DNA from: a virus
Direction: 5' to 3' (one strand)
IMG/VR virus record: IMGVR_UViG_3300001848_000349
Span: 1 to 64,000 of that record
Length of the DNA stretch: 64,000 nt
Below the pieces are notes generated by a model. It searched no databases. It saw only the letters and a list, made by a program, of their open reading frames with translations, and was not told the origin of the DNA. Both the position numbers and the translations under genes were made by a program. Within the stretch, counting starts at the first letter, position 1. Each line of letters opens with the position of its first letter. Shown here in pieces: positions 1-64,000 of this stretch.

Positions 1-693
1 ATTATACTTAATTAAATTTTGTCCCCATTGCTTCTTCATTAAAGCAGTGGCATATCTTTTAAGGAAACTATCGTTGTATACTTGAGACCAATCTTCTGGA
101 TCTAAAGCACGATGACACTCAATTAACAAATAACTTCCTTCATAAATTCTTGACTTATCAATATCAATATACAAACGATCTTGGCGTTTGTTAAATCTGA
201 ATTGTACTAATGCTCCAGTATTAACAACCATATCAAGAGTTTCAAAATACTGACGAATCATATAGTAATTTGTCATGTCAAAATTACCAAAAGCAAATCC
301 TGATGAGAATGAAAAAATGTCCATTAGGAAATACTGGTTGCTTAAACCAAACAAATCATTACGAATCCAATTAGAAGATACACCAAATACTTTTGTTATA
401 CCTAATACGTGATCTGGAACTTCTATGTAATTGTTTCTATCTTGCCAAACATCACCTTCTGGTGAAGCTTCTGATTCATCTGAATGTGTAAATCTGTATA
501 CGTCATCTGAAGTAATACGATGCTTTAAGTACATCGTCTCAACACCATCATAATGCCACTCTTGATAAAACTGAATGGCAGTATCGATGATGTCATCTAC
601 CTGATCATCATCGATATTGATTTGTAATACTGGAGCACCTAATTGTCGTTTACAATAAGCAATTAGTTCCGCCCTGCTAGATGGTCTTGCCAT
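1..693 (-). CDS. 13: Neck protein gp13 (T4-like), 3' end beyond the window
   Basis: The frame is open from an ATG at 693 to the window edge (231 codons, no stop), so the C-terminus is missing. The protein begins MARPSSRAELIAYCKRQLG and continues with INIDDDQVDDIIDTAIQFY and an EWHYDGVE segment, the N-terminal signature I know from cyanophage versions of T4 gp13. In T4, gp13 joins gp14 to close the filled head and form the neck to which the tail attaches. T4 gp13 is about 309 residues, so perhaps a quarter is off the window. A T4 late promoter octamer lies 22-29 bases upstream of the ATG, fitting a late structural gene. It follows cpeT directly. The assignment is from sequence resemblance and gene order; no structure or search supports it here. 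Confidence 0.85.
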   Translation of the reverse strand, partial: MARPSSRAELIAYCKRQLGAPVLQINIDDDQVDDIIDTAIQFYQEWHYDGVETMYLKHRITSDDVYRFTHSDESEASPEGDVWQDRNNYIEVPDHVLGITKVFGVSSNWIRNDLFGLSNQYFLMDIFSFSSGFAFGNFDMTNYYMIRQYFETLDMVVNTGALVQFRFNKRQDRLYIDIDKSRIYEGSYLLIECHRALDPEDWSQVYNDSFLKRYATALMKKQWGQNLIKYN

Positions 694-714
694 TTATACA
701 TAGACTCTTTTTTA

Positions 715-722
715 TATTTATA
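715..722 (-). promoter_or_regulatory. T4-type late promoter for gp13
   Basis: The minus strand reads TATAAATA exactly, the octamer used by the T4 gp55 late sigma factor. It lies 22 bases upstream of the gp13 ATG and overlaps the stop codon of cpeT (718-720). The same octamer precedes other structural genes in the window. Confidence 0.6.
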
Positions 723-1161
723 CCCTATCAAAAATGAAGGGTCCGCCATCATCTTTACCAAATATCAATTGTCCATCTGGATTGTATCCAGCATCTTTAG
801 CTAGATAATGCTGCTGGTTAAATTTAACTTCGCTTACAATACGATTACCTTTTACAATACATTCACCACATTGAGATGCTGTCCAGTAACCATCTTTGTA
901 AGTAAAGATATAATCACAGTTGTGCTCCCAATTCATATTAAAAGATTTGAAAGCAACTTCTGTATCTGAAAGATATTCGTAGGTGTGATATTCTTGACGA
1001 TACGGTTCACCTTTAGGATAAAGATATTCATACCAATTTTGTGAGTGTAATTTATTATCTCCTAGATCTTTGTACACCACACGAATCATAGCGTACTGTG
1101 ATGGATAAGAAAATGCTTGGATTTTATTGACGTATTCTCCAATTATAGATTCAAATTTCAT
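718..1161 (-). CDS. cpeT: CpeT-like phycobiliprotein lyase (147 aa)
   Basis: CpeT/CpcT lyases attach phycoerythrobilin or phycocyanobilin to cysteines of phycobiliproteins; cyanophages carry short versions as auxiliary metabolic genes. Matching family features are the early YAMIRVVYKDL strand, the PYRQEYHTYEYL segment near residue 55, a CGECIVKGNRIVSEV strand, and the C-terminal AGYNPDGQLIFGKDDGGPF, which corresponds to the family's DRG...G...WGS..GPF ending. At 147 residues it is shorter than typical host proteins of about 200. I chose the ATG at 1161 because GGAGGGTGAA sits directly before it; the TTG at 1173 lies inside that ribosome site. A terminator-like hairpin ends only about a dozen bases upstream, which is odd. 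Whether it is enzymatically active cannot be judged; phage CpeT may act mainly as a bilin binder or chaperone. Confidence 0.85.
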   Translation of the reverse strand: MKFESIIGEYVNKIQAFSYPSQYAMIRVVYKDLGDNKLHSQNWYEYLYPKGEPYRQEYHTYEYLSDTEVAFKSFNMNWEHNCDYIFTYKDGYWTASQCGECIVKGNRIVSEVKFNQQHYLAKDAGYNPDGQLIFGKDDGGPFIFDRV

Positions 1162-1174
1162 TTCACCCTCCAAT

Positions 1175-1196
1175 AAAAAACCCCCCGTGAGGGGGG
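1175..1196 (-). terminator. Rho-independent terminator-like hairpin before cpeT
   Basis: On the minus strand six C, the loop TCAC and six G form a perfect 6-bp GC stem (1181-1196), followed immediately by six T (1175-1180). It follows the stop of the 73-residue gene at 1204. The cpeT ribosome site starts only a few bases after the T run, so it could also act as an attenuator. Confidence 0.8.
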
Positions 1197-1203
1197 AGAT
1201 AAA

Positions 1204-1425
1204 TCATTCTACTACTTCTGTTTCAGAAACTGGAGTTTCCTCAGCAGGTGCTTCTGCTGTTTCTTCTTGAGGATCAAGGATCTGAAGAGTTTCCAGACCA
1301 CCTAGAAGTTTGGTTTTATACTCCTTAGCTCTTTCTAGTTCACCTTCTAATTTGGTAATTTGCTCAGTAACATTTTTAAGTTGAGCATTAAAGTTTTCAC
1401 GTAATGTAGCAGTATCAGTTGTCAT
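1204..1425 (-). CDS. Small coiled-coil protein (73 aa), conserved cyanophage hypothetical
   Basis: The protein starts MTTDTATLRENFNAQLKN and runs as heptad-like helix (LKNVTEQITKLEGELERAKEY) for about 45 residues, then ends in an acidic Glu/Pro/Ala tail (EETAEAPAEETPVSETEVVE). The long helix suggests a coiled coil, perhaps a chaperone or a virion assembly factor; I do not recognise a function. The ATG at 1425 is preferred over an upstream in-frame start at 1467 because AGGAG lies about ten bases before it and because the upstream part would overlap a late-promoter-like octamer at 1472-1479. It sits between the giant fibre gene cluster and cpeT, and its transcript appears to end at the hairpin immediately downstream. 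Confidence 0.7.
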   Translation of the reverse strand: MTTDTATLRENFNAQLKNVTEQITKLEGELERAKEYKTKLLGGLETLQILDPQEETAEAPAEETPVSETEVVE

Positions 1426-1471
1426 TTGTCGAATCTCCTGTTGTATAAAGCTGAATGGGGGATACATAATT

Positions 1472-1479
1472 TATTTATG
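1472..1479 (-). promoter_or_regulatory. Late-promoter-like octamer
   Basis: The minus strand reads CATAAATA, one base from TATAAATA, about 47 bases upstream of the ATG at 1425 and just after the stop of the 92-residue gene. It would place the small coiled-coil gene, and cpeT by read-through, in the late class. Confidence 0.4.
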
Positions 1480-1487
1480 TTGTTATT

Positions 1488-1766
1488 TTAAGGCGTAGTA
1501 GAGTTACCCGTACCTAATCCTAGTATAGCAGCAAGTTGTTGTTTCTGTTCTAATGTAAGATTTGCTAAAGGATCTGGTTCTGGTTCTGGTGGAGCTGGTG
1601 GATTGTATTCATATTGATTTGGGTATTCTTCTAAAACAAGATGTACAGGATGTACATCCATATAAGTGTCATAAGATTCAATCAGATCAGTATTCTCATC
1701 ATCAACTAAAATTCTACCAATACAAGTATCATCTTCTTTTAATACATAAAATGTTCTTACTGTCAT
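1488..1766 (-). CDS. Hypothetical protein (92 aa) downstream of the giant fibre gene
   Basis: The ATG at 1766 follows a good ribosome site (AGGAGG, about six bases away). Residues 1-45 form a mixed alpha/beta acidic segment (MTVRTFYVLKEDDTCIGRI...). A proline-rich linker (NPPAPPEPEPDP) comes next, then a short helix (LANLTLEQKQQLAAILGL) and a Thr/Pro end. The layout, a small domain with a Pro linker and a short helix, recalls small virion or tail-fibre accessory proteins, but I recognise no family. It begins 12 bases after the end of the 6875-codon fibre gene, so it is probably co-transcribed with it and may be a fibre chaperone or tip accessory. That role is only inferred from position. Confidence 0.65.
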   Translation of the reverse strand: MTVRTFYVLKEDDTCIGRILVDDENTDLIESYDTYMDVHPVHLVLEEYPNQYEYNPPAPPEPEPDPLANLTLEQKQQLAAILGLGTGNSTTP

Positions 1767-1777
1767 AAATCCTCCTA

Positions 1778-4700
1778 TTAATACCAGTATACTCTTATGT
1801 GTCCTCTTCCGCCAGCACCACCGTCTCCGCCTTTTGCTGTGACAGCACTCACAATAGATGTTGATGCTACAGTTTGTGCTTTACCACTTACAATATAATT
1901 TGTAGTTGGAGAACCAGAGACTCCTCCATTATTTATTCTTAATACTGTACCAGCAGCACCAGCAGCACCTGGGATTAGAGCATATTGAATAGTTGCGCCT
2001 GTAAAAGCACTAATACCTGTTCCTGTATTTAAAGTGTAACCACCACCAGCGCCAGTACCACCATTTCTTGCTTGAATGAAGAATGAACTATTTACTGATT
2101 GTCCAGGTCCCTGACCAGCAGTAGCACAAGAAATTGATGCTCCAGTTACAATGGTATTTGTAGCAGTAGTCACAGTAAAGTTAGCAGTAGAAGCAGTGAA
2201 GTTAGCGATAAATGATCCAGTGTTCCAAGTTTGATATACCATAAATGAAGTTGTTGATGGTACAGAAGAAACAATCCAATAACCATTATAAGCATTTGCC
2301 CAACCAGTAACACCAGAGGTTCCTAATGTATTAGCAGTAGTACCAGCAATTTGAACAAGATCACCTACTGCTAATCCATGAGTAGCAGAACAAGCAACAA
2401 CAAATCCCATCAATAAAGGATTGACCGCCCCACCCCAATAAGGTGTGATGCTAGAAATAGAAACTGTTGAATATGTAGGTAGTGTTTTAATGGCAGTACC
2501 AGCAGCAACACCAGTACCAGTGAGGGATGCTCCTAGTGCTAATCTGCTGCCACCCATGCCTTGAGCTTGAGTTTGACCGCTTCCACTACAAGTAAAGTTA
2601 GCGCCAATGTTAGCAAGACCTTGACCGTATATAATATAAGTTCCAGCACCACCAGTAGTAGTTCCTGTTCCGAGAGCAACAATAGTTGTTCCAGCAGGTA
2701 AACTACTACCAGTTACTGTCATTCCAGTTGTAAAAGCACCAGCAGAAACAGAACCAATATTTAAAATACCAAATCCAGGGAGACTTGCGTTTACGCCTGT
2801 TACTGTGGCATTATTACCAGAAGTAGCAGTTTGAGAAGCAGTAATTGCTGTTACAGTTAAAGTATTGTTGGCGATAGATCCAGTTACGGCACCATTATTT
2901 GTGGTAGTAGCGGTAAAGATTCTAGCAGCCCCACCACCGCCACCACCAGCACCAGGCCAACCACCTTCACCTCCTGCTTGTCCGTATACAGAAACGTTTC
3001 CAGTATGAAGGTTTGAAACACCACCATTTCCACCTAATCCTGCCCACCCAGTTGTAAGGAGATCATAACCAGGAGTAGCAGCAGTATCAAGATTAGTTAG
3101 AAGTGGCGTAGCTGCCGTCGAAGCAGCAACAGCATTTATAGTTAATGGAATACTAATAGTATAACCACCAGTAGCACCAGTACCGTTACATTGTGCTAAT
3201 CCAGAAGTTACCATTGTAGCACCGTTTGTGAATCCAGTACCACTAGCAGTAAATCCAGTAGCAGTTGATGATGTAATAGTAACAGTTTGATTGAACTGTG
3301 TTGCTGATCCAGTAGAAGCAGTAGTACCACTAATTGTTACTGTACCACCACCAGGCCACTGCCAGTTAACATTACCAGTATCTACAGTTATTGCTGTAGT
3401 TGATGTAGCAGTAATGTTTCTAATTTGAATTGGCCATGGCCATCCAGTGGCAACAACATAAGCATTAGTAGCGGTAGCACCAAAGTTAATAAATTGTCCA
3501 ACACTTAAAGCAGCACCAGTATTCATTGTCAATTTAATAAGTTGAGCTTGACCCCCAGTTGTAACTGCTGTGGTAGTTAAAGTACCAGCTGCAGTTGTTG
3601 TTGATGATGTTCCAGTACTACTTGTGTAACTTAATGATCCAACGTTTGCTGGAACACCAGAAGAAAGAATAGCTGGTGCTGTGCTAAGTGATGCTCCAGC
3701 ACCACCACCAGTTGGAGCTTTACCAGTTTGTGTGAGTGATCTAGAAGTAGGTGATAAAGAACTTTCAGTTGGCCAAGCATTTTGTGTTGGAGTTGCGGTT
3801 ATACTTGCGTTTTGACCATTCATACCAGCAAGAGCAATATCAGTAGAATCTTGATAACCCCATAAACTAGTTGTGGCAGAAGTGACGGTGCTCCATGAAT
3901 TATTAGCAACGCCAGCAGTTGTAGTACCACCACCACCACCAGCGTTTGGAGCTGGAGCACTGCTTAATGTTATTGTAGATCCTGTTTTTAACGGAATAGA
4001 TAAAGTTGTAATACTGCCAGCACCGCCAGCGGTTCCACTAGTATTACCTACAGAATTAATTAAACCACCAACTCCAGCCAATCCGCCAGCAGCAATTGTA
4101 CCTGTTGAGTTTGAAGATGATAGTGAAGATGCTGGAATTAAATAAGATCTATAACCACCAGATGCACCTGATGCTCCTCCACCAGATCCTGTGGCACCAG
4201 TGTTATTTCTAAATCCATGTCCACCGCCACCTCCAGCACCAGAACTCCATAATTCAATATAGAACCACTTAGCATAAGGAGCGACAGTTAATAAATTGAG
4301 TGTTGTAGTTGCTGGAATATCAATATAACCATGGCTATCAGTCCACGAAGGAGTATTGCCAACGTTTCTTAGAATTTGATTTAGTTGACCAAATTTGTTT
4401 GATTCAGAAGTAACTTGACCAGCATAGTTAATTGCTGTTGAAGTATTTGATCCAGACTGATAGTGGAATGCTAAGCTTCTAGTGTGTGTAATTGTTGTAG
4501 AAGCAGCAGATTGTGAAGTATCAACAGTATATAAACCTATACCACCATTTGAAATTGGAGTAATTGTAGGACCATTATTTGTATTAATAAATGCTGGTCC
4601 TAAATTAACTGCTCCATTAGTAATGGTTGTAGTTGTGGTTGTGGAAGAATTAACCAACCACAATCCGTAAATACCATTTACTGTTTGGTTACCATTACAA

Positions 4701-7700
4701 TAACCATTTGGAGTTACTCCAGAAATCTGTACAAATGAACCAACTGGAATAGCAATTGGGAATGCTGAGTGGGTTACAGTAAAGCTAGATGTAGTTGAAG
4801 TGATAGCAGTAATCGTTGCTCCACTTGTTCCAGCAGTTACTACAAAACCAAATTGTGAAATTCTTGTGCCAGCAGTTACACCAGTTCCAGATAAAATATT
4901 TCCTAAAGTTAAAGTTCCAGTAGGAGCAGTAGTAATAGCAAGACATGTGGTAGCAATTTGTCCCGTAAATGTTCCTGTTGGATCAGTAAGTGATAGGTTA
5001 TTGGCAGCACCAATATCAGTGATCGTTGATCTTGTTTGATAAACTGGAGCAGTATTAACGCCAGCACTAACTAATACTTGTCCTGTAGCAACAGCAGCAA
5101 GACCGCTTGTAGTGCCAACAGCAGATTGATATAGAATTGCTCCAACTGTGTTGCCAGAAGCAGGGACCGTGCTGACAGCAGTACCAGCAGCAAGAGTACT
5201 TTGGTTAACCCATTGTGGAGCTGTAGCACCAGTGTTAACGGTCAATACTTGGTTAGCAGTACCAGTTGCTAACTTAGCAGTAGCACCAGCACCAGATTGA
5301 TATAAAATATTACCAGCAACACCACCAGAAATATTGTTTGATGTTCCTACTGTTACTGATGTATTAGTTGTCCATTGTGGAGCAGATCCACTTGAAGTTA
5401 AGATGGCATTAGATCCACCAATTGCCAATGTCGTTGTAGCGCCAGCAGCAGTTTGATAAGGAATAGATCCAGCAGCACCACCAGCAATATTAGTTGCTGT
5501 TCCTACTGATAAACTAGAAGCATTCGCGTAAGTAGGAGCAGAAGCACCACCAATAATTACTTGAGTTGATGTACCAAGTGCTAAAAATGCCGTTGCTCCA
5601 GCAGCAGTTTGATAAGGAATAGATCCAGCAGCACCAGCAGCAATATTAGTTGCTGTTCCTACTGCTAGTGAAGATTGATTAGTCCAAGAAGGAGCAGCTG
5701 CTGATCCTCCAGAAAGAAGAACTTGGTTAGCAGTACCAGTTGATAACTTAGACGTTGTGTTAGCAGCAGATTGATAAAGAAGTTTAAAGTTATCTCCAGC
5801 AACTGAAGTAATGTTACCAGCAGTTAAAGTAGTTGGATCTGTCCATTGTGGAGCAACTGATGTAGTATTGTAAGTAAGAACGTAACCATTTGTACCAACA
5901 GCAAGTTTAGATGTAGTTCCAGCACCAGATTGATAAAGAAGTTGACCAGCAGCCCCGCTTGAAATATTACCAGCAGTAATATTTGTTTGATCCGTCCATG
6001 AAGGAGCAGCAGCAGAACCACCAGAAATTAATACTTGGTTAGCAGTACCAGTTGATAACTTAGAGGTTGTATTGGCAGCAGACTGATAAAGAATCTTAAA
6101 GTTATCAGCAGCAAGTGAAGAAATATTACCAGCAGTTAAGTTTGCTTGATCTGTCCATGAAGGAGCAGTGGCACCAACGTTAACAATCAATGCTTGACCA
6201 GCAGTTCCGATTGCTAGTTTTGATGTAGCACCAGCAGCAGATTGATATAGAATCTGACCAGCAGTACCACCAGCAATATTACCAGCAGTGATGCTACTTT
6301 GTGCTAACCAGGATGGGTTGGCACCAGCACCACCAGTTTGAAGAACATAACCAGCAGTACCAGCAGCAAGTTTAGATGTAGTTGAAGCAGCAGATTGATA
6401 TAGAATATCTCCTTGAGCACCACCGTTAATATTTCCAGCAGTAACGTTTGATTGATCTCTCCAAATTGGTTTTGTGTTTGTTCCGTCATAGAACAGTACT
6501 TGACCATCGGTTCCTACAGTGAGTTTGGCAGTAGCACCAGCACCAGATTGATAGAGAAGTTGACCAGCAGATCCAGCATCAATGTTGCCAGCAGTAATAG
6601 TATTTTGTGCTACCCATGTTGGGTTAGCGCCTGTACCGTTTGTTCTTAGAATGTAACCAGAAGTTCCTACTGCTAGTTTTGAAGTTGTTCCAGAAGCAGA
6701 CTGGAATAGTAATTCACCTTGATTACCGCCAGCAATATTACCAGCAGTGATATTAATTTGATTTGTCCAGAGAGGAGCATTTGCTGTTGGATTAACAATC
6801 AATACTTGACCAGCATTACCAATTGGTAGTGATGTTGTTACGTTAGCACCAGATTGATATAGAAGTGAACCAGCAGCACCACCAACGGAAACGGCAGTAG
6901 CACTAGAAGCATTACCAGTGAACGATCCAGAGAAAATCTTGGTTGTTAATGTTCCAGTGAATGGGTTGAAGAATAATCCAGTTGTAGCATCTGTATTGTA
7001 TAATACGTTGGTGTATGATACGTTAGTAGCAAAGAATGGAATAGCATATGAACTATCAGTTGCTGTTTCGGAAGTAATCTTAATTGTATTTGATTGTCCA
7101 GAAGTTAATGTACTTTGAGCAACCCATTGAGGAGCTGTGGCACCAGAGTTAACGGTTAATACTTGACCAGCAGTTCCAATATTTAATTTTGTTAGTGTTG
7201 GAGTTGTAGCGTTAGCATAGAGTAAATCGCCAACAGCATAAGAATTAATTCCAGTACCACCACGTAATGCTGATAGAGTACCAGCATCAGCATTATTCAT
7301 ATTAGTGTAGTAAGCACCAGTTTGATCATCTAATAAGTCAGCGTTTAAGTTTGTGACCTTGGTTGTAGATGAAACTGTTAATGGAGCAGTTCCTTGTGGA
7401 GCAGGAATAATTAATTGACCAGACTTATCAAATGAGAATGTTCTGGATGTAGTAATTGTAGTATCGGTTGATCTTGTGGCATCATCAGCGAATACAAAAT
7501 CTAATCTTCCACCAGCCCCAGTTCCTACACCAGTAGCATCCGAATGCTTGAGTAAGAATCCATAATTTGATGTTTGATACTTAGTAGCACCACCAGTAAT
7601 GTAGATACCACCAGCAATATGATCTCCAGAAGTTCTTAGAATTGAGTAATCTCTTGTATTGAAATCTCTTCCATCTAATAGGTCAGCATCTAATCCAGAT

Positions 7701-10700
7701 CCAGCACCATCATTGTTTTCATTCCAAATTCTATAATCGTTTGAACCAGAGCTATAGAAGATTGAACTATTATCTTTGGCGAAGAATCTAATGGTTCTAT
7801 CAGCATCTACTTGTGCCCAGGTTGCTAATGTATTAGCAGCAGATCCATTTCCAATCGCTAGGTATAGAGAAGAACCACTATTACCAATTGCCCATGTTCT
7901 GCCAGTTCCTGTGCTACCAGCAATACCTTGTAGACTTAAAGAACCACCATCAGCGATTAATCCAGCAACAACTTTATTGCTATAATTATCTGGGTCAACA
8001 ACTGTATTATCAGCAAGTTGAGCAGCATCATTGACGGTAAGGAATCCAGTTAATGTTGTTGTTCCTCCAACAGAAATATTGCCAGAGGTTGAAGTATCTG
8101 TATCAGATCTCATTACCTGAGACTTGGTAATTCCTTGTAGGAAGTTAGCATTTAATCCAGAAGTATCGGTGTCATTACCAGAATGCCATACAGTGTTTGT
8201 ATTGTATGTAAATCCAGCACCAGTGATGTTTAGAGAACCAGTGCCATTATCTGATGAACCACCAGTAACTTGGAATCTTACATCATAATCATTATTTCTT
8301 CCGCTTGAATGGAAGTCAATAATAGCACCATTAGCAGGTACGTTGTTTGAAACAATATTGCTATCGTTTCTTCCTAGGATTAATCTAGCACCAGTTCCAT
8401 CATCTTGTAATGTAGCTGATGTATAAGTTCCAAAAGAACTAATTCTTACCGTAGTAAATGGTTGTTCATTTCCTGTTGTACCAATTCTTGTGGCAGCACC
8501 AATAATACCTGTATCTAAAGATACGGTGTAAATTACATAATTTAATTCTGTGTTAATTGTTTCTAGTGGAAACTTCTGTTCAATTTGTTTGATTGTTACT
8601 TGTCCTACGTTTTGTAGGTTATCATTATAAAGATTTAATTGTTGCCCAATGCTGTAATTTAAATCACCATTGTTTAATCTATTGGAGAAATAAATTTCGT
8701 AATGAGTAAAGTCAATATATTTTGTGAGGTTAATTGAGTTCAAGAATTTCTTAGAACTCATGATAGGTTGTAATCTAGCATCAGAAATGCTACCACCATC
8801 AAGGTTTAGAGCATTTGTATACCATGCTCTTGTTCTACCATGCATCTTGTCGGCATCTAATCCAGATCCAGCACCGTCGTTACCAGAGGTCCATACTTTA
8901 TACCATTGTGACCAAGCATTTGTAGGATCGGTAGGAATGAGGTTACCACTACCACGTAGATACATGTTTGGTACAACATCATCGGCAGGAGATGCTGATG
9001 ATCCACCACCACCAGAGTTAACATAAGGAGTACCATCTGTGAAAGCAAGTTGTTTAACACCACCGCCACCAGCATCGTTACCAACACCAGATGGCCTCAA
9101 CGTTAGAATTGAAACTCTATCGCCTTCATTTTCTAATGTTCTATCAGCAATATTATATCTAAAGTTGGAAGAAACTCTTACAGCAAGAGTCATACCTTGA
9201 GTATATGCTGAAGGTGCTGGAACAGCATTAATAGAATCCACAATAGAATCTAGTCTTGCTGTAGAACCAGACTTACCTGTAACGTCAATTGAATATGAAC
9301 CAGAGAGTCTATCTGTTCTAAGTGTACCTGCTTCTAGGTTAGAAGCATCAAGATAGAAAGCACCTTGCTTACCATCAAGTAAGTCAGCATCTAATCCAGA
9401 TTCTGGACCAGTCTTAAGTGTTAGAGCACCGTTAGGACCAAAGGTATATTGTGACTTGAGGAATCTGGAAACACCTACAGTACCAAAAGCATCTAATGAT
9501 GTTGTTTGGTTTGTTGTTCTCTTGATATCTACTTCAATATTGGAGAAGTAAATTTGCTGAGTAGAAACTAATCCTCTTAGTTTTGCTCCAGTACCAATTC
9601 CTAAAATACCAGGGATTGGATCTACAACAAAGTCAGTAGCGTATTGAATACCACCATCAGTGATAACAGCATTTGTAATTTTTCCACCTAGAACAGTGAA
9701 TGAAGCTTTAGCTCCTGTTCCTGTTCCACCATCAGTTCTAAAGATTTCTACGTTATTGTATGTGCCATTGTTATAATATACTCCAAATGTTACAGATTCA
9801 TTAGTAATATTTTGAGTTAATGTTTGATCAATATTAACAGTAGCAGTAAAATCTACACCTGGGTTTAATGGAACAACTGATGTTACTAAAGCACCAGATG
9901 GAACTTTTGATGAAAATACTTCTTGATCTTCAAGAATTCCACTGTAATCTCCTACAGTGAAGAAATTATCTCCAGAATTACCAGAAAGAATTGTGGTTGT
10001 TACAGCATCTCCAGAGTTTTCAATGAAGATTGAATCAACAAATCCACCTTTAGTGAATGAAGATTCGAACTGTAATGGAGTTTCAGTTCTAGTAAAGGTG
10101 ATAATTTGACCAGGAAGAATGTCATCAGTAATCAAACTACTTATTGATACTCTTGTATTTCCTTCTACAACAGTAACATCAATTACAATTGTATTTGCTA
10201 GAATACCGTTTCCAGAAACTTTTTGACCAGTTTGAACTAATGATGTCCTTTCTAATGTGATGTAGCTTAGTCCAGCTTCAGACTTAAGATATGCTAAACG
10301 TAAGAACTTGACTTCTGGTAGTTTAATACCTTGAACAACTGGTTTGTAAGTTTGATCTCCACGTAAGAAAGTAAATGAGTTGGCGGAACCAGTACCTAAT
10401 CTTGAAGAAGAAATAATACCAGTAGTAATCGAACCAGCATCAATAGTTTGTGAAGTTAGAGGAACCCAATTGCCTTCATTTTGGGAAGAAATATTAACAA
10501 CTCTAGTTATATCTAATGTTCTTTGTGGAGAATTATTAGATTTAATTGTATCAACATCAGTAAACTTAACAGCGTTTTGAATCTTGATGTATACTCTACT
10601 TTCTACAAATGCCTGTAGAGAAGCTCTTTCACCAACGTAAGCATAGAAGCAAGTACCACCATCAGCAGGTTGTGGAATTGAAGATTGACCACTGAATGCT

Positions 10701-13700
10701 GCTGTTCCAGAAGTACCAGCAGTTGTGACTTCATATAACTCAAGACCTACATTAATTAGTTCTCCGACTGTGTAACTTTGATTAGCAGACCAAGCAATTT
10801 CTCCAACATTAATATTTACAGTTGGAGCAACAGAATATCCACTACCAATGTTTGTCATGGTAATGGAAGAAATAGCAGTGCCAACTACAGTAGCAGTTGC
10901 TGTTGCTTGTACTCCACCTCCTTGATCTGGAGCAGAAATAACTACAGATGGTGTTCTGTATTGATAGATATCACCACCAGTTGCTCTAACGATTGAGTAT
11001 ACTACACCAAACGATGAGGATGTAATTTGACCAATAGCACCAGTAGCACTTCCAGTTACTAATCTTCCAGTTGTAAATACGGTTCCAATATTTGGAGCAT
11101 ATGATAAGTATTGTGAATCAACATCATTATTAAGAATGTAAGAAACAGTACCAGTAGCAATACTAATTCCAGTATTTCCACTACCAGCAGATGTGATTGT
11201 TAATGGAACTTCATCAATTACATTCTCTGGCGATGAAGCAAGTTGAATGTAATTAGGAGCTTTCAGAATAATATAATAGGTATTTCCTTCTACAATAGGA
11301 CCAGCATTTGTTGCTGGTGGAGTAGCAGCTGAACTTGTAATAGTAACAATTTGACCACTTGAGAATCCTGTTTTAGGCGTATAGATTTGATTGTTATCTA
11401 CATCAATATCAGCATCGGATACGATGTCATTGAGTCTTGTTACCTGTACGGCAATATCACCAGCATTTAATCCTTCTAGAGCAAGTCTTTGATTAGTGCT
11501 TCCTACAGTATAAACTTTGAATGGTCTGATAGGTGGAATTTGATCTAGGTTGATCTTACCATCATTACCAAGTTCTACCAGAGCATTTGGAATTGGATTG
11601 TTTGAATATGGTTTACCGAAGTATGGACCAAGGTTATTGGTAACGAAGTCTTTAACCGCTTTCTGTGTTGGTAGTTTTTGGTTGGTAGCAGCAGCACCAC
11701 CCATTGTTGGTGAAACATCAAATCCAGTAATGATTAGATCTCCACCACGAATACGTAAGAATTCAATTTCAGAAATCGATACCTGACCAGTAAAGTAAAT
11801 GTTACCAGTACGGTTTTGCATTTTAACGGTTAGACCAACTTTAAAGTCACCAGCTTCATCAGTACCAGAAGCATATACTCTACCGTAACGTTGTGAAACC
11901 TGTTCGTTTTCTTCTTTCTTTTGACCACCATTTTCTGGTAGACCGTAATAATCAGTACCAGAACCAATGTATTCAAATGAGTGACCCGAGGAGTTAATAA
12001 TAGAAGGTCTGTATAGTCTGATTGTCTTACCAATCAACTCAGATGTGTTTAGGTTAACTCTTTGACCAGTAGTATTATTTCTAAGGAGTAGAGCATCGTT
12101 GAATTCAACTCTAGCAGATACTTGACCAGTACCACCTACAGTAGCTCCAGTAACTACAGTGACGTAGTATTCAATACCAGATACTACATTGCTATAACCA
12201 TCGATCTTCATTACGAAGTTTTCAACTGGTTTTCTACCTAGTCCATTGATCTTGAATACAGTTTTACCAGCAGAAGTTGTAGCGATTTCTCCGATAGTAC
12301 CAATATCAAATGGGTATGGATCTTTTCTGTATCCTACAGCACGTAGAGCATAAGTACCAAAGTTTGAAGCAGAGTTGGTAACAGAAGCATATCCACCAGA
12401 TTCAGCAAGAATACCATCTTGACAGAAGATACAGAATACAGATACCAACTGACAGTATCCATCATTGTTGACTAGGTATCCTGTACCACCTTGAGAAATG
12501 ATGGTGAAGGCGTTAGCAACCATCGACTTACCTTGTGGAGCAAGTTTTGCTTTGCCATCTTCTCTTAGTCCTGGGCGAGGAACGTTGATTTGTTTGATCT
12601 TAGATCCATCAACTTCACAACCACCGCCACCTAAGAATGAAATAATAGAACAGTTTTGGATGTAAGGTGATACCTCAATAATATCGTTGGCATTAATCAT
12701 TCTGCCACGAATTACAGGACGGTTGCTGGCATCAATCATTGTGCCAGAACCTTGTACAACTGTAGGATTATAAAGAGTTCCTGGGTTTATAATAGGCGAA
12801 TAAGAATTTTGTGCTACAATATCAGGTAATCCATTTCCATTTAATACAGAAGATAGAATATCAAAAATAGTTGTGATAGTAGATACAACGTTAGCACATT
12901 CTGGATATGAAGAATCAACAGTGATGAAATCATCAGTAAATGGTCTTTGTGTTCCTTTAAAATATGCCCCAGAGAAAATACCAGGAATATTTTGTGATCT
13001 GTAAACAGTTACGTTATAATTTGTACCATATGTTGGTGATGGTAGTGGAGCTCCAGATTGTTCGAGAACTAAATCTAAAATACCCCACAATGAAGTAATT
13101 GTTGATTGTATATTAGCACAAGATGCTGGATCTGTATTTGATCCAGTAGAAGGATCTGCTAAGATAGTTAAATCTTTATAAGCAGTTTCTGATGTGTATG
13201 TTCCAGTACTTGGGAGAGTATTTGTTACAGCTTGAAGAACTAAATTCTTAGCATATTCAAAAGCGTAACGGGTCTTGACAACTTGATCATTAACGTAAAT
13301 AACAGCACCAGAAGAATTGAGATATGATTTAGCTGCCTGTATACTACCAGAGTTACCACCAAGGATTAAATCTTTAATCCAAGCAGTCATATTGAGTTGA
13401 ATATCTCTCTTACACTTAGGTTCGTTTGGAATATTAATAAGAGGATATTGATTATTGGCAGCACCAAGAGCTTCTTCAGCAATATATTTGAAGTTCTTAG
13501 CAATTAAAGTAGCAGCATCAATCTTAGTTCCACCAGATTTATTGGTAATAATATCAATAAAGATTTGGAATAAAGAATTGATAGAAGATTCAACGAATGA
13601 GCACTGTGGATAACCAGCAGGATCCAATAGATTTGAATTTGTTACATAGTTTGAGGTAGCAAATTGCTTAGTATATTGTGTGTTAGAACCATTGATATAC

Positions 13701-16700
13701 CAATTTCTCATAGCAAGAACTGCTAAATCTTTAGCTTTCTTGAATGTTTCGATACTTTGAATTAACTGATTACCAATGCTATCTAAGTGACCAGCAGCAT
13801 CTCTATAATAAGTAGCAGCTCTAATAGTCTCGGAGTTTCCACCATACCTTAAATCATGAATAAGAGCATCTAATACATATCCAATATCTCTCTTACATGT
13901 AGCATTATTGTATTGTGAAACAAGTTCAAGATAACCAGTTGATGGAGTAAGAGTAGTTAGATAAGGATATCTGTCTTCAATATATCCTACTGCTTCATCA
14001 GCAATGAATGTCTTGTTAGCAGCAATACTATTAGCAGCATCAAACCATGGAGCACCTACATTGCTGTAGGTGAAGTACAGAGTTGCTGAAGAAGTAGAAA
14101 CACTAGCATTAAATGCTGTAGCAGTTAAAGATTGTGATCTTCCTAAGGTTACTGTATTATTGGTTCTGTTAATTCCAATTACGTAAGCATAGGTATTGCC
14201 ATTTGTATATCTAAATTGATTGGCAGATACTCTCATTCCAAGAACAACACCATCAGTATTTGGTAGAGTAACTACATTATTGTTGTTTACTGTGGTACAA
14301 TTTCTAATTTCAAAGTTCCAATTTCTAGCAGCAGCAACAGAAAGATGTTTAGCATACTCATAAATGTGTAGAGTTTTTGCTAGTTCGTTATTGACATAGG
14401 TTACGTTTCCTGTAGCACCAGAAATATAAGCATCAGCAGCAGTTGTGATACCTGTGTTACCACCTAGAATTGTATCTTTTTGTACTGCTCTTAGAATAAA
14501 ACGAAGATCTCTCTTACATTTTGTTATGCTAGGAATTGAAGTTGATGGATATTGATTTTCTCCAGCAGCAAGAGCTTCTTCAATAATGAACTTCTCATTA
14601 ATAGCAATTTGATTGGCAGCATCTAAGAATCTATTTGAAGCATTTCCTGATAGAATATCAACAATTAAATCAAATCTATTTGTAATGTCAGAAGCTACGT
14701 TAGTACAATATGGTATATTTGTATCTTCAATTACGAATGGATCTTGTACATAATCTAAATCAGCATACTGTTTTACATAGTATTGCTTTTGAGGAAACTC
14801 TTTCCAGTTTCTCATAGCAAGAATACATAGATCTCTTGTCTTTCTGAAAGCAGATAGAGATTGAATTAACTGACCATCAATAAATGTGATTGGACCATTG
14901 CCACCAGTTTTGTAGTTGTTAGCATAAGTAATGCTATTTTTGTTTGATCCTAGTGTGATATCATTAATCACAGCATCAATCATGTACTTGATGTCTCTAA
15001 TACACTTCTGTTCGTTTAGAGAATAAGTGCCTCTCGAAACTGTAATTGAATTTAATGCTGTTAAATTACCAGCAGTAACAGTTGTAGTTACAATAGAAAC
15101 TAGAGTTGTAATATTAGAAGCAACGTTAGCACATGATCTTACATCATAGTTATCGTTAGTTACAGCATCAGGAGTAATTGTAAAGTCTCTGTAAAGCAAT
15201 TGATTTCTCATGGCATCAATCATGAGATCTCTAGCTTTGTTGAATGCTGTTACTGATTGATTTTCTTCTCCAGATAATCCGTTTGTAATTGGATTTCCTT
15301 CTTGGAAATAATAACGGGCAGCATTAATTGTACGCCAGTTAGATCCGTCGTAAACATCATCAGCGACGGCATCTACAATGTAACCTAGGTCTCTAGCACA
15401 AATAGATTCACCAGGATTGAATACTCCAGTATTTACTGTTGATTGATCTAGAGATAGAAGATTACCAGCAGTAAGTGTTGAATTGATGAACGTTGATAGA
15501 GTATCTAAAGCAGCCTGAACATCAGTACAAGAAGCAGCATTACCAGATTGAGATACTGGGATGTTACCACCACCTCCACCATAATTAGCAGGACCAGAAG
15601 TTAATGTTAAATCTTTAGTATAAAGTTGATTAGTAACTGCTTTCTTCATCATGGTGTTTGCCATGGCAAAAGCAGTAACCGAAGGACCTTCTTCTCCAAG
15701 TAATCCATTTGTTAATGGGGAAGAAACATTAGTGAAGTATTGGGTTACAAAATCACGAGAATATTTGTTTCCTTTTGTGAAAAGATCAAGTGAAACAGCA
15801 TCAGTGAAGAATCCAATATCACGCTTACACTTTAATTGATTTGGTGATGGTGATCCTTGACTTGAAGCAGCAAGGAATTGTGCTGCTGTAGAACCACCTA
15901 GATTACCAGCAGTGATAGTTGAGGTAACCGTAGCAGTTAATGTATCTACAAATGTTCTTACGTTAGCACAAGAAATATCACTTACGTTTGAACCAGTTAA
16001 AGGATCAGCAGTAATTGTTTTATCTTTAAAATAAAGTTGGTTTGTGATGGCACCTTTGATTACATCTCTTGCTTTATTGAAAGCAATGTTTGAAGGTAGT
16101 TGCTCTCCATTTAATCCAGCACTAATCCAAGTAGTACCATCTGGTGTGAAGTAATAAGTTAAGAATTTTCTGACGTTGTAGTTACCACCTTGCTTGAGAT
16201 CTTTCTCAATGGCATCTACAAAGTAACCTACATCACGCTTACACTTAGTTTCTCCAGGTGTAATTGTGGCAGATACTTCAGCAGGTAGTCCTGTTAAAGT
16301 ACCAGCATTAATTACAGAAGTTACAATTGTTGTTAATGTATCAACAGCAGTTCTTACGTTAGCACATGATGTTTCATCATTATTTGAGTTTGTTGTTGGG
16401 TCAGCAGTGATTGTAAAGTCTTTTGTATAAAGTTGGTTTGTAATTGCCAACTTCATAATATCCCTTGCTTTATTGAAAGCAACAATTGATTGTGCTTCTT
16501 CTCCTAAAAGACCGTTTGAAATTGGAGAACCATTATTAAAGTATTGTTGTACGAATTTTCTTGTGTAAACGTTTCCACTTCCTTGGCAGATATCTAAAGA
16601 AATAGCATCAATAAAATAACCGATGTCACGCTTACACTTGGATTCGCCAGCAGGAATTGTACCTGTTGTTTCTGCTGGTAGACCATTAACATTTCCTGCT

Positions 16701-19700
16701 GTAATAACTGATGTAACTACAGATGCTAAAGTATCAATAGCAGTTCTTACGTTAGCACAAGAATTTGGATTAGTGTTTGATGGACTACCAGAAGAAGGAG
16801 ATGGGTCTGCTGTGATTGTTAAATCTTTGATTGTTAACTGGTTTGTGATAGCAGACTTCATCAAGTCACGAGCTTTATTGAAAGCAACGTTTGATTGTGC
16901 TTCTTCTCCTACAAGACCATTTGAAATAGGATTACCATTATTAAAATACTGTAGGATAAACTTACGAGTATATCTGTTACCACCACCTTGAGCGATATCT
17001 AGAGAAAGAGCATCAATAAAGTAACCTAAGTCACGCTTACATTTTGTAGGACTTGGGTTTACAAATGTTGGGTATTGAACGGCAATTTGAGCAAATGCTG
17101 TATCAATAATTTCTTGTCTGTTTAATTGAATTAAACGATACGAATCTTTGAATCTTGATGTTGAATTTGATTGTGTATCACCAGGATAGTAGAAGTCTGG
17201 ATACTGTACACCAATTTCAGCAGCTGCTCTATCAATAATTTCTTGTCTGTTCTGCTGAATTAAACGATACGAATCTTTAAATCTATTTACAGCATTGCTG
17301 GCAGAATCACCAGGAATTACAAAGTTATTTCCCCAAGCAGTTTCGCTGTACTGAGCAGAGATTTCAGCAACAGCGCGGTCAATGATTTCTTGCTTGTTGT
17401 TGTAAACTAGATTGGCGGCATCTTGGAATCTATCATTATATCCAGAAACTTTTGCTGCTAAACTGTTTAAATTGCCAGCAGTGATTGGACCAGTAATTAC
17501 AGTGGTTAGGGTATCAATCGTAGTCTGTACATCAGCACAAGAAGCAGCATTACCAGATTGAGATACTGGAATGTTACCACCAGATCCACCATAGGTAGCA
17601 GGTCCAGCAGTTAAAGTTAGATCTTTTGTATAAAGTTGATTAGTAATCGCCTTCTTCATCATGTCACGAGCCATGTTGAAAGCAACTACAGATTGTGCTT
17701 CTTCTCCTACCAATCCATTGCTTAATGGAGTTGTGGCATTAGTGAAGTATGATTGAACAAATTTTCTGCTGTAAGTATTTCCACCAAGGAAAACATCTAA
17801 AGCAACAGCATCAATTAAGAATCCTAAATCTCTCTTACACTTAGATTCACCAGCAGGAATGCTTCCTGTAGTTTCTGATGGAAGACCTGTGAGATTACCA
17901 GCGGTAATTCTATCAGTAATTAACGTTGTTAAGTTTGTAATTGCTGTTTGAACATTGGCACAAGATGCTGGATTAGTATTGGATCCAGTATCTGGATCAG
18001 CAGTTACAGTCAAATCTTTGATTGCTAATTGGTTAGCAATCGCTTTTTTCATTTCATCACGGGCTTTATTGAAAGCAGCAATCGATTGTGCTTCTTCTCC
18101 TACTAAACCGTTGCTGAGTGGAGTTGTAGCATTAGTGAAGTATTGTTGAATAAACTTACGTGAATATACATTTCCTCCACCTTGAGCAATATCAAGAGAA
18201 ACAGCATCAATAAAGTAACCTAAGTCACGCTTACACTTGGTTCCATTCGTATCACCAGGAATAGAACCACCAGAAGCAGCATAAGCAGTATTGATAATAC
18301 TTGTTTTATTTTGTTGAATCAGACGATAAGCATCTTTAAATCTTGAAGTTGCTGTAGTTTGAGAATCACCAGGATAATAAAAATCTGGATATTGAATAGC
18401 AATTTCAGCAGCTGCTCTATCAATAATTTCTTGTTTGTTTTGCTTGATTAATCTATAAGCATCAAAGAATCTGCTACGTGGATTTGTCTGAACATCGCCA
18501 GGGAAGTAGAAGTCTGGATATTGTACAGCAATTTCAGCAGCTGCTGTATCAACAATCTCTTCTTTGTTTTGTTGAATTAAACGATAACCATCAAAGAATC
18601 TGCTATTAGCATTAGTTTGGTCATCTCCAGGGAAGTAGAAATCAGGATACTGTACTCCAACTTCAGCAAGAGCTTTCTCAATGATATATGTACGATTCTT
18701 TTTGATGAGATTTGAAGCATCCTTAAATCTCATTGAGTCATCTAGATATACATCTGGACGAACAACAATATTTTCTACAACACCTTTTACTGCTTTGCTT
18801 ATGTAAATTCTAGAAGTTTCTGTTGCAAAAGAAGTAATATAAGTGTTATCTTGAATATTAGCACCACTAATTAATTGACCAACTTTTAAATTAGTGAAAC
18901 TTGATACTTGTAAATATGCTGGATAAGCATCAACAGCACTATTTGTAACTACGTTTTTATTGAACGTAGGTAGAGGATAAGCAAATCCTTTGTAAGTATC
19001 TTTTAACCAACCAGTTACTTCCTGAGCAATAAAATCTTTATTTGATTCAATTAAATTAGCAGCATCGAAATAACGATATGCTACGTTATTAGTTACAATT
19101 TTTTGAATTAATGTGAATAAAGAATTTAGAGCAGATGCTACGTTAGTACATTCTGGGAATTCTGGATAATCTGTAGTTCTAGGAACAAGGTTATCAAACC
19201 ATAGAGGAGTGAATGAAGTTTGTCCTTCAGTTAATTTTAAATTAGTTGGTCTTTGACCAGTTCCAAAAGAATGATCCGAACCAGATTGACCAGTAGCATA
19301 TTTCCAAATAATGAATTGAGTTGGAGAAACTACTTCCTTAATGTAGTAATCTGATTCTACTTCATTGCTTTCATTATATGTGTAAACTCTCATTTTTGGA
19401 ACTAATCCAAGAGTAGAAGCAACTTCTACTACATCACTTCCTGCTTTGAAAGTACAATTAATTTTTGTCTTCCAGTTCCTCATGGCAAGGACACAGTAAT
19501 CTCTTGCTAATTGGAAAGCATAGCTAGATTGTCTGTGCTGATTATCAATTAGATATAAAGAGTTATTAGCATTATTAATATAAGTTTTTGCTGCTTCAAT
19601 ACTAAGAGCATTTCCTCCATATGGAAGATCAGCAATTACGGCATTAATAACATGTTTAATATCTCTCTTACACTTGTTCTCGCCATCAGTTGTATTTGTT

Positions 19701-22405
19701 GTTACGGTAGGTAGTGAATTTAAATTACCTGCTGTAATTACTGTGGTTACAATAGATGCTAAAGTATCAATAGCACTTCTTACGTTAGCACAGTTAGTTT
19801 CTTTTACATTTAATTTTGTAGTTGGATCAAACGTTAAAGAAAGATCTCTAAATGGTTTAAATGTAGAATACTTTCCTTTTAAAGGAAGAGAGTTTGTGAT
19901 AGCAAGTTTAGCAAAATCTCTAGCTTTGTTGAAAGCAGCAACTGATTGTGCTTCATCTCCAACTAATCCACCAGAAATAGGAGCACCAGAAACGGAATTG
20001 AAATATGATTTTGCTACAGCAATACTATTTCCATTTCCACCATCATATAAGTCGTTAGCAATTCCTCTTAAGAAATACTTAACATCTCTCCTACATTTTG
20101 TTTGAAGACTTAAATTTTGTTGACCCCAAGTAGCAGCATATGAAGATTCTGTCCATAACCATCCAATGACTTCATCGGCAATATAATCTAAGTTCTTGTA
20201 AATTAAGTTTCTAGAATCTTTAAATCTATATCTGGTTGGATCTGTTCCAGGATAAATGAAGTCTGGATATTTGGATGAAATAGCGCCAGTAATTTCTTCA
20301 GCAATAAAATCTCTATTATTTCTTATAAATGTTACGGCATCTAACCATCTATAAGAAGTAAATACAGAATCTGAGAATCCGTATGGTGAGTTTAAGAGCG
20401 TTAATTCAACATAACTTGTTTTAGATCTTGCTGTACACTTACCAGCAGGAGGTAAATATACAGTGTTATGATTTGGTCTAAGTTGTTTCTTAATTACAAT
20501 TCTTCTTGAGAAACCATCAGCATCATAGAGAACTTGATCAACTCTTTGATAACCAAAGAATGATGCTAATTCTGCTGGAGCATTTGCTGGTTTTGTGATA
20601 TTAACAATATCAAATTCTTTTAGATCATGTAATCCAGAGAATTTAAAAATAACACCACCACTTCCAGCAGTTGGTGTTCCTAGATCTCCAGGAGTTGGAT
20701 ATGTTGTCCATTGAGTGCTGTCAATAGATTCTACAACATAATTTCTTACTTCTCCATCAACGTATTTTACAACTTCACCTTCTGCTCTTGTTGATGTAAA
20801 TTTACCTGCTTTAGCAGTATAAATGGTATTTCCTATTTGATAGGAAATGTTTTCATCAGCAATATATGAGAAAGCAGGAGAATTTTCTTTTACTGTAATG
20901 TTTAAAGATGCCTTTGTTTTATCACCAACATAAATGTAAGCACAAGTTCCTTGTGTTGCTGTTCTTGGTGTAGAGTCTTGACCAGCAAAAGGAACTGTAC
21001 CAGAATCTCCACCTACACTAACACGGTAAATAGAATTATTTACAGATACAACATCACCAACGTCATAAGTAGCATTAGCACTCCAAGCATAATCTGGAAT
21101 TGGAGTGGCAAAAACTATAGAGGTGATCGTAGAAGTACAAGAAGTTGTATCACCTAAAATGATACCATCAGTAGCACTACCAGCAGTAGCGGCAGCAATA
21201 GCTGCCTGTAGTGTTGTTATATCTCCATTATGTTCTTTAATTTCAAGTAAAGCAGTTCTTTGACCGAACATTTTATGTCCGATCGGGAAGTTTCTTTTAA
21301 ATGCTTCACCACCAATCTCTTCATCAAAATAAAATCTTTGCTTGTCATCAAAAACGAAAGCAAAGTTAAATGTGTAAGCAGGATTACCTTCCGAATCTAA
21401 AGCATCACGGAAAGTAATACCATTCATATAGTTTTGATTACTGGCTTTAAACATATGTTTGCCAGGATTCAATGGTCTTACGATTACAAGACGTAAGTTG
21501 TCACCAATTACGGAACATAGTGGTGGAATTGAAATTGGGTTATCTTCATAATATTCACCACCAGCAACAATTAGAGTTTCTCTACCAGGAGTAGAAGCAG
21601 CAATCTGAGCAGCTCTTTTGATTGTTTTTACTGGTTTTGCTGGAGAACGACCATTGTTTTGATCGTTTCCAATTTCAGACGAAACGTAAACACGACCACC
21701 TACGTCATTTGTAGCAACGTTATATACAAATTGAGTGGTGGCAATTCTATCACTTTGATCGCCTAGTGGTGGAGTGATCGATGTTGGGTATAAAGTTTCT
21801 CCGTAATATGGAAGATTTGGATTGGTTAAATTAGTATAAGAAACTAACTCAGGAGCATTTAATCTAATTTTTGGAGTTACGAAATTTCTTACACTTAGGT
21901 TATTAACAGTAGCACTATCACTAATAATAGATGAAGAAGTTCTGATAGCACCTAAAATATCTAAGTCATAATCAATACTGTCTAACTCACAAGTAGCTCT
22001 TGCTGTAATACCAGTTATTGGTGCTTCACTAAATGTAATTGTTGGTGGAGTTACATATCCTAAACCTGGATCTACGATAACTACGGAAAGAATAGAACCA
22101 GTATCAGGATCTCTAACAGCACTTAGAACAGCTGTTTTAGCATTTGGGTTATTACCAGTTGGAGCACTCGCTGTAACTGAAGGAGCATCAAGATAACCGC
22201 TACCTGGATTGGTGATGGTAACTTTAAAAACTTTTTCACCAGTTTTATTAATACCTACTCTCGATCCAGTTTCTTTCTTTATAATTCTTACAATTTCTTT
22301 ATTATTGCTTCCTAAACCAGAGCTAATAGTAACAAATTCTTTACCATCAATATTAAGCTGATTAGCTTCAATTTTTTCCTTGCTTGGATTAAACTTTAAG
22401 CTCAT
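1778..22405 (-). CDS. Giant repeat-built tail fibre / virion structural protein (6875 aa)
   Basis: One uninterrupted frame of 20.6 kb, among the largest phage proteins I know of. Order of parts: residues 1-150 with two GxGYxxxPx beta motifs; about 235-345 a pectin-lyase-like beta-helix start (YVSSEIGNDQNNGRSPAKPV, TIKRAAQIAASTPG); about 440-490 a CBM5/12-like piece (DYAWSANATYDVGDVVSVNN), with a second copy near 3870; about 770-3120 thirteen copies of a unit with CKRDxGYFIDA and CANV cysteines; then further helix-like and fibre segments with GSGLDADLLDG motifs; about 5055-5790 thirteen copies of a unit with ILYQSAAGATSKL; from about 6040 a glycine-rich C-terminus ending GGRGHIRVYWY, typical of phage adhesin tips. 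The start has GGAG upstream (ACGGAGTTAATAACAA then ATG) and a TATAAATA octamer further up. Most likely a long tail fibre or host-recognition protein. Its size and exact site on the virion are unproven. Confidence 0.8.
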   Translation of the reverse strand: MSLKFNPSKEKIEANQLNIDGKEFVTISSGLGSNNKEIVRIIKKETGSRVGINKTGEKVFKVTITNPGSGYLDAPSVTASAPTGNNPNAKTAVLSAVRDPDTGSILSVVIVDPGLGYVTPPTITFSEAPITGITARATCELDSIDYDLDILGAIRTSSSIISDSATVNNLSVRNFVTPKIRLNAPELVSYTNLTNPNLPYYGETLYPTSITPPLGDQSDRIATTQFVYNVATNDVGGRVYVSSEIGNDQNNGRSPAKPVKTIKRAAQIAASTPGRETLIVAGGEYYEDNPISIPPLCSVIGDNLRLVIVRPLNPGKHMFKASNQNYMNGITFRDALDSEGNPAYTFNFAFVFDDKQRFYFDEEIGGEAFKRNFPIGHKMFGQRTALLEIKEHNGDITTLQAAIAAATAGSATDGIILGDTTSCTSTITSIVFATPIPDYAWSANATYDVGDVVSVNNSIYRVSVGGDSGTVPFAGQDSTPRTATQGTCAYIYVGDKTKASLNITVKENSPAFSYIADENISYQIGNTIYTAKAGKFTSTRAEGEVVKYVDGEVRNYVVESIDSTQWTTYPTPGDLGTPTAGSGGVIFKFSGLHDLKEFDIVNITKPANAPAELASFFGYQRVDQVLYDADGFSRRIVIKKQLRPNHNTVYLPPAGKCTARSKTSYVELTLLNSPYGFSDSVFTSYRWLDAVTFIRNNRDFIAEEITGAISSKYPDFIYPGTDPTRYRFKDSRNLIYKNLDYIADEVIGWLWTESSYAATWGQQNLSLQTKCRRDVKYFLRGIANDLYDGGNGNSIAVAKSYFNSVSGAPISGGLVGDEAQSVAAFNKARDFAKLAITNSLPLKGKYSTFKPFRDLSLTFDPTTKLNVKETNCANVRSAIDTLASIVTTVITAGNLNSLPTVTTNTTDGENKCKRDIKHVINAVIADLPYGGNALSIEAAKTYINNANNSLYLIDNQHRQSSYAFQLARDYCVLAMRNWKTKINCTFKAGSDVVEVASTLGLVPKMRVYTYNESNEVESDYYIKEVVSPTQFIIWKYATGQSGSDHSFGTGQRPTNLKLTEGQTSFTPLWFDNLVPRTTDYPEFPECTNVASALNSLFTLIQKIVTNNVAYRYFDAANLIESNKDFIAQEVTGWLKDTYKGFAYPLPTFNKNVVTNSAVDAYPAYLQVSSFTNLKVGQLISGANIQDNTYITSFATETSRIYISKAVKGVVENIVVRPDVYLDDSMRFKDASNLIKKNRTYIIEKALAEVGVQYPDFYFPGDDQTNANSRFFDGYRLIQQNKEEIVDTAAAEIAVQYPDFYFPGDVQTNPRSRFFDAYRLIKQNKQEIIDRAAAEIAIQYPDFYYPGDSQTTATSRFKDAYRLIQQNKTSIINTAYAASGGSIPGDTNGTKCKRDLGYFIDAVSLDIAQGGGNVYSRKFIQQYFTNATTPLSNGLVGEEAQSIAAFNKARDEMKKAIANQLAIKDLTVTADPDTGSNTNPASCANVQTAITNLTTLITDRITAGNLTGLPSETTGSIPAGESKCKRDLGFLIDAVALDVFLGGNTYSRKFVQSYFTNATTPLSNGLVGEEAQSVVAFNMARDMMKKAITNQLYTKDLTLTAGPATYGGSGGNIPVSQSGNAASCADVQTTIDTLTTVITGPITAGNLNSLAAKVSGYNDRFQDAANLVYNNKQEIIDRAVAEISAQYSETAWGNNFVIPGDSASNAVNRFKDSYRLIQQNRQEIIDRAAAEIGVQYPDFYYPGDTQSNSTSRFKDSYRLIQLNRQEIIDTAFAQIAVQYPTFVNPSPTKCKRDLGYFIDALSLDIAQGGGNRYTRKFILQYFNNGNPISNGLVGEEAQSNVAFNKARDLMKSAITNQLTIKDLTITADPSPSSGSPSNTNPNSCANVRTAIDTLASVVTSVITAGNVNGLPAETTGTIPAGESKCKRDIGYFIDAISLDICQGSGNVYTRKFVQQYFNNGSPISNGLLGEEAQSIVAFNKARDIMKLAITNQLYTKDFTITADPTTNSNNDETSCANVRTAVDTLTTIVTSVINAGTLTGLPAEVSATITPGETKCKRDVGYFVDAIEKDLKQGGNYNVRKFLTYYFTPDGTTWISAGLNGEQLPSNIAFNKARDVIKGAITNQLYFKDKTITADPLTGSNVSDISCANVRTFVDTLTATVTSTITAGNLGGSTAAQFLAASSQGSPSPNQLKCKRDIGFFTDAVSLDLFTKGNKYSRDFVTQYFTNVSSPLTNGLLGEEGPSVTAFAMANTMMKKAVTNQLYTKDLTLTSGPANYGGGGGNIPVSQSGNAASCTDVQAALDTLSTFINSTLTAGNLLSLDQSTVNTGVFNPGESICARDLGYIVDAVADDVYDGSNWRTINAARYYFQEGNPITNGLSGEENQSVTAFNKARDLMIDAMRNQLLYRDFTITPDAVTNDNYDVRSCANVASNITTLVSIVTTTVTAGNLTALNSITVSRGTYSLNEQKCIRDIKYMIDAVINDITLGSNKNSITYANNYKTGGNGPITFIDGQLIQSLSAFRKTRDLCILAMRNWKEFPQKQYYVKQYADLDYVQDPFVIEDTNIPYCTNVASDITNRFDLIVDILSGNASNRFLDAANQIAINEKFIIEEALAAGENQYPSTSIPSITKCKRDLRFILRAVQKDTILGGNTGITTAADAYISGATGNVTYVNNELAKTLHIYEYAKHLSVAAARNWNFEIRNCTTVNNNNVVTLPNTDGVVLGMRVSANQFRYTNGNTYAYVIGINRTNNTVTLGRSQSLTATAFNASVSTSSATLYFTYSNVGAPWFDAANSIAANKTFIADEAVGYIEDRYPYLTTLTPSTGYLELVSQYNNATCKRDIGYVLDALIHDLRYGGNSETIRAATYYRDAAGHLDSIGNQLIQSIETFKKAKDLAVLAMRNWYINGSNTQYTKQFATSNYVTNSNLLDPAGYPQCSFVESSINSLFQIFIDIITNKSGGTKIDAATLIAKNFKYIAEEALGAANNQYPLINIPNEPKCKRDIQLNMTAWIKDLILGGNSGSIQAAKSYLNSSGAVIYVNDQVVKTRYAFEYAKNLVLQAVTNTLPSTGTYTSETAYKDLTILADPSTGSNTDPASCANIQSTITSLWGILDLVLEQSGAPLPSPTYGTNYNVTVYRSQNIPGIFSGAYFKGTQRPFTDDFITVDSSYPECANVVSTITTIFDILSSVLNGNGLPDIVAQNSYSPIINPGTLYNPTVVQGSGTMIDASNRPVIRGRMINANDIIEVSPYIQNCSIISFLGGGGCEVDGSKIKQINVPRPGLREDGKAKLAPQGKSMVANAFTIISQGGTGYLVNNDGYCQLVSVFCIFCQDGILAESGGYASVTNSASNFGTYALRAVGYRKDPYPFDIGTIGEIATTSAGKTVFKINGLGRKPVENFVMKIDGYSNVVSGIEYYVTVVTGATVGGTGQVSARVEFNDALLLRNNTTGQRVNLNTSELIGKTIRLYRPSIINSSGHSFEYIGSGTDYYGLPENGGQKKEENEQVSQRYGRVYASGTDEAGDFKVGLTVKMQNRTGNIYFTGQVSISEIEFLRIRGGDLIITGFDVSPTMGGAAATNQKLPTQKAVKDFVTNNLGPYFGKPYSNNPIPNALVELGNDGKINLDQIPPIRPFKVYTVGSTNQRLALEGLNAGDIAVQVTRLNDIVSDADIDVDNNQIYTPKTGFSSGQIVTITSSAATPPATNAGPIVEGNTYYIILKAPNYIQLASSPENVIDEVPLTITSAGSGNTGISIATGTVSYILNNDVDSQYLSYAPNIGTVFTTGRLVTGSATGAIGQITSSSFGVVYSIVRATGGDIYQYRTPSVVISAPDQGGGVQATATATVVGTAISSITMTNIGSGYSVAPTVNINVGEIAWSANQSYTVGELINVGLELYEVTTAGTSGTAAFSGQSSIPQPADGGTCFYAYVGERASLQAFVESRVYIKIQNAVKFTDVDTIKSNNSPQRTLDITRVVNISSQNEGNWVPLTSQTIDAGSITTGIISSSRLGTGSANSFTFLRGDQTYKPVVQGIKLPEVKFLRLAYLKSEAGLSYITLERTSLVQTGQKVSGNGILANTIVIDVTVVEGNTRVSISSLITDDILPGQIITFTRTETPLQFESSFTKGGFVDSIFIENSGDAVTTTILSGNSGDNFFTVGDYSGILEDQEVFSSKVPSGALVTSVVPLNPGVDFTATVNIDQTLTQNITNESVTFGVYYNNGTYNNVEIFRTDGGTGTGAKASFTVLGGKITNAVITDGGIQYATDFVVDPIPGILGIGTGAKLRGLVSTQQIYFSNIEVDIKRTTNQTTSLDAFGTVGVSRFLKSQYTFGPNGALTLKTGPESGLDADLLDGKQGAFYLDASNLEAGTLRTDRLSGSYSIDVTGKSGSTARLDSIVDSINAVPAPSAYTQGMTLAVRVSSNFRYNIADRTLENEGDRVSILTLRPSGVGNDAGGGGVKQLAFTDGTPYVNSGGGGSSASPADDVVPNMYLRGSGNLIPTDPTNAWSQWYKVWTSGNDGAGSGLDADKMHGRTRAWYTNALNLDGGSISDARLQPIMSSKKFLNSINLTKYIDFTHYEIYFSNRLNNGDLNYSIGQQLNLYNDNLQNVGQVTIKQIEQKFPLETINTELNYVIYTVSLDTGIIGAATRIGTTGNEQPFTTVRISSFGTYTSATLQDDGTGARLILGRNDSNIVSNNVPANGAIIDFHSSGRNNDYDVRFQVTGGSSDNGTGSLNITGAGFTYNTNTVWHSGNDTDTSGLNANFLQGITKSQVMRSDTDTSTSGNISVGGTTTLTGFLTVNDAAQLADNTVVDPDNYSNKVVAGLIADGGSLSLQGIAGSTGTGRTWAIGNSGSSLYLAIGNGSAANTLATWAQVDADRTIRFFAKDNSSIFYSSGSNDYRIWNENNDGAGSGLDADLLDGRDFNTRDYSILRTSGDHIAGGIYITGGATKYQTSNYGFLLKHSDATGVGTGAGGRLDFVFADDATRSTDTTITTSRTFSFDKSGQLIIPAPQGTAPLTVSSTTKVTNLNADLLDDQTGAYYTNMNNADAGTLSALRGGTGINSYAVGDLLYANATTPTLTKLNIGTAGQVLTVNSGATAPQWVAQSTLTSGQSNTIKITSETATDSSYAIPFFATNVSYTNVLYNTDATTGLFFNPFTGTLTTKIFSGSFTGNASSATAVSVGGAAGSLLYQSGANVTTSLPIGNAGQVLIVNPTANAPLWTNQINITAGNIAGGNQGELLFQSASGTTSKLAVGTSGYILRTNGTGANPTWVAQNTITAGNIDAGSAGQLLYQSGAGATAKLTVGTDGQVLFYDGTNTKPIWRDQSNVTAGNINGGAQGDILYQSAASTTSKLAAGTAGYVLQTGGAGANPSWLAQSSITAGNIAGGTAGQILYQSAAGATSKLAIGTAGQALIVNVGATAPSWTDQANLTAGNISSLAADNFKILYQSAANTTSKLSTGTANQVLISGGSAAAPSWTDQTNITAGNISSGAAGQLLYQSGAGTTSKLAVGTNGYVLTYNTTSVAPQWTDPTTLTAGNITSVAGDNFKLLYQSAANTTSKLSTGTANQVLLSGGSAAAPSWTNQSSLAVGTATNIAAGAAGSIPYQTAAGATAFLALGTSTQVIIGGASAPTYANASSLSVGTATNIAGGAAGSIPYQTAAGATTTLAIGGSNAILTSSGSAPQWTTNTSVTVGTSNNISGGVAGNILYQSGAGATAKLATGTANQVLTVNTGATAPQWVNQSTLAAGTAVSTVPASGNTVGAILYQSAVGTTSGLAAVATGQVLVSAGVNTAPVYQTRSTITDIGAANNLSLTDPTGTFTGQIATTCLAITTAPTGTLTLGNILSGTGVTAGTRISQFGFVVTAGTSGATITAITSTTSSFTVTHSAFPIAIPVGSFVQISGVTPNGYCNGNQTVNGIYGLWLVNSSTTTTTTITNGAVNLGPAFINTNNGPTITPISNGGIGLYTVDTSQSAASTTITHTRSLAFHYQSGSNTSTAINYAGQVTSESNKFGQLNQILRNVGNTPSWTDSHGYIDIPATTTLNLLTVAPYAKWFYIELWSSGAGGGGGHGFRNNTGATGSGGGASGASGGYRSYLIPASSLSSSNSTGTIAAGGLAGVGGLINSVGNTSGTAGGAGSITTLSIPLKTGSTITLSSAPAPNAGGGGGTTTAGVANNSWSTVTSATTSLWGYQDSTDIALAGMNGQNASITATPTQNAWPTESSLSPTSRSLTQTGKAPTGGGAGASLSTAPAILSSGVPANVGSLSYTSSTGTSSTTTAAGTLTTTAVTTGGQAQLIKLTMNTGAALSVGQFINFGATATNAYVVATGWPWPIQIRNITATSTTAITVDTGNVNWQWPGGGTVTISGTTASTGSATQFNQTVTITSSTATGFTASGTGFTNGATMVTSGLAQCNGTGATGGYTISIPLTINAVAASTAATPLLTNLDTAATPGYDLLTTGWAGLGGNGGVSNLHTGNVSVYGQAGGEGGWPGAGGGGGGAARIFTATTTNNGAVTGSIANNTLTVTAITASQTATSGNNATVTGVNASLPGFGILNIGSVSAGAFTTGMTVTGSSLPAGTTIVALGTGTTTGGAGTYIIYGQGLANIGANFTCSGSGQTQAQGMGGSRLALGASLTGTGVAAGTAIKTLPTYSTVSISSITPYWGGAVNPLLMGFVVACSATHGLAVGDLVQIAGTTANTLGTSGVTGWANAYNGYWIVSSVPSTTSFMVYQTWNTGSFIANFTASTANFTVTTATNTIVTGASISCATAGQGPGQSVNSSFFIQARNGGTGAGGGYTLNTGTGISAFTGATIQYALIPGAAGAAGTVLRINNGGVSGSPTTNYIVSGKAQTVASTSIVSAVTAKGGDGGAGGRGHIRVYWY
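5020..7240 (-). repeat. About 13 tandem coding repeats of roughly 50 codons (ILYQSAAGATSKL type)
   Basis: Inside the 6875-codon gene a unit recurs with the pattern TAGNI..G..G.ILYQSAAGATSKLA.GT.GQVL......APSW. I count twelve clear copies and one diverged first copy. Copies differ in length by a few residues and in wording (for example SLLYQSGANVTTSL and SIPYQTAAGATAFL). They look like a beta-rich fibre shaft. The DNA copies are similar enough to promote recombination or copy-number change. Confidence 0.85.
13030..20110 (-). repeat. About 13 coding repeats of a two-cysteine unit of roughly 130 residues (CKRD...CANV)
   Basis: Inside the 6875-codon gene I count thirteen CxRD starts, e.g. CKRDLGYFIDAVSLDI, CKRDVGYFVDAIEKDL, CARDLGYIVDAVADDV, CKRDIGYVLDALIHDL. 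In the closest copies each is followed by a GGN turn, RKFxxxYF, GLVGEEAQSxxAFNKARD, AITNQL, KDLTxTADP and then SCANVxTxIxTL..ITAGNL. Between units lie shorter helical repeats such as YRLIQQNKEEIVDTAAAEI and QYPDFYFPGD. The pattern suggests an alpha-helical domain with paired cysteines. I know no named family for it. Confidence 0.85.
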
Positions 22406-22454
22406 TTGTTATTAACTCCGTAGTATTAATAAAATAGTAGTGCTCTATTAGTAG

Positions 22455-22462
22455 TATTTATA
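22455..22462 (-). promoter_or_regulatory. T4-type late promoter for the giant fibre gene
   Basis: The minus strand reads TATAAATA exactly, 50 bases upstream of the ATG at 22405 and overlapping the last codons of the preceding 185-residue gene. It would give the giant gene its own late transcript. Confidence 0.6.
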
Positions 22463-23015
22463 GGGAAAACGTAGAGGAAACTATCTCTAAATTACAAACC
22501 CATTTAACTGCTTGGGAAGGATTTACTGGATTTCCGACACAAGTAAAACTTACTTGGTTGCCAGAAAAATATGGTGATACTGACCACGTTATATTTTGTG
22601 GAAAGGATTCGATATAAATTGTTTGAAGATTAGAAATTTCTGTAATTACATCATTTGAACATAATAAACATGATTCGTAATTTATAGAATATTTCTTATC
22701 AGTATTTTGTCTATTGATTGCCACAATATTTGCCTTCAAAAAATTAATAGAATTTGAAGGAAGTTGAGGATATAAACTGGTGGCATAATTACCAAGAGTT
22801 AAATTCGTTGATTGAGTATCCAAAGAAGTTGTGGCAATTAAAATATAATTATTCTTCTTCGAATTATCTAAATCATATGAATGATTTACTTCAACCGAAG
22901 TAATATTTTTCAGATCAATATTTCTGCCATCGTTTGCCTCTAAAAAAGAAACAACAATTCCATCATTATCTTCTACGCTGAACCCTTTGCCAGCAATGAA
23001 ATTTTTTCTAGACAT
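22458..23015 (-). CDS. Hypothetical virion-region protein (185 aa)
   Basis: Starts MSRKNFIAGKGFSVEDNDG, five bases after the end of the 3755-codon gene. The N-terminus resembles the short beta segments that open cyanophage fibre proteins, followed by beta-rich sequence with two CxxC-like cysteine groups (ESCLLCSND near residues 115-122). The C-terminus (SGNQVSFTCVGNPVNPSQAV) looks immunoglobulin- or beta-sandwich-like, but this is only an impression. It lies between two giant fibre genes and is presumably translated from the same late message. A fibre adaptor or a small fibre chaperone are both possible. I do not recognise a family. Confidence 0.65.
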   Translation of the reverse strand: MSRKNFIAGKGFSVEDNDGIVVSFLEANDGRNIDLKNITSVEVNHSYDLDNSKKNNYILIATTSLDTQSTNLTLGNYATSLYPQLPSNSINFLKANIVAINRQNTDKKYSINYESCLLCSNDVITEISNLQTIYIESFPQNITWSVSPYFSGNQVSFTCVGNPVNPSQAVKWVCNLEIVSSTFSL

Positions 23016-23020
23016 CTAAT

Positions 23021-26000
23021 TTATTTTCTGATTGAGGTCTTACTTATTTTTGAAGTAAATTGTGTGGCAGTTCCAGTGTATCCTGGTACTTTGCTAACTG
23101 TTATATTTAGTACACCAGCAGTTACAGCCATAGAATACTCAACTATTTTTTGTGATGTGAACACATCATTACTTTCTGAGAAATAAGCATTGTTTGAATC
23201 ATCAACTATACATGTTACTTCAGTGATTTCATAGTCTCCGCCATTTGAAGAAGTTTGAATCAAGACTTTAGCAGATCTATATTCACTTGTAGTAAATATT
23301 GGTATAGTAACGTCAGTAGTAAATGTTAATGAAACTTCGCTCTTTAATGTAAATTCTTTTAGATTTACAAATGTACCAGTGTTGTCTACAAAGGTTTCAA
23401 ATGATCCATCATTTGAATAATCAATTTCTATTGCTCCTAAGGAGCTACCTTGCTTGGTAAATCTTAAGAAACTTACTCCATTAACATTAAGAGCAATATT
23501 ACTTGTTGTAGTTGAAAGAATAGGAGTTGTTGTGAAATCAACTTTAAAGATTCCTTGACTTAAAGATAGATTTGTATTCTGTAACTCAACAATAGGAGAA
23601 CTATTATAGTTATTGATTGTGAGTAAATTACCAGCAGTTCTGGTAGAATTCATTGTTACAGTATCGCCGTTCAATGTCAATACAGAATAGTTTGATCCGT
23701 CCTGACTGAATACTAAATCATACTTCTTGCTAGCACTGAATTTATTCGAGATAGTTCTTACTGTTTCAAGTTCTAATACAGTTCCAGATAATTGAACTGA
23801 ATTTGTACCATTATTGTAGAAGTAGAAAATATTTTCATTAGCGCCTGGTGAAGTTTCGGCAAGTAGATATGTGTTGCCATCAACGTCTCTTACGCCACCA
23901 ATAGAACCCCACTGAGATCCATCATATCCTTCAAATAAAGTTCTTGAGGTATTAAATCTGATTAATCCAGTTACTACTTCAGTTGAAGGTCTTTGAGCTT
24001 CAGATCCTAGAGGAACTCTTAAACCAGTATTGGTATCAATTTTTACAATTCCATTTGTAGATGGTTTGATATTGATACCAGAACCAGATACATCAGTTAC
24101 TGTAAAGTTAATTGTTTGATTACCAAATGTTGCTGTTACAGAATCTCCAATAGCATAACCAGATCCACCTTGAGCAATAACAATGTTTGAAGGAAGTAGC
24201 TTACCACCTGATACAATTAGATTTACTCTACCACCAGAACCAGATCCACCATTGACTACTCTGTTATTGTAAGTTCCATTAGCAACTTGAGCAACATTAA
24301 TATCACTTGTGGTTAATCTTACAAGTACACCAAATGAATTGCTTACATAAGAAGTATCTTGAATGAGTTGGTTGCCAGATAAAGTGATACCTTTCAATAC
24401 TTTTGAATTCTTGGAATATAGATCACCAATACTATTGAGATCACCCGATGCTATATCCAATCCAATGGTTTGAGTGTAATCAGAAGTTCTAGCAACAATA
24501 GCATTATTACCAGTCAATGATCCATTGAATACAAAGTCAGATGATGTATCATTTACATTATAATTTAAATCTCCACTGTTTGATTTTATAGCATTTGTGG
24601 TAAATTCTAGGTTATTTACAGTTAACTTATTATTCGTAGCATCGTGATATAAAGTTCCGCCATCAACTTTAAGATCTCCCTGAACTTCTAAACCTACGTT
24701 TGTTGTCCAGTAATTAGAAGCAGCAGACCAAGTGATAGTTTTATTTGAGCTTGCTTTTAGTGTAATACCACCACCATTAGCTGTAGCATCGGTTGGAGTA
24801 TCAATTGAACCAAGTTCAATATTAATATCATCGACTGTTACTACAGTTGAATTTAGAGTTGTTGTCGTTCCGTCAATAATCAAGTTACCTTTGATTTGTA
24901 CATCACCAGTATTGTTACCTACAACTCCTGGGTCAAGTACAATTAAACTGTTGGCAGAAGTAATTTGATTAGAAACAATTCTGATTTCTTCAATAGTAAC
25001 TCCACCAGTTCCGTTACCTGTAATAGTGATGTCGCCATTTGTATCGGTATTGGTAATTGTATTTCCATTGATATTGATGTTATCAGCATAGAAGTTACCA
25101 ACAACTGTCAATACAGATTCATCAGTTAATTTGCCAAAGTTTACATCGTTAAATGTTTCAACAACACCATTTCCATTTGCTAGGAAAGTAATGTTTCCAT
25201 TTGTATTTGTAGAACTTAATGTGTTACTTGTAATTCTTAAGTTATCGGCATTGAACTGACCAGTTACAGTTAACGTGGCGTTAGTAACATTGAAGTTCTT
25301 AGCAGTTGTTGTTGATCCAGTTCCATTTGGTGTTAATACTATATTAGCGTTTGATCCAACAGAAGAAAGAACATTACCAGTAATCTTGAGCGTTTCAACA
25401 ATAACTCCAGTGGTGTCAATAGAAGCTAATGTGCTTCCTGTCATTCTCAAGTTATTGGCATTAAGAGTTCCAGTGACAGTTAATGTTGAATTATTGACTG
25501 AAGTTCCAATATCAACGGCATTGATTGTAGTGGTCTTGCCAGTACCATTTGGAGAAAGAATGATATTACCGTTAGTGTTTGTTGAACTAATAGTATTTGT
25601 ATTGACTGCTATATTTCCTAAAGTGGATGTTGATGTAACAGTAAGATTAGCACTGATGCTTACATCTTTTGTAGTCGTTGTCTTACCAGTACCATTAGGT
25701 GTTAATACAATATCTCCATTAGCAGTTGTTGATGAAAGAACGTTTGTATTAATCTTTAATGTTTCAATGATAACACCTGTAGTATCAATGGAAGTTAATG
25801 TACTTCCAGTCATTCTTAAGTTATTGGCGTTGAGAGTACCAGTAACAGTTAGGGTTGAGTTGTTTGGTCCAGTACCAATATCAACAGCATTTATAGTTGT
25901 TACTTTTCCTGTACCATTCGGTGAGAGAATGATATTGCCATTAGTATTTGTTGAACTAATCGTGTTGGTATTGATTGCTATATTTCCTAACGTAGAAGTA

Positions 26001-29000
26001 CCAGTTGTAGTTAAGTTGGCACTAATGCTTACATCTTTTGTGGTTGTTGTCTTACCAGTTCCATTTGGTGTGATAACAATATCACCGTTAGTTGTTGTTG
26101 ACGAAAGAACATTACCAGTAATCTTAAGAGTTTCAACAATAACACCTGTAGCATCAATAGAAGCAAGAGTGCTTCCAGTCATTCTTAAGTTGTTAGCATT
26201 AAGAGTTCCAGTAACAGTTAATGTTGCCGATGTTACTCCAGATCCAATGTCAACAGAGTTTAATGTAGTTACTTTACCAGTACCATTAGCAGAAAGAATG
26301 ATATTACCGTTAGTGTTTGTCGAACTAATAGTATTGGTATTGATTGAAAGGTTTCCTAGAGAAGATGTAGAAGTAACCGTTAAGTTGGCACTGATGCTTA
26401 CATCTTTTGTGGTTGTTGTCTTACCACTACCATTCGGTGTAATAACAATATCTGAATTTGCTACTACAGATTGAAGAGCATTACCAATGATTCTTAAATT
26501 CTCAACATTAATTCCAAGTGAATTTGTCGAAGTAATATCATTGGCATTTAAGAAAATATTGTCAACTGTTGTATCACCAACAACAACTAATGATGATAAG
26601 TCTCCTGAATTACCGAAAGAAACATCATCTACTGTAATAATTTTTCCAGTGCCATTAGCATCTAAAATAATATCGCCATTTGTATTAGTAGAACTAATTG
26701 TATTGGCAACTATATTAATATTTCCTGCTTGTAAATTACTAAATGTAGCAATTCCTAATAAAGTATTACCATCAACTTTTAAATCTCCTTTTACTTGTAA
26801 CAATCCAGTAGCATCACCAACAGCAGCTGGGTCAATAATAATTGTTGAGTTAGATGATGTGATTTGATTATCAGTAACTTTTAACGTTTCAATATTAACA
26901 CCACCAGTTCCATTAGCATAAATTGTTAGATCACCATTGGTATTTGTTGTAGTAATAGTGTTTCCATTTAGATTAATATTATCTGCTTGTAGATCACCAT
27001 TTACAGTTACAGTAACATCTAGAGGAGTTGAAATATTTCCAAAGGTAGTATTGGCATTAAATTGCTCTAAGCTAGCATGTGTAATAGTATTACCAGTGCC
27101 AGCTTGAATTGTCATATCACCACTAGTACTTAATGTGCTAGTTCCTAACGTGAATGTATTAGCAATTAAAGTGCCAGTAACAGTTAATGTTGAATTATTT
27201 GCTACTGTTCCAATATCTACATTATTAATTGTGGTTACTTTACCAGTACCATTTGGAGAAAGAATGATATTACCGTTAGTGTTTGTTGAACTAATTGTAT
27301 TAGTAGCAACTCTTAAATTATCTAAGTTTGTTGTTCCAGTAATAGTAACAGTTCCAGAAATATCAGTGCTCTTAGTGATGTTTAGTTTACCAGTTCCGTT
27401 TGGAGATAATGTAATACTACCGTTTGTATTAGTAGCTAAAATTGTATTACCGTTAAAATTAAAGTTATCTAAGTTTGTTTCACCAATAACCGTTAAGATA
27501 GATTCATCAGATGTTTTACCAAAATTTACATCATTATAAGTTACTAATTTACCAGTGCCATTAGCAGCAATGATAATATCTGAATTAGTTTTTGTACCAG
27601 TAATTGTTGTGCTATTAATATTAAGATAATCAGCAGTAAATGTACCGAATACACTTACATCAGCAATATTAGCAAAAGTTAATTCTTCGGCACTAATGAA
27701 AGTATTTGTGTAATTACTTAAAGTGATAACAGTTCCATTAATACCAGAAACTGTAGTTCCAGATGGAATACTAGTAAATGAAGTATTTGATTCTACGTCA
27801 TTTCCATTAGAAATACCAACTGCTGAAACTACATTAACTCTTAATGGATCGTAGGTTGTGAGATTTCCAGTTACTCCTGTTGATAATGTAGACGAAATGT
27901 TTATCTTTTGAGTAATCGTAGCAACAGTTAAAGTTAAATCAGATCCAGTAGCACCAATGCTTGCTACAGGAACTGTGATAGTTTCATTGACAGCAAAAGA
28001 AGCACCGCCATCATCTACAACAACAGTAGAAGCGGCACCAGTAGCATCAATTGTAATTGTGAAGGCAGCACCGACTCCAGAAGCAGATCCACTTAAATTT
28101 GTTACAGAATACACTCCAGCAGTTCTAGCAGGATCAGCACTACTTGTAGTTACTGTAGCAATGTATCCACTAATAATTGAAGTAATGTACGTTGTAGATG
28201 GAATTGAAGCAGAAACAAATCTATAACCAACTCCAATTAAAGATAAATCATCTGTAGATAAGAAATAGTTATTACCAGAAGTTCCAGATAATGTAATTAA
28301 ATCATATAATGATGTAGCAGTAGAAGTGGCATAAAGAACACCGAATTTGTTTGTTCCTGTAGTTGTTGTAGTACCACTAATTAAAGTATTACCAGCAACT
28401 GTTAAAGTTCCACCAATGTAAACATCTTTTACAATTCCAGCACCACCAGCAACATATAAAGCACCAGTTAATGTGTCAGTAGCATTACTTGTTGAATTAA
28501 TTCTAACGATAGGTATAGTGTTACTAATTTCTAACGATAATGGACTATTGACATCAGTAGGAGCAGTTCTACCAAGTGTCATTCTTTGAACACCACCAGT
28601 ATAGAATTCTAAAGTATTATTAGATTCATTTGGACTTCTTTCTGGAATAATGTATGTTTGGTTGTCTACAGATCTTACACCACCAAGAGAACCCCAGGCA
28701 GTTCCGTTATATCCTTCGAAGTATAATCCAGTGGTATTAAATCTAACCATACCAGCTACACCAGTTGGTTGTTGTGATGTTAAACCAGCTGGTAATAGCA
28801 TAGCATTTGTGCCACTTATCTGTACATAACCAGTTCCATTTGGTGTTAAGAACAGATTTCCGTTAGTATTTTCTGTGGAAAGTGTATTAGTAGTTAATCC
28901 TAAGTTTCCAATGTATGCTTTTCTGCTGAGATAGATATCTCTCCATTTCTGAGAACTTGTACCAATATCATAGGTAGCAGTTACATCAGGAATAATTGTC

Positions 29001-32000
29001 GAGTTAATATCAGCATTAAATACAATGTTATCAGTGTTTAAATCACCAAATGTGATTGTACCACCAGTTCCTTGACCAGCTCTAAATGTAATATCTCCAT
29101 TAACTGTAAGGTTTCCAGAAACAGTTGTATTCTTATGGAGAGTAATAGATTCAGCACCAGTTGAAGTTGATAATGTGATATATGGATTTGTGCTTTCCTT
29201 AATTACAAATGACGAAGCGTTGTTGTTTAGAATCGTTAGAGAAGTAGCAGCTGCTGAAGTATCAACTGTTCCGCCTTGAACAGTTAGAGTTCCTGAAATT
29301 ACTGTATTACCTGTTGTAGAAGCAACCGTGAATTTGTTGACGGGAGTTCCAGCACCATCATTAATAAAGAAGTCTTGTGAAGTTCCACCCTTGAAGATAA
29401 AATCTCCAGTTCCATTTGGATCAATTGTAATATCACCATTAGCATTTTCCGTTGAAATTGTATTGGCAGTTAATCCAATATTTCCAATAAATGCTTTTGT
29501 TGATAGGTATAGATTAGACCACTTATTAGTTGCTGAACCAAAATCATAAGCAGCAGATGAAGATGGAATAAAAGATGATCCAATATAAGAATTGAATATT
29601 GATGTATCAGCAGTAGCATCACCAAATGTTAGTGTTCCTCCAGCACCACCTTTAAAGTTTACACTTCCATCTACAGTAAGAGTTCCATTAAATGTAGTGT
29701 TCTTTGTAACAGTAATTGCTTCAGAACCAGTGGTTGTTGTTACAGTTACATAAGCATTAGATCCTTCTTTAATGGCAAAAGAAGAAGCATTGTTATTGAT
29801 AATTGATAATGTTGTAGCAGCAGCAGAAACATTTACTGTTCCACCAGAGATTGTGGCATTACCAGAAATAGTTGTGTCACCTGATGATGAAAGAACATTA
29901 AACTTAGTAGTAGTTCCATCGTTGATGACAAAGTTTTGAGAAGCTCCACCAGTAAACTGTAGATTTCCAGTTCCATTAGGATCTAGAATAATATTTCCGT
30001 TTGTGTTGGTAGAAGCAATTGTGTTGTCAGTTACATCAACATTTAAATTGCCGATATAAGCACCACCAGAAAGATAAAGATCTTTCCATTTTAATGTTGC
30101 TGTACCAAAGTCTCTAGTACCAGTAGTAGAAGGTACGAAATCACTAGCAACTCTAGCATTTACGGTTACTGTATCACTTGTAGCATCACCTATTGTTGTG
30201 TTGCCGTTTACTGTTAAGTTGCTGGTAATCGTTACATTAGTGCTAAAGGTAGTGTCTTTATGTAAGGTAATCGATTCTGTGCCAGTTGTGCTGTTCAGTG
30301 TTACATAAGAATTTGATCCTTGTTTGATCGTAAATGCTGAGGCATTATTTGTAATAATACCAACATTGGTTGCTACTGCTGATACATCAACTGTACCTCC
30401 AGAAACTGTAGCATTTCCTGAAACGTTGATAAATCCAGAGATTGTTGTGTCACCTGTTGTTGATAATACATTAAATTTAGTTACAGGAGTTCCAGCACCA
30501 TCATTGATTGTGAAGTTTTGAGAAGCACCACCTTTATAGATAAAGCTACCAGTTCCATTAGGATCAATTGTGATGTTTCCGTTTGTATTGGTAGAAGAGA
30601 TTACGTTGGTATCTAATAGTAAGTTAGCAAAATAACCACTAGTGCCAGCGTATACTGTTCTCCATTTTTGTGATGAGGAACCTAAGTCATAAGTATTATT
30701 GAGATCAGGTATAAAGCTTGAATTAACATCAGCATTAAAAACGATATTGTCAGTATTGAGATCACCTAAAGTAATTGTACCAGGGGTTGAACTACCAGCT
30801 CTAAATGTAATATCTCCATCAACAGTTAAAGTACCATTGACAAGAGTATTTTTGTGAAGAGTAATTGATTCAGAACCAGTAGTGGTATTTACAGTAATGT
30901 AAGAATTGGCACCTTGTTTTACTGTAAGTGCTGAAGCATTATTTGTAATGATTGGAATATTAGTTGCTACTGCCGATACATCTACAGTACCACCAGAGAT
31001 TGTGGCATTACCAGAAACGTTAACAAATCCTGAGATTGTAGTGTCACCTGATGTTGAAAGAACATTAAATTTAGTTGTAGTTCCATCATTGACTGTGAAG
31101 TTTTGGGAAGCTCCACCTGTAATTACTACACTTCCAGTACCGTTTGGATCAAATACGATGTTTCCATTGGTATTTGTGGAAGAAATAGTATTACCAGTTG
31201 TCCTAATATTTCCAGCATAGATGTTCGATGCTGCCCAAATATCTTTCCATTTGAGAGATGTACTACCTAAATCGTAAGTATTGGTTGTTAGAGGTAATAC
31301 GTTGGAACTTACTTCAGCATTAAATGTGATGCTATCTGTGTTAGCATCACCCAAAGTAATTGATCCAGTTGATCCATTACCAGCTCTAAAGGTAATATCT
31401 CCATCAACAATTAAATTGCCATTAATATTTGTATTCTTATGAAGAGTGATGGATTCTGAACCACTTGTAGTATTTAATGTTACATAAGAATTAGCACCTT
31501 GTTTAAAGGTAAAAGCAGTAGCATTATTGTTGATGATAGAAACATTAGTAGCAACTGCTGAAGTATCTACAGTACCACCTTTTACTGTTAATGTTCCTTC
31601 AGTTACTGTATTGCCAGATGTAGTAGCAACAGTAAATTTATTAACAGGTGTTGGAGTTGTACCATCGTTAATAACAAAACTTTGTGAAGCACCGCCAGTA
31701 AACTGGAAATTTCCAGTTCCGTTAGGATCAATAATGATGTTACCATTGGTATTTGTAGATGATACAGTATTTCCATCAACTCTTAAATTATCTAAATTGG
31801 TTTGACCAATTACAGTAAGAATTGACTCATCCGCTAATGTACCTAGGTTGACATCATTTACTGTTTCTACGACACCAGTTCCATTAGGAGTTAAGGTAAT
31901 ATTACCATTAGTATCAGTGGAACTGAGAACGTTACCATCAATTCTTAAATTATCAGCATTAAACTGTCCAATAACAGTTACCGTTGATAGATCTCCTAAT

Positions 32001-34288
32001 GATCCAAAAGTAATATCACCATTCGTATTGATATTTCCAATTACATTGTATGATCCAGTAACATACAAATCACTATCAATTGTTACTGAATTGGAACCAG
32101 CTGGAGAAAGAGTAATTCCGCCAGTTGTGGTTTCAATATTATTATTATTAAAATCTAGATTACCTACAGTTATATTTGTAGGAGTAATGACTGTTGATGT
32201 TACGTTATCAGTTACTGTTAAATTGGAAAGACTTGAAATACTAAATGCCTGTGATCCAAAGTTTAATGTTCCCTGTTTTTGATCAACTTCAAATACATCT
32301 CCAATCTTTACATTACCTCTTTGATCAATTGTGACATATGAAATATCACCACCATTGACTTTAATAATTTCATTTGCTTTAATGGTGTTTGATTGATCTT
32401 GTGAAAAATCTTTTCCTGATCCTACAAAATTTAAATTGAATGAGATCAAACGAAGTCTAGTTCCTACACCATCTGCTTTTACTCCGTAGGTTCCAAACTC
32501 TACAGCAGATGAAATAGATCTCATTTCAGCACCAAACTGTTGGTAATCTGCTAAAATAATTCTTGAAGCCGTTGCTACTGTTGATGTATCTCCAGCATTT
32601 CTAATTCTAATATCTTGAACCGCTACTGAGTCATCAACAATAATTTTTGAGTTATTTGATCCATCAAAATGAAGCATTAATGTAGCAAAAGTATCACTAG
32701 CATAAGCAAATGATGCTGGAGTGAATGTTGTATCGTATCTTCCGATACCCTGACTAATTCTAAGTTCATCAATATATCCAGTTAAACCATACAATCCGTT
32801 AAAATTAGCACCGATATTTACTGTGCTTTGTGGATATGTATTGTTATCAGTATAAGGTGAACCTTGTAAAGTACCATTAACAAATAATCTAGTAGTATTA
32901 GATTTTCTTGATAAGGCAATATGATACCATGTATTAGTGCTTAATGTAGTAGTACCTACAATTTTATCAGCACCTGTTGTGTAGTATCTTACTACATTAC
33001 CACTGATATAAATTACTGGTTGTGTATCTCCAGCAACAGTTCTTTGATCAAATAAAACTTGATCTACATTGTTTACGTTTCTTCGTACCCAAAAATCTAC
33101 AGTGAAATCTCCAGTTCCATATTCAAAATCTGGACTTGAAGCATATGTAATATAATCCGATGTTCCTGGTAAATATAATGATGCTGTACCAAATTTGTAT
33201 TGAGCAGTTGATAAAGCAGCATTATTAATAACTGTAGCAACTTTTGCTGTTCTATCAGCTGGATCCGAGAATATTCCTGTACCTTTGTTAGTTAAGATAA
33301 CGTAGTTACCAGTGGCAGTTGAATCAATTGTTCCAGAAGCAACTAGGTTTCCAGAAACATCATAATATTTGATGATATTTCCAGCAGCAATAGATCCAGT
33401 AACACCAGATAATCTAAGTCTTGTTTTTCCTTGATTTGCTAAACCTAAAGTTCCAGACTCAGCAAGAATACCATATTGAGCAAAATATGAAAAACAATTA
33501 ATCCATTCTACTCTTGCTCCATTTGTCATTCGGAGAGAAGTAGCATTTGGACATATTAAAGTAACTTCATTACATAAAATAGCTGGTTCTAATGTAGTAT
33601 ATTGAACTACAGAACCATCAACTAAAATACCACACCCAGCATCACCAGAAGCAAATCCATAAGGATCTGATGAAGAAGTAACAGATCCTTTGTTTAATAC
33701 AGTAATTCTTTGAAGGTAAGGACTTCTTTGTAATGTTGTGCTATTTGTAGCAAATCTAAATGCCCATCCTGTGTTTAGAAGTGGGTTGAAGAACATATCT
33801 CCAACTGTAAGATCTTCTACTCCAGTATCTCCATTGAGTAAAAAACAATCTTTTGTATTAGTTGCTGGAGTTGGTACAATCTTTGTTGAACGAATAGTTG
33901 TACCTTTAACTGTTACACCAGCTGGAATAGTAAGAGGAAAAATCTCTTGGAAAGTACCAGGACCAATATGAATTGTGTCACCAAAAGATGCCTGTGAAAG
34001 AGCATACTTTACAGTTCTAAAAGCAACGTTTCTAGTCCTTCCTGGATTTTTTCTATATCCAGCAGAAGTAGGATCGTTATCAATTGAGTCAACACCGTTT
34101 GTACTAACATACCAAACAGTCCCTTCATATGAAGAGACTGTTCCATCAAGATAATTAATTGCTCTAGCAAGAGTATTTGGTAATGGCGTGTTAAGCGAAG
34201 AAATATCGCCTAAATCAGCTCCTATTAAATTAACTTGTTGACGTTGCTGTTCTAAGGTAAAATTCTTAGCTACATTTCTAACTGCCAT
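23021..34288 (-). CDS. Giant tail fibre protein with pectin-lyase-like, LamG-like and beta-repeat regions (3755 aa)
   Basis: The N-terminus (MAVRNVAKNFTLEQQRQQVN, LIGADLGDI) is typical of cyanophage fibre and baseplate-attached proteins. Residues about 57-130 begin a right-handed beta-helix (VWYVSTNGVDSIDNDPTS, FRTVKYALSQASFGDTIHIG). Residues about 360-545 form a LamG/concanavalin-like domain (ASLYLPGTSDYITYASSP, FTVDFWVRR, WYHIALSRKSNTTRLFVNG, GYIDELRISQGIGRYD), a fold that often binds sugars. From about residue 700 to 3050 come many copies of a short unit with ISSTNTNGNIILSPNGTGK. Near residues 1850 and 3430 are GMVRFNTTGLYFEGYNGTAWG and a close relative, standard fibre motifs. The start overlaps the preceding 71-residue gene by 11 bases. 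It is probably a second long fibre or a fibre shaft; the virion position is inferred from gene order. Confidence 0.8.
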   Translation of the reverse strand: MAVRNVAKNFTLEQQRQQVNLIGADLGDISSLNTPLPNTLARAINYLDGTVSSYEGTVWYVSTNGVDSIDNDPTSAGYRKNPGRTRNVAFRTVKYALSQASFGDTIHIGPGTFQEIFPLTIPAGVTVKGTTIRSTKIVPTPATNTKDCFLLNGDTGVEDLTVGDMFFNPLLNTGWAFRFATNSTTLQRSPYLQRITVLNKGSVTSSSDPYGFASGDAGCGILVDGSVVQYTTLEPAILCNEVTLICPNATSLRMTNGARVEWINCFSYFAQYGILAESGTLGLANQGKTRLRLSGVTGSIAAGNIIKYYDVSGNLVASGTIDSTATGNYVILTNKGTGIFSDPADRTAKVATVINNAALSTAQYKFGTASLYLPGTSDYITYASSPDFEYGTGDFTVDFWVRRNVNNVDQVLFDQRTVAGDTQPVIYISGNVVRYYTTGADKIVGTTTLSTNTWYHIALSRKSNTTRLFVNGTLQGSPYTDNNTYPQSTVNIGANFNGLYGLTGYIDELRISQGIGRYDTTFTPASFAYASDTFATLMLHFDGSNNSKIIVDDSVAVQDIRIRNAGDTSTVATASRIILADYQQFGAEMRSISSAVEFGTYGVKADGVGTRLRLISFNLNFVGSGKDFSQDQSNTIKANEIIKVNGGDISYVTIDQRGNVKIGDVFEVDQKQGTLNFGSQAFSISSLSNLTVTDNVTSTVITPTNITVGNLDFNNNNIETTTGGITLSPAGSNSVTIDSDLYVTGSYNVIGNINTNGDITFGSLGDLSTVTVIGQFNADNLRIDGNVLSSTDTNGNITLTPNGTGVVETVNDVNLGTLADESILTVIGQTNLDNLRVDGNTVSSTNTNGNIIIDPNGTGNFQFTGGASQSFVINDGTTPTPVNKFTVATTSGNTVTEGTLTVKGGTVDTSAVATNVSIINNNATAFTFKQGANSYVTLNTTSGSESITLHKNTNINGNLIVDGDITFRAGNGSTGSITLGDANTDSITFNAEVSSNVLPLTTNTYDLGSTSLKWKDIWAASNIYAGNIRTTGNTISSTNTNGNIVFDPNGTGSVVITGGASQNFTVNDGTTTKFNVLSTSGDTTISGFVNVSGNATISGGTVDVSAVATNIPIITNNASALTVKQGANSYITVNTTTGSESITLHKNTLVNGTLTVDGDITFRAGSSTPGTITLGDLNTDNIVFNADVNSSFIPDLNNTYDLGSSSQKWRTVYAGTSGYFANLLLDTNVISSTNTNGNITIDPNGTGSFIYKGGASQNFTINDGAGTPVTKFNVLSTTGDTTISGFINVSGNATVSGGTVDVSAVATNVGIITNNASAFTIKQGSNSYVTLNSTTGTESITLHKDTTFSTNVTITSNLTVNGNTTIGDATSDTVTVNARVASDFVPSTTGTRDFGTATLKWKDLYLSGGAYIGNLNVDVTDNTIASTNTNGNIILDPNGTGNLQFTGGASQNFVINDGTTTKFNVLSSSGDTTISGNATISGGTVNVSAAATTLSIINNNASSFAIKEGSNAYVTVTTTTGSEAITVTKNTTFNGTLTVDGSVNFKGGAGGTLTFGDATADTSIFNSYIGSSFIPSSSAAYDFGSATNKWSNLYLSTKAFIGNIGLTANTISTENANGDITIDPNGTGDFIFKGGTSQDFFINDGAGTPVNKFTVASTTGNTVISGTLTVQGGTVDTSAAATSLTILNNNASSFVIKESTNPYITLSTSTGAESITLHKNTTVSGNLTVNGDITFRAGQGTGGTITFGDLNTDNIVFNADINSTIIPDVTATYDIGTSSQKWRDIYLSRKAYIGNLGLTTNTLSTENTNGNLFLTPNGTGYVQISGTNAMLLPAGLTSQQPTGVAGMVRFNTTGLYFEGYNGTAWGSLGGVRSVDNQTYIIPERSPNESNNTLEFYTGGVQRMTLGRTAPTDVNSPLSLEISNTIPIVRINSTSNATDTLTGALYVAGGAGIVKDVYIGGTLTVAGNTLISGTTTTTGTNKFGVLYATSTATSLYDLITLSGTSGNNYFLSTDDLSLIGVGYRFVSASIPSTTYITSIISGYIATVTTSSADPARTAGVYSVTNLSGSASGVGAAFTITIDATGAASTVVVDDGGASFAVNETITVPVASIGATGSDLTLTVATITQKINISSTLSTGVTGNLTTYDPLRVNVVSAVGISNGNDVESNTSFTSIPSGTTVSGINGTVITLSNYTNTFISAEELTFANIADVSVFGTFTADYLNINSTTITGTKTNSDIIIAANGTGKLVTYNDVNFGKTSDESILTVIGETNLDNFNFNGNTILATNTNGSITLSPNGTGKLNITKSTDISGTVTITGTTNLDNLRVATNTISSTNTNGNIILSPNGTGKVTTINNVDIGTVANNSTLTVTGTLIANTFTLGTSTLSTSGDMTIQAGTGNTITHASLEQFNANTTFGNISTPLDVTVTVNGDLQADNINLNGNTITTTNTNGDLTIYANGTGGVNIETLKVTDNQITSSNSTIIIDPAAVGDATGLLQVKGDLKVDGNTLLGIATFSNLQAGNINIVANTISSTNTNGDIILDANGTGKIITVDDVSFGNSGDLSSLVVVGDTTVDNIFLNANDITSTNSLGINVENLRIIGNALQSVVANSDIVITPNGSGKTTTTKDVSISANLTVTSTSSLGNLSINTNTISSTNTNGNIILSANGTGKVTTLNSVDIGSGVTSATLTVTGTLNANNLRMTGSTLASIDATGVIVETLKITGNVLSSTTTNGDIVITPNGTGKTTTTKDVSISANLTTTGTSTLGNIAINTNTISSTNTNGNIILSPNGTGKVTTINAVDIGTGPNNSTLTVTGTLNANNLRMTGSTLTSIDTTGVIIETLKINTNVLSSTTANGDIVLTPNGTGKTTTTKDVSISANLTVTSTSTLGNIAVNTNTISSTNTNGNIILSPNGTGKTTTINAVDIGTSVNNSTLTVTGTLNANNLRMTGSTLASIDTTGVIVETLKITGNVLSSVGSNANIVLTPNGTGSTTTAKNFNVTNATLTVTGQFNADNLRITSNTLSSTNTNGNITFLANGNGVVETFNDVNFGKLTDESVLTVVGNFYADNININGNTITNTDTNGDITITGNGTGGVTIEEIRIVSNQITSANSLIVLDPGVVGNNTGDVQIKGNLIIDGTTTTLNSTVVTVDDINIELGSIDTPTDATANGGGITLKASSNKTITWSAASNYWTTNVGLEVQGDLKVDGGTLYHDATNNKLTVNNLEFTTNAIKSNSGDLNYNVNDTSSDFVFNGSLTGNNAIVARTSDYTQTIGLDIASGDLNSIGDLYSKNSKVLKGITLSGNQLIQDTSYVSNSFGVLVRLTTSDINVAQVANGTYNNRVVNGGSGSGGRVNLIVSGGKLLPSNIVIAQGGSGYAIGDSVTATFGNQTINFTVTDVSGSGINIKPSTNGIVKIDTNTGLRVPLGSEAQRPSTEVVTGLIRFNTSRTLFEGYDGSQWGSIGGVRDVDGNTYLLAETSPGANENIFYFYNNGTNSVQLSGTVLELETVRTISNKFSASKKYDLVFSQDGSNYSVLTLNGDTVTMNSTRTAGNLLTINNYNSSPIVELQNTNLSLSQGIFKVDFTTTPILSTTTSNIALNVNGVSFLRFTKQGSSLGAIEIDYSNDGSFETFVDNTGTFVNLKEFTLKSEVSLTFTTDVTIPIFTTSEYRSAKVLIQTSSNGGDYEITEVTCIVDDSNNAYFSESNDVFTSQKIVEYSMAVTAGVLNITVSKVPGYTGTATQFTSKISKTSIRK
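25100..32200 (-). repeat. Long series of short coding beta repeats (ISSTNTNGNIxLxPNGTGK)
   Basis: The 3755-codon gene carries dozens of copies of a unit built on TNTNGNIxLxPNGTG, with partners such as LTVTGTLNANNLRM and TTTKDVSISANLT. Some neighbouring copies are nearly identical in DNA (around 25.4-26.4 kb), which suggests recent duplication. The antisense strand therefore shows long but meaningless open frames. Confidence 0.85.
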
Positions 34289-34493
34289 TTTTTAATAACT
34301 CTCGTAAAAGATTTTTGATATCAGAAAGCTCTTCTTTTAGAAGGTGAACATCTTGTTGGATTTGATGAAACGAAGAAGCATTTAGACGTGCTTTTTTGAC
34401 ACTTTCAAATACGCTTTTATCAGTATTTATAATGGCTCCTGTATCCTTATCTCTTACGAGACCATCATGACCACTAACTTTCAAATAATCCAT
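34278..34493 (-). CDS. Small T4-like cyanophage protein with C-terminal coiled coil (71 aa)
   Basis: Sequence MDYLKVSGHDGLVRDKDTG followed by AIINTDK resembles a short protein often found near structural genes of T4-like marine phages. The second half (FHQIQQDVHLLKEELSDI, KNLLRELLKN) is a clear amphipathic helix, probably a coiled coil. It starts 3 bases after the end of the 2693-codon gene and overlaps the start of the 3755-codon gene by 11 bases, so translation of the three is likely coupled. A late-promoter octamer lies within it. Its job is unknown; an adaptor or assembly factor for the fibre that follows is a reasonable guess. Confidence 0.7.
   Translation of the reverse strand: MDYLKVSGHDGLVRDKDTGAIINTDKSVFESVKKARLNASSFHQIQQDVHLLKEELSDIKNLLRELLKNGS
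34424..34431 (-). promoter_or_regulatory. TATAAATA octamer inside the 71-residue gene
   Basis: An exact minus-strand TATAAATA lies within codons for AIINTD, about 135 bases upstream of the 3755-codon gene. It could be a late promoter for that gene. Because it is inside coding DNA in an AT-rich genome, chance is also possible. Confidence 0.35.
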
Positions 34494-34496
34494 TTA

Positions 34497-37400
34497 TCAA
34501 TAACTTGCTACTGCTCTTATATCTTGAATCTTAGGTACGTATACAGGATCATTTGTTTTCATTACAATTTTAATAGCAAATGAAGTAAATTCTGGTAAGT
34601 TAGCAACACTATATTTCAACTCTTGATAATAATCTTGTTTTTCAAACTGACCAGAAATTGAATTAGCTGGTTTAGCAAGATCTCTATTATCAGGGGAACC
34701 ATCAGCATTAAAATACTTCCAATCAATATCATCAAAGTTTGACTGTGAAGAAGATAATTTAATCTTATAAAGTATCTTGATATTTTCTACGTCTTTGATA
34801 TTTGCTGTAGTTCTCACATCAATCGAAGTTCCAGGACTATTGATTGAAATTTCTTTAGTTACATACTTAGCTAAAGCAGAACTATTTTTAGAACTAGTCT
34901 CAGTAATATAATCAACGCCATTTGTAAATGTCATTTGATCTACTTCAACATATTTTCCATCAGAAGATTTGATAACATCACCAACTCTAAAAATATCTGG
35001 TATTTGATCAGAAGTATTTTCCAATCTTGTGAAAGGACTATTTAAAGTAATCTTACTATTATAGTCTAGATTGATAGGAGCATATGAATTTTCAACGATT
35101 AATTCTTTATTCTTAGAATCCCATGATAACACTTTGCCATTAATCTTATTATCATAAGATATTGTAGCATTTTGTGGGAAGTAAGAAACAATGTTTGAAT
35201 TTTCATCGAAGCTAAATGATAACTCATTGATATCAGTAATTGTTACAGTAACTGATGATAGAGTTGTTCCATCAGTTTGCTTAACAGATACTGTTTCATT
35301 TTTAATAAATCCTGTATTTGTTTTCAATTTCACTTGTGCTATAGATCCAGTTACAGAAATAACAGTTGCTTCTGCTTTTGAAGCGTTGCCAACAAATGAT
35401 TGATTTGCTTCTATTGAACCAGCTGGTCCTAGAACTGATATAGAAAGATTATAAATTGGAAGGAATGAAAGAATTTGATTTCTCTTTCCAAATCTATCTT
35501 CTTGACCTGTAGAATTTTCTACTCTATTTGATATAGTTTTTACAGATGAAGTTCTTAAGTCAATTACAGGCGAAAGATTGGATGAAGTAGAAGATAGCAT
35601 TAATTTGTAAATTAATGAATTATCAATGCTATTCATTGTTTCATTGATTCTAGAAGCAATTACTTTTTGATTAATAAAGAAATGTTCGTCATTAATAAAA
35701 GTTTTTTCATAATCAGATTGAGAATATGATGTATAATTGATAGTTTTGGAATCTACTGGAACGATATTTGTAGTCTTAACATAACTATCAATCTTAGTAG
35801 ACTTAACTTGTAAGTATCCTATCTGAGCATATAGTTTTTCATATTTCCTATTATATGTTGATAGAACTTTTTTACCTCCACCAAATGTACTTAAACCAGC
35901 TCTGTTTGGTCCAATGATGTTGTAACTATCGATACCATTATTATAAACTTCAAACAATGAAGAATTTAATAATACAGCAGAAATACCACCAACATCTTCT
36001 ACATTTCTATAGAATACGTAAGACATTCCTTTGTCTTCAAATCCATGATCTCTATGATTAATTTTTACAACATAATTGTTGTTTTTAAATAATGGTGAGG
36101 TAGCATTTGTTGCTGAACGTACACTGGTTTCAAAAGGATCTTTTTGTAATAACTCATAATCTAATGGCATATTTGTTAATAACAGTTCGCCAGATTTTGA
36201 TGTATTAAAATCAGCACGATACATAGTAAACTTAATATCTTCTGATAAATCTTCAGTCCAGTTATCAGTGTTTTGTGATTTATACACAGAACCTAATAAT
36301 GGTTGTGATGTAACTACAGCACTAGTTGCTTTTTCTATTTCTCCTAATTTAGATGCCCATAGTGTATAATCAATAGAATCTGTTTCAATATTCAAAGAAT
36401 ACTTGACATCATTTTGTAAATAAACTGGATACTCAAAAGCAAATCTTGTTGGAGTTGTGGATTCCTTTTGAAGTCCTGAATCAATAGCAATACCCATTCT
36501 TACAGCTGGGGTATCAATTTCTATAGTAGATTCGATTACAGCACCACCAGAACCAGTTCCAATGCCTTTAATAACAACTGAAGGTGCTTCTGTGTATCCT
36601 CTACCATTTAAAGAGATTGTAGCGTTATAAATTGATCCATTAGAAACATCTACAGATCCAGTTGCTGTACTTCCTCCAGGAAGTTGAGGACTTTCGATAA
36701 CAATAGAAGCACTTTCATAGTTTTCTCCTAAACTAGCAACTTTCAAATCAATAACTCTACCAGAATCTTTAGCAATGCTAATTAAAGCAGATTTGTTATT
36801 TGTAGCGTTATATGTAGTAACGGAAGGAATAACTAATGCTTCGTTAGCAACAAATGATTTACCATTGTGATTACTTAAAACAAGAGTATAAACTTGCTCT
36901 TTATTTAATTCAAATTCAGGACTATTTTCATCACCAACTAAAATATTATTCTTATCATATACTTTTGAAATTGGTCCTTGAGCATTCGAAGTCTTACCTA
37001 AAACAAGTTCTGATTTCTTAACTTTGATTGTATCTACATCACCAGTTAAATAAACTTTCAAATATGTATCTGGATATACAGTACTTTCTGTTCCAGGTAT
37101 AATATATTTTCCAGGTTTATCTGAATCTATATTTGAAATGTAAACTCTAATCGGAATATTAGAACTCTTGGAAGCAAAGAACAAATCAATTCCTGTAACA
37201 AAAACACCGCCTTCATAATTTTCTACTTTGAAAGTTTGTGCTAATGGATTTGGTTTAATTTTAGATTGAGTATTATTATTGATCAACTGTACACCTTCGT
37301 TTGCTTTGAAATAAGCAGGAACAGTTGATACGATGCTTGATGGATTTTCTGGTAAAATACCAGTAGAATAGAATTTGACATCAGCAAATGTATCCACATC

Positions 37401-40400
37401 ATCTGTCATCGAATTTTCAGAACTTGATGTAAATGTGATAGTTTTAGCACCACAAGTGAATTTAATTTCTTCTGAAGAATCATCATAAGAAACAGTATTT
37501 ACATCACCAGTCCATTTAGTATTTTCTACAGGAGCTAAACCATTAGGAATCAAAATAACACCACTTAAATTACCATTAGCATCAGTAACTAAAGGTGAAT
37601 TGAAAGTAGATAAAGAATTTTCTGGAATACCTGTGAACTTAGTATCAGGAACAACCCATCTATTGATGTTTCTTCCTTCCATGAATACATAGATTTTTGT
37701 ATTTGGTTTTAATCTACGTACAATAAATCTAACTGGAATAGATCTTACAAAAAATTGTAATCCAGTTGATACTTTTGTATTGTTGACAACTTTAGAACCA
37801 ACACCTTTTGCTAGTTCATTATTTTGTGGACTAATATTTGAACTACTAGATACTGAAGCAGAACTTACACTTGATTTTATATTTTCGCTATTAATATTAG
37901 CTAATGATTCTATATTGAAAAATGCTTTACTAGTTCCAACCCAATTAATAATGAATGAATTAAAAAGACTTGAGAAAGATTCTTTTACATTTTCTTTTGC
38001 TAAGAAAATAGAGTTTAATTGAGTATTACTATCAACAACTAATGGAGCTGTGTTAGTATCATACCATTGATCAACCAAAGGTGAGATAGAAACATCACCA
38101 ACATATTGTAAAACTACAAATTCATTTGGATTAATTGTTTTAGTAGCATTACTATTTCCTAGTAATTTTACTTCATTGAATGGGAGAGTAACAACCCCAT
38201 TGTTATTGACATAACCAGAAATAATTCTTTGATCTTCTCTATTATTTACTTCTTGAAGAGAAATACAATCTTCTTTTGATTGTGGTCTTAATACAGACTG
38301 TTGAGTATCAATAGCACATTTATAATCTACTGATTGAAGATTTCCTACTTTATGTGCTTCAAAATTATCAACGATGAAACCAGACTTAAATCTGTCCATA
38401 CCAATATCATCTTTAACTTGCATATTCAATGCTTGCTGCTCTAATATGCTTAAAGATGTGTAGTATTCTAATCTTTCAATTCTCTTCTCAAGTTTTCCAA
38501 TATCTCTCATTGTATAACGTTTGTTATCAACTGGAAGAATTCTTACATCTTTACTTGTATTGGTAAACGATGGTATATGAATATAGCACAAACTTATAGC
38601 ATCATCAACTGCTTCTGGTTTAGATGGATTTAATGAAGAGTTTCCTTCTTTGATAATAAAATCACCTTTCTTCGTTAAGAAAACACCATCGATTCTATCT
38701 AGATATTGTGTTTCACTAAATGACATTGTATATTCTAAATTAGAATCTGATGCTGGCGTTAAAGAAACAACTCCACCTGACCCAACAAAATTAATATAAT
38801 CGTAGTTACTTGGATTTGATAGAATCGATACATCCTGGAATCCAGTAACAGTTGTATTAGAATCTACTTTTGGTCTAAAATCAATAACATCTTTTAAGGA
38901 TACAACTCCGTGAACAGCAGAATTAAATGTTGGAATTTCTTCTGCTGTAATACCAGCTTCGTGTAAATAAGAATCTACAGTACAGAAATCACCTTGAGAA
39001 TGCTCAAAGTAATCAAAAGCAACAACTAACTGACCAGAAGGAGCATCAAATCCTGGTTTAAGAACAAGTCTAGAAACATCATAGAATGTATCTCTTTGAC
39101 CATCATCAAAAGTAAATTTGTAAGTTATATCTGTACCACTAATTAAATTACCATTTGAATCTACTTTTGCTGGGTCTGTAGAAGTTCCCTCATAAACATA
39201 TCTTAGTTTATATACATCAGAATACGAGAATACTTCTATAGTGTTGGCATCATAATCTTTTCCTCTTAATGGTATTACTTTATCTCCAGAGGATACAATA
39301 ATAATTCTTTTATTTTGTATGGATGTTTTTAATCTTGATTTAGCGTTATTAACTTCTACCGTAGCAGTAAGTTTTAATTTAGGATATGTTCCACCATTAC
39401 TAATTGAACCAAAATAATTGGTTGGCAAATTAATTACAAATGAACCAGCGGTGATTTGATTATTTGTACTTGTAGATTGAATAATCTGAACTTTAGTGCT
39501 GTCATTAAAATCAATATAAACAATGTCACCATTTTCTACTAATGTGGACGATCCTTTATCTAAAACAGTCAGAATATAATTAGCTTCGGATGGAATAACA
39601 AATCTTTGAGTTCCTACTGGAAGTTGAGCAGAGAATGTAATTGTTCCACCACTAGAAGAAAGATCTGTAGTAAAATCTTTTCTGATATAATATTTAAATT
39701 TAGTATCAGCATTGTCACTAATAAGTGATTTTAATTGCTTGCTACCAGTTGGATATATTAGTGATGATGTAGATACGTTTTCAATATTTGGTCTTAAACG
39801 AATTACACTAGCATTTGAAATGTTTGTTTGTAGAGCATAATCTAAATAAATCCTTGATTTTTTTGTTCCCTGAGGATTTGTAACATATTGAACAACAGTT
39901 TTTACAACATTATTGTTAGAATCATTAAATTGAATAATGTCACCTTGAATTAAATCTTTTGATAAATCTGCTCCAAATCCATTACATTCCAAATACTTAT
40001 ATCCTTGAGTTCCTGAGAAAGTAAAACTACTAATCTGATAATATGAAGAATATGAAGTACTTGTTAAATCTACATCAGCAGTGTAATTGTAATTATTATA
40101 CTGTGAATAGAATGATTTAATATTTTGTGGGTTAAAGGTCAAAACAGTATTTTTATATAATACTGGCGTCACAGTAGCTACATTAGAAGAAATTGATGGT
40201 GAAGGAGATACAGTAACAACTGGAGGTGATGAGTATGTTTGACTTAAAGCATTTCTATTTAAAACTGTACACTTATAAACTTTTCCTCCATAAGTATTGA
40301 CAGCAACATTAGAAGCATCAATTGTTGATCCATCAATAATTAATTTAGATGTATCTGGATATCCATTACCTCCATAATTAACAACAAAATGTGAGATAGT

Positions 40401-42578
40401 ATTTTCTGTAGCAATTTTTACTGAATTACCATCTTCATCAAAGATAGTTTCTCCTGGTAAAAAGTTTCCTGATAACGTAGAAACAAATAGAGTATTTCCA
40501 AAGCTATAATTTTCGGTAGAATCGTTTTCAATTACGCCAAATGCTTTACTTGTTTTACCAGTGATATATTTACCACTAGTAAATCCCAGGTCAATTACAG
40601 TTTCTACTGTAATTCTAGTAAAAAATACTGGATTGAAGTAAGAAAAATTGAATGAAGATGTATAAGGAGTTGAACCACTACCAGTTCTTCCTTTTGATAA
40701 AATGATATCTGTGTCTTGATTAAAACCAATTGCTCTTTCGTTGAATGAAAAATCTTTTGGTTTTGCTATACCAACTACTGGAGTAATGGTGAGATTATAA
40801 TCTACTATCCATCCATAGTAATCTTCTCCTGCTGCTAAAGCAGTTGCTTCCGTCAGATAAAGATATCTGTATTTACCAGCTCCAGCATCATCATATTCTT
40901 TTAGATAAGTATCTAAGAAAGCTTTCTTTCCTAAAACTGTTAGTTCTAAAAAGTACTGTGATGATGAAGAAGATACTTCTGGTCTATTAACTAAAGAGTG
41001 GGCAATTACATCTACATAATCAACACTAGATGGTTGTGTTCCAGATCTTGTTTTAATAAACCAAAGTTTTGTAGGCCATTGAGATTCTTGTGAAGGAAGA
41101 TCTCCTTTTATTTGAACATAAATTGTTTTTGTGGCATCACTTAATGAAAATCCTTTTGATCTTCTATCTACAGTTTGTTTGAAATATGTGGAAGATTCTG
41201 TGTTGTTTAATCCAATTGTACCATCATTATATAAAGAATTTAAATATACATTTGGATAAGCAGTTAATTCGTCACCGACAGTGTTTAAAGGTACACTTCC
41301 ATAAACATTAGTAATTTTAAAATTAGATAATCCTTTTGATTTCAAAGTAACATTATCTCTTGTTAAAGTATCTCTAGCTTTATTTACAGTAAGATATTTT
41401 GTTTCTTTGTTTACAATTTCAAAACCTTTAACATATGCTTTTCCAGGACCAACTCCAAGAACCATCTTTTGTGATGCTTCAGTCTCGGAAATACCATTAA
41501 CTAATTTTGTTGTTGTGTTATATTGATAAAATCCGTTATTACCATTCTTTTGATAATACTCTCTAATATCTAAAGAAAAATCATTGACTACATAATCTCC
41601 AGATTCGTCATATGTTCTTCTTGCTAATGTTTCTTCTAATAAAGTATAATCTGCTGGTTTAATTAATGACTCGATCGAACCAGATCTTATTTGAAGAAGT
41701 TGAATAAAATTCTTATCTGTTACAGCACCATAATCAAATCTTTTCAATTCTAAAGAAATTTTTAATCTATGTGCTCCAGGAGAAGAATAATTTGTAGATC
41801 CTCTAGCAATATCATACAAAGAAGCATCTTCTTCTGGTGTTACAATATCCTCAACAATTGTAAATCCAATTTTTGCTGATGGTTTATCATAATATTTGTC
41901 AATAATTAAAAGTTGAGCGTCGTTTCTAACAAAATAACCATTTACAAAGTAAATACCTTCTTGTACTTTTACAGCAGAAGCAAATCCCATTGCTGGGCTT
42001 TTTAAAGATATTGTATCTGATGTTATTGGATCAGTGATTGTAACAGTGGTTGGCAATACACTACCATCAGTACCAACTACTAATAAAGGAGTATTGATTC
42101 CATCAACTACTTCTAAAGTTTCGCCTTGTCTAAAAGTAACTTCATTGTTAGAATCTCCACTAGTTAGATATGTAACATATAAAGTATCTGAATCTGTACT
42201 AGTGGCATATTCTGCTTCAATTACATTGGCAATTACGTTTGAATTAATTCCTCTTAATTTTAATCCTACTAGGGTTTTAATATCATATTTTTTATATACA
42301 ATATTTCCACCATCACTAATAGCTACTTCAGAAACTGAAGATAACTTAACATAATTTACTTTTGTATTTAAACCTACTTCACCAGGGACTACTAATTCAC
42401 CTTGTTTAAAATTAAACTTACCATAGTTTTCAATTTGTGATTGAAGTATTGACTGTAGAGTTGTTAACTCTCTGGTTTGAACAGCATACCCAGGTCTAAA
42501 AAGAACTTTATAAAAATTCTTAGACGCGTTATAATCATCAAAATATGGAGATACGTTAAGATTAGTCTTCTGTGGCAT
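34497..42578 (-). CDS. DUF4815-type baseplate/tail structural protein (2693 aa)
   Basis: The first 60 residues (MPQKTNLNVSPYFDDYNAS, KNFYKVLFRPGYAVQTRELT, LQSILQSQIENYGKF) are the hallmark of the DUF4815 family found in T4-like cyanophages and other tailed phages. Near residue 1360 a helical segment (GKLEKRIERLEYYTSLSILE, QQALNMQVKDD) is also typical. The rest is beta-rich with GxGYxxxP motifs (for example NGRGYTEAPSVVIKG) and no obvious enzyme. It follows gp8 in the gene order where T4 has gp9-gp12, so it probably connects the baseplate wedge to the fibres. Family members I know are often 1000-2000 residues, so this one is long. The assignment to the family is firm; the role is inferred from position. 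Confidence 0.8.
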   Translation of the reverse strand: MPQKTNLNVSPYFDDYNASKNFYKVLFRPGYAVQTRELTTLQSILQSQIENYGKFNFKQGELVVPGEVGLNTKVNYVKLSSVSEVAISDGGNIVYKKYDIKTLVGLKLRGINSNVIANVIEAEYATSTDSDTLYVTYLTSGDSNNEVTFRQGETLEVVDGINTPLLVVGTDGSVLPTTVTITDPITSDTISLKSPAMGFASAVKVQEGIYFVNGYFVRNDAQLLIIDKYYDKPSAKIGFTIVEDIVTPEEDASLYDIARGSTNYSSPGAHRLKISLELKRFDYGAVTDKNFIQLLQIRSGSIESLIKPADYTLLEETLARRTYDESGDYVVNDFSLDIREYYQKNGNNGFYQYNTTTKLVNGISETEASQKMVLGVGPGKAYVKGFEIVNKETKYLTVNKARDTLTRDNVTLKSKGLSNFKITNVYGSVPLNTVGDELTAYPNVYLNSLYNDGTIGLNNTESSTYFKQTVDRRSKGFSLSDATKTIYVQIKGDLPSQESQWPTKLWFIKTRSGTQPSSVDYVDVIAHSLVNRPEVSSSSSQYFLELTVLGKKAFLDTYLKEYDDAGAGKYRYLYLTEATALAAGEDYYGWIVDYNLTITPVVGIAKPKDFSFNERAIGFNQDTDIILSKGRTGSGSTPYTSSFNFSYFNPVFFTRITVETVIDLGFTSGKYITGKTSKAFGVIENDSTENYSFGNTLFVSTLSGNFLPGETIFDEDGNSVKIATENTISHFVVNYGGNGYPDTSKLIIDGSTIDASNVAVNTYGGKVYKCTVLNRNALSQTYSSPPVVTVSPSPSISSNVATVTPVLYKNTVLTFNPQNIKSFYSQYNNYNYTADVDLTSTSYSSYYQISSFTFSGTQGYKYLECNGFGADLSKDLIQGDIIQFNDSNNNVVKTVVQYVTNPQGTKKSRIYLDYALQTNISNASVIRLRPNIENVSTSSLIYPTGSKQLKSLISDNADTKFKYYIRKDFTTDLSSSGGTITFSAQLPVGTQRFVIPSEANYILTVLDKGSSTLVENGDIVYIDFNDSTKVQIIQSTSTNNQITAGSFVINLPTNYFGSISNGGTYPKLKLTATVEVNNAKSRLKTSIQNKRIIIVSSGDKVIPLRGKDYDANTIEVFSYSDVYKLRYVYEGTSTDPAKVDSNGNLISGTDITYKFTFDDGQRDTFYDVSRLVLKPGFDAPSGQLVVAFDYFEHSQGDFCTVDSYLHEAGITAEEIPTFNSAVHGVVSLKDVIDFRPKVDSNTTVTGFQDVSILSNPSNYDYINFVGSGGVVSLTPASDSNLEYTMSFSETQYLDRIDGVFLTKKGDFIIKEGNSSLNPSKPEAVDDAISLCYIHIPSFTNTSKDVRILPVDNKRYTMRDIGKLEKRIERLEYYTSLSILEQQALNMQVKDDIGMDRFKSGFIVDNFEAHKVGNLQSVDYKCAIDTQQSVLRPQSKEDCISLQEVNNREDQRIISGYVNNNGVVTLPFNEVKLLGNSNATKTINPNEFVVLQYVGDVSISPLVDQWYDTNTAPLVVDSNTQLNSIFLAKENVKESFSSLFNSFIINWVGTSKAFFNIESLANINSENIKSSVSSASVSSSSNISPQNNELAKGVGSKVVNNTKVSTGLQFFVRSIPVRFIVRRLKPNTKIYVFMEGRNINRWVVPDTKFTGIPENSLSTFNSPLVTDANGNLSGVILIPNGLAPVENTKWTGDVNTVSYDDSSEEIKFTCGAKTITFTSSSENSMTDDVDTFADVKFYSTGILPENPSSIVSTVPAYFKANEGVQLINNNTQSKIKPNPLAQTFKVENYEGGVFVTGIDLFFASKSSNIPIRVYISNIDSDKPGKYIIPGTESTVYPDTYLKVYLTGDVDTIKVKKSELVLGKTSNAQGPISKVYDKNNILVGDENSPEFELNKEQVYTLVLSNHNGKSFVANEALVIPSVTTYNATNNKSALISIAKDSGRVIDLKVASLGENYESASIVIESPQLPGGSTATGSVDVSNGSIYNATISLNGRGYTEAPSVVIKGIGTGSGGAVIESTIEIDTPAVRMGIAIDSGLQKESTTPTRFAFEYPVYLQNDVKYSLNIETDSIDYTLWASKLGEIEKATSAVVTSQPLLGSVYKSQNTDNWTEDLSEDIKFTMYRADFNTSKSGELLLTNMPLDYELLQKDPFETSVRSATNATSPLFKNNNYVVKINHRDHGFEDKGMSYVFYRNVEDVGGISAVLLNSSLFEVYNNGIDSYNIIGPNRAGLSTFGGGKKVLSTYNRKYEKLYAQIGYLQVKSTKIDSYVKTTNIVPVDSKTINYTSYSQSDYEKTFINDEHFFINQKVIASRINETMNSIDNSLIYKLMLSSTSSNLSPVIDLRTSSVKTISNRVENSTGQEDRFGKRNQILSFLPIYNLSISVLGPAGSIEANQSFVGNASKAEATVISVTGSIAQVKLKTNTGFIKNETVSVKQTDGTTLSSVTVTITDINELSFSFDENSNIVSYFPQNATISYDNKINGKVLSWDSKNKELIVENSYAPINLDYNSKITLNSPFTRLENTSDQIPDIFRVGDVIKSSDGKYVEVDQMTFTNGVDYITETSSKNSSALAKYVTKEISINSPGTSIDVRTTANIKDVENIKILYKIKLSSSQSNFDDIDWKYFNADGSPDNRDLAKPANSISGQFEKQDYYQELKYSVANLPEFTSFAIKIVMKTNDPVYVPKIQDIRAVASY

Positions 42579-42616
42579 TGTAAATTATTCTCTGTAAATT
42601 AAGAGGAAAATTATAA

Positions 42617-44440
42617 TTAAAATTCTATTACCAATTTGATATCTTCAATTTGATCAGCAGCTCTTGTAATTAATCTTCTGTTTTCTACATAGATAATTTC
42701 GCCACTGTTGTTTTCAATTTCTGGGGTGGCAAATCCATTGGTAAAGGTTACTCCGAGAATAGTACCATTAGTTGTAGCATCAACGGAACCAGCTGCTCCT
42801 GAAGAAGCACCAGCAATAGTATTAGCGCCAGAAGCAAAGGATCTAACTTTGCCATTTGAGGTGTGTAATTCTGGAGATTGGATATACTTAAGAACACCAG
42901 AAGTTGTTGAACCAGAATCTAAAGTCCAAGAAACAACAGTACCGTAAGCAGTGTTGCCGTTTACAGTTTGTGAAATAATCTCATCTGCTTGATAACTAGC
43001 AGTTGCTCCTGTAATTTTTACAGCATATAAAGAGTTTAATGTATCAACAGTGGCATAGGTAGTTGTTCCGTAATTATATGGATCTCTAATAATACCAATT
43101 CTACGGAAATCATTATCAACAGGGAAATCTCCAGATCCTTCGGCATATGTTAGACGAATATTTGTCATTACTCGTTTGGCATTTAGTTCGCCTTCCATGT
43201 CAGCACCACCATGTCCTCCTTGAGGTGGAAGTACGACAACTACAGATCCTACAGCAGTACCACCAACAGTTTGTGAAGTTGTTAGAGCAGAATCGGTAAA
43301 TAGACCATAAGCAGTTGCTCCACTTCCTGTTCCAGTTTTTAAAGCAACGCTAGCGTATGTATATCCACTACCAGCTGTTTGTACAGTAGCAGCAGTAATT
43401 GCCCCACTGGCAATAACTAGTTTTGCTACACCACCAGTTCCATCTCCTAAAATAGGAGCATAGAAAGTTCCGTTTGGTAAGTTTGATCCAGCATTTCTAA
43501 CCAAAATAACATTAATTGATCCAGCAACAGCAGCTGCTTGAACAGCAGCTCTAGAAGCGTTTGATGGTTGAACAATAGGAATAAAGTCAGTAGATAAGAA
43601 TCTGATTACGTCATCAGTTGGCACTGTGAACATATACTTCCAAATATAACCAGCTGTTCCACTTTCTTCTTTGTACAAACCGCCAGCGTATGTTCCTGTT
43701 CCAGGTGAAGGTGTAGTTTTTGGTTCACTGGTGGCATTTTGTCCTGATGGATATGCTGGAGTTGTTCCGTTATAAAGGCATTTAAAAACTTCATACTGAG
43801 AGTTGATTACATAGAATTTGGAATCAGCAATAGAGCTGGCACCAGTTCCTGATTGATTTCCTACAATGCCATTAGCTGTAGCAAAATAATCTGGTCTCCA
43901 CATATCAAATTTTGGATTTGCTGTTAAATCCCAATTATATCTTCTAATAACACTTCTAGCATAATCAGATGTAATTCTTTTTAGAGCAATGAAATCATCA
44001 TATACTGAGTATTTTTCTGATAAATTGTCTAATGGAAGAGGTGGAACATCTTCTGTAGCGTAACGATAAACACCAGTTAATGCTGTAGCTCCAGTATCTG
44101 CTGTTCCATCCCAACACTTTAGATTTGATCCTAAAGCAGGAGCAGAAGAAACTGTTGGTCCAATCGAATAAAGGAGAAGACTATTTTCACGAACTTCTCT
44201 AATTGTTCCTTTGAACGTAGCAGCGGCAAAAGATGCTCCAATATAAACTGTTTGACCAACGGCAAAAGCAGTTGAGTTTTTATTGTAAACTTCTAAGTAA
44301 GCATCCCATCTTTGTGGACGACCTACGAAGAAGTACATTCTAGTACGTTCATTACCAACATCGCTAGAACCTTCGGACAAAGATTCTAAAAATTGCTGAG
44401 CATTAAAAATTCTAAATTTGTCTGAGATAATAGCGGCCAT
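42617..44440 (-). CDS. 8: Baseplate wedge protein gp8 (T4-like), enlarged (607 aa)
   Basis: gp8 is a structural protein of the T4 baseplate wedge. Corresponding segments are: MAAIISDKFRIFNAQQFLESL against the T4 start with SKFR; TRMYFFVGRPQRWD against TIFITFGRSEPW; GYIWKYMFTVP near residue 263 against T4 GYVWEYLFEIP; DFRRIGIIRDPY near 450 against GFRQISIITNP; and the C-terminus SGEIIYVENRR plus ADQIEDIKLVIEF against T4 SGEMIYMENRP and DQTEEINILFTF. T4 gp8 is 334 residues, so about 270 extra residues are spread as insertions, including a GSGYTYASVAL motif shared with neighbouring giants. Two overlapping TATAAATA octamers lie upstream. It follows the gp7-like gene as in T4. Confidence 0.85.
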   Translation of the reverse strand: MAAIISDKFRIFNAQQFLESLSEGSSDVGNERTRMYFFVGRPQRWDAYLEVYNKNSTAFAVGQTVYIGASFAAATFKGTIREVRENSLLLYSIGPTVSSAPALGSNLKCWDGTADTGATALTGVYRYATEDVPPLPLDNLSEKYSVYDDFIALKRITSDYARSVIRRYNWDLTANPKFDMWRPDYFATANGIVGNQSGTGASSIADSKFYVINSQYEVFKCLYNGTTPAYPSGQNATSEPKTTPSPGTGTYAGGLYKEESGTAGYIWKYMFTVPTDDVIRFLSTDFIPIVQPSNASRAAVQAAAVAGSINVILVRNAGSNLPNGTFYAPILGDGTGGVAKLVIASGAITAATVQTAGSGYTYASVALKTGTGSGATAYGLFTDSALTTSQTVGGTAVGSVVVVLPPQGGHGGADMEGELNAKRVMTNIRLTYAEGSGDFPVDNDFRRIGIIRDPYNYGTTTYATVDTLNSLYAVKITGATASYQADEIISQTVNGNTAYGTVVSWTLDSGSTTSGVLKYIQSPELHTSNGKVRSFASGANTIAGASSGAAGSVDATTNGTILGVTFTNGFATPEIENNSGEIIYVENRRLITRAADQIEDIKLVIEF

Positions 44441-44470
44441 TTAATGTTACTAGTAACGTTTTTTCTAAGT

Positions 44471-44484
44471 TATTTATATTTATA
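44471..44484 (-). promoter_or_regulatory. Double T4-type late promoter before gp8
   Basis: Two overlapping exact TATAAATA octamers on the minus strand (44471-44478 and 44477-44484) lie about 31-44 bases upstream of the gp8 ATG, in the 48-base gap after the gp7-like gene. Confidence 0.65.
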
Positions 44485-44488
44485 CTGT

Positions 44489-47400
44489 TTATCCAGGTCC
44501 TGGATCTAATATATTATCTAATGGAAGATCAGCAATTTCAATGGATCTAATGTAATCTCCAGCTGAATGTGTCTGTGCTCCTGTATTTAAATATCCCCTG
44601 TCCTGAACAATAAATCTATCAGATTGTTTTGATGAGTAACGAACAATTTCTTTATTAATTAATAACAAACCACTAGATGGGAATCCAGTTGTACTGGTAA
44701 CATATATTACTGTTAAAGAATTTGATAATGGAGCGTCCAAATATGTTCCAAATTCTTGTACAGAAGCAGGAACCAAATCAAAAATTTCTCCACCAGACAT
44801 ATAATGTGATAGTTTTCTATCAGCAAATTGTTCAATAGTTACATTAGGATAAGCAATTTCAAATTCTAATAAAGTCATTCCAGAAACATCAGAAGAACCG
44901 CTACCAGTAAATACATTGTTCTCATACAATCCTATATTAAATCCAGCATTTGTTAGACCATATCTTGTTAGAGTTTCTGAAGGTTTGTAATCAAATAATC
45001 CAACAACAGAATAACGATCAATTTCACGATTTACTGAAGCAATTGTAGTAGTTTGTAACTCTGGTCTAATTGTTGTTTTAATGTCAATAGAGGCAGTAGG
45101 AGAAATAGATGTGGATGATTTTGTAACAATATCAGAAAGTAAAACATCAACAATACCAGTCGAAGCGTAACTTACTGTGGAAATTTTTTGTGCTGGCGTA
45201 ACAATAGAAGAAATTTCTCTGTCTGATTTAATTTCTCCAAATGTAGCTCCAAATGATACAATTGATATAGCATTTGGTTGTTGTCCAGCAAGGAAAAATT
45301 GAATAGAAGTTGAAACTATAAGATTGGTAGAATCTATTTGAGGTGAAATTACAAAGCTGGTTACACTATCAATTTTTCTTTTGTTTGATTTAATTTTATT
45401 GTAACCCCTAGCAACTACAACCTTAGGTGGTTCGGTATATCCAGATCCACCCTCCACCAAAACAATATCTAAAATATCTCCACCATATGCTATGACTTCT
45501 GCTCTAGCACCGCCACCAAATTCTGTTTGAGGTACAAATTCAATTATAGGTGTAGTATAATATTGATAGGCAGTTGGTTGTAATAAAAGATTTTTTTCAA
45601 AGAAAAGTTCTAAATCTCTCTTATTCCAAATCAAATCAATAACAGATCCATTCTCGTCTATGACAGCATTAATACTTAAACCTTCACCTCTTGTTATTTC
45701 ATTGTAATTAGTTACTGTAATTTTTGAATACAAATCATTTGTTATAATTTGTTCATTAACGTAGTTCTTTTGTTTAACTACATCAGGTACTGAAATAATT
45801 TCACGATAAGAATTTTCTCCATCAATTTGAATTAAATCGCCAGGACTTAAAGAAACAATGGATCTTTCTTTTCTGTAAGTTTCTATATCATCTCCTAATG
45901 AATAACCATATAACCATAGTGGTTGTCTTTTTCCTCTAACAAGAATTCTTTCCCCATCAGAATTTAAAGCATACTGTGAACTAATAGTATATGTGCCAGA
46001 TAATGTATATGAATTTTTATCATTGACTACAAATTTTAAAGCATTGTTATTAATCAAATTAAGATCATTTAATGGAGTTAAAATGGTAAATTTAATATTG
46101 TTTGAAACTTTATCTACTTTCTTAAGTTCACCTAATAAGTTATTATTCTGAAATACTTTTACATTTTGACTGTAGAATTCTGGAGAATGATTACTATACG
46201 ATGCTGTTAAAGTATCAAAATTTTGTATTAGATTAGATCCAGATACAGTTAATGTTATTTTATTATAGAATGTATCTGGCTCATAATCATATGCTGTAAT
46301 AGTTTTAGGTAAATCTCTACCATATAGTAAAATAATAGAAACATTTTGATGAACCTCAGATCCATCTGTGAAAACATATTTTTTAAGAGGAGCTGTAAAT
46401 GTTATATTTGGTCCAACAATATCATAAGATTTTTTCTCTTGCTGTAAAACACCGTCAATAAAGACCAAAGCAAATGAAGCGTCATCTATTTTTCTTACTC
46501 TACCAGTAACTTCATCTTTAATTAAATAAGGACCATTTCCACGATATTCAATAGTTTTACTATCAATAGTTAATCTTTCATAATTGCCAACACTAAATCC
46601 AAAGAATTTTTCTGGAAGATCATCAGTTGTTACTGGATTTATTGGAGGATTTTTAAATACAATTTTATCAGTCTCTTGAATATCATCAGATCTTAAAATG
46701 TAATAAGAATTTCCATATGGTGTGAGAGAATCTTGTTTTGCTTTTTGTAATACACCATTCAAGAATATTAATAGATTTTCATTTTCATCTGTTTTGACGA
46801 TAGATCCATCTTTATAATATAATTCAAATATTCTATCAACCCCATTAAATTGATCACTAATATCTTGTAAAGATTTGAAGTATTTTGTATTCAAATCATT
46901 ATTTTTAAATTTAATTATTCTTCCATAGAAATTTTGACTTTCTACTGTTTGTCCTTCTATAATTCTTTCGCCCAGTGGAGGTTGGGAGAAAGAAAGTTGA
47001 GTTCCAGAAACAACAAATGCTTTTCCTGGTTCTTGAATTATACCATCTAAAGATACAATTAAATTATCTACATCAGAAACTGATAAAGGTAAATTAGTTT
47101 TTTTGTCATACATTGTAAAAACAGTATCACCTTCAGATTTTGTTGTATCTGTTTGATCGTCACCATTAAATGGTGTCAATAATCCAAACTCTCTAGAGAA
47201 TAATTCTGAAGAATCAAAAGTGTCTACCGATATAGACCCTAAACCTCTTTCTACCAATAAGCTATCAACTGATAATAAAGTATTAGTAATTTGCTGTTTT
47301 GTACTAACAACAGTTAATGAAATAGGTGGTAAACTGATACAACTATAAGATTCTACTATTCTTTGCTCCGTGGGCATTCTAGTAGAAGCTTCAGTTTCAA

Positions 47401-50400
47401 TTAAAACTTCACCAAACAATTGGAATCCAGCTGGATGTGTTGTCTGTTTAATTAAATCTCTCCAAACATCGATTGGTGTTTTAGATTTAATTACATAAGA
47501 ATAATCTTGATAGAAATAAGAATCTGTTAATTTTTGAGAATTGGCACTTAGTTGTCCTCTATCAGAAGCATAATATCCAATATTATCATAAGAAGATTTT
47601 ACTTGTGGAACAAATTCAGTATAAATTTTTGATTTAATAATTGCTGATGCTTTGCTTGATTGTCCTACTATAGGGTAACCAGATTCAAATATACCATTTA
47701 TTCTGTATACTTTTAATAAATTAGTTCCAGGTCTCCATCCAGATGAAGATACAACAGCAGATGCTCCAGTGTATTCTTGTGTTACTATTTCACCATCTGT
47801 GAAATTTTTAGTAATTTGTTTTAATTCAAAAACAGTATTTGAAGTAAAGGATGATAATGTTGTTTTATCATTATTAAAATTGACTCCGTTTTGTATAATT
47901 TTTACATTTTGTGGAACGCCAATATTATTTGATCCCAAATAGATTTTCAAATCTGTTTCAATAACTTTTAATGTTGGTGAATATGTGTAACCATACCCAG
48001 CATTTACTACCTTAACATTTTTTATTTTTCCATCCAATAAAACTACGTCAAAGGTAGCACCATTTCCATCTCCATTCGTAACAACAACTTTAGGTTGAGA
48101 ATAAGACTCACCTTGAGTTACAACAGTTACTCCTTTTATTTGTTTCTTAATTGAATCATAAATTGCTTCAATTTTTGCTTCTTTAGATGAAGTTGGGACA
48201 ACACCAACAACATTAGGAACTTTTTTGTAATCTGAACCAGTATCTAAAATTTTGATACTATTAATTTTACCAACAGCATATTCTGATGAAGTTGTGTAAG
48301 TTATTTTTCCACTACCATCATATGCTGGTATAGAACTTAAAGAATAAACAAATTTATTATTTGTGGTGTAAATAATTCTCTTTTCGCCAGTCAAAGGATC
48401 ATCTTTAATTTTTAAGAAAGAATCTTCGGTATTTACATTATTAGAAGCTTTAATAAAATAGAAGAAAGCACTATAGTTTAAAGGAATTTTATCTTCGTAG
48501 TTGTTTAGAGAAATATTTGCTCCAAAACCAAATTTAACACTTAAAAATGATCCAGGATTGCCTGGGCTTATATTGTTTACATATTTCTCTTCAGTGTAAA
48601 TATTTTTATTAGCACTGGCAGAAAAATCTAGATATGTATCAACCATTGAATAATGGCTGGTATCAAATTTATATTTGTAGTATTTTTGTACATCTATAAC
48701 AGGATTAGTTACAAATGAAATATTATCTCTCGAAAATTCTAATTGATATTCTGGATCTGTTACCGTTTTAATACTTACTAATTTTGCTGGTGTACTATTA
48801 TCATAAAATGTAGAACTCAATTGTAAAACAATTGGAGAATTTACACCATAAGAATAAGATACATTAATTTTTTTAATATCAGATTGATATGAAATATAAT
48901 ATGGTTTACTTACATCAGAACCAAAAGGTCTGTATCCATCAGTAAATCTATAATTTGCTTCATATAATGATACTTCTTTTCCATCATAATGATTTACTGC
49001 TGTAGTTCCTTCTTGTGATCTAATTACATCTACAGTTTTTTTATTGGTATCGACATTTGTTATTTTTACAATTTCGTTGCCTATTTTTAAATAGTCATCA
49101 TTAGATAAATTTGATACATTAGATAGTTTTAATAATGTATTATTATATCCAAATCCAGCATGATCTACTTCTATTAATATTCTTTGATTATTAATAGATC
49201 CAGGTGATCTATGTAAATTATCATCTGATATTGTAAGTCTATCGCCTTTTCTATAATTTTTTCCTTTATCAGTTATAATAATATTTTGTACTCCACCAAA
49301 ACCACCAGGAAAAATAACTACAGTTGCTTTAGCATTGTAAGCATCACCTGGAGCTCCTATATTGTTTCGTACCAAAGATTGATCTTGGAATACCAATTCA
49401 ACATCAGTATAAGTGCCAGATTGATAATCTAAACCAGTATTTAAATATGTAAAATTACCAACACCAGTATCTGATATTGTGGACGAATGACTTACTTCAT
49501 TTAAAATTGCTGATTGGTATAATCTTTTTCTAACATAGTATTCAGTTTCAGTTGTAGTATCATCTGGTGAAACATCAACTGTTACAATATCACCAACTGC
49601 TAATTGATGAGGTTCTGAAGTATTGATAATTGCTATATTGTCATTTAAATCAAAAATTTCTAAGTTTTCACTTAATGATAAAATGGTAAGTATTTTTGCT
49701 TTTGGAGTATCATCTAAATTACTACTCTTTAAAAAATAGTTGTCATCAATAATAAAATCTGTTGTTGAGGTCACTTTTATTTTTAAAGAGTTTTGCCTTA
49801 AAGTACCTTCTAGTATTTCTCCAAAAGCAATATCAGAATCTTCTTTTCCTTTTCCATCAGTTAAAGTTACAATAGATCCTTTAGTAAATGAAGCATTTTT
49901 GTCTAAGATAACATTAATTACTTTTGTTTGAGAAAATAACCTATCAGTTAAATTGAATTTTTTTTCTGATAAAGTTACAGAAAATTCACAATTTCTTAAT
50001 ACAAATGTGTTAGTATTAAATACATTACCAATTAATGTTCCAGATGCCAAAATTTCTCCATCACTATTTCTTTGTTCAATAGCATCCCCTTCAAACAAAT
50101 AGGCATTACTAACTAAAGAAATTTGTACTGCTTTTGTTTGATTAGATTCTAATGATAATACTTCCTTTCCTTTTACTGTAGCAACAGCAGCTGTTACGCC
50201 TGCTCCTTCTGTTAAAGAATTATTAATAATCAAATCATTATTAACAGAAAAATTGGGAATTGAAGATTCAACAATACATGAGTTAATATTTCCAGATTTT
50301 ACGTCTTGAATTAAGCAATAAACGTTGTCTCCATTTTTTTCAGAATATTCAGATCTTAAACGCTTGGCAGAAATAGGAAGATCATCCTGAGAAATATTTG

Positions 50401-53059
50401 AATTATAATTGGAGTCTACAGGAAGTGAATAGAAATTTGCTCCAATAATATATGGGAATACTGGAGTATTTGAACTATCGATAGTTAAGAAGTAAGCATA
50501 TACTCCTTGTGGATAATCTGGAGTTACACAGAATCTTCCATTATTTTGATCTAACTCTGTCTTTCCAGAATTTATACTTGGAACCCAAACATAATCATCT
50601 ATAAAAGATCCAGCTGGATAATCACCAATAGAAGGTCCATTTTCTCTAGAAGAATTTAATTGATAACCGCTAGCAAGTCTAATTATTGAAGAATTTGAAT
50701 CTAAAGGATTTGAATGCCCATAAGGTCCGTAAATTGGATTACCATCATAAGCATATCCTAAAATAGGAGAATGTGTTAATGTATTAGTTTCACTAAACCC
50801 AGCAGTTATATTGTCGTTAATTTTATATCTTAAAAGTTTTGGATTAGCAATCACTCCATATCCATAATTTTTTGTTGGATTGTAATTGATGAAAGGAAAA
50901 GCATTATTAATGTCTAATGTATCAGAAATTTTTGTGTATCTATTTTTTACCCATTTTTTAATAGAGGCCGTTGCTTGAGCACCAAAACCCACTGCTTCTA
51001 CTGTAACTTTAGTAGTTTCTCTCGTATAAAATCTTCCGTAATTAATTGATTTACAAGATTCTATTTTACCCTCTGGTGAAAGTACTGCTTCATACTCAGC
51101 AAAACTTCCTTTTCCTAAGTCATCAGTAATTTTGATGATTGGTGGTGATGAATAGTATTCACCTGGATCATCAACTCTAATGCTAGTAATCTTTCCGTTA
51201 GTAACTATAGCTGTTAATTTTGCTCCTCTTCCAGAAGTTATTGTGATTTCTGGATCTTCTGTAAAATTTTCATCAGTATCAATAAGAATAGAATCTACAG
51301 TTTCTCCTGATAAAACAGATCTTGCTTTATTAGGAGTATTATTAACTAAAACAAAAGGAGCAGATTTGTAACCATTTCCTTTATAAGTTACTTTACTTTC
51401 TACAATTTTTCCATATTTTACATATTCTTCATCTTTATATCCAACAGCTAAAGTTCCATCTACAAAAATGCCCACATCTCTTGTTGAAGTTTTATATACT
51501 TCTGTTGTAATTGTTGGGCGTTTTCTAATTAATCTTAAGATTTTTTGATCTTCTAAGATAATGCTGCTATCAATGTCATTATTAAAAATACTAGTATATG
51601 AAGGGAAACTAGATGAACAAACATAATAATATTGATCATCTTCATAAACAGCAGAAACATCAGAAATAAACTTATTAACTTTAGAGTTTATTTGCGGAGA
51701 AAGAGCAGTTGCTCTAGAAGAACTGTCATTAATTTGCCAACGAATTGATTCGCTAAATTTATCAAAAATAATAGGATCTCTTGTGGAAAAACCAGAATCA
51801 GAAATTTCTATAGTATCGTTGGTACTAGCATAAGGACTTGGGTTAGTTGGAATTAGATTGTAGACAACTCCAACAGTAATTAACTTTACTATGCCAGTGT
51901 CATATGTTCCTTGCAAAGTTGAGTAATTATATACTGTTTGACCAACTCCATGTGTTTGGGGATTGATTCTAGTATCAATAATAAATTGATTTACATTTTT
52001 CTGTGTAAATGTGATAACCTCATTGCCAATTAATAATTTTCCTTGCTTACCCCAACCTAAAGTTGAATATACATCAACTCTATCGCCAGTAGATTCTGTA
52101 ACTGATAAATTATTTTTTAATGTAGTTCTTGAATAAACATTGAATTTGCCATTCACAGATGATGGTTGTAACACTAATTCGTAAATGTCATCCCCTTCAA
52201 AGTTACCAGAATATAAAACATTGTCAACAACAGCAGAAGCATAACCAATAGATTTATCATAATCGTCTAAATTTTGTACAATTAAATTCCCTACTAATTT
52301 TTGAATGTCGCCAGATACAACTTTCACTTTTAAAGCATATGCCGTAGTCCAATCAGAAGTAGAAGACTTTAATGTAAAGTCTTTTGGATTGTAAACACTT
52401 ACCTGTTCATTATTGTCTTTTGAGACAATAGAGTTAAAAATAAATTTTATAGACTTCTCAGTTCCTTTTGATTTATAAAATTTACCTATATTCTTGATTA
52501 AAGTTCTTTTATCTACATTTGTCTTTAAATATTGCTCAGGAAAAGCACCTAAGTACTGTGATTCAAAACTTTTTACTAAAGCATAAAGAAATAGATTACT
52601 GATGTTAGTAACAACATCTCCTTGATAATGTGGAGCTGCTTGAGTTGTTATAAACTCAGATTCCTTGTATAGATTTCCTAAAGTAGTATTTCCACTTACT
52701 CCTCTAGAAACATATAAAAATTGAGTGTCGGTCTTTTCTTTGTAGAAGCAGATTTCATCACCTATTTGAATATAACCGTTTTTATCTGGAAATGAATCTG
52801 TTGATGCTACACTAATAGAAGTGACGTTCGCTAAAATACTTGCCGATAACGTAGTTGTTTGTTGTAATAAATCGTTTTCATATGTATTGATATCACGATA
52901 TTTTGTGATATTATTAATAATATCTAGAGGCTGACCTTTTATTTCTAACTGCTCGTAGTATTTCTCTACAAACTTAGAAAATTCTGTATAATCACTTGTT
53001 ATGAATGAAGGTAGTTGAGACTCTACAAGAGTCGAAATTGTTTTTGTCTTAGCAGCCAT
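44489..53059 (-). CDS. 7: gp7-like baseplate wedge protein with very large insertion and YHYH domain (2856 aa)
   Basis: It occupies the gp7 place between gp6 and gp8. Residues 1-250 (LPSFITSDYTEFSKFVEKYY, NVDKRTLIKNIGKFYKSKGT, EKSIKFIFNSI) match the C-terminal part of T4 gp7 as I remember it (NADKRDAVARFFESRSYDFY, STKGIEASYKFLF). A second gp7-like stretch (YSYVIKSKTPIDVWRDLIKQ, THPAGFQLFGEV) appears near residue 1860. It matches T4 YYVMKIKSNLPSSRWKSDVI and HPVGFGF, which in T4 follow the first stretch by only about 120 residues. Some 1600 residues are therefore inserted between the two. The insert holds a YHYH domain at about 755-880 (HSPILGYAYDGNPIYGPYG, LDQNNGRFCVTPDYPQGVYA) and several GxGYxxxP motifs. 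T4 gp7 is 1032 residues. The gp7 identity is inferred from order and these two motifs. Confidence 0.7.
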   Translation of the reverse strand: MAAKTKTISTLVESQLPSFITSDYTEFSKFVEKYYEQLEIKGQPLDIINNITKYRDINTYENDLLQQTTTLSASILANVTSISVASTDSFPDKNGYIQIGDEICFYKEKTDTQFLYVSRGVSGNTTLGNLYKESEFITTQAAPHYQGDVVTNISNLFLYALVKSFESQYLGAFPEQYLKTNVDKRTLIKNIGKFYKSKGTEKSIKFIFNSIVSKDNNEQVSVYNPKDFTLKSSTSDWTTAYALKVKVVSGDIQKLVGNLIVQNLDDYDKSIGYASAVVDNVLYSGNFEGDDIYELVLQPSSVNGKFNVYSRTTLKNNLSVTESTGDRVDVYSTLGWGKQGKLLIGNEVITFTQKNVNQFIIDTRINPQTHGVGQTVYNYSTLQGTYDTGIVKLITVGVVYNLIPTNPSPYASTNDTIEISDSGFSTRDPIIFDKFSESIRWQINDSSSRATALSPQINSKVNKFISDVSAVYEDDQYYYVCSSSFPSYTSIFNNDIDSSIILEDQKILRLIRKRPTITTEVYKTSTRDVGIFVDGTLAVGYKDEEYVKYGKIVESKVTYKGNGYKSAPFVLVNNTPNKARSVLSGETVDSILIDTDENFTEDPEITITSGRGAKLTAIVTNGKITSIRVDDPGEYYSSPPIIKITDDLGKGSFAEYEAVLSPEGKIESCKSINYGRFYTRETTKVTVEAVGFGAQATASIKKWVKNRYTKISDTLDINNAFPFINYNPTKNYGYGVIANPKLLRYKINDNITAGFSETNTLTHSPILGYAYDGNPIYGPYGHSNPLDSNSSIIRLASGYQLNSSRENGPSIGDYPAGSFIDDYVWVPSINSGKTELDQNNGRFCVTPDYPQGVYAYFLTIDSSNTPVFPYIIGANFYSLPVDSNYNSNISQDDLPISAKRLRSEYSEKNGDNVYCLIQDVKSGNINSCIVESSIPNFSVNNDLIINNSLTEGAGVTAAVATVKGKEVLSLESNQTKAVQISLVSNAYLFEGDAIEQRNSDGEILASGTLIGNVFNTNTFVLRNCEFSVTLSEKKFNLTDRLFSQTKVINVILDKNASFTKGSIVTLTDGKGKEDSDIAFGEILEGTLRQNSLKIKVTSTTDFIIDDNYFLKSSNLDDTPKAKILTILSLSENLEIFDLNDNIAIINTSEPHQLAVGDIVTVDVSPDDTTTETEYYVRKRLYQSAILNEVSHSSTISDTGVGNFTYLNTGLDYQSGTYTDVELVFQDQSLVRNNIGAPGDAYNAKATVVIFPGGFGGVQNIIITDKGKNYRKGDRLTISDDNLHRSPGSINNQRILIEVDHAGFGYNNTLLKLSNVSNLSNDDYLKIGNEIVKITNVDTNKKTVDVIRSQEGTTAVNHYDGKEVSLYEANYRFTDGYRPFGSDVSKPYYISYQSDIKKINVSYSYGVNSPIVLQLSSTFYDNSTPAKLVSIKTVTDPEYQLEFSRDNISFVTNPVIDVQKYYKYKFDTSHYSMVDTYLDFSASANKNIYTEEKYVNNISPGNPGSFLSVKFGFGANISLNNYEDKIPLNYSAFFYFIKASNNVNTEDSFLKIKDDPLTGEKRIIYTTNNKFVYSLSSIPAYDGSGKITYTTSSEYAVGKINSIKILDTGSDYKKVPNVVGVVPTSSKEAKIEAIYDSIKKQIKGVTVVTQGESYSQPKVVVTNGDGNGATFDVVLLDGKIKNVKVVNAGYGYTYSPTLKVIETDLKIYLGSNNIGVPQNVKIIQNGVNFNNDKTTLSSFTSNTVFELKQITKNFTDGEIVTQEYTGASAVVSSSGWRPGTNLLKVYRINGIFESGYPIVGQSSKASAIIKSKIYTEFVPQVKSSYDNIGYYASDRGQLSANSQKLTDSYFYQDYSYVIKSKTPIDVWRDLIKQTTHPAGFQLFGEVLIETEASTRMPTEQRIVESYSCISLPPISLTVVSTKQQITNTLLSVDSLLVERGLGSISVDTFDSSELFSREFGLLTPFNGDDQTDTTKSEGDTVFTMYDKKTNLPLSVSDVDNLIVSLDGIIQEPGKAFVVSGTQLSFSQPPLGERIIEGQTVESQNFYGRIIKFKNNDLNTKYFKSLQDISDQFNGVDRIFELYYKDGSIVKTDENENLLIFLNGVLQKAKQDSLTPYGNSYYILRSDDIQETDKIVFKNPPINPVTTDDLPEKFFGFSVGNYERLTIDSKTIEYRGNGPYLIKDEVTGRVRKIDDASFALVFIDGVLQQEKKSYDIVGPNITFTAPLKKYVFTDGSEVHQNVSIILLYGRDLPKTITAYDYEPDTFYNKITLTVSGSNLIQNFDTLTASYSNHSPEFYSQNVKVFQNNNLLGELKKVDKVSNNIKFTILTPLNDLNLINNNALKFVVNDKNSYTLSGTYTISSQYALNSDGERILVRGKRQPLWLYGYSLGDDIETYRKERSIVSLSPGDLIQIDGENSYREIISVPDVVKQKNYVNEQIITNDLYSKITVTNYNEITRGEGLSINAVIDENGSVIDLIWNKRDLELFFEKNLLLQPTAYQYYTTPIIEFVPQTEFGGGARAEVIAYGGDILDIVLVEGGSGYTEPPKVVVARGYNKIKSNKRKIDSVTSFVISPQIDSTNLIVSTSIQFFLAGQQPNAISIVSFGATFGEIKSDREISSIVTPAQKISTVSYASTGIVDVLLSDIVTKSSTSISPTASIDIKTTIRPELQTTTIASVNREIDRYSVVGLFDYKPSETLTRYGLTNAGFNIGLYENNVFTGSGSSDVSGMTLLEFEIAYPNVTIEQFADRKLSHYMSGGEIFDLVPASVQEFGTYLDAPLSNSLTVIYVTSTTGFPSSGLLLINKEIVRYSSKQSDRFIVQDRGYLNTGAQTHSAGDYIRSIEIADLPLDNILDPGPG

Positions 53060-53064
53060 CTATC

Positions 53065-54864
53065 TTATTCTGAATAAGTAGTGAATTTACTTTGGGCAAT
53101 ATCTACGTCGATATATGCTTCTCTTAAAACATTGATATCTCCATGCTTTGGTCTAACTCTCAATTCAATTCTGTTATCATCAAATGATCCTTTAATGATC
53201 GTTAAATTATACATCATAACTTCACCTTTCATATAATCAACCTTACCCAAGGCGTCATTCAATACAACCTTTGTGCCAGTTAATGAATCTAATCTATATA
53301 GGACCAGAACTCCATTACGATCTTCAACATAGCAAGTATAATTAGGATATTCGCTTACAACAAACCCAGTTGATTGAACAACAGGTCCTTCACAATCATC
53401 AGCAAATTCATTTTGATAACATATCTCATAATAGAAAGTGGAATTCAATGTTGGATAGAAATCTTTTCTCAATACAATATGAGTATCATTAGAATTAATT
53501 GATTGATCAGCATTATCGATCGTACCGATAATTTTACTTAATCTAAATTTACCATTGAATTTTTCAACATCAGATTGAGCAAGATATTTTTCTACAGATT
53601 GAATGATTTTCTTTTTAATCTCTGGAGTAGATAATGTCGTTCTTGATCGACTAAAAGAAACACTACTAATAATTTCAATATACAATATAGATGGGTCTAC
53701 AATTTCTGGTACAACAGATCCAACCATATATGATTTTAATTTATTGACAATCTCTCTTTTTGTAACAGCAGATAAAGAAGAAGTATTCTTTGGTTTAATA
53801 ACAATCTTAACTTTACCATATTCTGGTGGTACTTCATTCTCTCCACCATATGTAATGATGTCAGAAATTGCTGGATAGATATTTCTTACAATAGCAGCGT
53901 AGTCTTGTGCTGTTACAGCTCGATCTTGTGTACCAAAATATTTTGGAGCATTAAATTTGATTTTATCAATGCTTTCGATGTCCTCACCACCATTAGCAGC
54001 TGATGTAGTAGTAAGACTAGCAATTGTGAAAGGATAATTTGTTGTACCATTGATATCCTGTAAAACACCAGCAAAAGTAAATTGCTTGGCACCATTGGTA
54101 GCAGAAGCATTTGTAATCAAATATGTGATCTCAATATAACTACCATTTTCTAATTTCTTGCCAATAACACCATCACCAAAGAAAATTTCATAATTCTCAT
54201 CTTCAATCTCTTCTACAAAAAAGACATTTGAGTTTGAGTTAACAGAAAGAATATTATTTGAATATTCAAACGTTTTAAATGCTGTAGATGTAATACTATC
54301 AAAAACTCTTACTCTAATTGACGAAACATCCAATCCTACGTTTTGAATAACAAATCTTTGACTTTTTAATGAAGTATTGACTGTATAATAGTTTTTAACA
54401 ATCGTACCTTCATAAATTGGTAAATTTGTAAATGTAGCTATACCATTAACTACTGATGTTGTAATATCATCCACTACAACATATTCATACAGATCACTAT
54501 CAAATACGGTTGTAAATCCTGTTCCTTTCTTTAACGTAATTGTATTTGGATATGTTCCCGTAAAATTAACCTGACAAGTTACATTTGCCTTCGGAGCAAC
54601 TGCTGACTTTGGTGTGTATCCTAATTGCTTGGCAATCGCTACTACATTATCTCTTAGCGTAGCAGAATCAAGAAATAACTCATTCACCACCATGTTGGTG
54701 TTGAATGCTGTGTAATACGTATTATATGCTAATACATCCAGTAATGTGCTCCATACAGAACCTTCAAAGTCATAACTAGTAAAGTCCGACTGTGACTTTA
54801 AATAATCCTTTAAAGCTGTTTTAATTTGATTAAAATCTAAATTAGAAACCTGAACGTATGGCAT
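53065..54864 (-). CDS. 6: Baseplate wedge protein gp6 (T4-like, baseplate J type)
   Basis: gp6 dimers form the iris-like ring that holds the baseplate together. The protein (599 aa, against about 660 in T4) begins MPYVQVSNLDFNQIKTALKD and YLKSQSDFTSYDFEGS, then WSTLLDVLAYNTYYTAFNTN and ATLRDNVVAIAKQLGY. That is the standard N-terminus of gp6 and baseplate_J proteins. Further typical parts are VFFVEEIEDENYEIFFGDGV near residue 210, and GGEDIESIDKIKFNAPKYFG and TAQDYAAIVRNIYPAI near 290-330. Its start directly abuts the gp25 stop and its stop is five bases from the gp7-like start, so the three are co-transcribed. No anomalies seen. Confidence 0.93.
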   Translation of the reverse strand: MPYVQVSNLDFNQIKTALKDYLKSQSDFTSYDFEGSVWSTLLDVLAYNTYYTAFNTNMVVNELFLDSATLRDNVVAIAKQLGYTPKSAVAPKANVTCQVNFTGTYPNTITLKKGTGFTTVFDSDLYEYVVVDDITTSVVNGIATFTNLPIYEGTIVKNYYTVNTSLKSQRFVIQNVGLDVSSIRVRVFDSITSTAFKTFEYSNNILSVNSNSNVFFVEEIEDENYEIFFGDGVIGKKLENGSYIEITYLITNASATNGAKQFTFAGVLQDINGTTNYPFTIASLTTTSAANGGEDIESIDKIKFNAPKYFGTQDRAVTAQDYAAIVRNIYPAISDIITYGGENEVPPEYGKVKIVIKPKNTSSLSAVTKREIVNKLKSYMVGSVVPEIVDPSILYIEIISSVSFSRSRTTLSTPEIKKKIIQSVEKYLAQSDVEKFNGKFRLSKIIGTIDNADQSINSNDTHIVLRKDFYPTLNSTFYYEICYQNEFADDCEGPVVQSTGFVVSEYPNYTCYVEDRNGVLVLYRLDSLTGTKVVLNDALGKVDYMKGEVMMYNLTIIKGSFDDNRIELRVRPKHGDINVLREAYIDVDIAQSKFTTYSE

Positions 54865-55260
54865 TTATCGAGTTCTCTCTAAGAAAAATTGAATTTCGAT
54901 TGGTGGATCATCTTCTCTTCCAACAATGTCCAAAATCAATTCAACATTATAACCATCGTTATCATAATCAATCGATGTCGTAATCTCATTAATATTAACA
55001 CGACGCTCGTATCGATCAATTACATACGAAATTTCTTTTTGTACGGTTGTAGCAGTGGCAACATCCAAAGGTTCAAAAAGTATCTTATTTAAACTAGAAC
55101 CAATCTTAGAATTAAATAATCTCTCACCTTTGATTGTTAATAATAAATTTGCCACCGATTGTTTAATATCAGCCTCATCCTTTTTAACGGTGAGATCACC
55201 AGTTACAGGATGAGGCTTAAATGTGATATTCAGATCTTTAAAGGTCTGGAACGTAGGCAT
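54865..55260 (-). CDS. 25: Baseplate wedge protein gp25 (T4-like)
   Basis: gp25 is a small baseplate wedge protein related to TssE of type VI secretion; it helps start sheath assembly. The 131-residue product is the family length (T4: 132). Diagnostic parts are FKPHPVTGDLTVKKDEADIK, NLLLTIKGERLFNSKIGSSL, the LFEPLD motif near residue 68 (family EPR-like position), and the strand pattern of YERRVNINEI and YNVELILDI. A CATAAATA late-promoter-like sequence lies about 20 bases before the ATG, and no strong ribosome site is visible. gp6 follows immediately. Confidence 0.93.
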   Translation of the reverse strand: MPTFQTFKDLNITFKPHPVTGDLTVKKDEADIKQSVANLLLTIKGERLFNSKIGSSLNKILFEPLDVATATTVQKEISYVIDRYERRVNINEITTSIDYDNDGYNVELILDIVGREDDPPIEIQFFLERTR

Positions 55261-55277
55261 TGAAAGAGGTTTTTATT

Positions 55278-55285
55278 TATTTATG
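55278..55285 (-). promoter_or_regulatory. Late-promoter-like octamer before gp25
   Basis: CATAAATA on the minus strand, one base from the T4 late consensus, within an ATAAATAAATA run 18-25 bases before the gp25 ATG. It overlaps the beginning of the preceding gene's 3' flank. Confidence 0.45.
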
Positions 55286-55286
55286 G

Positions 55287-55475
55287 TCATTCATGCCACC
55301 TTTCAACAAAATCATCAAATCCACCTTTACCACCACAGGGTCGAGAATATCGATCTGTAGGGGGATCATTTACTTTTTTATTTGAATTCAGAGCACCATA
55401 ATCGGTTATTAACCGATCGGTGCCCCAATTCTCTAACATGTATTTTACGTCTCGATCGACTTGGTATTTTGACAT
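55287..55475 (-). CDS. Short hypothetical protein (62 aa) before gp25
   Basis: Starts MSKYQVDRDVKYMLENWGTD with a ribosome site (TGGAGAAAACAG) before the ATG at 55475. The product is charged, with a glycine-rich patch (RPCGGKGGFDDFVERWHE) at the C-terminus and no hydrophobic segment. I do not recognise a fold. It sits in the baseplate cluster between the 47-residue basic protein and gp25 and is likely co-expressed with them. A regulatory or assembly role is possible but not shown. Confidence 0.65.
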   Translation of the reverse strand: MSKYQVDRDVKYMLENWGTDRLITDYGALNSNKKVNDPPTDRYSRPCGGKGGFDDFVERWHE

Positions 55476-55561
55476 CTGTTTTCTCCATAAGAATCAAACA
55501 GAACTTTTAAAGGGGTTCCTATCCCTCTGTATAATGTTTCAGAGTCACACCCCCATAATAT

Positions 55562-55705
55562 TCAACGTCCCTGACCACGATAACGCTTCTTGGCGCCATT
55601 ACGTGACGAAGCAGCGTACTTTGTATGCTTCCCCATACCCTGACGAGTTTTCTTGGGTTTGGACTCAATAACAATCTTATTAGTCAATGAAGGGCGTTTT
55701 GCCAT
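55562..55705 (-). CDS. Small basic cyanophage protein (47 aa)
   Basis: A short gene: MAKRPSLTNKIVIESKPKKT, then RQGMGKHTKYAASSRNGAKK and RYRGQGR, stop at 55562. A ribosome-site-like GAGGT precedes the ATG at 55705. I recall nearly the same short, strongly basic protein beside the baseplate genes in many T4-like cyanophages, so it is very likely real despite its size. About a third of residues are Lys or Arg, concentrated in the second half, which suggests nucleic-acid or negatively charged surface binding. It lies between the PAAR-like gene and the 62-residue gene. Function unknown. Confidence 0.8.
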   Translation of the reverse strand: MAKRPSLTNKIVIESKPKKTRQGMGKHTKYAASSRNGAKKRYRGQGR

Positions 55706-55738
55706 AGTTTACCTCGTTAATACTTTCAAATTATACCA

Positions 55739-56134
55739 TTATTTGCCCTTACTGGCAAATATTACGTTAGGAAACTGAAAGGGTGCTACGAACAACCTTT
55801 TAGTACCTGGGAATGATGTGAGCTCTGTAGCATCACCTTGTACAGCAGGTAAAAACTTATTGATGAATACACTAGTATTAACAGTAGTAAGTACTTTCCT
55901 TGCTGCTGTGGGCGTTAGACATGGAATTAAAGTACCTGGAGCAGCTGGATTGGGAATCCATGGTTGTCCTTCTACAGTATCTGGTGGTATAGCAGCATGT
56001 ACAAATTGTACTTTTTGCTTGTTGATATACACGTTGGGCGATGTAAAAGGACTTGTTATAGCTTTTGCTGGAAACTCACAAGGTCCATTGAATGATGTTG
56101 TATCTATTGTTTTTGGTCCTATAAGGAGCGGCAT
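55739..56134 (-). CDS. PAAR-like tail spike tip protein candidate (131 aa)
   Basis: PAAR proteins form the sharp cone that caps the central spike of contractile tails. Two internal segments, NVYINKQKVQFVHAAIPPD (near residue 34) and SVFINKFLPAVQGDATE (near 88), have the form of the PAAR repeat (VxINGxPAxxxGD). The protein is rich in Pro and Gly as expected, and its length fits. Cyanophages carry a PAAR protein close to gp25, as here. The start overlaps the previous gene by 16 bases. I did not find clear metal-binding His/Cys triads (only one His and two Cys), so the assignment is tentative; a different small baseplate protein is the alternative. Confidence 0.5.
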   Translation of the reverse strand: MPLLIGPKTIDTTSFNGPCEFPAKAITSPFTSPNVYINKQKVQFVHAAIPPDTVEGQPWIPNPAAPGTLIPCLTPTAARKVLTTVNTSVFINKFLPAVQGDATELTSFPGTKRLFVAPFQFPNVIFASKGK

Positions 56135-56322
56135 TTGTCTTCTACCTCTTTTAAACGTTTATCGATCTCATTTAAATATTCAACAATATTCATATAGTCT
56201 TCACGTTCAGGGGGTTTGTACATCATTTTGAATGGTACAGGAATTTGGTCTAATTTTTGTTTGAGACTATTGACCAATCTCGTTAAGGAATTCAGGCGTT
56301 CCTCCATTTCGTGGTTCCACAT
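56119..56322 (-). CDS. Small coiled-coil protein (67 aa)
   Basis: Begins MWNHEMEERLNSLTRLVNSL, and AAGGAG lies about ten bases before this ATG, which supports the longer start over the internal Met at 56307. Two helical parts (residues 5-27, and 48-67 with NEIDKRLKEVEDKCRSL) flank a Pro/Lys turn (PVPFKMMYKPPERED). It overlaps the preceding 80-residue gene by 56 bases in another frame and the PAAR-like gene by 16 bases. The large overlap is unusual but both genes have supporting signals. No family recognised; a small tail-assembly helper fits the place. Confidence 0.55.
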   Translation of the reverse strand: MWNHEMEERLNSLTRLVNSLKQKLDQIPVPFKMMYKPPEREDYMNIVEYLNEIDKRLKEVEDKCRSL

Positions 56323-56509
56323 TTGTTACATTCTCCTTTTTAATGAGTCCTTCATCGTAGATGCTTTCTACATCGACTTGAGGGGCTTTCAACCCCTGGT
56401 AATATTCATTGGCAATAGACTCCATGGAATCGGCAAATTCGTTGAAGTTATCAAAGAATTGCTCTCTTAGCGTTCCATCGGAAGTTTTAAAAGTAACTTT
56501 CTGTTTCAT
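56267..56509 (-). CDS. Hypothetical protein (80 aa), first gene of the baseplate run
   Basis: Starts MKQKVTFKTSDGTLREQFFD, a beta hairpin followed by an acidic helix (FADSMESIANEYYQGLKA), then a charged tail (NVEPRNGGTPEFLNEIGQ). No clear ribosome site precedes the ATG at 56509, though an AATAAATA late-like octamer lies about 60 bases up. It is the last gene on the AT-rich side before composition changes toward the GC-rich island. It overlaps the next gene by 56 bases. No family recognised. Confidence 0.6.
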   Translation of the reverse strand: MKQKVTFKTSDGTLREQFFDNFNEFADSMESIANEYYQGLKAPQVDVESIYDEGLIKKENVTNVEPRNGGTPEFLNEIGQ

Positions 56510-56567
56510 GGCGACTTTTTGAGAAATTTTTTATGGCGAAAATTTTTTGGATTAGGGATCCTATCGT

Positions 56568-56575
56568 TATTTATT
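56568..56575 (-). promoter_or_regulatory. Late-promoter-like octamer at the head of the structural block
   Basis: AATAAATA on the minus strand, one base from TATAAATA, about 60 bases upstream of the first baseplate-side gene. It would be the entry promoter for the late run toward gp25 and gp6. Confidence 0.35.
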
Positions 56576-56644
56576 TCGGTCGCTTGGATACTTTTGTAGG
56601 TTAGAGAGGGTCAAATATGGGACCCGCTCGGCGCGCCGCCCTTA

Positions 56645-56702
56645 AGGGGGGCAACGGCGAACCACTGCCCCCTGGCGGATGTGCTAGGATCAACCGTTGC
56701 CC
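56645..56702 (-). terminator. Competing hairpins at the end of the GC-rich island
   Basis: Two inverted repeats share one arm. GGGCAACGG (56649-56657) pairs with CCGTTGCCC (56694-56702, the last codons of the gene at 56690), and GGGGGCA (56647-56653) pairs with TGCCCCC (56666-56672). They cannot form together. No T run follows, so factor-independent termination is uncertain. Position, between the early-looking island and the late block, favours a termination or processing role. Confidence 0.35.
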
Positions 56703-56890
56703 ATCACGACAGCGTAGGCGGAGGGCGAAGCGATTGCCTCACGATCTCGCCACTGCTGACTGCCACGCTTAGTCTTGAACCCTACCCGCTGGCAGATCAA
56801 CTCACCCTTACGGGGGCGACGGGGGCGAACCGTCTTGAATGAGAACCCAGCGGCGGCGAGTTGGGCAGGGGTGGCGGTGGCGAAGTTCAT
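56690..56890 (-). CDS. Small basic protein of the GC-rich island (66 aa)
   Basis: Starts MNFATATPAQLAAAGFSFKT, then a strongly basic stretch (VRPRRPRKGELICQRVGFKT, KRGSQQWRDRE) and a short tail (ASPSAYAVVMGNG). I chose the ATG at 56890 because a promoter-like pair (TTGGTG, 17 bp, TACACT) ends about 20 bases upstream. An in-frame start at 56977 would lie upstream of that promoter. The positive middle suggests nucleic acid binding. GC-rich codons set it apart from the structural genes. No family recognised. Confidence 0.6.
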   Translation of the reverse strand: MNFATATPAQLAAAGFSFKTVRPRRPRKGELICQRVGFKTKRGSQQWRDREAIASPSAYAVVMGNG

Positions 56891-56911
56891 CTGGTCTGTG
56901 TGTGTAGGGGT

Positions 56912-56940
56912 AGTGTAGCAGATGGGGGGCAGATCACCAA
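56912..56940 (-). promoter_or_regulatory. Sigma-70-like promoter for the gene at 56690
   Basis: TTGGTG (56935-56940) and TACACT (56912-56917) with 17 bases between, on the minus strand, ending about 21 bases before the ATG at 56890. The -35 overlaps the stop of the upstream 53-residue gene, as in several neighbouring cassettes. Confidence 0.45.
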
Positions 56941-57095
56941 CGCTGGCGATCGTAGCGGGCGTCGCCCCATCCATCACGTTCCCAGCGGCGGGCGTCGTAG
57001 TCGTCGGCGGTCATCAGGTCGTCGTGCTCGGCGTCTTCATAGAATCGATCGGACTTGCCGAAGGACTCACCGTAAGCGAAGGACGTGGTTGCCAT
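56934..57095 (-). CDS. Short acidic/Arg-Asp-rich protein (53 aa)
   Basis: Starts MATTSFAYGESFGKSDRFYE and continues DAEHDDLMTADDYDARRWER, ending GWGDARYDRQRW at 56934. The second half alternates Asp, Arg, Trp and Tyr, an unusual composition, and has no hydrophobic segment. It is preceded at 57111-57140 by the recurrent TAGACTAAC leader and lacks a Shine-Dalgarno site, as do the other island cassettes. Codon use is GC-rich. I recall similar short proteins annotated only as hypothetical in cyanophages; function unknown. Confidence 0.6.
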   Translation of the reverse strand: MATTSFAYGESFGKSDRFYEDAEHDDLMTADDYDARRWERDGWGDARYDRQRW

Positions 57096-57110
57096 GGTTG
57101 GTTGGTTTCG

Positions 57111-57140
57111 TTTGAACTGAGGTTAGTCTACAGGGTCAGG
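57111..57140 (-). promoter_or_regulatory. Recurrent cassette leader, copy 1
   Basis: A 30-base element (minus strand CCTGACCC, then TGTAGACTAAC, then CTCAGTTCAAA) identical to copy 4 at 57790-57819. It contains a -10-like TAGACT and begins 16 bases before the ATG of the 53-residue gene. The upstream TTGCCA is 15 bases from TAGACT. The stop codon of the next gene upstream (57136-57138) lies inside it. Confidence 0.6.
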
Positions 57141-57309
57141 GCATCTGGCAACTGCCAGGGAGGACACTATTGTAGGTGGCACAGCGGGCAGCGGTCTGCT
57201 GGTTGACATGCTGTACGGTCTCGGATGCGAACCCGATCGCTGCCGATCCTACAGCAGCGATGGGGGCATAGAAGGCGGCGCCGAGAATGAGAAGGGCGAG
57301 GGTCTTCAT
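57136..57309 (-). CDS. Small membrane or exported protein (57 aa)
   Basis: Starts MKTLALLILGAAFYAPIAAV and GSAAIGFASE, a hydrophobic N-terminus of about 25 residues after a single Lys, which could be a signal peptide or membrane anchor. The rest (TVQHVNQQTAARCATYNSVL, PGSCQMP) is short and has two cysteines (43 and 54) that could form a disulphide outside the cytoplasm. The ATG at 57309 follows cassette leader copy 2. It is a small GC-rich gene in the island; similar short single-span proteins are common early genes of cyanophages. No function assigned. Confidence 0.6.
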   Translation of the reverse strand: MKTLALLILGAAFYAPIAAVGSAAIGFASETVQHVNQQTAARCATYNSVLPGSCQMP

Positions 57310-57316
57310 GGGGTCG

Positions 57317-57342
57317 TTTGAACTGAGGTTAGTCTACAGGGT
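57317..57342 (-). promoter_or_regulatory. Recurrent cassette leader, copy 2
   Basis: Twenty-six bases identical to copies 1 and 4 (TAGACTAAC and CAGTTCAAA core), eight bases before the ATG at 57309. A TTGATC lies 15 bases upstream of TAGACT and overlaps the stop of the upstream gene. Confidence 0.6.
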
Positions 57343-57353
57343 GGGGTGAGCGA

Positions 57354-57512
57354 TCAACGCTCGAACTGTGCCAGACTGCTAGGTGCCACATGGGCGGGAG
57401 AACCACAGGAGAGGTAGAAGGCGACCATGCGTTCTGCCTCGTCAAGGGTCTTGAACCACTGGGAGTGCCAGTCGTTGCTGTAGGGGCGTTGGTAGCGAAC
57501 TTCGATTCTCAT
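57354..57512 (-). CDS. Hypothetical protein (52 aa) of the island
   Basis: Starts MRIEVRYQRPYSNDWHSQWF and continues KTLDEAERMVAFYLSCGSPA, ending AQFER. The pattern of a short beta hairpin with aromatic residues followed by one helix (LDEAERMVAFYLS) looks like a compact fold, similar in outline to small phage proteins that bind a host protein. Its ATG lies 21 bases after leader copy 3. Gene and leader form the same cassette unit as the neighbours. No family recognised. Confidence 0.6.
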   Translation of the reverse strand: MRIEVRYQRPYSNDWHSQWFKTLDEAERMVAFYLSCGSPAHVAPSSLAQFER

Positions 57513-57532
57513 GGGGTTGGTTGGTTGATGCT

Positions 57533-57554
57533 GTTAGTCTACAGGGTCAGGATG
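57533..57554 (-). promoter_or_regulatory. Recurrent cassette leader, copy 3 (shorter)
   Basis: Shares the CCTGACCC and TGTAGACTAAC core (about 22 bases) with copies 1 and 4 but diverges after TAAC, where the others have CTCAGTTCAAA. The ATG at 57512 is 21 bases further on. Confidence 0.5.
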
Positions 57555-57557
57555 GGG

Positions 57558-57782
57558 TCAGCGTGCCAGCAGGTGACGGTTAGCGAATTGTCCCAGGGAG
57601 GCACCTGGCATCATCAGGCGGAGCATGTCACGACGGCGGCAATCATGGGCGCTGATGCTGCCGCTGTGCCATTGTACGATAGCACGACGGGTCAAGGGCG
57701 ACAGGATGATCCGTTGGCAAGCGGTGCTGCCACGTTCAACGTTGATGAACACGGGCAGGCGATCGATGGCGAAGTTGATCAT
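57558..57782 (-). CDS. Basic hypothetical protein (74 aa) of the island
   Basis: Starts MINFAIDRLPVFINVERGST; the centre is basic (ILSPLTRRAIVQWHSG, HDCRRRDMLRLMMPGAS) and it ends FANRHLLAR. The isoelectric point must be high. It begins eight bases after leader copy 4 and stops just before copy 3, so it too is a self-contained cassette. It lies directly downstream of ardA. No motif recognised; DNA or RNA binding is possible given charge. Confidence 0.55.
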   Translation of the reverse strand: MINFAIDRLPVFINVERGSTACQRIILSPLTRRAIVQWHSGSISAHDCRRRDMLRLMMPGASLGQFANRHLLAR

Positions 57783-57789
57783 GGTTGGG

Positions 57790-57819
57790 TTTGAACTGAG
57801 GTTAGTCTACAGGGTCAGG
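57790..57819 (-). promoter_or_regulatory. Recurrent cassette leader, copy 4
   Basis: Thirty bases identical to copy 1, ending eight bases before the ATG at 57782. No good -35 is visible at 15-18 bases, so activity may rest on the TAGACTAAC block itself. Confidence 0.6.
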
Positions 57820-57862
57820 ATGGGAGGAAGGGGGGCAGCGTGTGCCACCCCCTCAACTGGCA

Positions 57863-58288
57863 TCAGCAGTCTCGAAAGATTGCCACCTCACGGTAGGACT
57901 TCTCACAAGCGGTGAAATCGTAGCGGAGGGTGCTATCGTAGGTTGCTTGCCAATCTACAACCAAAGCGACGGGCACATCGTACAGATCGCTGTAGAATTG
58001 CTCAGCGAAGTCTGCCTCGGATTCGTACCAACCAACGAAGCGATCATCACACCCTTCGATGTTATCAATGCCATCCTCAGCAGCGAGGGCATCAACAGCA
58101 TCGTATCCGATCACTTCACCACAACGAACGTACTCTTCGTAGTTATCAACGAACATACGCTCGTTGTAGTTATCGATGAACTCCAGAATGTCATCGATAG
58201 CGTAGTTGTCATCGATCAACTCTTCGATTTTCTCAACAGTGCTAGCGGCGAGCACTTCTTTGTAGTTAGCGGTCAAGGTGACGGTCAT
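57863..58288 (-). CDS. ardA: ArdA-like antirestriction protein (141 aa)
   Basis: ArdA proteins mimic bent B-form DNA with surface acids and block type I restriction-modification enzymes. The product is very acidic (for example DDNYAIDDILEFIDNYNE). It carries the family pattern DDRFVGWYESEADFAEQFY at about 80-98, then VALVVDWQATYDSTLRYDF and a C-terminal YREVAIFR, which parallels the ArdA ending of IDW, a D/Y pair and V(F)FR. Length is slightly under the 165 or so of plasmid ArdA. A promoter (TTGACT, 17 bp, TATTGT) precedes it and the 5' leader shares TTTGAACTGA with the cassette leaders. Early expression would protect incoming DNA. Family call is good; activity is inferred. Confidence 0.75.
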   Translation of the reverse strand: MTVTLTANYKEVLAASTVEKIEELIDDNYAIDDILEFIDNYNERMFVDNYEEYVRCGEVIGYDAVDALAAEDGIDNIEGCDDRFVGWYESEADFAEQFYSDLYDVPVALVVDWQATYDSTLRYDFTACEKSYREVAIFRDC

Positions 58289-58295
58289 TGGTTTG

Positions 58296-58338
58296 TTTGA
58301 ACTGAAGGAACAATAGAACGGATGGAGGGGAGAGTCAA
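58296..58338 (-). promoter_or_regulatory. Sigma-70-like promoter and leader of ardA
   Basis: TTGACT (58333-58338) and TATTGT (58310-58315) with 17 bases between, followed by CAGTTCAAA (copy 5 of the shared leader end, 58296-58305) and the ATG at 58288. A clean early-type promoter on the minus strand. Confidence 0.6.
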
Positions 58339-58363
58339 GGGGGTGGGGACACCCCCTCAGGTG

Positions 58364-58525
58364 TCACATGCCGTTGGTGTACTCCCCGATGATCATGCCA
58401 TTCTGGCGGACCTGAGCGTATCCGAACTCTTCGGACAGGTCCAGGCACAGATCCCATGCCCGATCCTCATCACAGGTGGTGTTCTCCCAGGGAGCGGAGG
58501 GGCAGATCACGTCGTAGCGGTTCAT
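58364..58525 (-). CDS. Small cysteine-containing hypothetical protein (53 aa)
   Basis: Starts MNRYDVICPSAPWENTTCDE and continues DRAWDLCLDLSEEFGYAQVR, ending IIGEYTNGM. Three cysteines, a helix (RAWDLCLDLSEEFG) and a final beta strand suggest a small compact domain. I recall relatives with an ICPSAPWEN opening in cyanophages but no function. I chose the ATG at 58525, about 26 bases after a CATACT -10 at 58551-58556; an upstream in-frame start at 58633 would span that promoter. Confidence 0.6.
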   Translation of the reverse strand: MNRYDVICPSAPWENTTCDEDRAWDLCLDLSEEFGYAQVRQNGMIIGEYTNGM

Positions 58526-58550
58526 TCGTTGTTTGGTTGACTGTCCCCAT

Positions 58551-58556
58551 AGTATG
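58551..58556 (-). promoter_or_regulatory. CATACT -10 element within a CTGCCATACTA motif
   Basis: The minus strand reads GCTGCCATACTATGG. The GCTGCCATACTA part recurs before the operon at 59429 and, as CTGCCATACTA, before the gene at 59992, where a TTGACA lies 17 bases upstream. Here no good -35 is visible. The 170 bases upstream (58526-58698) hold no gene that I can support; they are very GC-rich. Confidence 0.45.
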
Positions 58557-58698
58557 GCAGCAGATCGGGGGCAATGGTCGGTTTGGTGGGCACTGTGAGA
58601 AGTGGCACAGCCCCCATAGCAAAGCGCCCCCAAGGCGACTAACCTAGAGGGCGGGAGGGGAGGGAAGGGGCAGCGACGCGGCCGCCCAGTTTGTATAA

Positions 58699-58881
58699 CT
58701 AACTCAACAGATCGGGATAGTAAGATTCAACCTCAGAAATCAGTTCCTCATCAGTATAGCTGGTGAGATTTTCTTCCATCTGGTCACCAACAATACGGAG
58801 CAGATCTTTGGTGCTCATGTTATCAAGCAAACGGTCGATGTATGCTTCAACGAGTGCTTGACGATCGAAAGTGTTGTTCAT
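58699..58881 (-). CDS. Acidic hypothetical protein (60 aa)
   Basis: Starts MNNTFDRQALVEAYIDRLLD and continues NMSTKDLLRIVGDQMEENLT, ending EELISEVESYYPDLLS. All helical in appearance with acidic faces; the ending EELISEVESYYPDLL is a motif I recall in short cyanophage proteins of unknown role. It begins 8 bases after the stop of the 55-residue gene and is the last member of the run that starts at 59429. AT content is back to the genome norm. No domain recognised. Confidence 0.65.
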   Translation of the reverse strand: MNNTFDRQALVEAYIDRLLDNMSTKDLLRIVGDQMEENLTSYTDEELISEVESYYPDLLS

Positions 58882-58889
58882 GGTTTGTA

Positions 58890-59057
58890 TCAGTTGGAGG
58901 GGAAGTTACGGCAGACAGCATCACACAGGACACGAACTAAGTCATCGAATTGTTCCTGTGAGTTGGGGAAATGTTCACAAAAGAACTCATCACAGATGGC
59001 ATCAATGTCCTCCATCAGTTGTTCCCTGGCAGTCAACATCTCAAGTTTGGTGTTCAT
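58890..59057 (-). CDS. Small acidic hypothetical protein (55 aa)
   Basis: Starts MNTKLEMLTAREQLMEDIDA and continues ICDEFFCEHFPNSQEQFDDL, ending VLCDAVCRNFPSN. Four cysteines in 55 residues (22, 27, 45, 49) as two pairs could bind a metal or form disulphides, though helix prediction by eye suggests two helices with Cys at their ends. The start codon overlaps the stop of the 42-residue gene as ATGA, so translation is coupled. Unknown function. Confidence 0.65.
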   Translation of the reverse strand: MNTKLEMLTAREQLMEDIDAICDEFFCEHFPNSQEQFDDLVRVLCDAVCRNFPSN

Positions 59058-59182
59058 TTCCGAAGGGGAGAATTGTAGTAGCGAGTGAAAGCAGTTACAA
59101 TGATAATGGCGGTTGAGATAACACCAACCAAACCAAGAAAGGTAACAGCGTCACCAGTGAAAGTGTAAGTGTCAGGTGTCAT
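59054..59182 (-). CDS. Single-span membrane microprotein (42 aa)
   Basis: Starts MTPDTYTFTGDAVTFLGLVG and continues VISTAIIIVTAFTRYYNSPL. Residues about 13-32 are hydrophobic and long enough to span a membrane, with a short charged C-terminus (RYYNSPLRK). It overlaps both neighbours by ATGA (stop at 59054-59056, start at 59180-59182), strong evidence that it is translated. Probably sits in the host inner or thylakoid membrane. No family recognised. Confidence 0.65.
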   Translation of the reverse strand: MTPDTYTFTGDAVTFLGLVGVISTAIIIVTAFTRYYNSPLRK

Positions 59183-59316
59183 TTTTTGTTTTGGTTACGA
59201 TAACGATAAGAGGCAGAAGGATCAGGGTCATACATACCCCCACCCATCCGATCTTCAAGATAAAACATGATGCCAAAGGTGGAGAGAATCACTCCCCCAA
59301 GAATAGCAGTGATCAT
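59179..59316 (-). CDS. Membrane microprotein (45 aa)
   Basis: Starts MITAILGGVILSTFGIMFYL, a hydrophobic segment at the very N-terminus, then a Gly/Tyr/Asp-rich tail (EDRMGGGMYDPDPSASYRYR, NQNKK). The design, one anchor with a polar tail, repeats that of the next gene. Start and stop overlap both neighbours as ATGA. The membrane anchor is clear; the role is unknown. Confidence 0.65.
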   Translation of the reverse strand: MITAILGGVILSTFGIMFYLEDRMGGGMYDPDPSASYRYRNQNKK

Positions 59317-59429
59317 TGATCTTCCTCAGGTTGGTTGAGTTCCATGTCGTGCCAGCATTCTGCTAACGGATGCCCCCAATCTTCGATGTCAAAGATCTCA
59401 CCAGGCATGTCTTGAATCTCTTCCCACAT
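59313..59429 (-). CDS. Acidic microprotein (38 aa), first gene of a coupled run
   Basis: Starts MWEEIQDMPGEIFDIEDWGH and ends ECWHDMELNQPEEDQ. Twelve or more acids, three Trp, one Cys; no membrane segment. It is about 26 bases downstream of a CATACT -10 (59455-59460), so it would lead the transcript, and its stop overlaps the next start as ATGA. Short, but coupling and promoter spacing support it. Function unknown. Confidence 0.55.
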   Translation of the reverse strand: MWEEIQDMPGEIFDIEDWGHPLAECWHDMELNQPEEDQ

Positions 59430-59454
59430 AATGTGTTTTTGTGTTGACTCTGTT

Positions 59455-59460
59455 AGTATG
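59455..59460 (-). promoter_or_regulatory. CATACT -10 of the microprotein run
   Basis: The minus strand reads GCTGCCATACTAACAGAG, the same 12-base core as before the gene at 58364. No TTGACA is present at the right distance. It starts the run of five genes ending at 58699. Confidence 0.45.
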
Positions 59461-59519
59461 GCAGCAACAGGTGCCCAGTGGTTGAAATAGTGGACACCTG
59501 TTGAACTGGCACACTGATA

Positions 59520-59696
59520 TCAGAATTCGATCGGATTCAGTGTAGGTTGAGCAGACTTCATTTGTTCATACATTTCAGTCATCAGTTGCATATGCTGATC
59601 GACAGGATTTGTATCACTGAAACCATCAAGAACTGCTAGCAGTTCGTTACCATTGGTGGCACGATTGAGCAGCGAAAGCATAACAGATTTGGTCAT
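59520..59696 (-). CDS. Short cyanophage protein with helical core (58 aa)
   Basis: Starts MTKSVMLSLLNRATNGNELL and continues AVLDGFSDTNPVDQHMQLMT, ending QPTLNPIEF. I recall this opening (SVMLSLLNRATNGNELL) from many cyanophages, always as hypothetical. The ATG at 59696 is preferred to an in-frame Met at 59711 because the latter sits in a leader shared with no coding signal. A 14-bp inverted repeat with TAGACTATACTA lies 37 bases upstream and may be its promoter or operator. Role unknown. Confidence 0.7.
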   Translation of the reverse strand: MTKSVMLSLLNRATNGNELLAVLDGFSDTNPVDQHMQLMTEMYEQMKSAQPTLNPIEF

Positions 59697-59723
59697 AGTT
59701 AGATAGAACAAAGGAACAAAGAA

Positions 59724-59843
59724 TCAGTCTTGAATAGTATAGTCTAAGTCGTAACTATAGACTATACTATTATCTTCAATCTCTATATCTTCATATAGAT
59801 CTTGATCTATAATCTCTTCTAATACATACTCTTCAAAAGTCAT
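59724..59843 (-). CDS. Very acidic microprotein (39 aa), tentative
   Basis: Starts MTFEEYVLEEIIDQDLYEDI and continues EIEDNSIVYSYDLDYTIQD, stop at 59724. Thirteen or more acids and no basic residue: a possible DNA mimic or simply a leader peptide. No ribosome site seen. The coding DNA contains a perfect 14-bp inverted repeat (59733-59746 with 59758-59771), so the codon pattern may instead reflect a control element. Short acidic peptides with this start occur in cyanophages as I recall. Confidence 0.4.
   Translation of the reverse strand: MTFEEYVLEEIIDQDLYEDIEIEDNSIVYSYDLDYTIQD
59733..59771. repeat. Perfect 14-bp inverted repeat, possible operator or RNA hairpin
   Basis: AATAGTATAGTCTA (59733-59746) and TAGACTATACTATT (59758-59771) are exact reverse complements around 11 bases. 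The arms contain TATACT and TAGACT, the same -10-like words used by promoters in this region. It lies 37 bases upstream of the 58-residue gene. Confidence 0.7.
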
Positions 59844-59888
59844 AGTTTGTAAAAAGTAAAGATTAACAAATAATATTTAATTTTTAGT

Positions 59889-59914
59889 TTTTAAGATTTT
59901 GATAAATCTTAAAA
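59889..59914. repeat. AT-rich 11-bp hairpin beside the terminator
   Basis: TTTTAAGATTT (59889-59899), loop TGAT, AAATCTTAAAA (59904-59914): a perfect stem with tetraloop. It follows the stronger terminator hairpin on the minus strand and may be a second barrier or protect the RNA 3' end. Confidence 0.65.
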
Positions 59915-59920
59915 TATAAG

Positions 59921-59964
59921 AAAATCCCACTTTGTTGAAATTTGTATATTCAACAAAAGTGGGA
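59921..59964 (-). terminator. Rho-independent terminator after the 108-residue gene
   Basis: Arms TCCCACTTTGTTGAA (59925-59939) and TTCAACAAAAGTGGGA (59949-59964) pair over 15 bp with one bulge; on the minus strand TTTTCTTAT follows. It lies 28 bases after the stop codon of the gene at 59992. Confidence 0.8.
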
Positions 59965-59991
59965 ATGTAAGGCATCGTGTATGCTGCCAAT

Positions 59992-60318
59992 TCAAGCAAG
60001 TCTCATAGAAGAACGGAAAGGCACAGTCTGAAGACCACTAGGGGTGTTTAAAGTGATAAACCATTCCCATTTCTTCTGGAAGATATGCTCACCAGGAGCA
60101 CCATGCTCACGAAGAATAGCATTGAGACGAGATTTGGTGGTGTTGGATTGCCAACCACCATCAAACAGTTTCAACCAAGTGTCACCAACCTCAGCAATCA
60201 AATTGCCATGAAGGCGAACTTGAGACACTCCACCAATATTGGTGACAGAAGTGTTAGTCAAACTCCAATCTTTGCTGTCACGAATGGCAGCATTCATCAG
60301 ACGTTCGATTTTTCTCAT
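59992..60318 (-). CDS. Conserved cyanophage hypothetical protein (108 aa)
   Basis: Starts MRKIERLMNAAIRDSKDWSL and includes GGVSQVRLHGNLIAEVGDTW, LKLFDGGWQSNTTKSRLNAI and GEHIFQKKWEWFITLN. I recall these segments in a family of about 100 residues present in most T4-like cyanophages, often with the same TTKSRLNAIL core, but its function is unknown. The pattern of strands separated by WLKLFDGGW suggests a small beta-rich fold that may bind RNA or a host protein. A consensus promoter (TTGACA, 17 bp, CATACT) and a strong terminator bracket it as a one-gene transcript, suggesting early, independent expression. Confidence 0.8.
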   Translation of the reverse strand: MRKIERLMNAAIRDSKDWSLTNTSVTNIGGVSQVRLHGNLIAEVGDTWLKLFDGGWQSNTTKSRLNAILREHGAPGEHIFQKKWEWFITLNTPSGLQTVPFRSSMRLA

Positions 60319-60344
60319 GGGGTGAATCCCTCAGGAACAAATGT

Positions 60345-60373
60345 AGTATGGCAGGAATGGGGGGCATTGTCAA
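60345..60373 (-). promoter_or_regulatory. Sigma-70-like promoter TTGACA-17-CATACT
   Basis: TTGACA (60368-60373) and CATACT (60345-60350) with 17 bases between; the CTGCCATACTA word is shared with other promoters of this region. ATG of the 108-residue gene is 27 bases downstream. Confidence 0.7.
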
Positions 60374-60398
60374 CCCCCTGATTGATTAGTGTTACTTA

Positions 60399-60566
60399 TC
60401 AGACATCGTAGCACAGATAAGTTTTCATTTCATCTGTATACATGTCACGTTCGTTATCAGTCAGCCAGGACAATCCTGCCATCATGTTAAAAAAATCAAC
60501 TTGCCAATTGTTCAGGGTCATGATATCATCGTGGTTACGAATGATATCACTGTTGAAGTAATTCAT
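60399..60566 (-). CDS. Small hypothetical protein (55 aa)
   Basis: Starts MNYFNSDIIRNHDDIMTLNN and continues WQVDFFNMMAGLSWLTDNER, ending MKTYLCYDV. One helix with aromatic residues (WQVDFFNMMAGLSWL) may be amphipathic or membrane-associated. No ribosome site is evident before the ATG at 60566. Similar small proteins are known to me from cyanophages without function. The roughly 95 bases upstream contain a weak promoter-like pair (TTGTAG, 16 bp, TATTGT). Function unknown. Confidence 0.6.
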   Translation of the reverse strand: MNYFNSDIIRNHDDIMTLNNWQVDFFNMMAGLSWLTDNERDMYTDEMKTYLCYDV

Positions 60567-60662
60567 TGAATGAATTCCTGACGACTCATGTACAATACCA
60601 TCACCAGACCACTCTACAAGGTCTTCTATGCCACTTTAAATACTGTCACAGGGTCTTACCAT

Positions 60663-60827
60663 TCAGTAGTCGATATACGTATCATCCTGGTCCTTAAACT
60701 TTGCTTGACGTTTACTACGTGCTGAGTAACGTTTAGCATTTTGTACTTCATAACCATAATCTTCATAATCATCTTCAAAGTTCACTTCTTTGAAGGATTC
60801 GGTATACTTTTTGTTGATTTTAGACAT
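60663..60827 (-). CDS. Small charged protein (54 aa)
   Basis: Starts MSKINKKYTESFKEVNFEDD and continues YEDYGYEVQNAKRYSARSKR, ending DDTYIDY. Alternating acidic (EDDYEDYGYE) and basic (KRYSARSKRQAKFK) blocks indicate a disordered, possibly nucleic-acid-binding protein. Codon choice is AT-rich. It lies between the 87-residue KTSC-like gene and the 55-residue gene. No ribosome site seen. I cannot name a family; charge segregation of this kind is common among early phage proteins. Confidence 0.6.
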   Translation of the reverse strand: MSKINKKYTESFKEVNFEDDYEDYGYEVQNAKRYSARSKRQAKFKDQDDTYIDY

Positions 60828-60859
60828 TTTTGAAAGAAATCAGTAACAATTGTGAAGAA

Positions 60860-61123
60860 TTATTGAACATTCGTATTTATTTGTTGAATATTCTCACTTT
60901 TAATTGAAGAAGTGATGAATTTACCAACACTTTCACTGTTTTTGATAGTATTTTGAAGGTTTTCTTCGAAATTCTTATCAATTATAGTGTAATTATATTC
61001 TTTATCACTAGAATTGAAGACTACAGTACAAATGTCTTCAGTAATACTCACTGATTTAATAGCTGTACTATTTAAATCTTGATATACTACAGTTTGAGAT
61101 TCTTTGACAATCATTGAAATCAT
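60860..61123 (-). CDS. KTSC-like domain protein (87 aa)
   Basis: Starts MISMIVKESQTVVYQDLNST. The core (AIKSVSITEDICTVVFNSSD, KEYNYTIIDKNFEENLQNTI, then SESVGKFITSSIKS) follows the KTSC pattern: I..V, a V.F strand, Y.Y, and S.GK...(S)I near the end. KTSC domains are small, found in phages and next to lysyl-tRNA synthetases; their role is unclear, with RNA binding proposed. The upstream consensus promoter at 61268-61296 gives a leader of about 145 bases containing three TTTTCCACA boxes and a 12-bp hairpin, so expression may respond to whatever binds there. It is the first gene beyond the origin-like gap. Confidence 0.55.
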   Translation of the reverse strand: MISMIVKESQTVVYQDLNSTAIKSVSITEDICTVVFNSSDKEYNYTIIDKNFEENLQNTIKNSESVGKFITSSIKSENIQQINTNVQ

Positions 61124-61152
61124 TAAAATTTAAAAATTGAGTTTTTTGAATT

Positions 61153-61185
61153 TCTTAAAAAACTTAAAAAGTGAGTTTTTTAAGA
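61153..61185. repeat. Perfect 12-bp AT-rich inverted repeat in the leader of the KTSC-like gene
   Basis: TCTTAAAAAACT (61153-61164) and AGTTTTTTAAGA (61174-61185) with a nine-base loop. It adjoins DnaA-box cluster 1 and lies in an AT-rich stretch of about 65 bases. Confidence 0.7.
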
Positions 61186-61196
61186 TTTTGAGATTC

Positions 61197-61501
61197 TGTG
61201 GAAAACTATTTTTCCACAAGTCTTGAAAACCTGTGGAAAACTCGAAATCCCTCAACCTCATGAACATAGTATAGGGCATTTGGAGGGGTCTGTCAAGTGC
61301 CTGAGAGGTCCTCTGTGCCACTTTGAGAGGTGTCACAATACCCCTTGACATTCGTTCGCTGACGTGCTAAGACAACGACTCCTCCGTACATTAAGAGACA
61401 TTACCGTACAATACATCACACTACCTATATTTTTTAACCTATTTTTAATTATAGAGTTTTCCACAGGTTTTTCCACAGGTAGTTCCGTATCCTGTGGAAA
61501 A
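61197..61501. other. Six TTTTCCACA boxes: candidate replication origin or DnaA-responsive region
   Basis: Exact boxes at 61197-61205 (-), 61210-61218 (+), 61232-61240 (-), 61457-61465 (+), 61469-61477 (+) and 61493-61501 (-). TTTTCCACA is the box sequence I recall from the Synechococcus elongatus chromosome origin (E. coli: TTATCCACA). Boxes 1/2 and 5/6 are inverted pairs with short loops (4 and 15 bases between boxes), the latter extended to 11 bp. AT-rich DNA lies next to both clusters (61124-61190; 61424-61455, with two ACCTAT...TTTTTA-like direct repeats). CCGTACA occurs twice with 20-base spacing (61384, 61404). The gap 61124-61506 has no convincing gene. Roles as origin, as DnaA sink or as hairpin leader remain to be told apart. 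Confidence 0.6.
61268..61296 (-). promoter_or_regulatory. Near-consensus sigma-70 promoter between the box clusters
   Basis: TTGACA (61291-61296), 17 bases, TATACT (61268-61273) on the minus strand, the strongest promoter in the window. A plus-strand TTGACA with a weak TAAGAC (61345-61373) lies nearby, so the gap may fire in both directions. Confidence 0.75.
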
Positions 61502-61506
61502 CTATA

Positions 61507-62130
61507 TTATTTCCATCTAGGACCTATAATCCAACCTACGAGAGATTTACGTTGACCTGATTTAATTTTAGTAACTCTATGTTTAGTTCTTGAGTCAAAG
61601 ATAATAAGAGAACCAAGATCTAGGTTAGCAGTTGTCAATTGATCATTTGGTGGAAGAAGTTGTAGATGTCCACCTGTGTAAGTATTAGGATCAGATAATT
61701 GTAAGGAGAAGGATAATTTTCTTGTATATTCTGCTTTAGGAGTAATATAGTCTGATAGGTTAGTTTCTCTCCAAGCAGGATATTTTTTATTAGCATAAAG
61801 TTCTGTTAGTCCAGAGTCTGTATGCCAACCATAATGATCACCTTGATTGTAGACAGTATATTGCATTTGTCCACCATCTAGGTTATTGATATCATACTTA
61901 AAATTAAGATCATTAGCGAGTCTGATGTAGTAATCAACAAAAGCTGCTATCCAATTTTCTTGTTGAATCCATGCTACTTGAGTTGAGCGTCTATCTTGTT
62001 CAATTGATGGTTGACTACGAAGAATACTAGCAGGTTTGAGGTATGCATCATATTGTTCAAGATGTTGTATCATAATGTTAACAACATCTTGAGGTAAATG
62101 AGTTTGAATGATGACGTTATTTTCTGCCAT
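61507..62130 (-). CDS. 2OG-Fe(II) oxygenase (prolyl hydroxylase-like, 207 aa)
   Basis: Iron and 2-oxoglutarate dependent oxygenases hydroxylate proteins, nucleic acids or small molecules. The facial triad is visible: H103 and D105 in YGWHTDSGL, H184 in SRTKHRVTKI, and R194 in GQRKSLVGW for 2-oxoglutarate. GGHLQLLPP and LGSLIIFDS are the usual core strands. The N-terminus VIIQTHLPQDVVNIM fits the prolyl-4-hydroxylase-like group. Such genes are frequent in T4-like cyanophages; the substrate is unknown. The start lies within the end of the previous gene (14-base overlap), so translation is coupled. It ends six bases from DnaA-box 6. Confidence 0.85.
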   Translation of the reverse strand: MAENNVIIQTHLPQDVVNIMIQHLEQYDAYLKPASILRSQPSIEQDRRSTQVAWIQQENWIAAFVDYYIRLANDLNFKYDINNLDGGQMQYTVYNQGDHYGWHTDSGLTELYANKKYPAWRETNLSDYITPKAEYTRKLSFSLQLSDPNTYTGGHLQLLPPNDQLTTANLDLGSLIIFDSRTKHRVTKIKSGQRKSLVGWIIGPRWK

Positions 62131-62347
62131 TTTGTTTACGAAGATCTTTGTATTGTTGTTTCAGTTCTCTTTCATTGTAGAAGAGGATGACTTCATTATC
62201 TAGATCACGTAACCATTCTTTGACTTCATCACCTATGGCAATAGCATCATCTTTATTTTTGTTAAGGACACGAAAGAATTGATCTTGGTATGCTTCTAGG
62301 ATAGTATCCACTTGATCTGATACTGATAGTTGTTCTTGTTCTGTCAT
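62117..62347 (-). CDS. Acidic helical protein (76 aa) preceding the oxygenase
   Basis: Starts MTEQEQLSVSDQVDTILEAY and includes QDQFFRVLNKNKDDAIAIGD and EVKEWLRDLDNEVILFYNE, ending in a basic tail (LKQQYKDLRKQNGRK). Helical throughout. The ATG at 62347 overlaps the stop of the previous gene as ATGA, and an upstream promoter (62371-62400) is well placed, which supports this start against an in-frame codon at 62440. It overlaps the oxygenase start by 14 bases and may be its partner, though that is only inferred from coupling. Confidence 0.65.
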   Translation of the reverse strand: MTEQEQLSVSDQVDTILEAYQDQFFRVLNKNKDDAIAIGDEVKEWLRDLDNEVILFYNERELKQQYKDLRKQNGRK

Positions 62348-62541
62348 TTGATTTTGGTGTATGGTGGTTGATTGTACACTGAAACATAGGGTTTTGTCAA
62401 GTTTGGGCAGGATTCGTGGAATGTGCCGTTGATGTAACATGCTTTACCTTGTTCGTAGTATTGAATAGGTGGTGGATCAGGTGGTTGACAGATGAATATA
62501 CCTTGTAGGCATATATTAATCAGATCAAGTGCTAATCCCAT
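62344..62541 (-). CDS. Hypothetical protein (65 aa) with hydrophobic N-terminus
   Basis: Starts MGLALDLINICLQGIFICQP and continues PDPPPIQYYEQGKACYINGT, ending VYNQPPYTKIK. The first 18 residues are hydrophobic and may anchor it; after a Pro-rich linker there are two cysteines (CYINGTFHESC) suitable for a disulphide outside the cytoplasm. It overlaps the secreted-protein gene by 10 bases upstream and the next gene by ATGA, so it belongs to the coupled run. A promoter lies inside its 3' end. No family recognised. Confidence 0.6.
   Translation of the reverse strand: MGLALDLINICLQGIFICQPPDPPPIQYYEQGKACYINGTFHESCPNLTKPYVSVYNQPPYTKIK
62371..62400 (-). promoter_or_regulatory. Sigma-70-like promoter TTGACA-18-TACAAT
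   Basis: TTGACA (62395-62400), 18 bases, TACAAT (62371-62376), inside the 3' part of the 65-residue gene and 24 bases before the ATG at 62347. It would transcribe the acidic protein and the oxygenase separately from the longer run. Confidence 0.65.
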
Positions 62542-62906
62542 GATACATCTTCAAGCATGAAACCAGGCATGACATATGTTTTAGGTTGTAGACCACCTGC
62601 TGTTCCTACCTTATACTCCCATTTGTATTCAAATTTGTTATGGCTATCCCATGTTACGAAACCTTTTTCTTTATCGAATCGTGATTTGATTGTGAGAGAG
62701 AATCGATTGGAGTAGATATTACGAGTGCGGAGAGCACCGCCTTTTTCTCGTGTTTCAATGACAGTACAGGTATCATCATCGTATGTCATTGCTTTCTCAT
62801 TGACAAGATAGCAAAGAGTTTGATATTTAAATGGGCGATAGGTTTGTTCTTCAGCATGTGCTGCCAGTGGTAGCATTGCTGCAAGTAGAATCAACAGTTT
62901 TTTCAT
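62532..62906 (-). CDS. Secreted protein with Sec signal peptide (124 aa)
   Basis: The N-terminus MKKLLILLAAMLPLAAHAEE is a textbook signal peptide (Lys pair, hydrophobic core, A-H-A cleavage before EE). The mature part of about 106 residues has strands such as YQTLCYLVNEKAMTYDDDTC (two cysteines, probably a disulphide), RFSLTIKSRFDKEKGFVTWD and KFEYKWEYKVGTAGG. Related short exported proteins occur in T4-like cyanophages, function unknown. Export to the periplasm during infection may alter the envelope or exclude other phages, but this is speculation. Start overlaps the previous stop by four bases. Confidence 0.75.
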   Translation of the reverse strand: MKKLLILLAAMLPLAAHAEEQTYRPFKYQTLCYLVNEKAMTYDDDTCTVIETREKGGALRTRNIYSNRFSLTIKSRFDKEKGFVTWDSHNKFEYKWEYKVGTAGGLQPKTYVMPGFMLEDVSWD

Positions 62907-63160
62907 TTTTGAATGACAGTAACGTTATTCAGGAGATGATCATAAGAGATGAATTCACATTTAGTGGGCAATGTGTTGATAATTGCCTGTGTGAATTCTT
63001 GAGGGAAACTACCATGATATTTCCAGAACAGTTGAAGTTCTCTCTGGGATATAGTGGTACGTGGATACACTTTAAGTGTATGTTGCCCTTGTTGAAGAGT
63101 AGGGAATGTTTCCAGGAGAGATGTGATATGTGATACTGTAAGATGAGAGAGTTTTGTCAT
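62903..63160 (-). CDS. Hypothetical protein (85 aa) in the coupled run
   Basis: Starts MTKLSHLTVSHITSLLETFP and includes QHTLKVYPRTTISQRELQLF, WKYHGSFPQEFTQAIINTLP and a short beta end (CEFISYDHLLNNVTVIQK). Mixed alpha/beta, no signal peptide. Start and stop overlap the neighbours by ATGA. It lies between an acidic 78-residue protein and the secreted protein. I see no family match and cannot say more about its role. Confidence 0.65.
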   Translation of the reverse strand: MTKLSHLTVSHITSLLETFPTLQQGQHTLKVYPRTTISQRELQLFWKYHGSFPQEFTQAIINTLPTKCEFISYDHLLNNVTVIQK

Positions 63161-63393
63161 TTGATGTAGTATGCTTTTTGTTCGTGAGTTTGAATGAGAT
63201 CAATTGCTGCTTGATAGATTTTACGAGTAGTGGGAGAAAGATCCAACCATTCAATGGTATCTGCGGAATCCCAATCAACCCATTCAATCATATGGTCATG
63301 TTCATCACGAACAAGATCACAGACAATTGGATTACCGAGTTCATCAACAGCAACTGCTTTGTCTTGAATAACAACATACATCAGATTGTACAT
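63157..63393 (-). CDS. Acidic hypothetical protein (78 aa), first of the six-gene run
   Basis: Starts MYNLMYVVIQDKAVAVDELG with beta strands, then an acidic region (DLVRDEHDHMIEWVDWDSAD), a Trp/Leu helix (TIEWLDLSPTTRKIYQAAID) and LIQTHEQKAYYIK. A strong AAGGAG is at the right distance from the ATG at 63393, and a TTGACA-17-TAAATT promoter is 26 bases upstream. It leads a run of six genes whose ends and starts overlap. Family not recognised. Confidence 0.7.
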   Translation of the reverse strand: MYNLMYVVIQDKAVAVDELGNPIVCDLVRDEHDHMIEWVDWDSADTIEWLDLSPTTRKIYQAAIDLIQTHEQKAYYIK

Positions 63394-63418
63394 GATTCTC
63401 CTTGAAGAGTGTTACAGT

Positions 63419-63447
63419 AATTTAGCAGGGAAATGCTGATTTGTCAA
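63419..63447 (-). promoter_or_regulatory. Sigma-70-like promoter TTGACA-17-TAAATT
   Basis: TTGACA (63442-63447), 17 bases, TAAATT (63419-63424). The -35 overlaps the stop of the preceding 146-residue gene. It drives the six-gene run down to 61507. Confidence 0.65.
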
Positions 63448-63884
63448 CGAGCGTAAAGATACCCACCAGACCAATCAGCATTCTCAAACAACCATTCACG
63501 TTGTTCAATGATGCGGAGATCATAGCGAACACCTTTAGCAGGAGACTTCCAGGATGCGGATTTGTACACTTCACCAGTCTTTTTATCGACAAAAGCATGA
63601 ACAGAACGGGAAGAACCACCATCAATCATCACGATCTTGTGGTATTTCTTACCAGTCTCAATCACATAATTGATAGGAGAAGTGCCTTGCTTGAGTTTCT
63701 CGATTTGTTGTTTGTGATGCTCAACCGATTCACCTTTGTCAATCAAACGTTGATGACCACGAATAGCATAATCGTGATAGTTTTGAACGAGAGCATCACA
63801 GAGCATATAGGACCATTTGAGCACATTCAGATAAGTGGTGTTCTTAGCGTCCTGTTCAGCAACAAATTGAGCGAAGGAGGTCAT
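63444..63884 (-). CDS. Conserved cyanophage hypothetical protein (146 aa)
   Basis: Starts MTSFAQFVAEQDAKNTTYLN, then helical DALVQNYHDYAIRGHQRLID. The second half carries YHKIVMIDGGSSRSVHAFVD and KKTGEVYKSASWKSPAKGVR and ends YDLRIIEQREW. I recall SRSVHAFVDKKTGEVYKSAS as a hallmark of a family present in nearly all T4-like cyanophages, often of similar length. The beta pattern suggests a small substrate- or protein-binding domain after a helical head. Function unknown. A TATAAT -10 lies 26 bases upstream without a clear -35. Confidence 0.85.
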   Translation of the reverse strand: MTSFAQFVAEQDAKNTTYLNVLKWSYMLCDALVQNYHDYAIRGHQRLIDKGESVEHHKQQIEKLKQGTSPINYVIETGKKYHKIVMIDGGSSRSVHAFVDKKTGEVYKSASWKSPAKGVRYDLRIIEQREWLFENADWSGGYLYAR

Positions 63885-63909
63885 TGGGTTCCTTGTTTGG
63901 TATGTAGAT

Positions 63910-63915
63910 ATTATA
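63910..63915 (-). promoter_or_regulatory. TATAAT -10 before the 146-residue gene
   Basis: The minus strand reads CCCTATAATATC, with TATAAT at 63910-63915, 26 bases before the ATG at 63884. No TTGACA at 16-18 bases. Confidence 0.45.
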
Positions 63916-63920
63916 GGGTC

Positions 63921-64000
63921 TCAGAAGTCCTCCAGGAGGTCCAGGGGGACACTTTCGTAACTGTCCTCAAAGATCTGTTCTTCCAGCTCATCAAAGATAC
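63921..64000 (-). CDS. C-terminal end of an acidic protein, 5' end beyond the window
   Basis: The last 25 codons are visible (IFDELEEQIFEDSYESVPLD then LLEDF), ending at TGA 63921-63923, and the frame is open to the window edge. Nine of these residues are acidic. A similar tail (FEDSYESVPLDLLEDF-like) is one I associate with short cyanophage proteins. The rest is outside the window, so no family call is possible. Confidence 0.5.
   Translation of the reverse strand, partial: IFDELEEQIFEDSYESVPLDLLEDF

Follow-up and report, generated by a model that had tools for sequence, protein, structure and literature searches.

DnaA boxes cluster in an intergenic gap of a T4-like cyanophage

The DNA analysed here, called the window, is a stretch of 64,000 nucleotides that forms part of a 71.5-kb virus fragment. 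An intergenic gap at positions 61124-61506 is flanked by two minus-strand open reading frames, 60860-61123 on the left and 61507-62130 on the right (Table 1). The small left ORF gave no match in a Pfam search, and its family is KTSC-like according to the annotation of Sf-FR1. In relatives, the left neighbour is nearly always this T4-GC 805 / phrog_4357 gene, and the right neighbour varies between the 2OG-Fe(II) oxygenase, an HNH-gene cluster and genes without assigned function. Elsewhere in the window (56000-59000) we observed a GC-rich island (0.47-0.57 vs about 0.33) with small ORFs and a repeated intergenic motif, GTTTGAACTGAGGTTAGTCTACAGGGT.

Six exact copies of TTTTCCACA lie within 305 bp of the gap (61197-61501), in two groups of three separated by 216 bp. 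This bears out the preliminary description, which had also recorded the single further exact copy in the window, at 51782 on the minus strand, inside a 2856-aa structural ORF. The cluster is far beyond chance. Dinucleotide shuffles give an expectation of 1.33 copies per 64 kb, or about one per 48 kb, so the rate of one per 130 kb proposed earlier was too low, but the cluster remains non-random: for six copies in 305 bp lambda is 0.0045 and the Poisson P is about 1e-17, and Markov simulations of the gap's own composition produced at most 2 boxes in 20,000 sequences. A+T-rich DNA adjoins both box groups, and a near-consensus promoter lies between them, both as previously described. Another IMG/VR contig (L119) matches the window without a difference over the stretch compared, about 310 bp that take in the left boxes and the right array; it is therefore not counted as independent evidence.

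Table 1 Features of the gap and its flanking genes in the window
Feature	Position	Strand	Remarks
Small ORF, T4-GC 805 / phrog_4357	60860-61123	-	Gene next to the gap on the left; lies downstream of the conserved promoter
Very A+T-rich leader, candidate DNA-unwinding element	61124-61196	-	Weak duplex
DnaA box, left group	61197-61205	-	Exact TTTTCCACA match
DnaA box, left group	61210-61218	+	Exact TTTTCCACA match
DnaA box, left group	61232-61240	-	Exact TTTTCCACA match
Sigma70-type promoter, TTGACA-17-TATACT	61268-61296	-	11/12 matches; points left into the leader, towards ORF 60860-61123
Conserved block TGTGCCACTTTGAGAGGTGTCACA	61314-61337		Between promoter and core; profile of 68 loci
Conserved bipartite core, TTGACATTCG-N9-GTGCTAAGACAAC	61345-61376	+	Single-copy per genome
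A+T-rich spacer ACCTATATTTTTTAACC...	61424-61456		Between core and array; wording conserved in orthologues
DnaA box R1, right array	61457-61465	+	Exact TTTTCCACA match; array conserved
DnaA box R2, right array	61469-61477	+	Exact TTTTCCACA; head to tail, 12 bp from R1; spacing conserved
Degenerate third site AGTTCCGTA	61481-61489	+	12-bp register; sequence compared with orthologues
DnaA box R4, inverted	61493-61501	-	Exact TTTTCCACA; an inverted box at 23-24 bp recurs as the fourth box
2OG-Fe(II) oxygenase gene, right neighbour	61507-62130	-	PF13640, E 8e-13

The locus combines a conserved frame with a variable module

Searching annotated phage genomes at high sensitivity yielded orthologous gaps. 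As judged from these orthologues, T4-like cyanophages (Kyanoviridae) conserve the gap as a locus present once per genome. Three elements are constant: a sigma70-type promoter on the minus strand, a core in two parts and a very A+T-rich leader. Beyond the core lies a module that varies. The core takes the form TTGACTTTCG-N9-GTGCTAAGnCAAC and stands about 60 bp from the promoter -10 hexamer. Read in the direction of the small-gene operon (minus strand), the 68 aligned loci carry GTTGGCTTAGCACG-N9-CGAAAGTCAA, then TGTGACA...TGGCACA and then the -10 hexamer. In 54 of the 68 loci, a -10-like hexamer starts at a distance of 59-63 bp from the core; the window's own lies at about -72. Allowing one mismatch, the core half-site occurs essentially once per genome. 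We considered the core as a plus-strand promoter and rejected it: TTGAC is present, but the candidate -10 (TAAGCC/TAAGAC) is a poor one, and TTGACA is missing in Syn9.

Leaders have a median GC of 0.23 across the 68 loci. The weakest 100-bp duplex near the window's locus (61069-61168, GC 0.18) is among the top nine of its record; the corresponding stretch ranks first in S-RIM32 and within the top nine in five other records, the window included. No such ranking was found at the locus in Syn9 or DSL-LC03, and in S-CAM3 and S-H9-1 some or all of the weakest stretch belongs to the adjacent small gene and not to the leader.

DnaA boxes are present at the locus in S-CAM3, S-CAM1, S-RIM32, S-PM2, Syn1, Sf-FR1, Sf-CH3, Sf-CH11 and Syn9, and likewise in the lake phages DSL-LC02 and DSL-LC03. 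They are absent at the locus in S-RSM4, S-B43, S-H9-1, S-WAM2, ACG-2014h, Sf-CH1b and S-CAM4. Phages of this array-less kind are on record from the same hosts (WH7803 for ACG-2014h, WH8102 for Sf-CH1b). Genome-wide, the seven array-less phages carry 0-2 copies of TTTTCCACA and the complete array-bearing genomes 4-13; the low counts possibly reflect avoidance or a composition effect. In S-PM2 (AJ630128, L014:2464-3291), annotated tRNA-Leu, tRNA-Asn and other tRNAs overlie the core, the array and ORFs; ARAGORN found no tRNA in this region, and the annotation is probably misplaced.

For a survey that does not select on boxes, the core motif alone was scanned in 2.9 million viral contigs, giving 57 loci; together with the isolates, and after removal of near-duplicates, the set comprised 56 non-redundant loci. 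The variable module holds at least two exact DnaA boxes in 20 of these 56 (including S-PM2, Syn1, S-CAM1, S-CAM3, S-RIM32 and Syn9); in 17 its sole element is a TTGATTCTCAA...TTGAGAAC palindrome, and in 7 it is a CACCGAGGGGGAGA element. Among sister cyanophages (L012:2590-2680, L013, L137, L138 and many core-bearing contigs), we noted a TTGATTCTCAA...TTGAGAACC palindrome or CACCGAGGGGGAGA at this place; by eye, the palindrome somewhat resembles a Fur/Zur-family box. A search that required boxes returned at least 119 contigs, and only about a fifth of the matches listed carry the cyanophage core, so that pairs of DnaA boxes are present in other viruses too.

Most relatives have only 2-3 boxes, compared with six in the window and seven in DSL-LC03, which has five boxes in or near its leader. 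Ten further loci have groups of the left type (at least two boxes in or near the leader); most of these groups are inverted pairs, and some of the loci are related to each other. Thus, the conservation in relatives that the preliminary description proposed to look for holds for the right-hand group, kept at the same locus across many genera; the left-hand group is not universal, though it recurs in several cyanophages.

Spacing and helical phasing of the array

Thirty-nine consecutive pairs of boxes in the right array stand head to tail at a spacing of 12 bp (part of the set had been chosen for this pair), and at 23-24 bp there is often a further box in inverted orientation. The register of the third site, degenerate in the window, holds an exact box in Sf-FR1, Sf-CH3, Sf-CH11 and Syn1, and near-miss boxes such as TTTTCCGCA occupy the array register. 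Two loci, L121 and L269, carry both boxes of the pair in inverted orientation and retain the 12-bp period.

This geometry bears on a reading in which the inverted boxes act only as RNA stem-loops, placed in the leader or 3'-terminally in the oxygenase mRNA. The window folds strongly (leader z -4.6, right module z -5.2) and left groups elsewhere are inverted pairs. However, hairpins are not conserved in the right array: the right arrays of Sf-FR1, Sf-CH3, Sf-CH11 and Syn1 consist of direct repeats only, S-CAM1 has two direct boxes, and the wholly inverted pairs of L121 and L269 keep their period. No known RNA was found when the window and six orthologous loci were compared with Rfam. We therefore regard an RNA-only function, named beforehand as a result that would overturn the DnaA reading, as very improbable for the locus: it is disfavoured for the right group by the direct repeats and inverted modules, and could still apply to the left.

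The distance from the core to the first box ranges from 72 to 156 bp across loci. Among all periods tried between 6 and 20, 10.5 fitted best (R 0.65, 37 loci). At this period, the 18 distinct core-to-array distances give R 0.57 (p 0.003; 0.1% of random sets equal it). The pattern had been seen before this first test, and a fixed prediction was then tested on newly fetched loci: 13 non-redundant held-out loci gave R 0.62 with a V-test p of 0.0008 (0.012 without the commonest distance), and in these loci a period of 11 fits about as well as 10.5. All these p-values are weakened by shared ancestry and by duplicated spacer units of 10-11 nt. The same tendency is seen in the palindrome class (distances 76/77, 99, 108 and 117). 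Taken together, the phasing points to a nucleoprotein complex that would span core and array.

Both the box counts and the phasing speak to one of the three readings first offered, in which the boxes act as a sink that titrates host DnaA and blocks host re-initiation. With six boxes in this phage and phage copies multiplying during infection, titration is conceivable, but with 2-3 boxes in most relatives the reading is weakly supported, and a sink would need neither a fixed position nor phasing nor a conserved core. It is the least supported account and we think it highly unlikely; the other two, an origin and a DnaA-controlled promoter, were both kept.

The boxes are very likely sites for host DnaA

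Cyanobacterial DnaA binds TTTTCCACA, the cyanobacterial box, in vitro (PMC4674748), and the exact identity of the phage boxes to it upholds their first assignment to the cyanobacterial type. In five complete array-bearing genomes, every box outside coding frames lies at the locus; the remainder are isolated or, in S-RIM32, form a pair in a short ORF. A domain profile search found no DnaA DNA-binding domain in 19 phage records, and a phage-encoded DnaA was rejected on this ground. Because non-coding boxes are confined to the locus in the five genomes and no phage checked has such a domain, we consider the boxes very likely to be host-DnaA sites. The DnaA recognition signature is intact in four cyanobacterial (Synechococcus-type) genomes. 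The S-RIM32 pair is a second inverted TTTTCCACA pair (L008:1120-1141, offset 13), about 1 kb from the main array.

Another host or phage DNA-binding protein that prefers TTTTCCACA might be the ligand instead, and many relatives do carry different sequences at the same place. Set against this are the exact identity to the cyanobacterial box, the near-misses held in register and the conserved signature of host DnaA, and we judge this alternative improbable.

Exact TTTTCCACA is absent from the dnaN-proximal region (the host oriC) of WH7803 and RCC307, where boxes are degenerate only; the phage array is therefore nearer to the consensus than the host's own sites in these two strains. Mimicry of the host oriC was rejected on the same observation. 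Beside dnaN, the two hosts share a block, TATTACGGCTGTTT...TTAGTTCTTTTCT, adjoining the degenerate boxes (L361-L364).

A candidate origin beside an early promoter

We hypothesize that the gap is a conserved cis-acting docking locus for host DnaA whose most likely role is replication initiation, a reading that we prefer tentatively and at somewhat less than even confidence. Two oriC-type features are found: clustered boxes with cooperative spacing, and an adjacent A+T-rich element in most genomes. A single theta origin has been predicted for Syn9 (PMC2984593), and our analysis places the locus in Syn9, at about 52.5-52.7 kb; in S-PM2 it lies at about 19.2-19.6 kb.

From the sequence, its conservation, spacing, phasing and uniqueness, we infer DnaA binding, R-loop formation and origin activity along the following lines. 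Host DnaA would bind the right array (R1, R2, the degenerate third site and the inverted R4) and, in this phage, also the second group within the transcribed leader. The array would be kept on a fixed helical face relative to the core and the early sigma70-type promoter. Transcription from this promoter into the A+T-rich leader may open the duplex and leave the leader transcript as primer-usable RNA, as at the R-loop origins of T4. DnaA bound upstream could then stabilise the opening or promote firing by the phage's own replisome.

Several points stand against an origin. No GC-skew switch was found at the locus in six complete genomes, where the skew is near-monotone, so the skew check proposed in the preliminary description did not favour one. 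T4-like genomes need not show such a switch. In addition, many relatives are boxless, T4 replicates without DnaA, and the host oriC has no exact boxes in WH7803 and RCC307.

The same features can be read as a DnaA-controlled early promoter, with DnaA at the array and leader activating or repressing the small-gene operon that starts at 61123, so that early gene expression would track the replication state of the host. The -10 hexamer at a fixed distance from the core, the box groups on both sides of the promoter, a phasing that suits a looped regulatory complex, the replacement of the module by other elements in sister phages, as with interchangeable regulator sites, and the lack of a skew switch would all agree with this. 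On the other side, a core and array present once per genome are unusual for a regulator site, the array, about 130-240 bp upstream of the -10, is remote for a bacterial activator, and the genes of the operon have no known function. We hold promoter control to be a serious contender, though a doubtful one.

The once-per-genome occurrence of core and array slightly favours an origin over promoter control, whereas promoter control, or a dispensable role, is favoured by the missing skew switch, by the swapping of modules and by array-less phages recorded from the same hosts. Weighing these, we lean towards a DnaA-assisted origin/promoter locus.

Discussion

The locus can be set beside several known systems. 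T4 oriE has a cluster of 12-nt repeats and an early promoter (PMC3016281), which the 12-bp direct box spacing and early sigma70 promoter of the cyanophage locus resemble. However, around the annotated oriE we found only coding repeats of gene 5, with a 24-nt period, and no DnaA-box cluster. Homology to oriE was rejected, as the T4 repeats are coding and are not DnaA boxes. The minimal anatomy of T4 oriF and oriG is a promoter with a downstream A+T-rich element (PMC3016281). The cyanophage locus likewise has a promoter and a downstream A+T-rich leader, with a putative R-loop; it differs in that T4 uses MotA-dependent middle promoters and that no DnaA boxes feature in the description of T4. Cyanomyoviruses lack motA (PMC2984593). 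The oriC regions of Cyanothece, Anabaena and S. elongatus share with the phage locus clustered TTTTCCACA near A+T-rich DNA, but the latter is not beside dnaN, would be served by a phage replisome and has no GC-skew inflection.

The E. coli datA site titrates DnaA through a small cluster of DnaA boxes. The cyanophage locus differs in its conserved promoter, core and phasing, and its boxes are too few in most relatives. Host DnaA boxes are also known from origins of phages and plasmids, for example P1 oriR and those of iteron plasmids. There, as proposed here, such boxes lie beside the mobile element's own initiation region, but at the cyanophage locus we identified neither a Rep gene nor Rep iterons, and the replisome is T4-like. 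We know of no origin with host DnaA boxes in a T4-like phage, and a literature search on cyanophage DnaA and DnaA boxes, covering titles and abstracts of open-licence papers, found no report of this locus. The locus suggests a previously unnoticed link between virus and host in replication start or early gene expression.

For the start of replication in T4-like cyanophages, the reviews consulted record just the single theta origin predicted for Syn9. As a candidate, the locus is specific, present once per genome and open to testing in phages that can be cultured, among them S-PM2, Syn1 and Syn9; it also ties a lytic virus to the replication initiator of its host. It is conceivable, although we would sooner expect otherwise, that a large share of marine T4-like phages begin their first replication round at one dedicated origin, where host DnaA would be recruited to an array in helical phase next to a promoter of the R-loop type, and that sister lineages have swapped the array for other sites. 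If so, this would be a modular class of origin in T4-like viruses, linked to the host initiator. If the locus is a promoter switch instead, it would represent a conserved use of host DnaA as a regulator by T4-like phages, with a natural series of module swaps for comparison.
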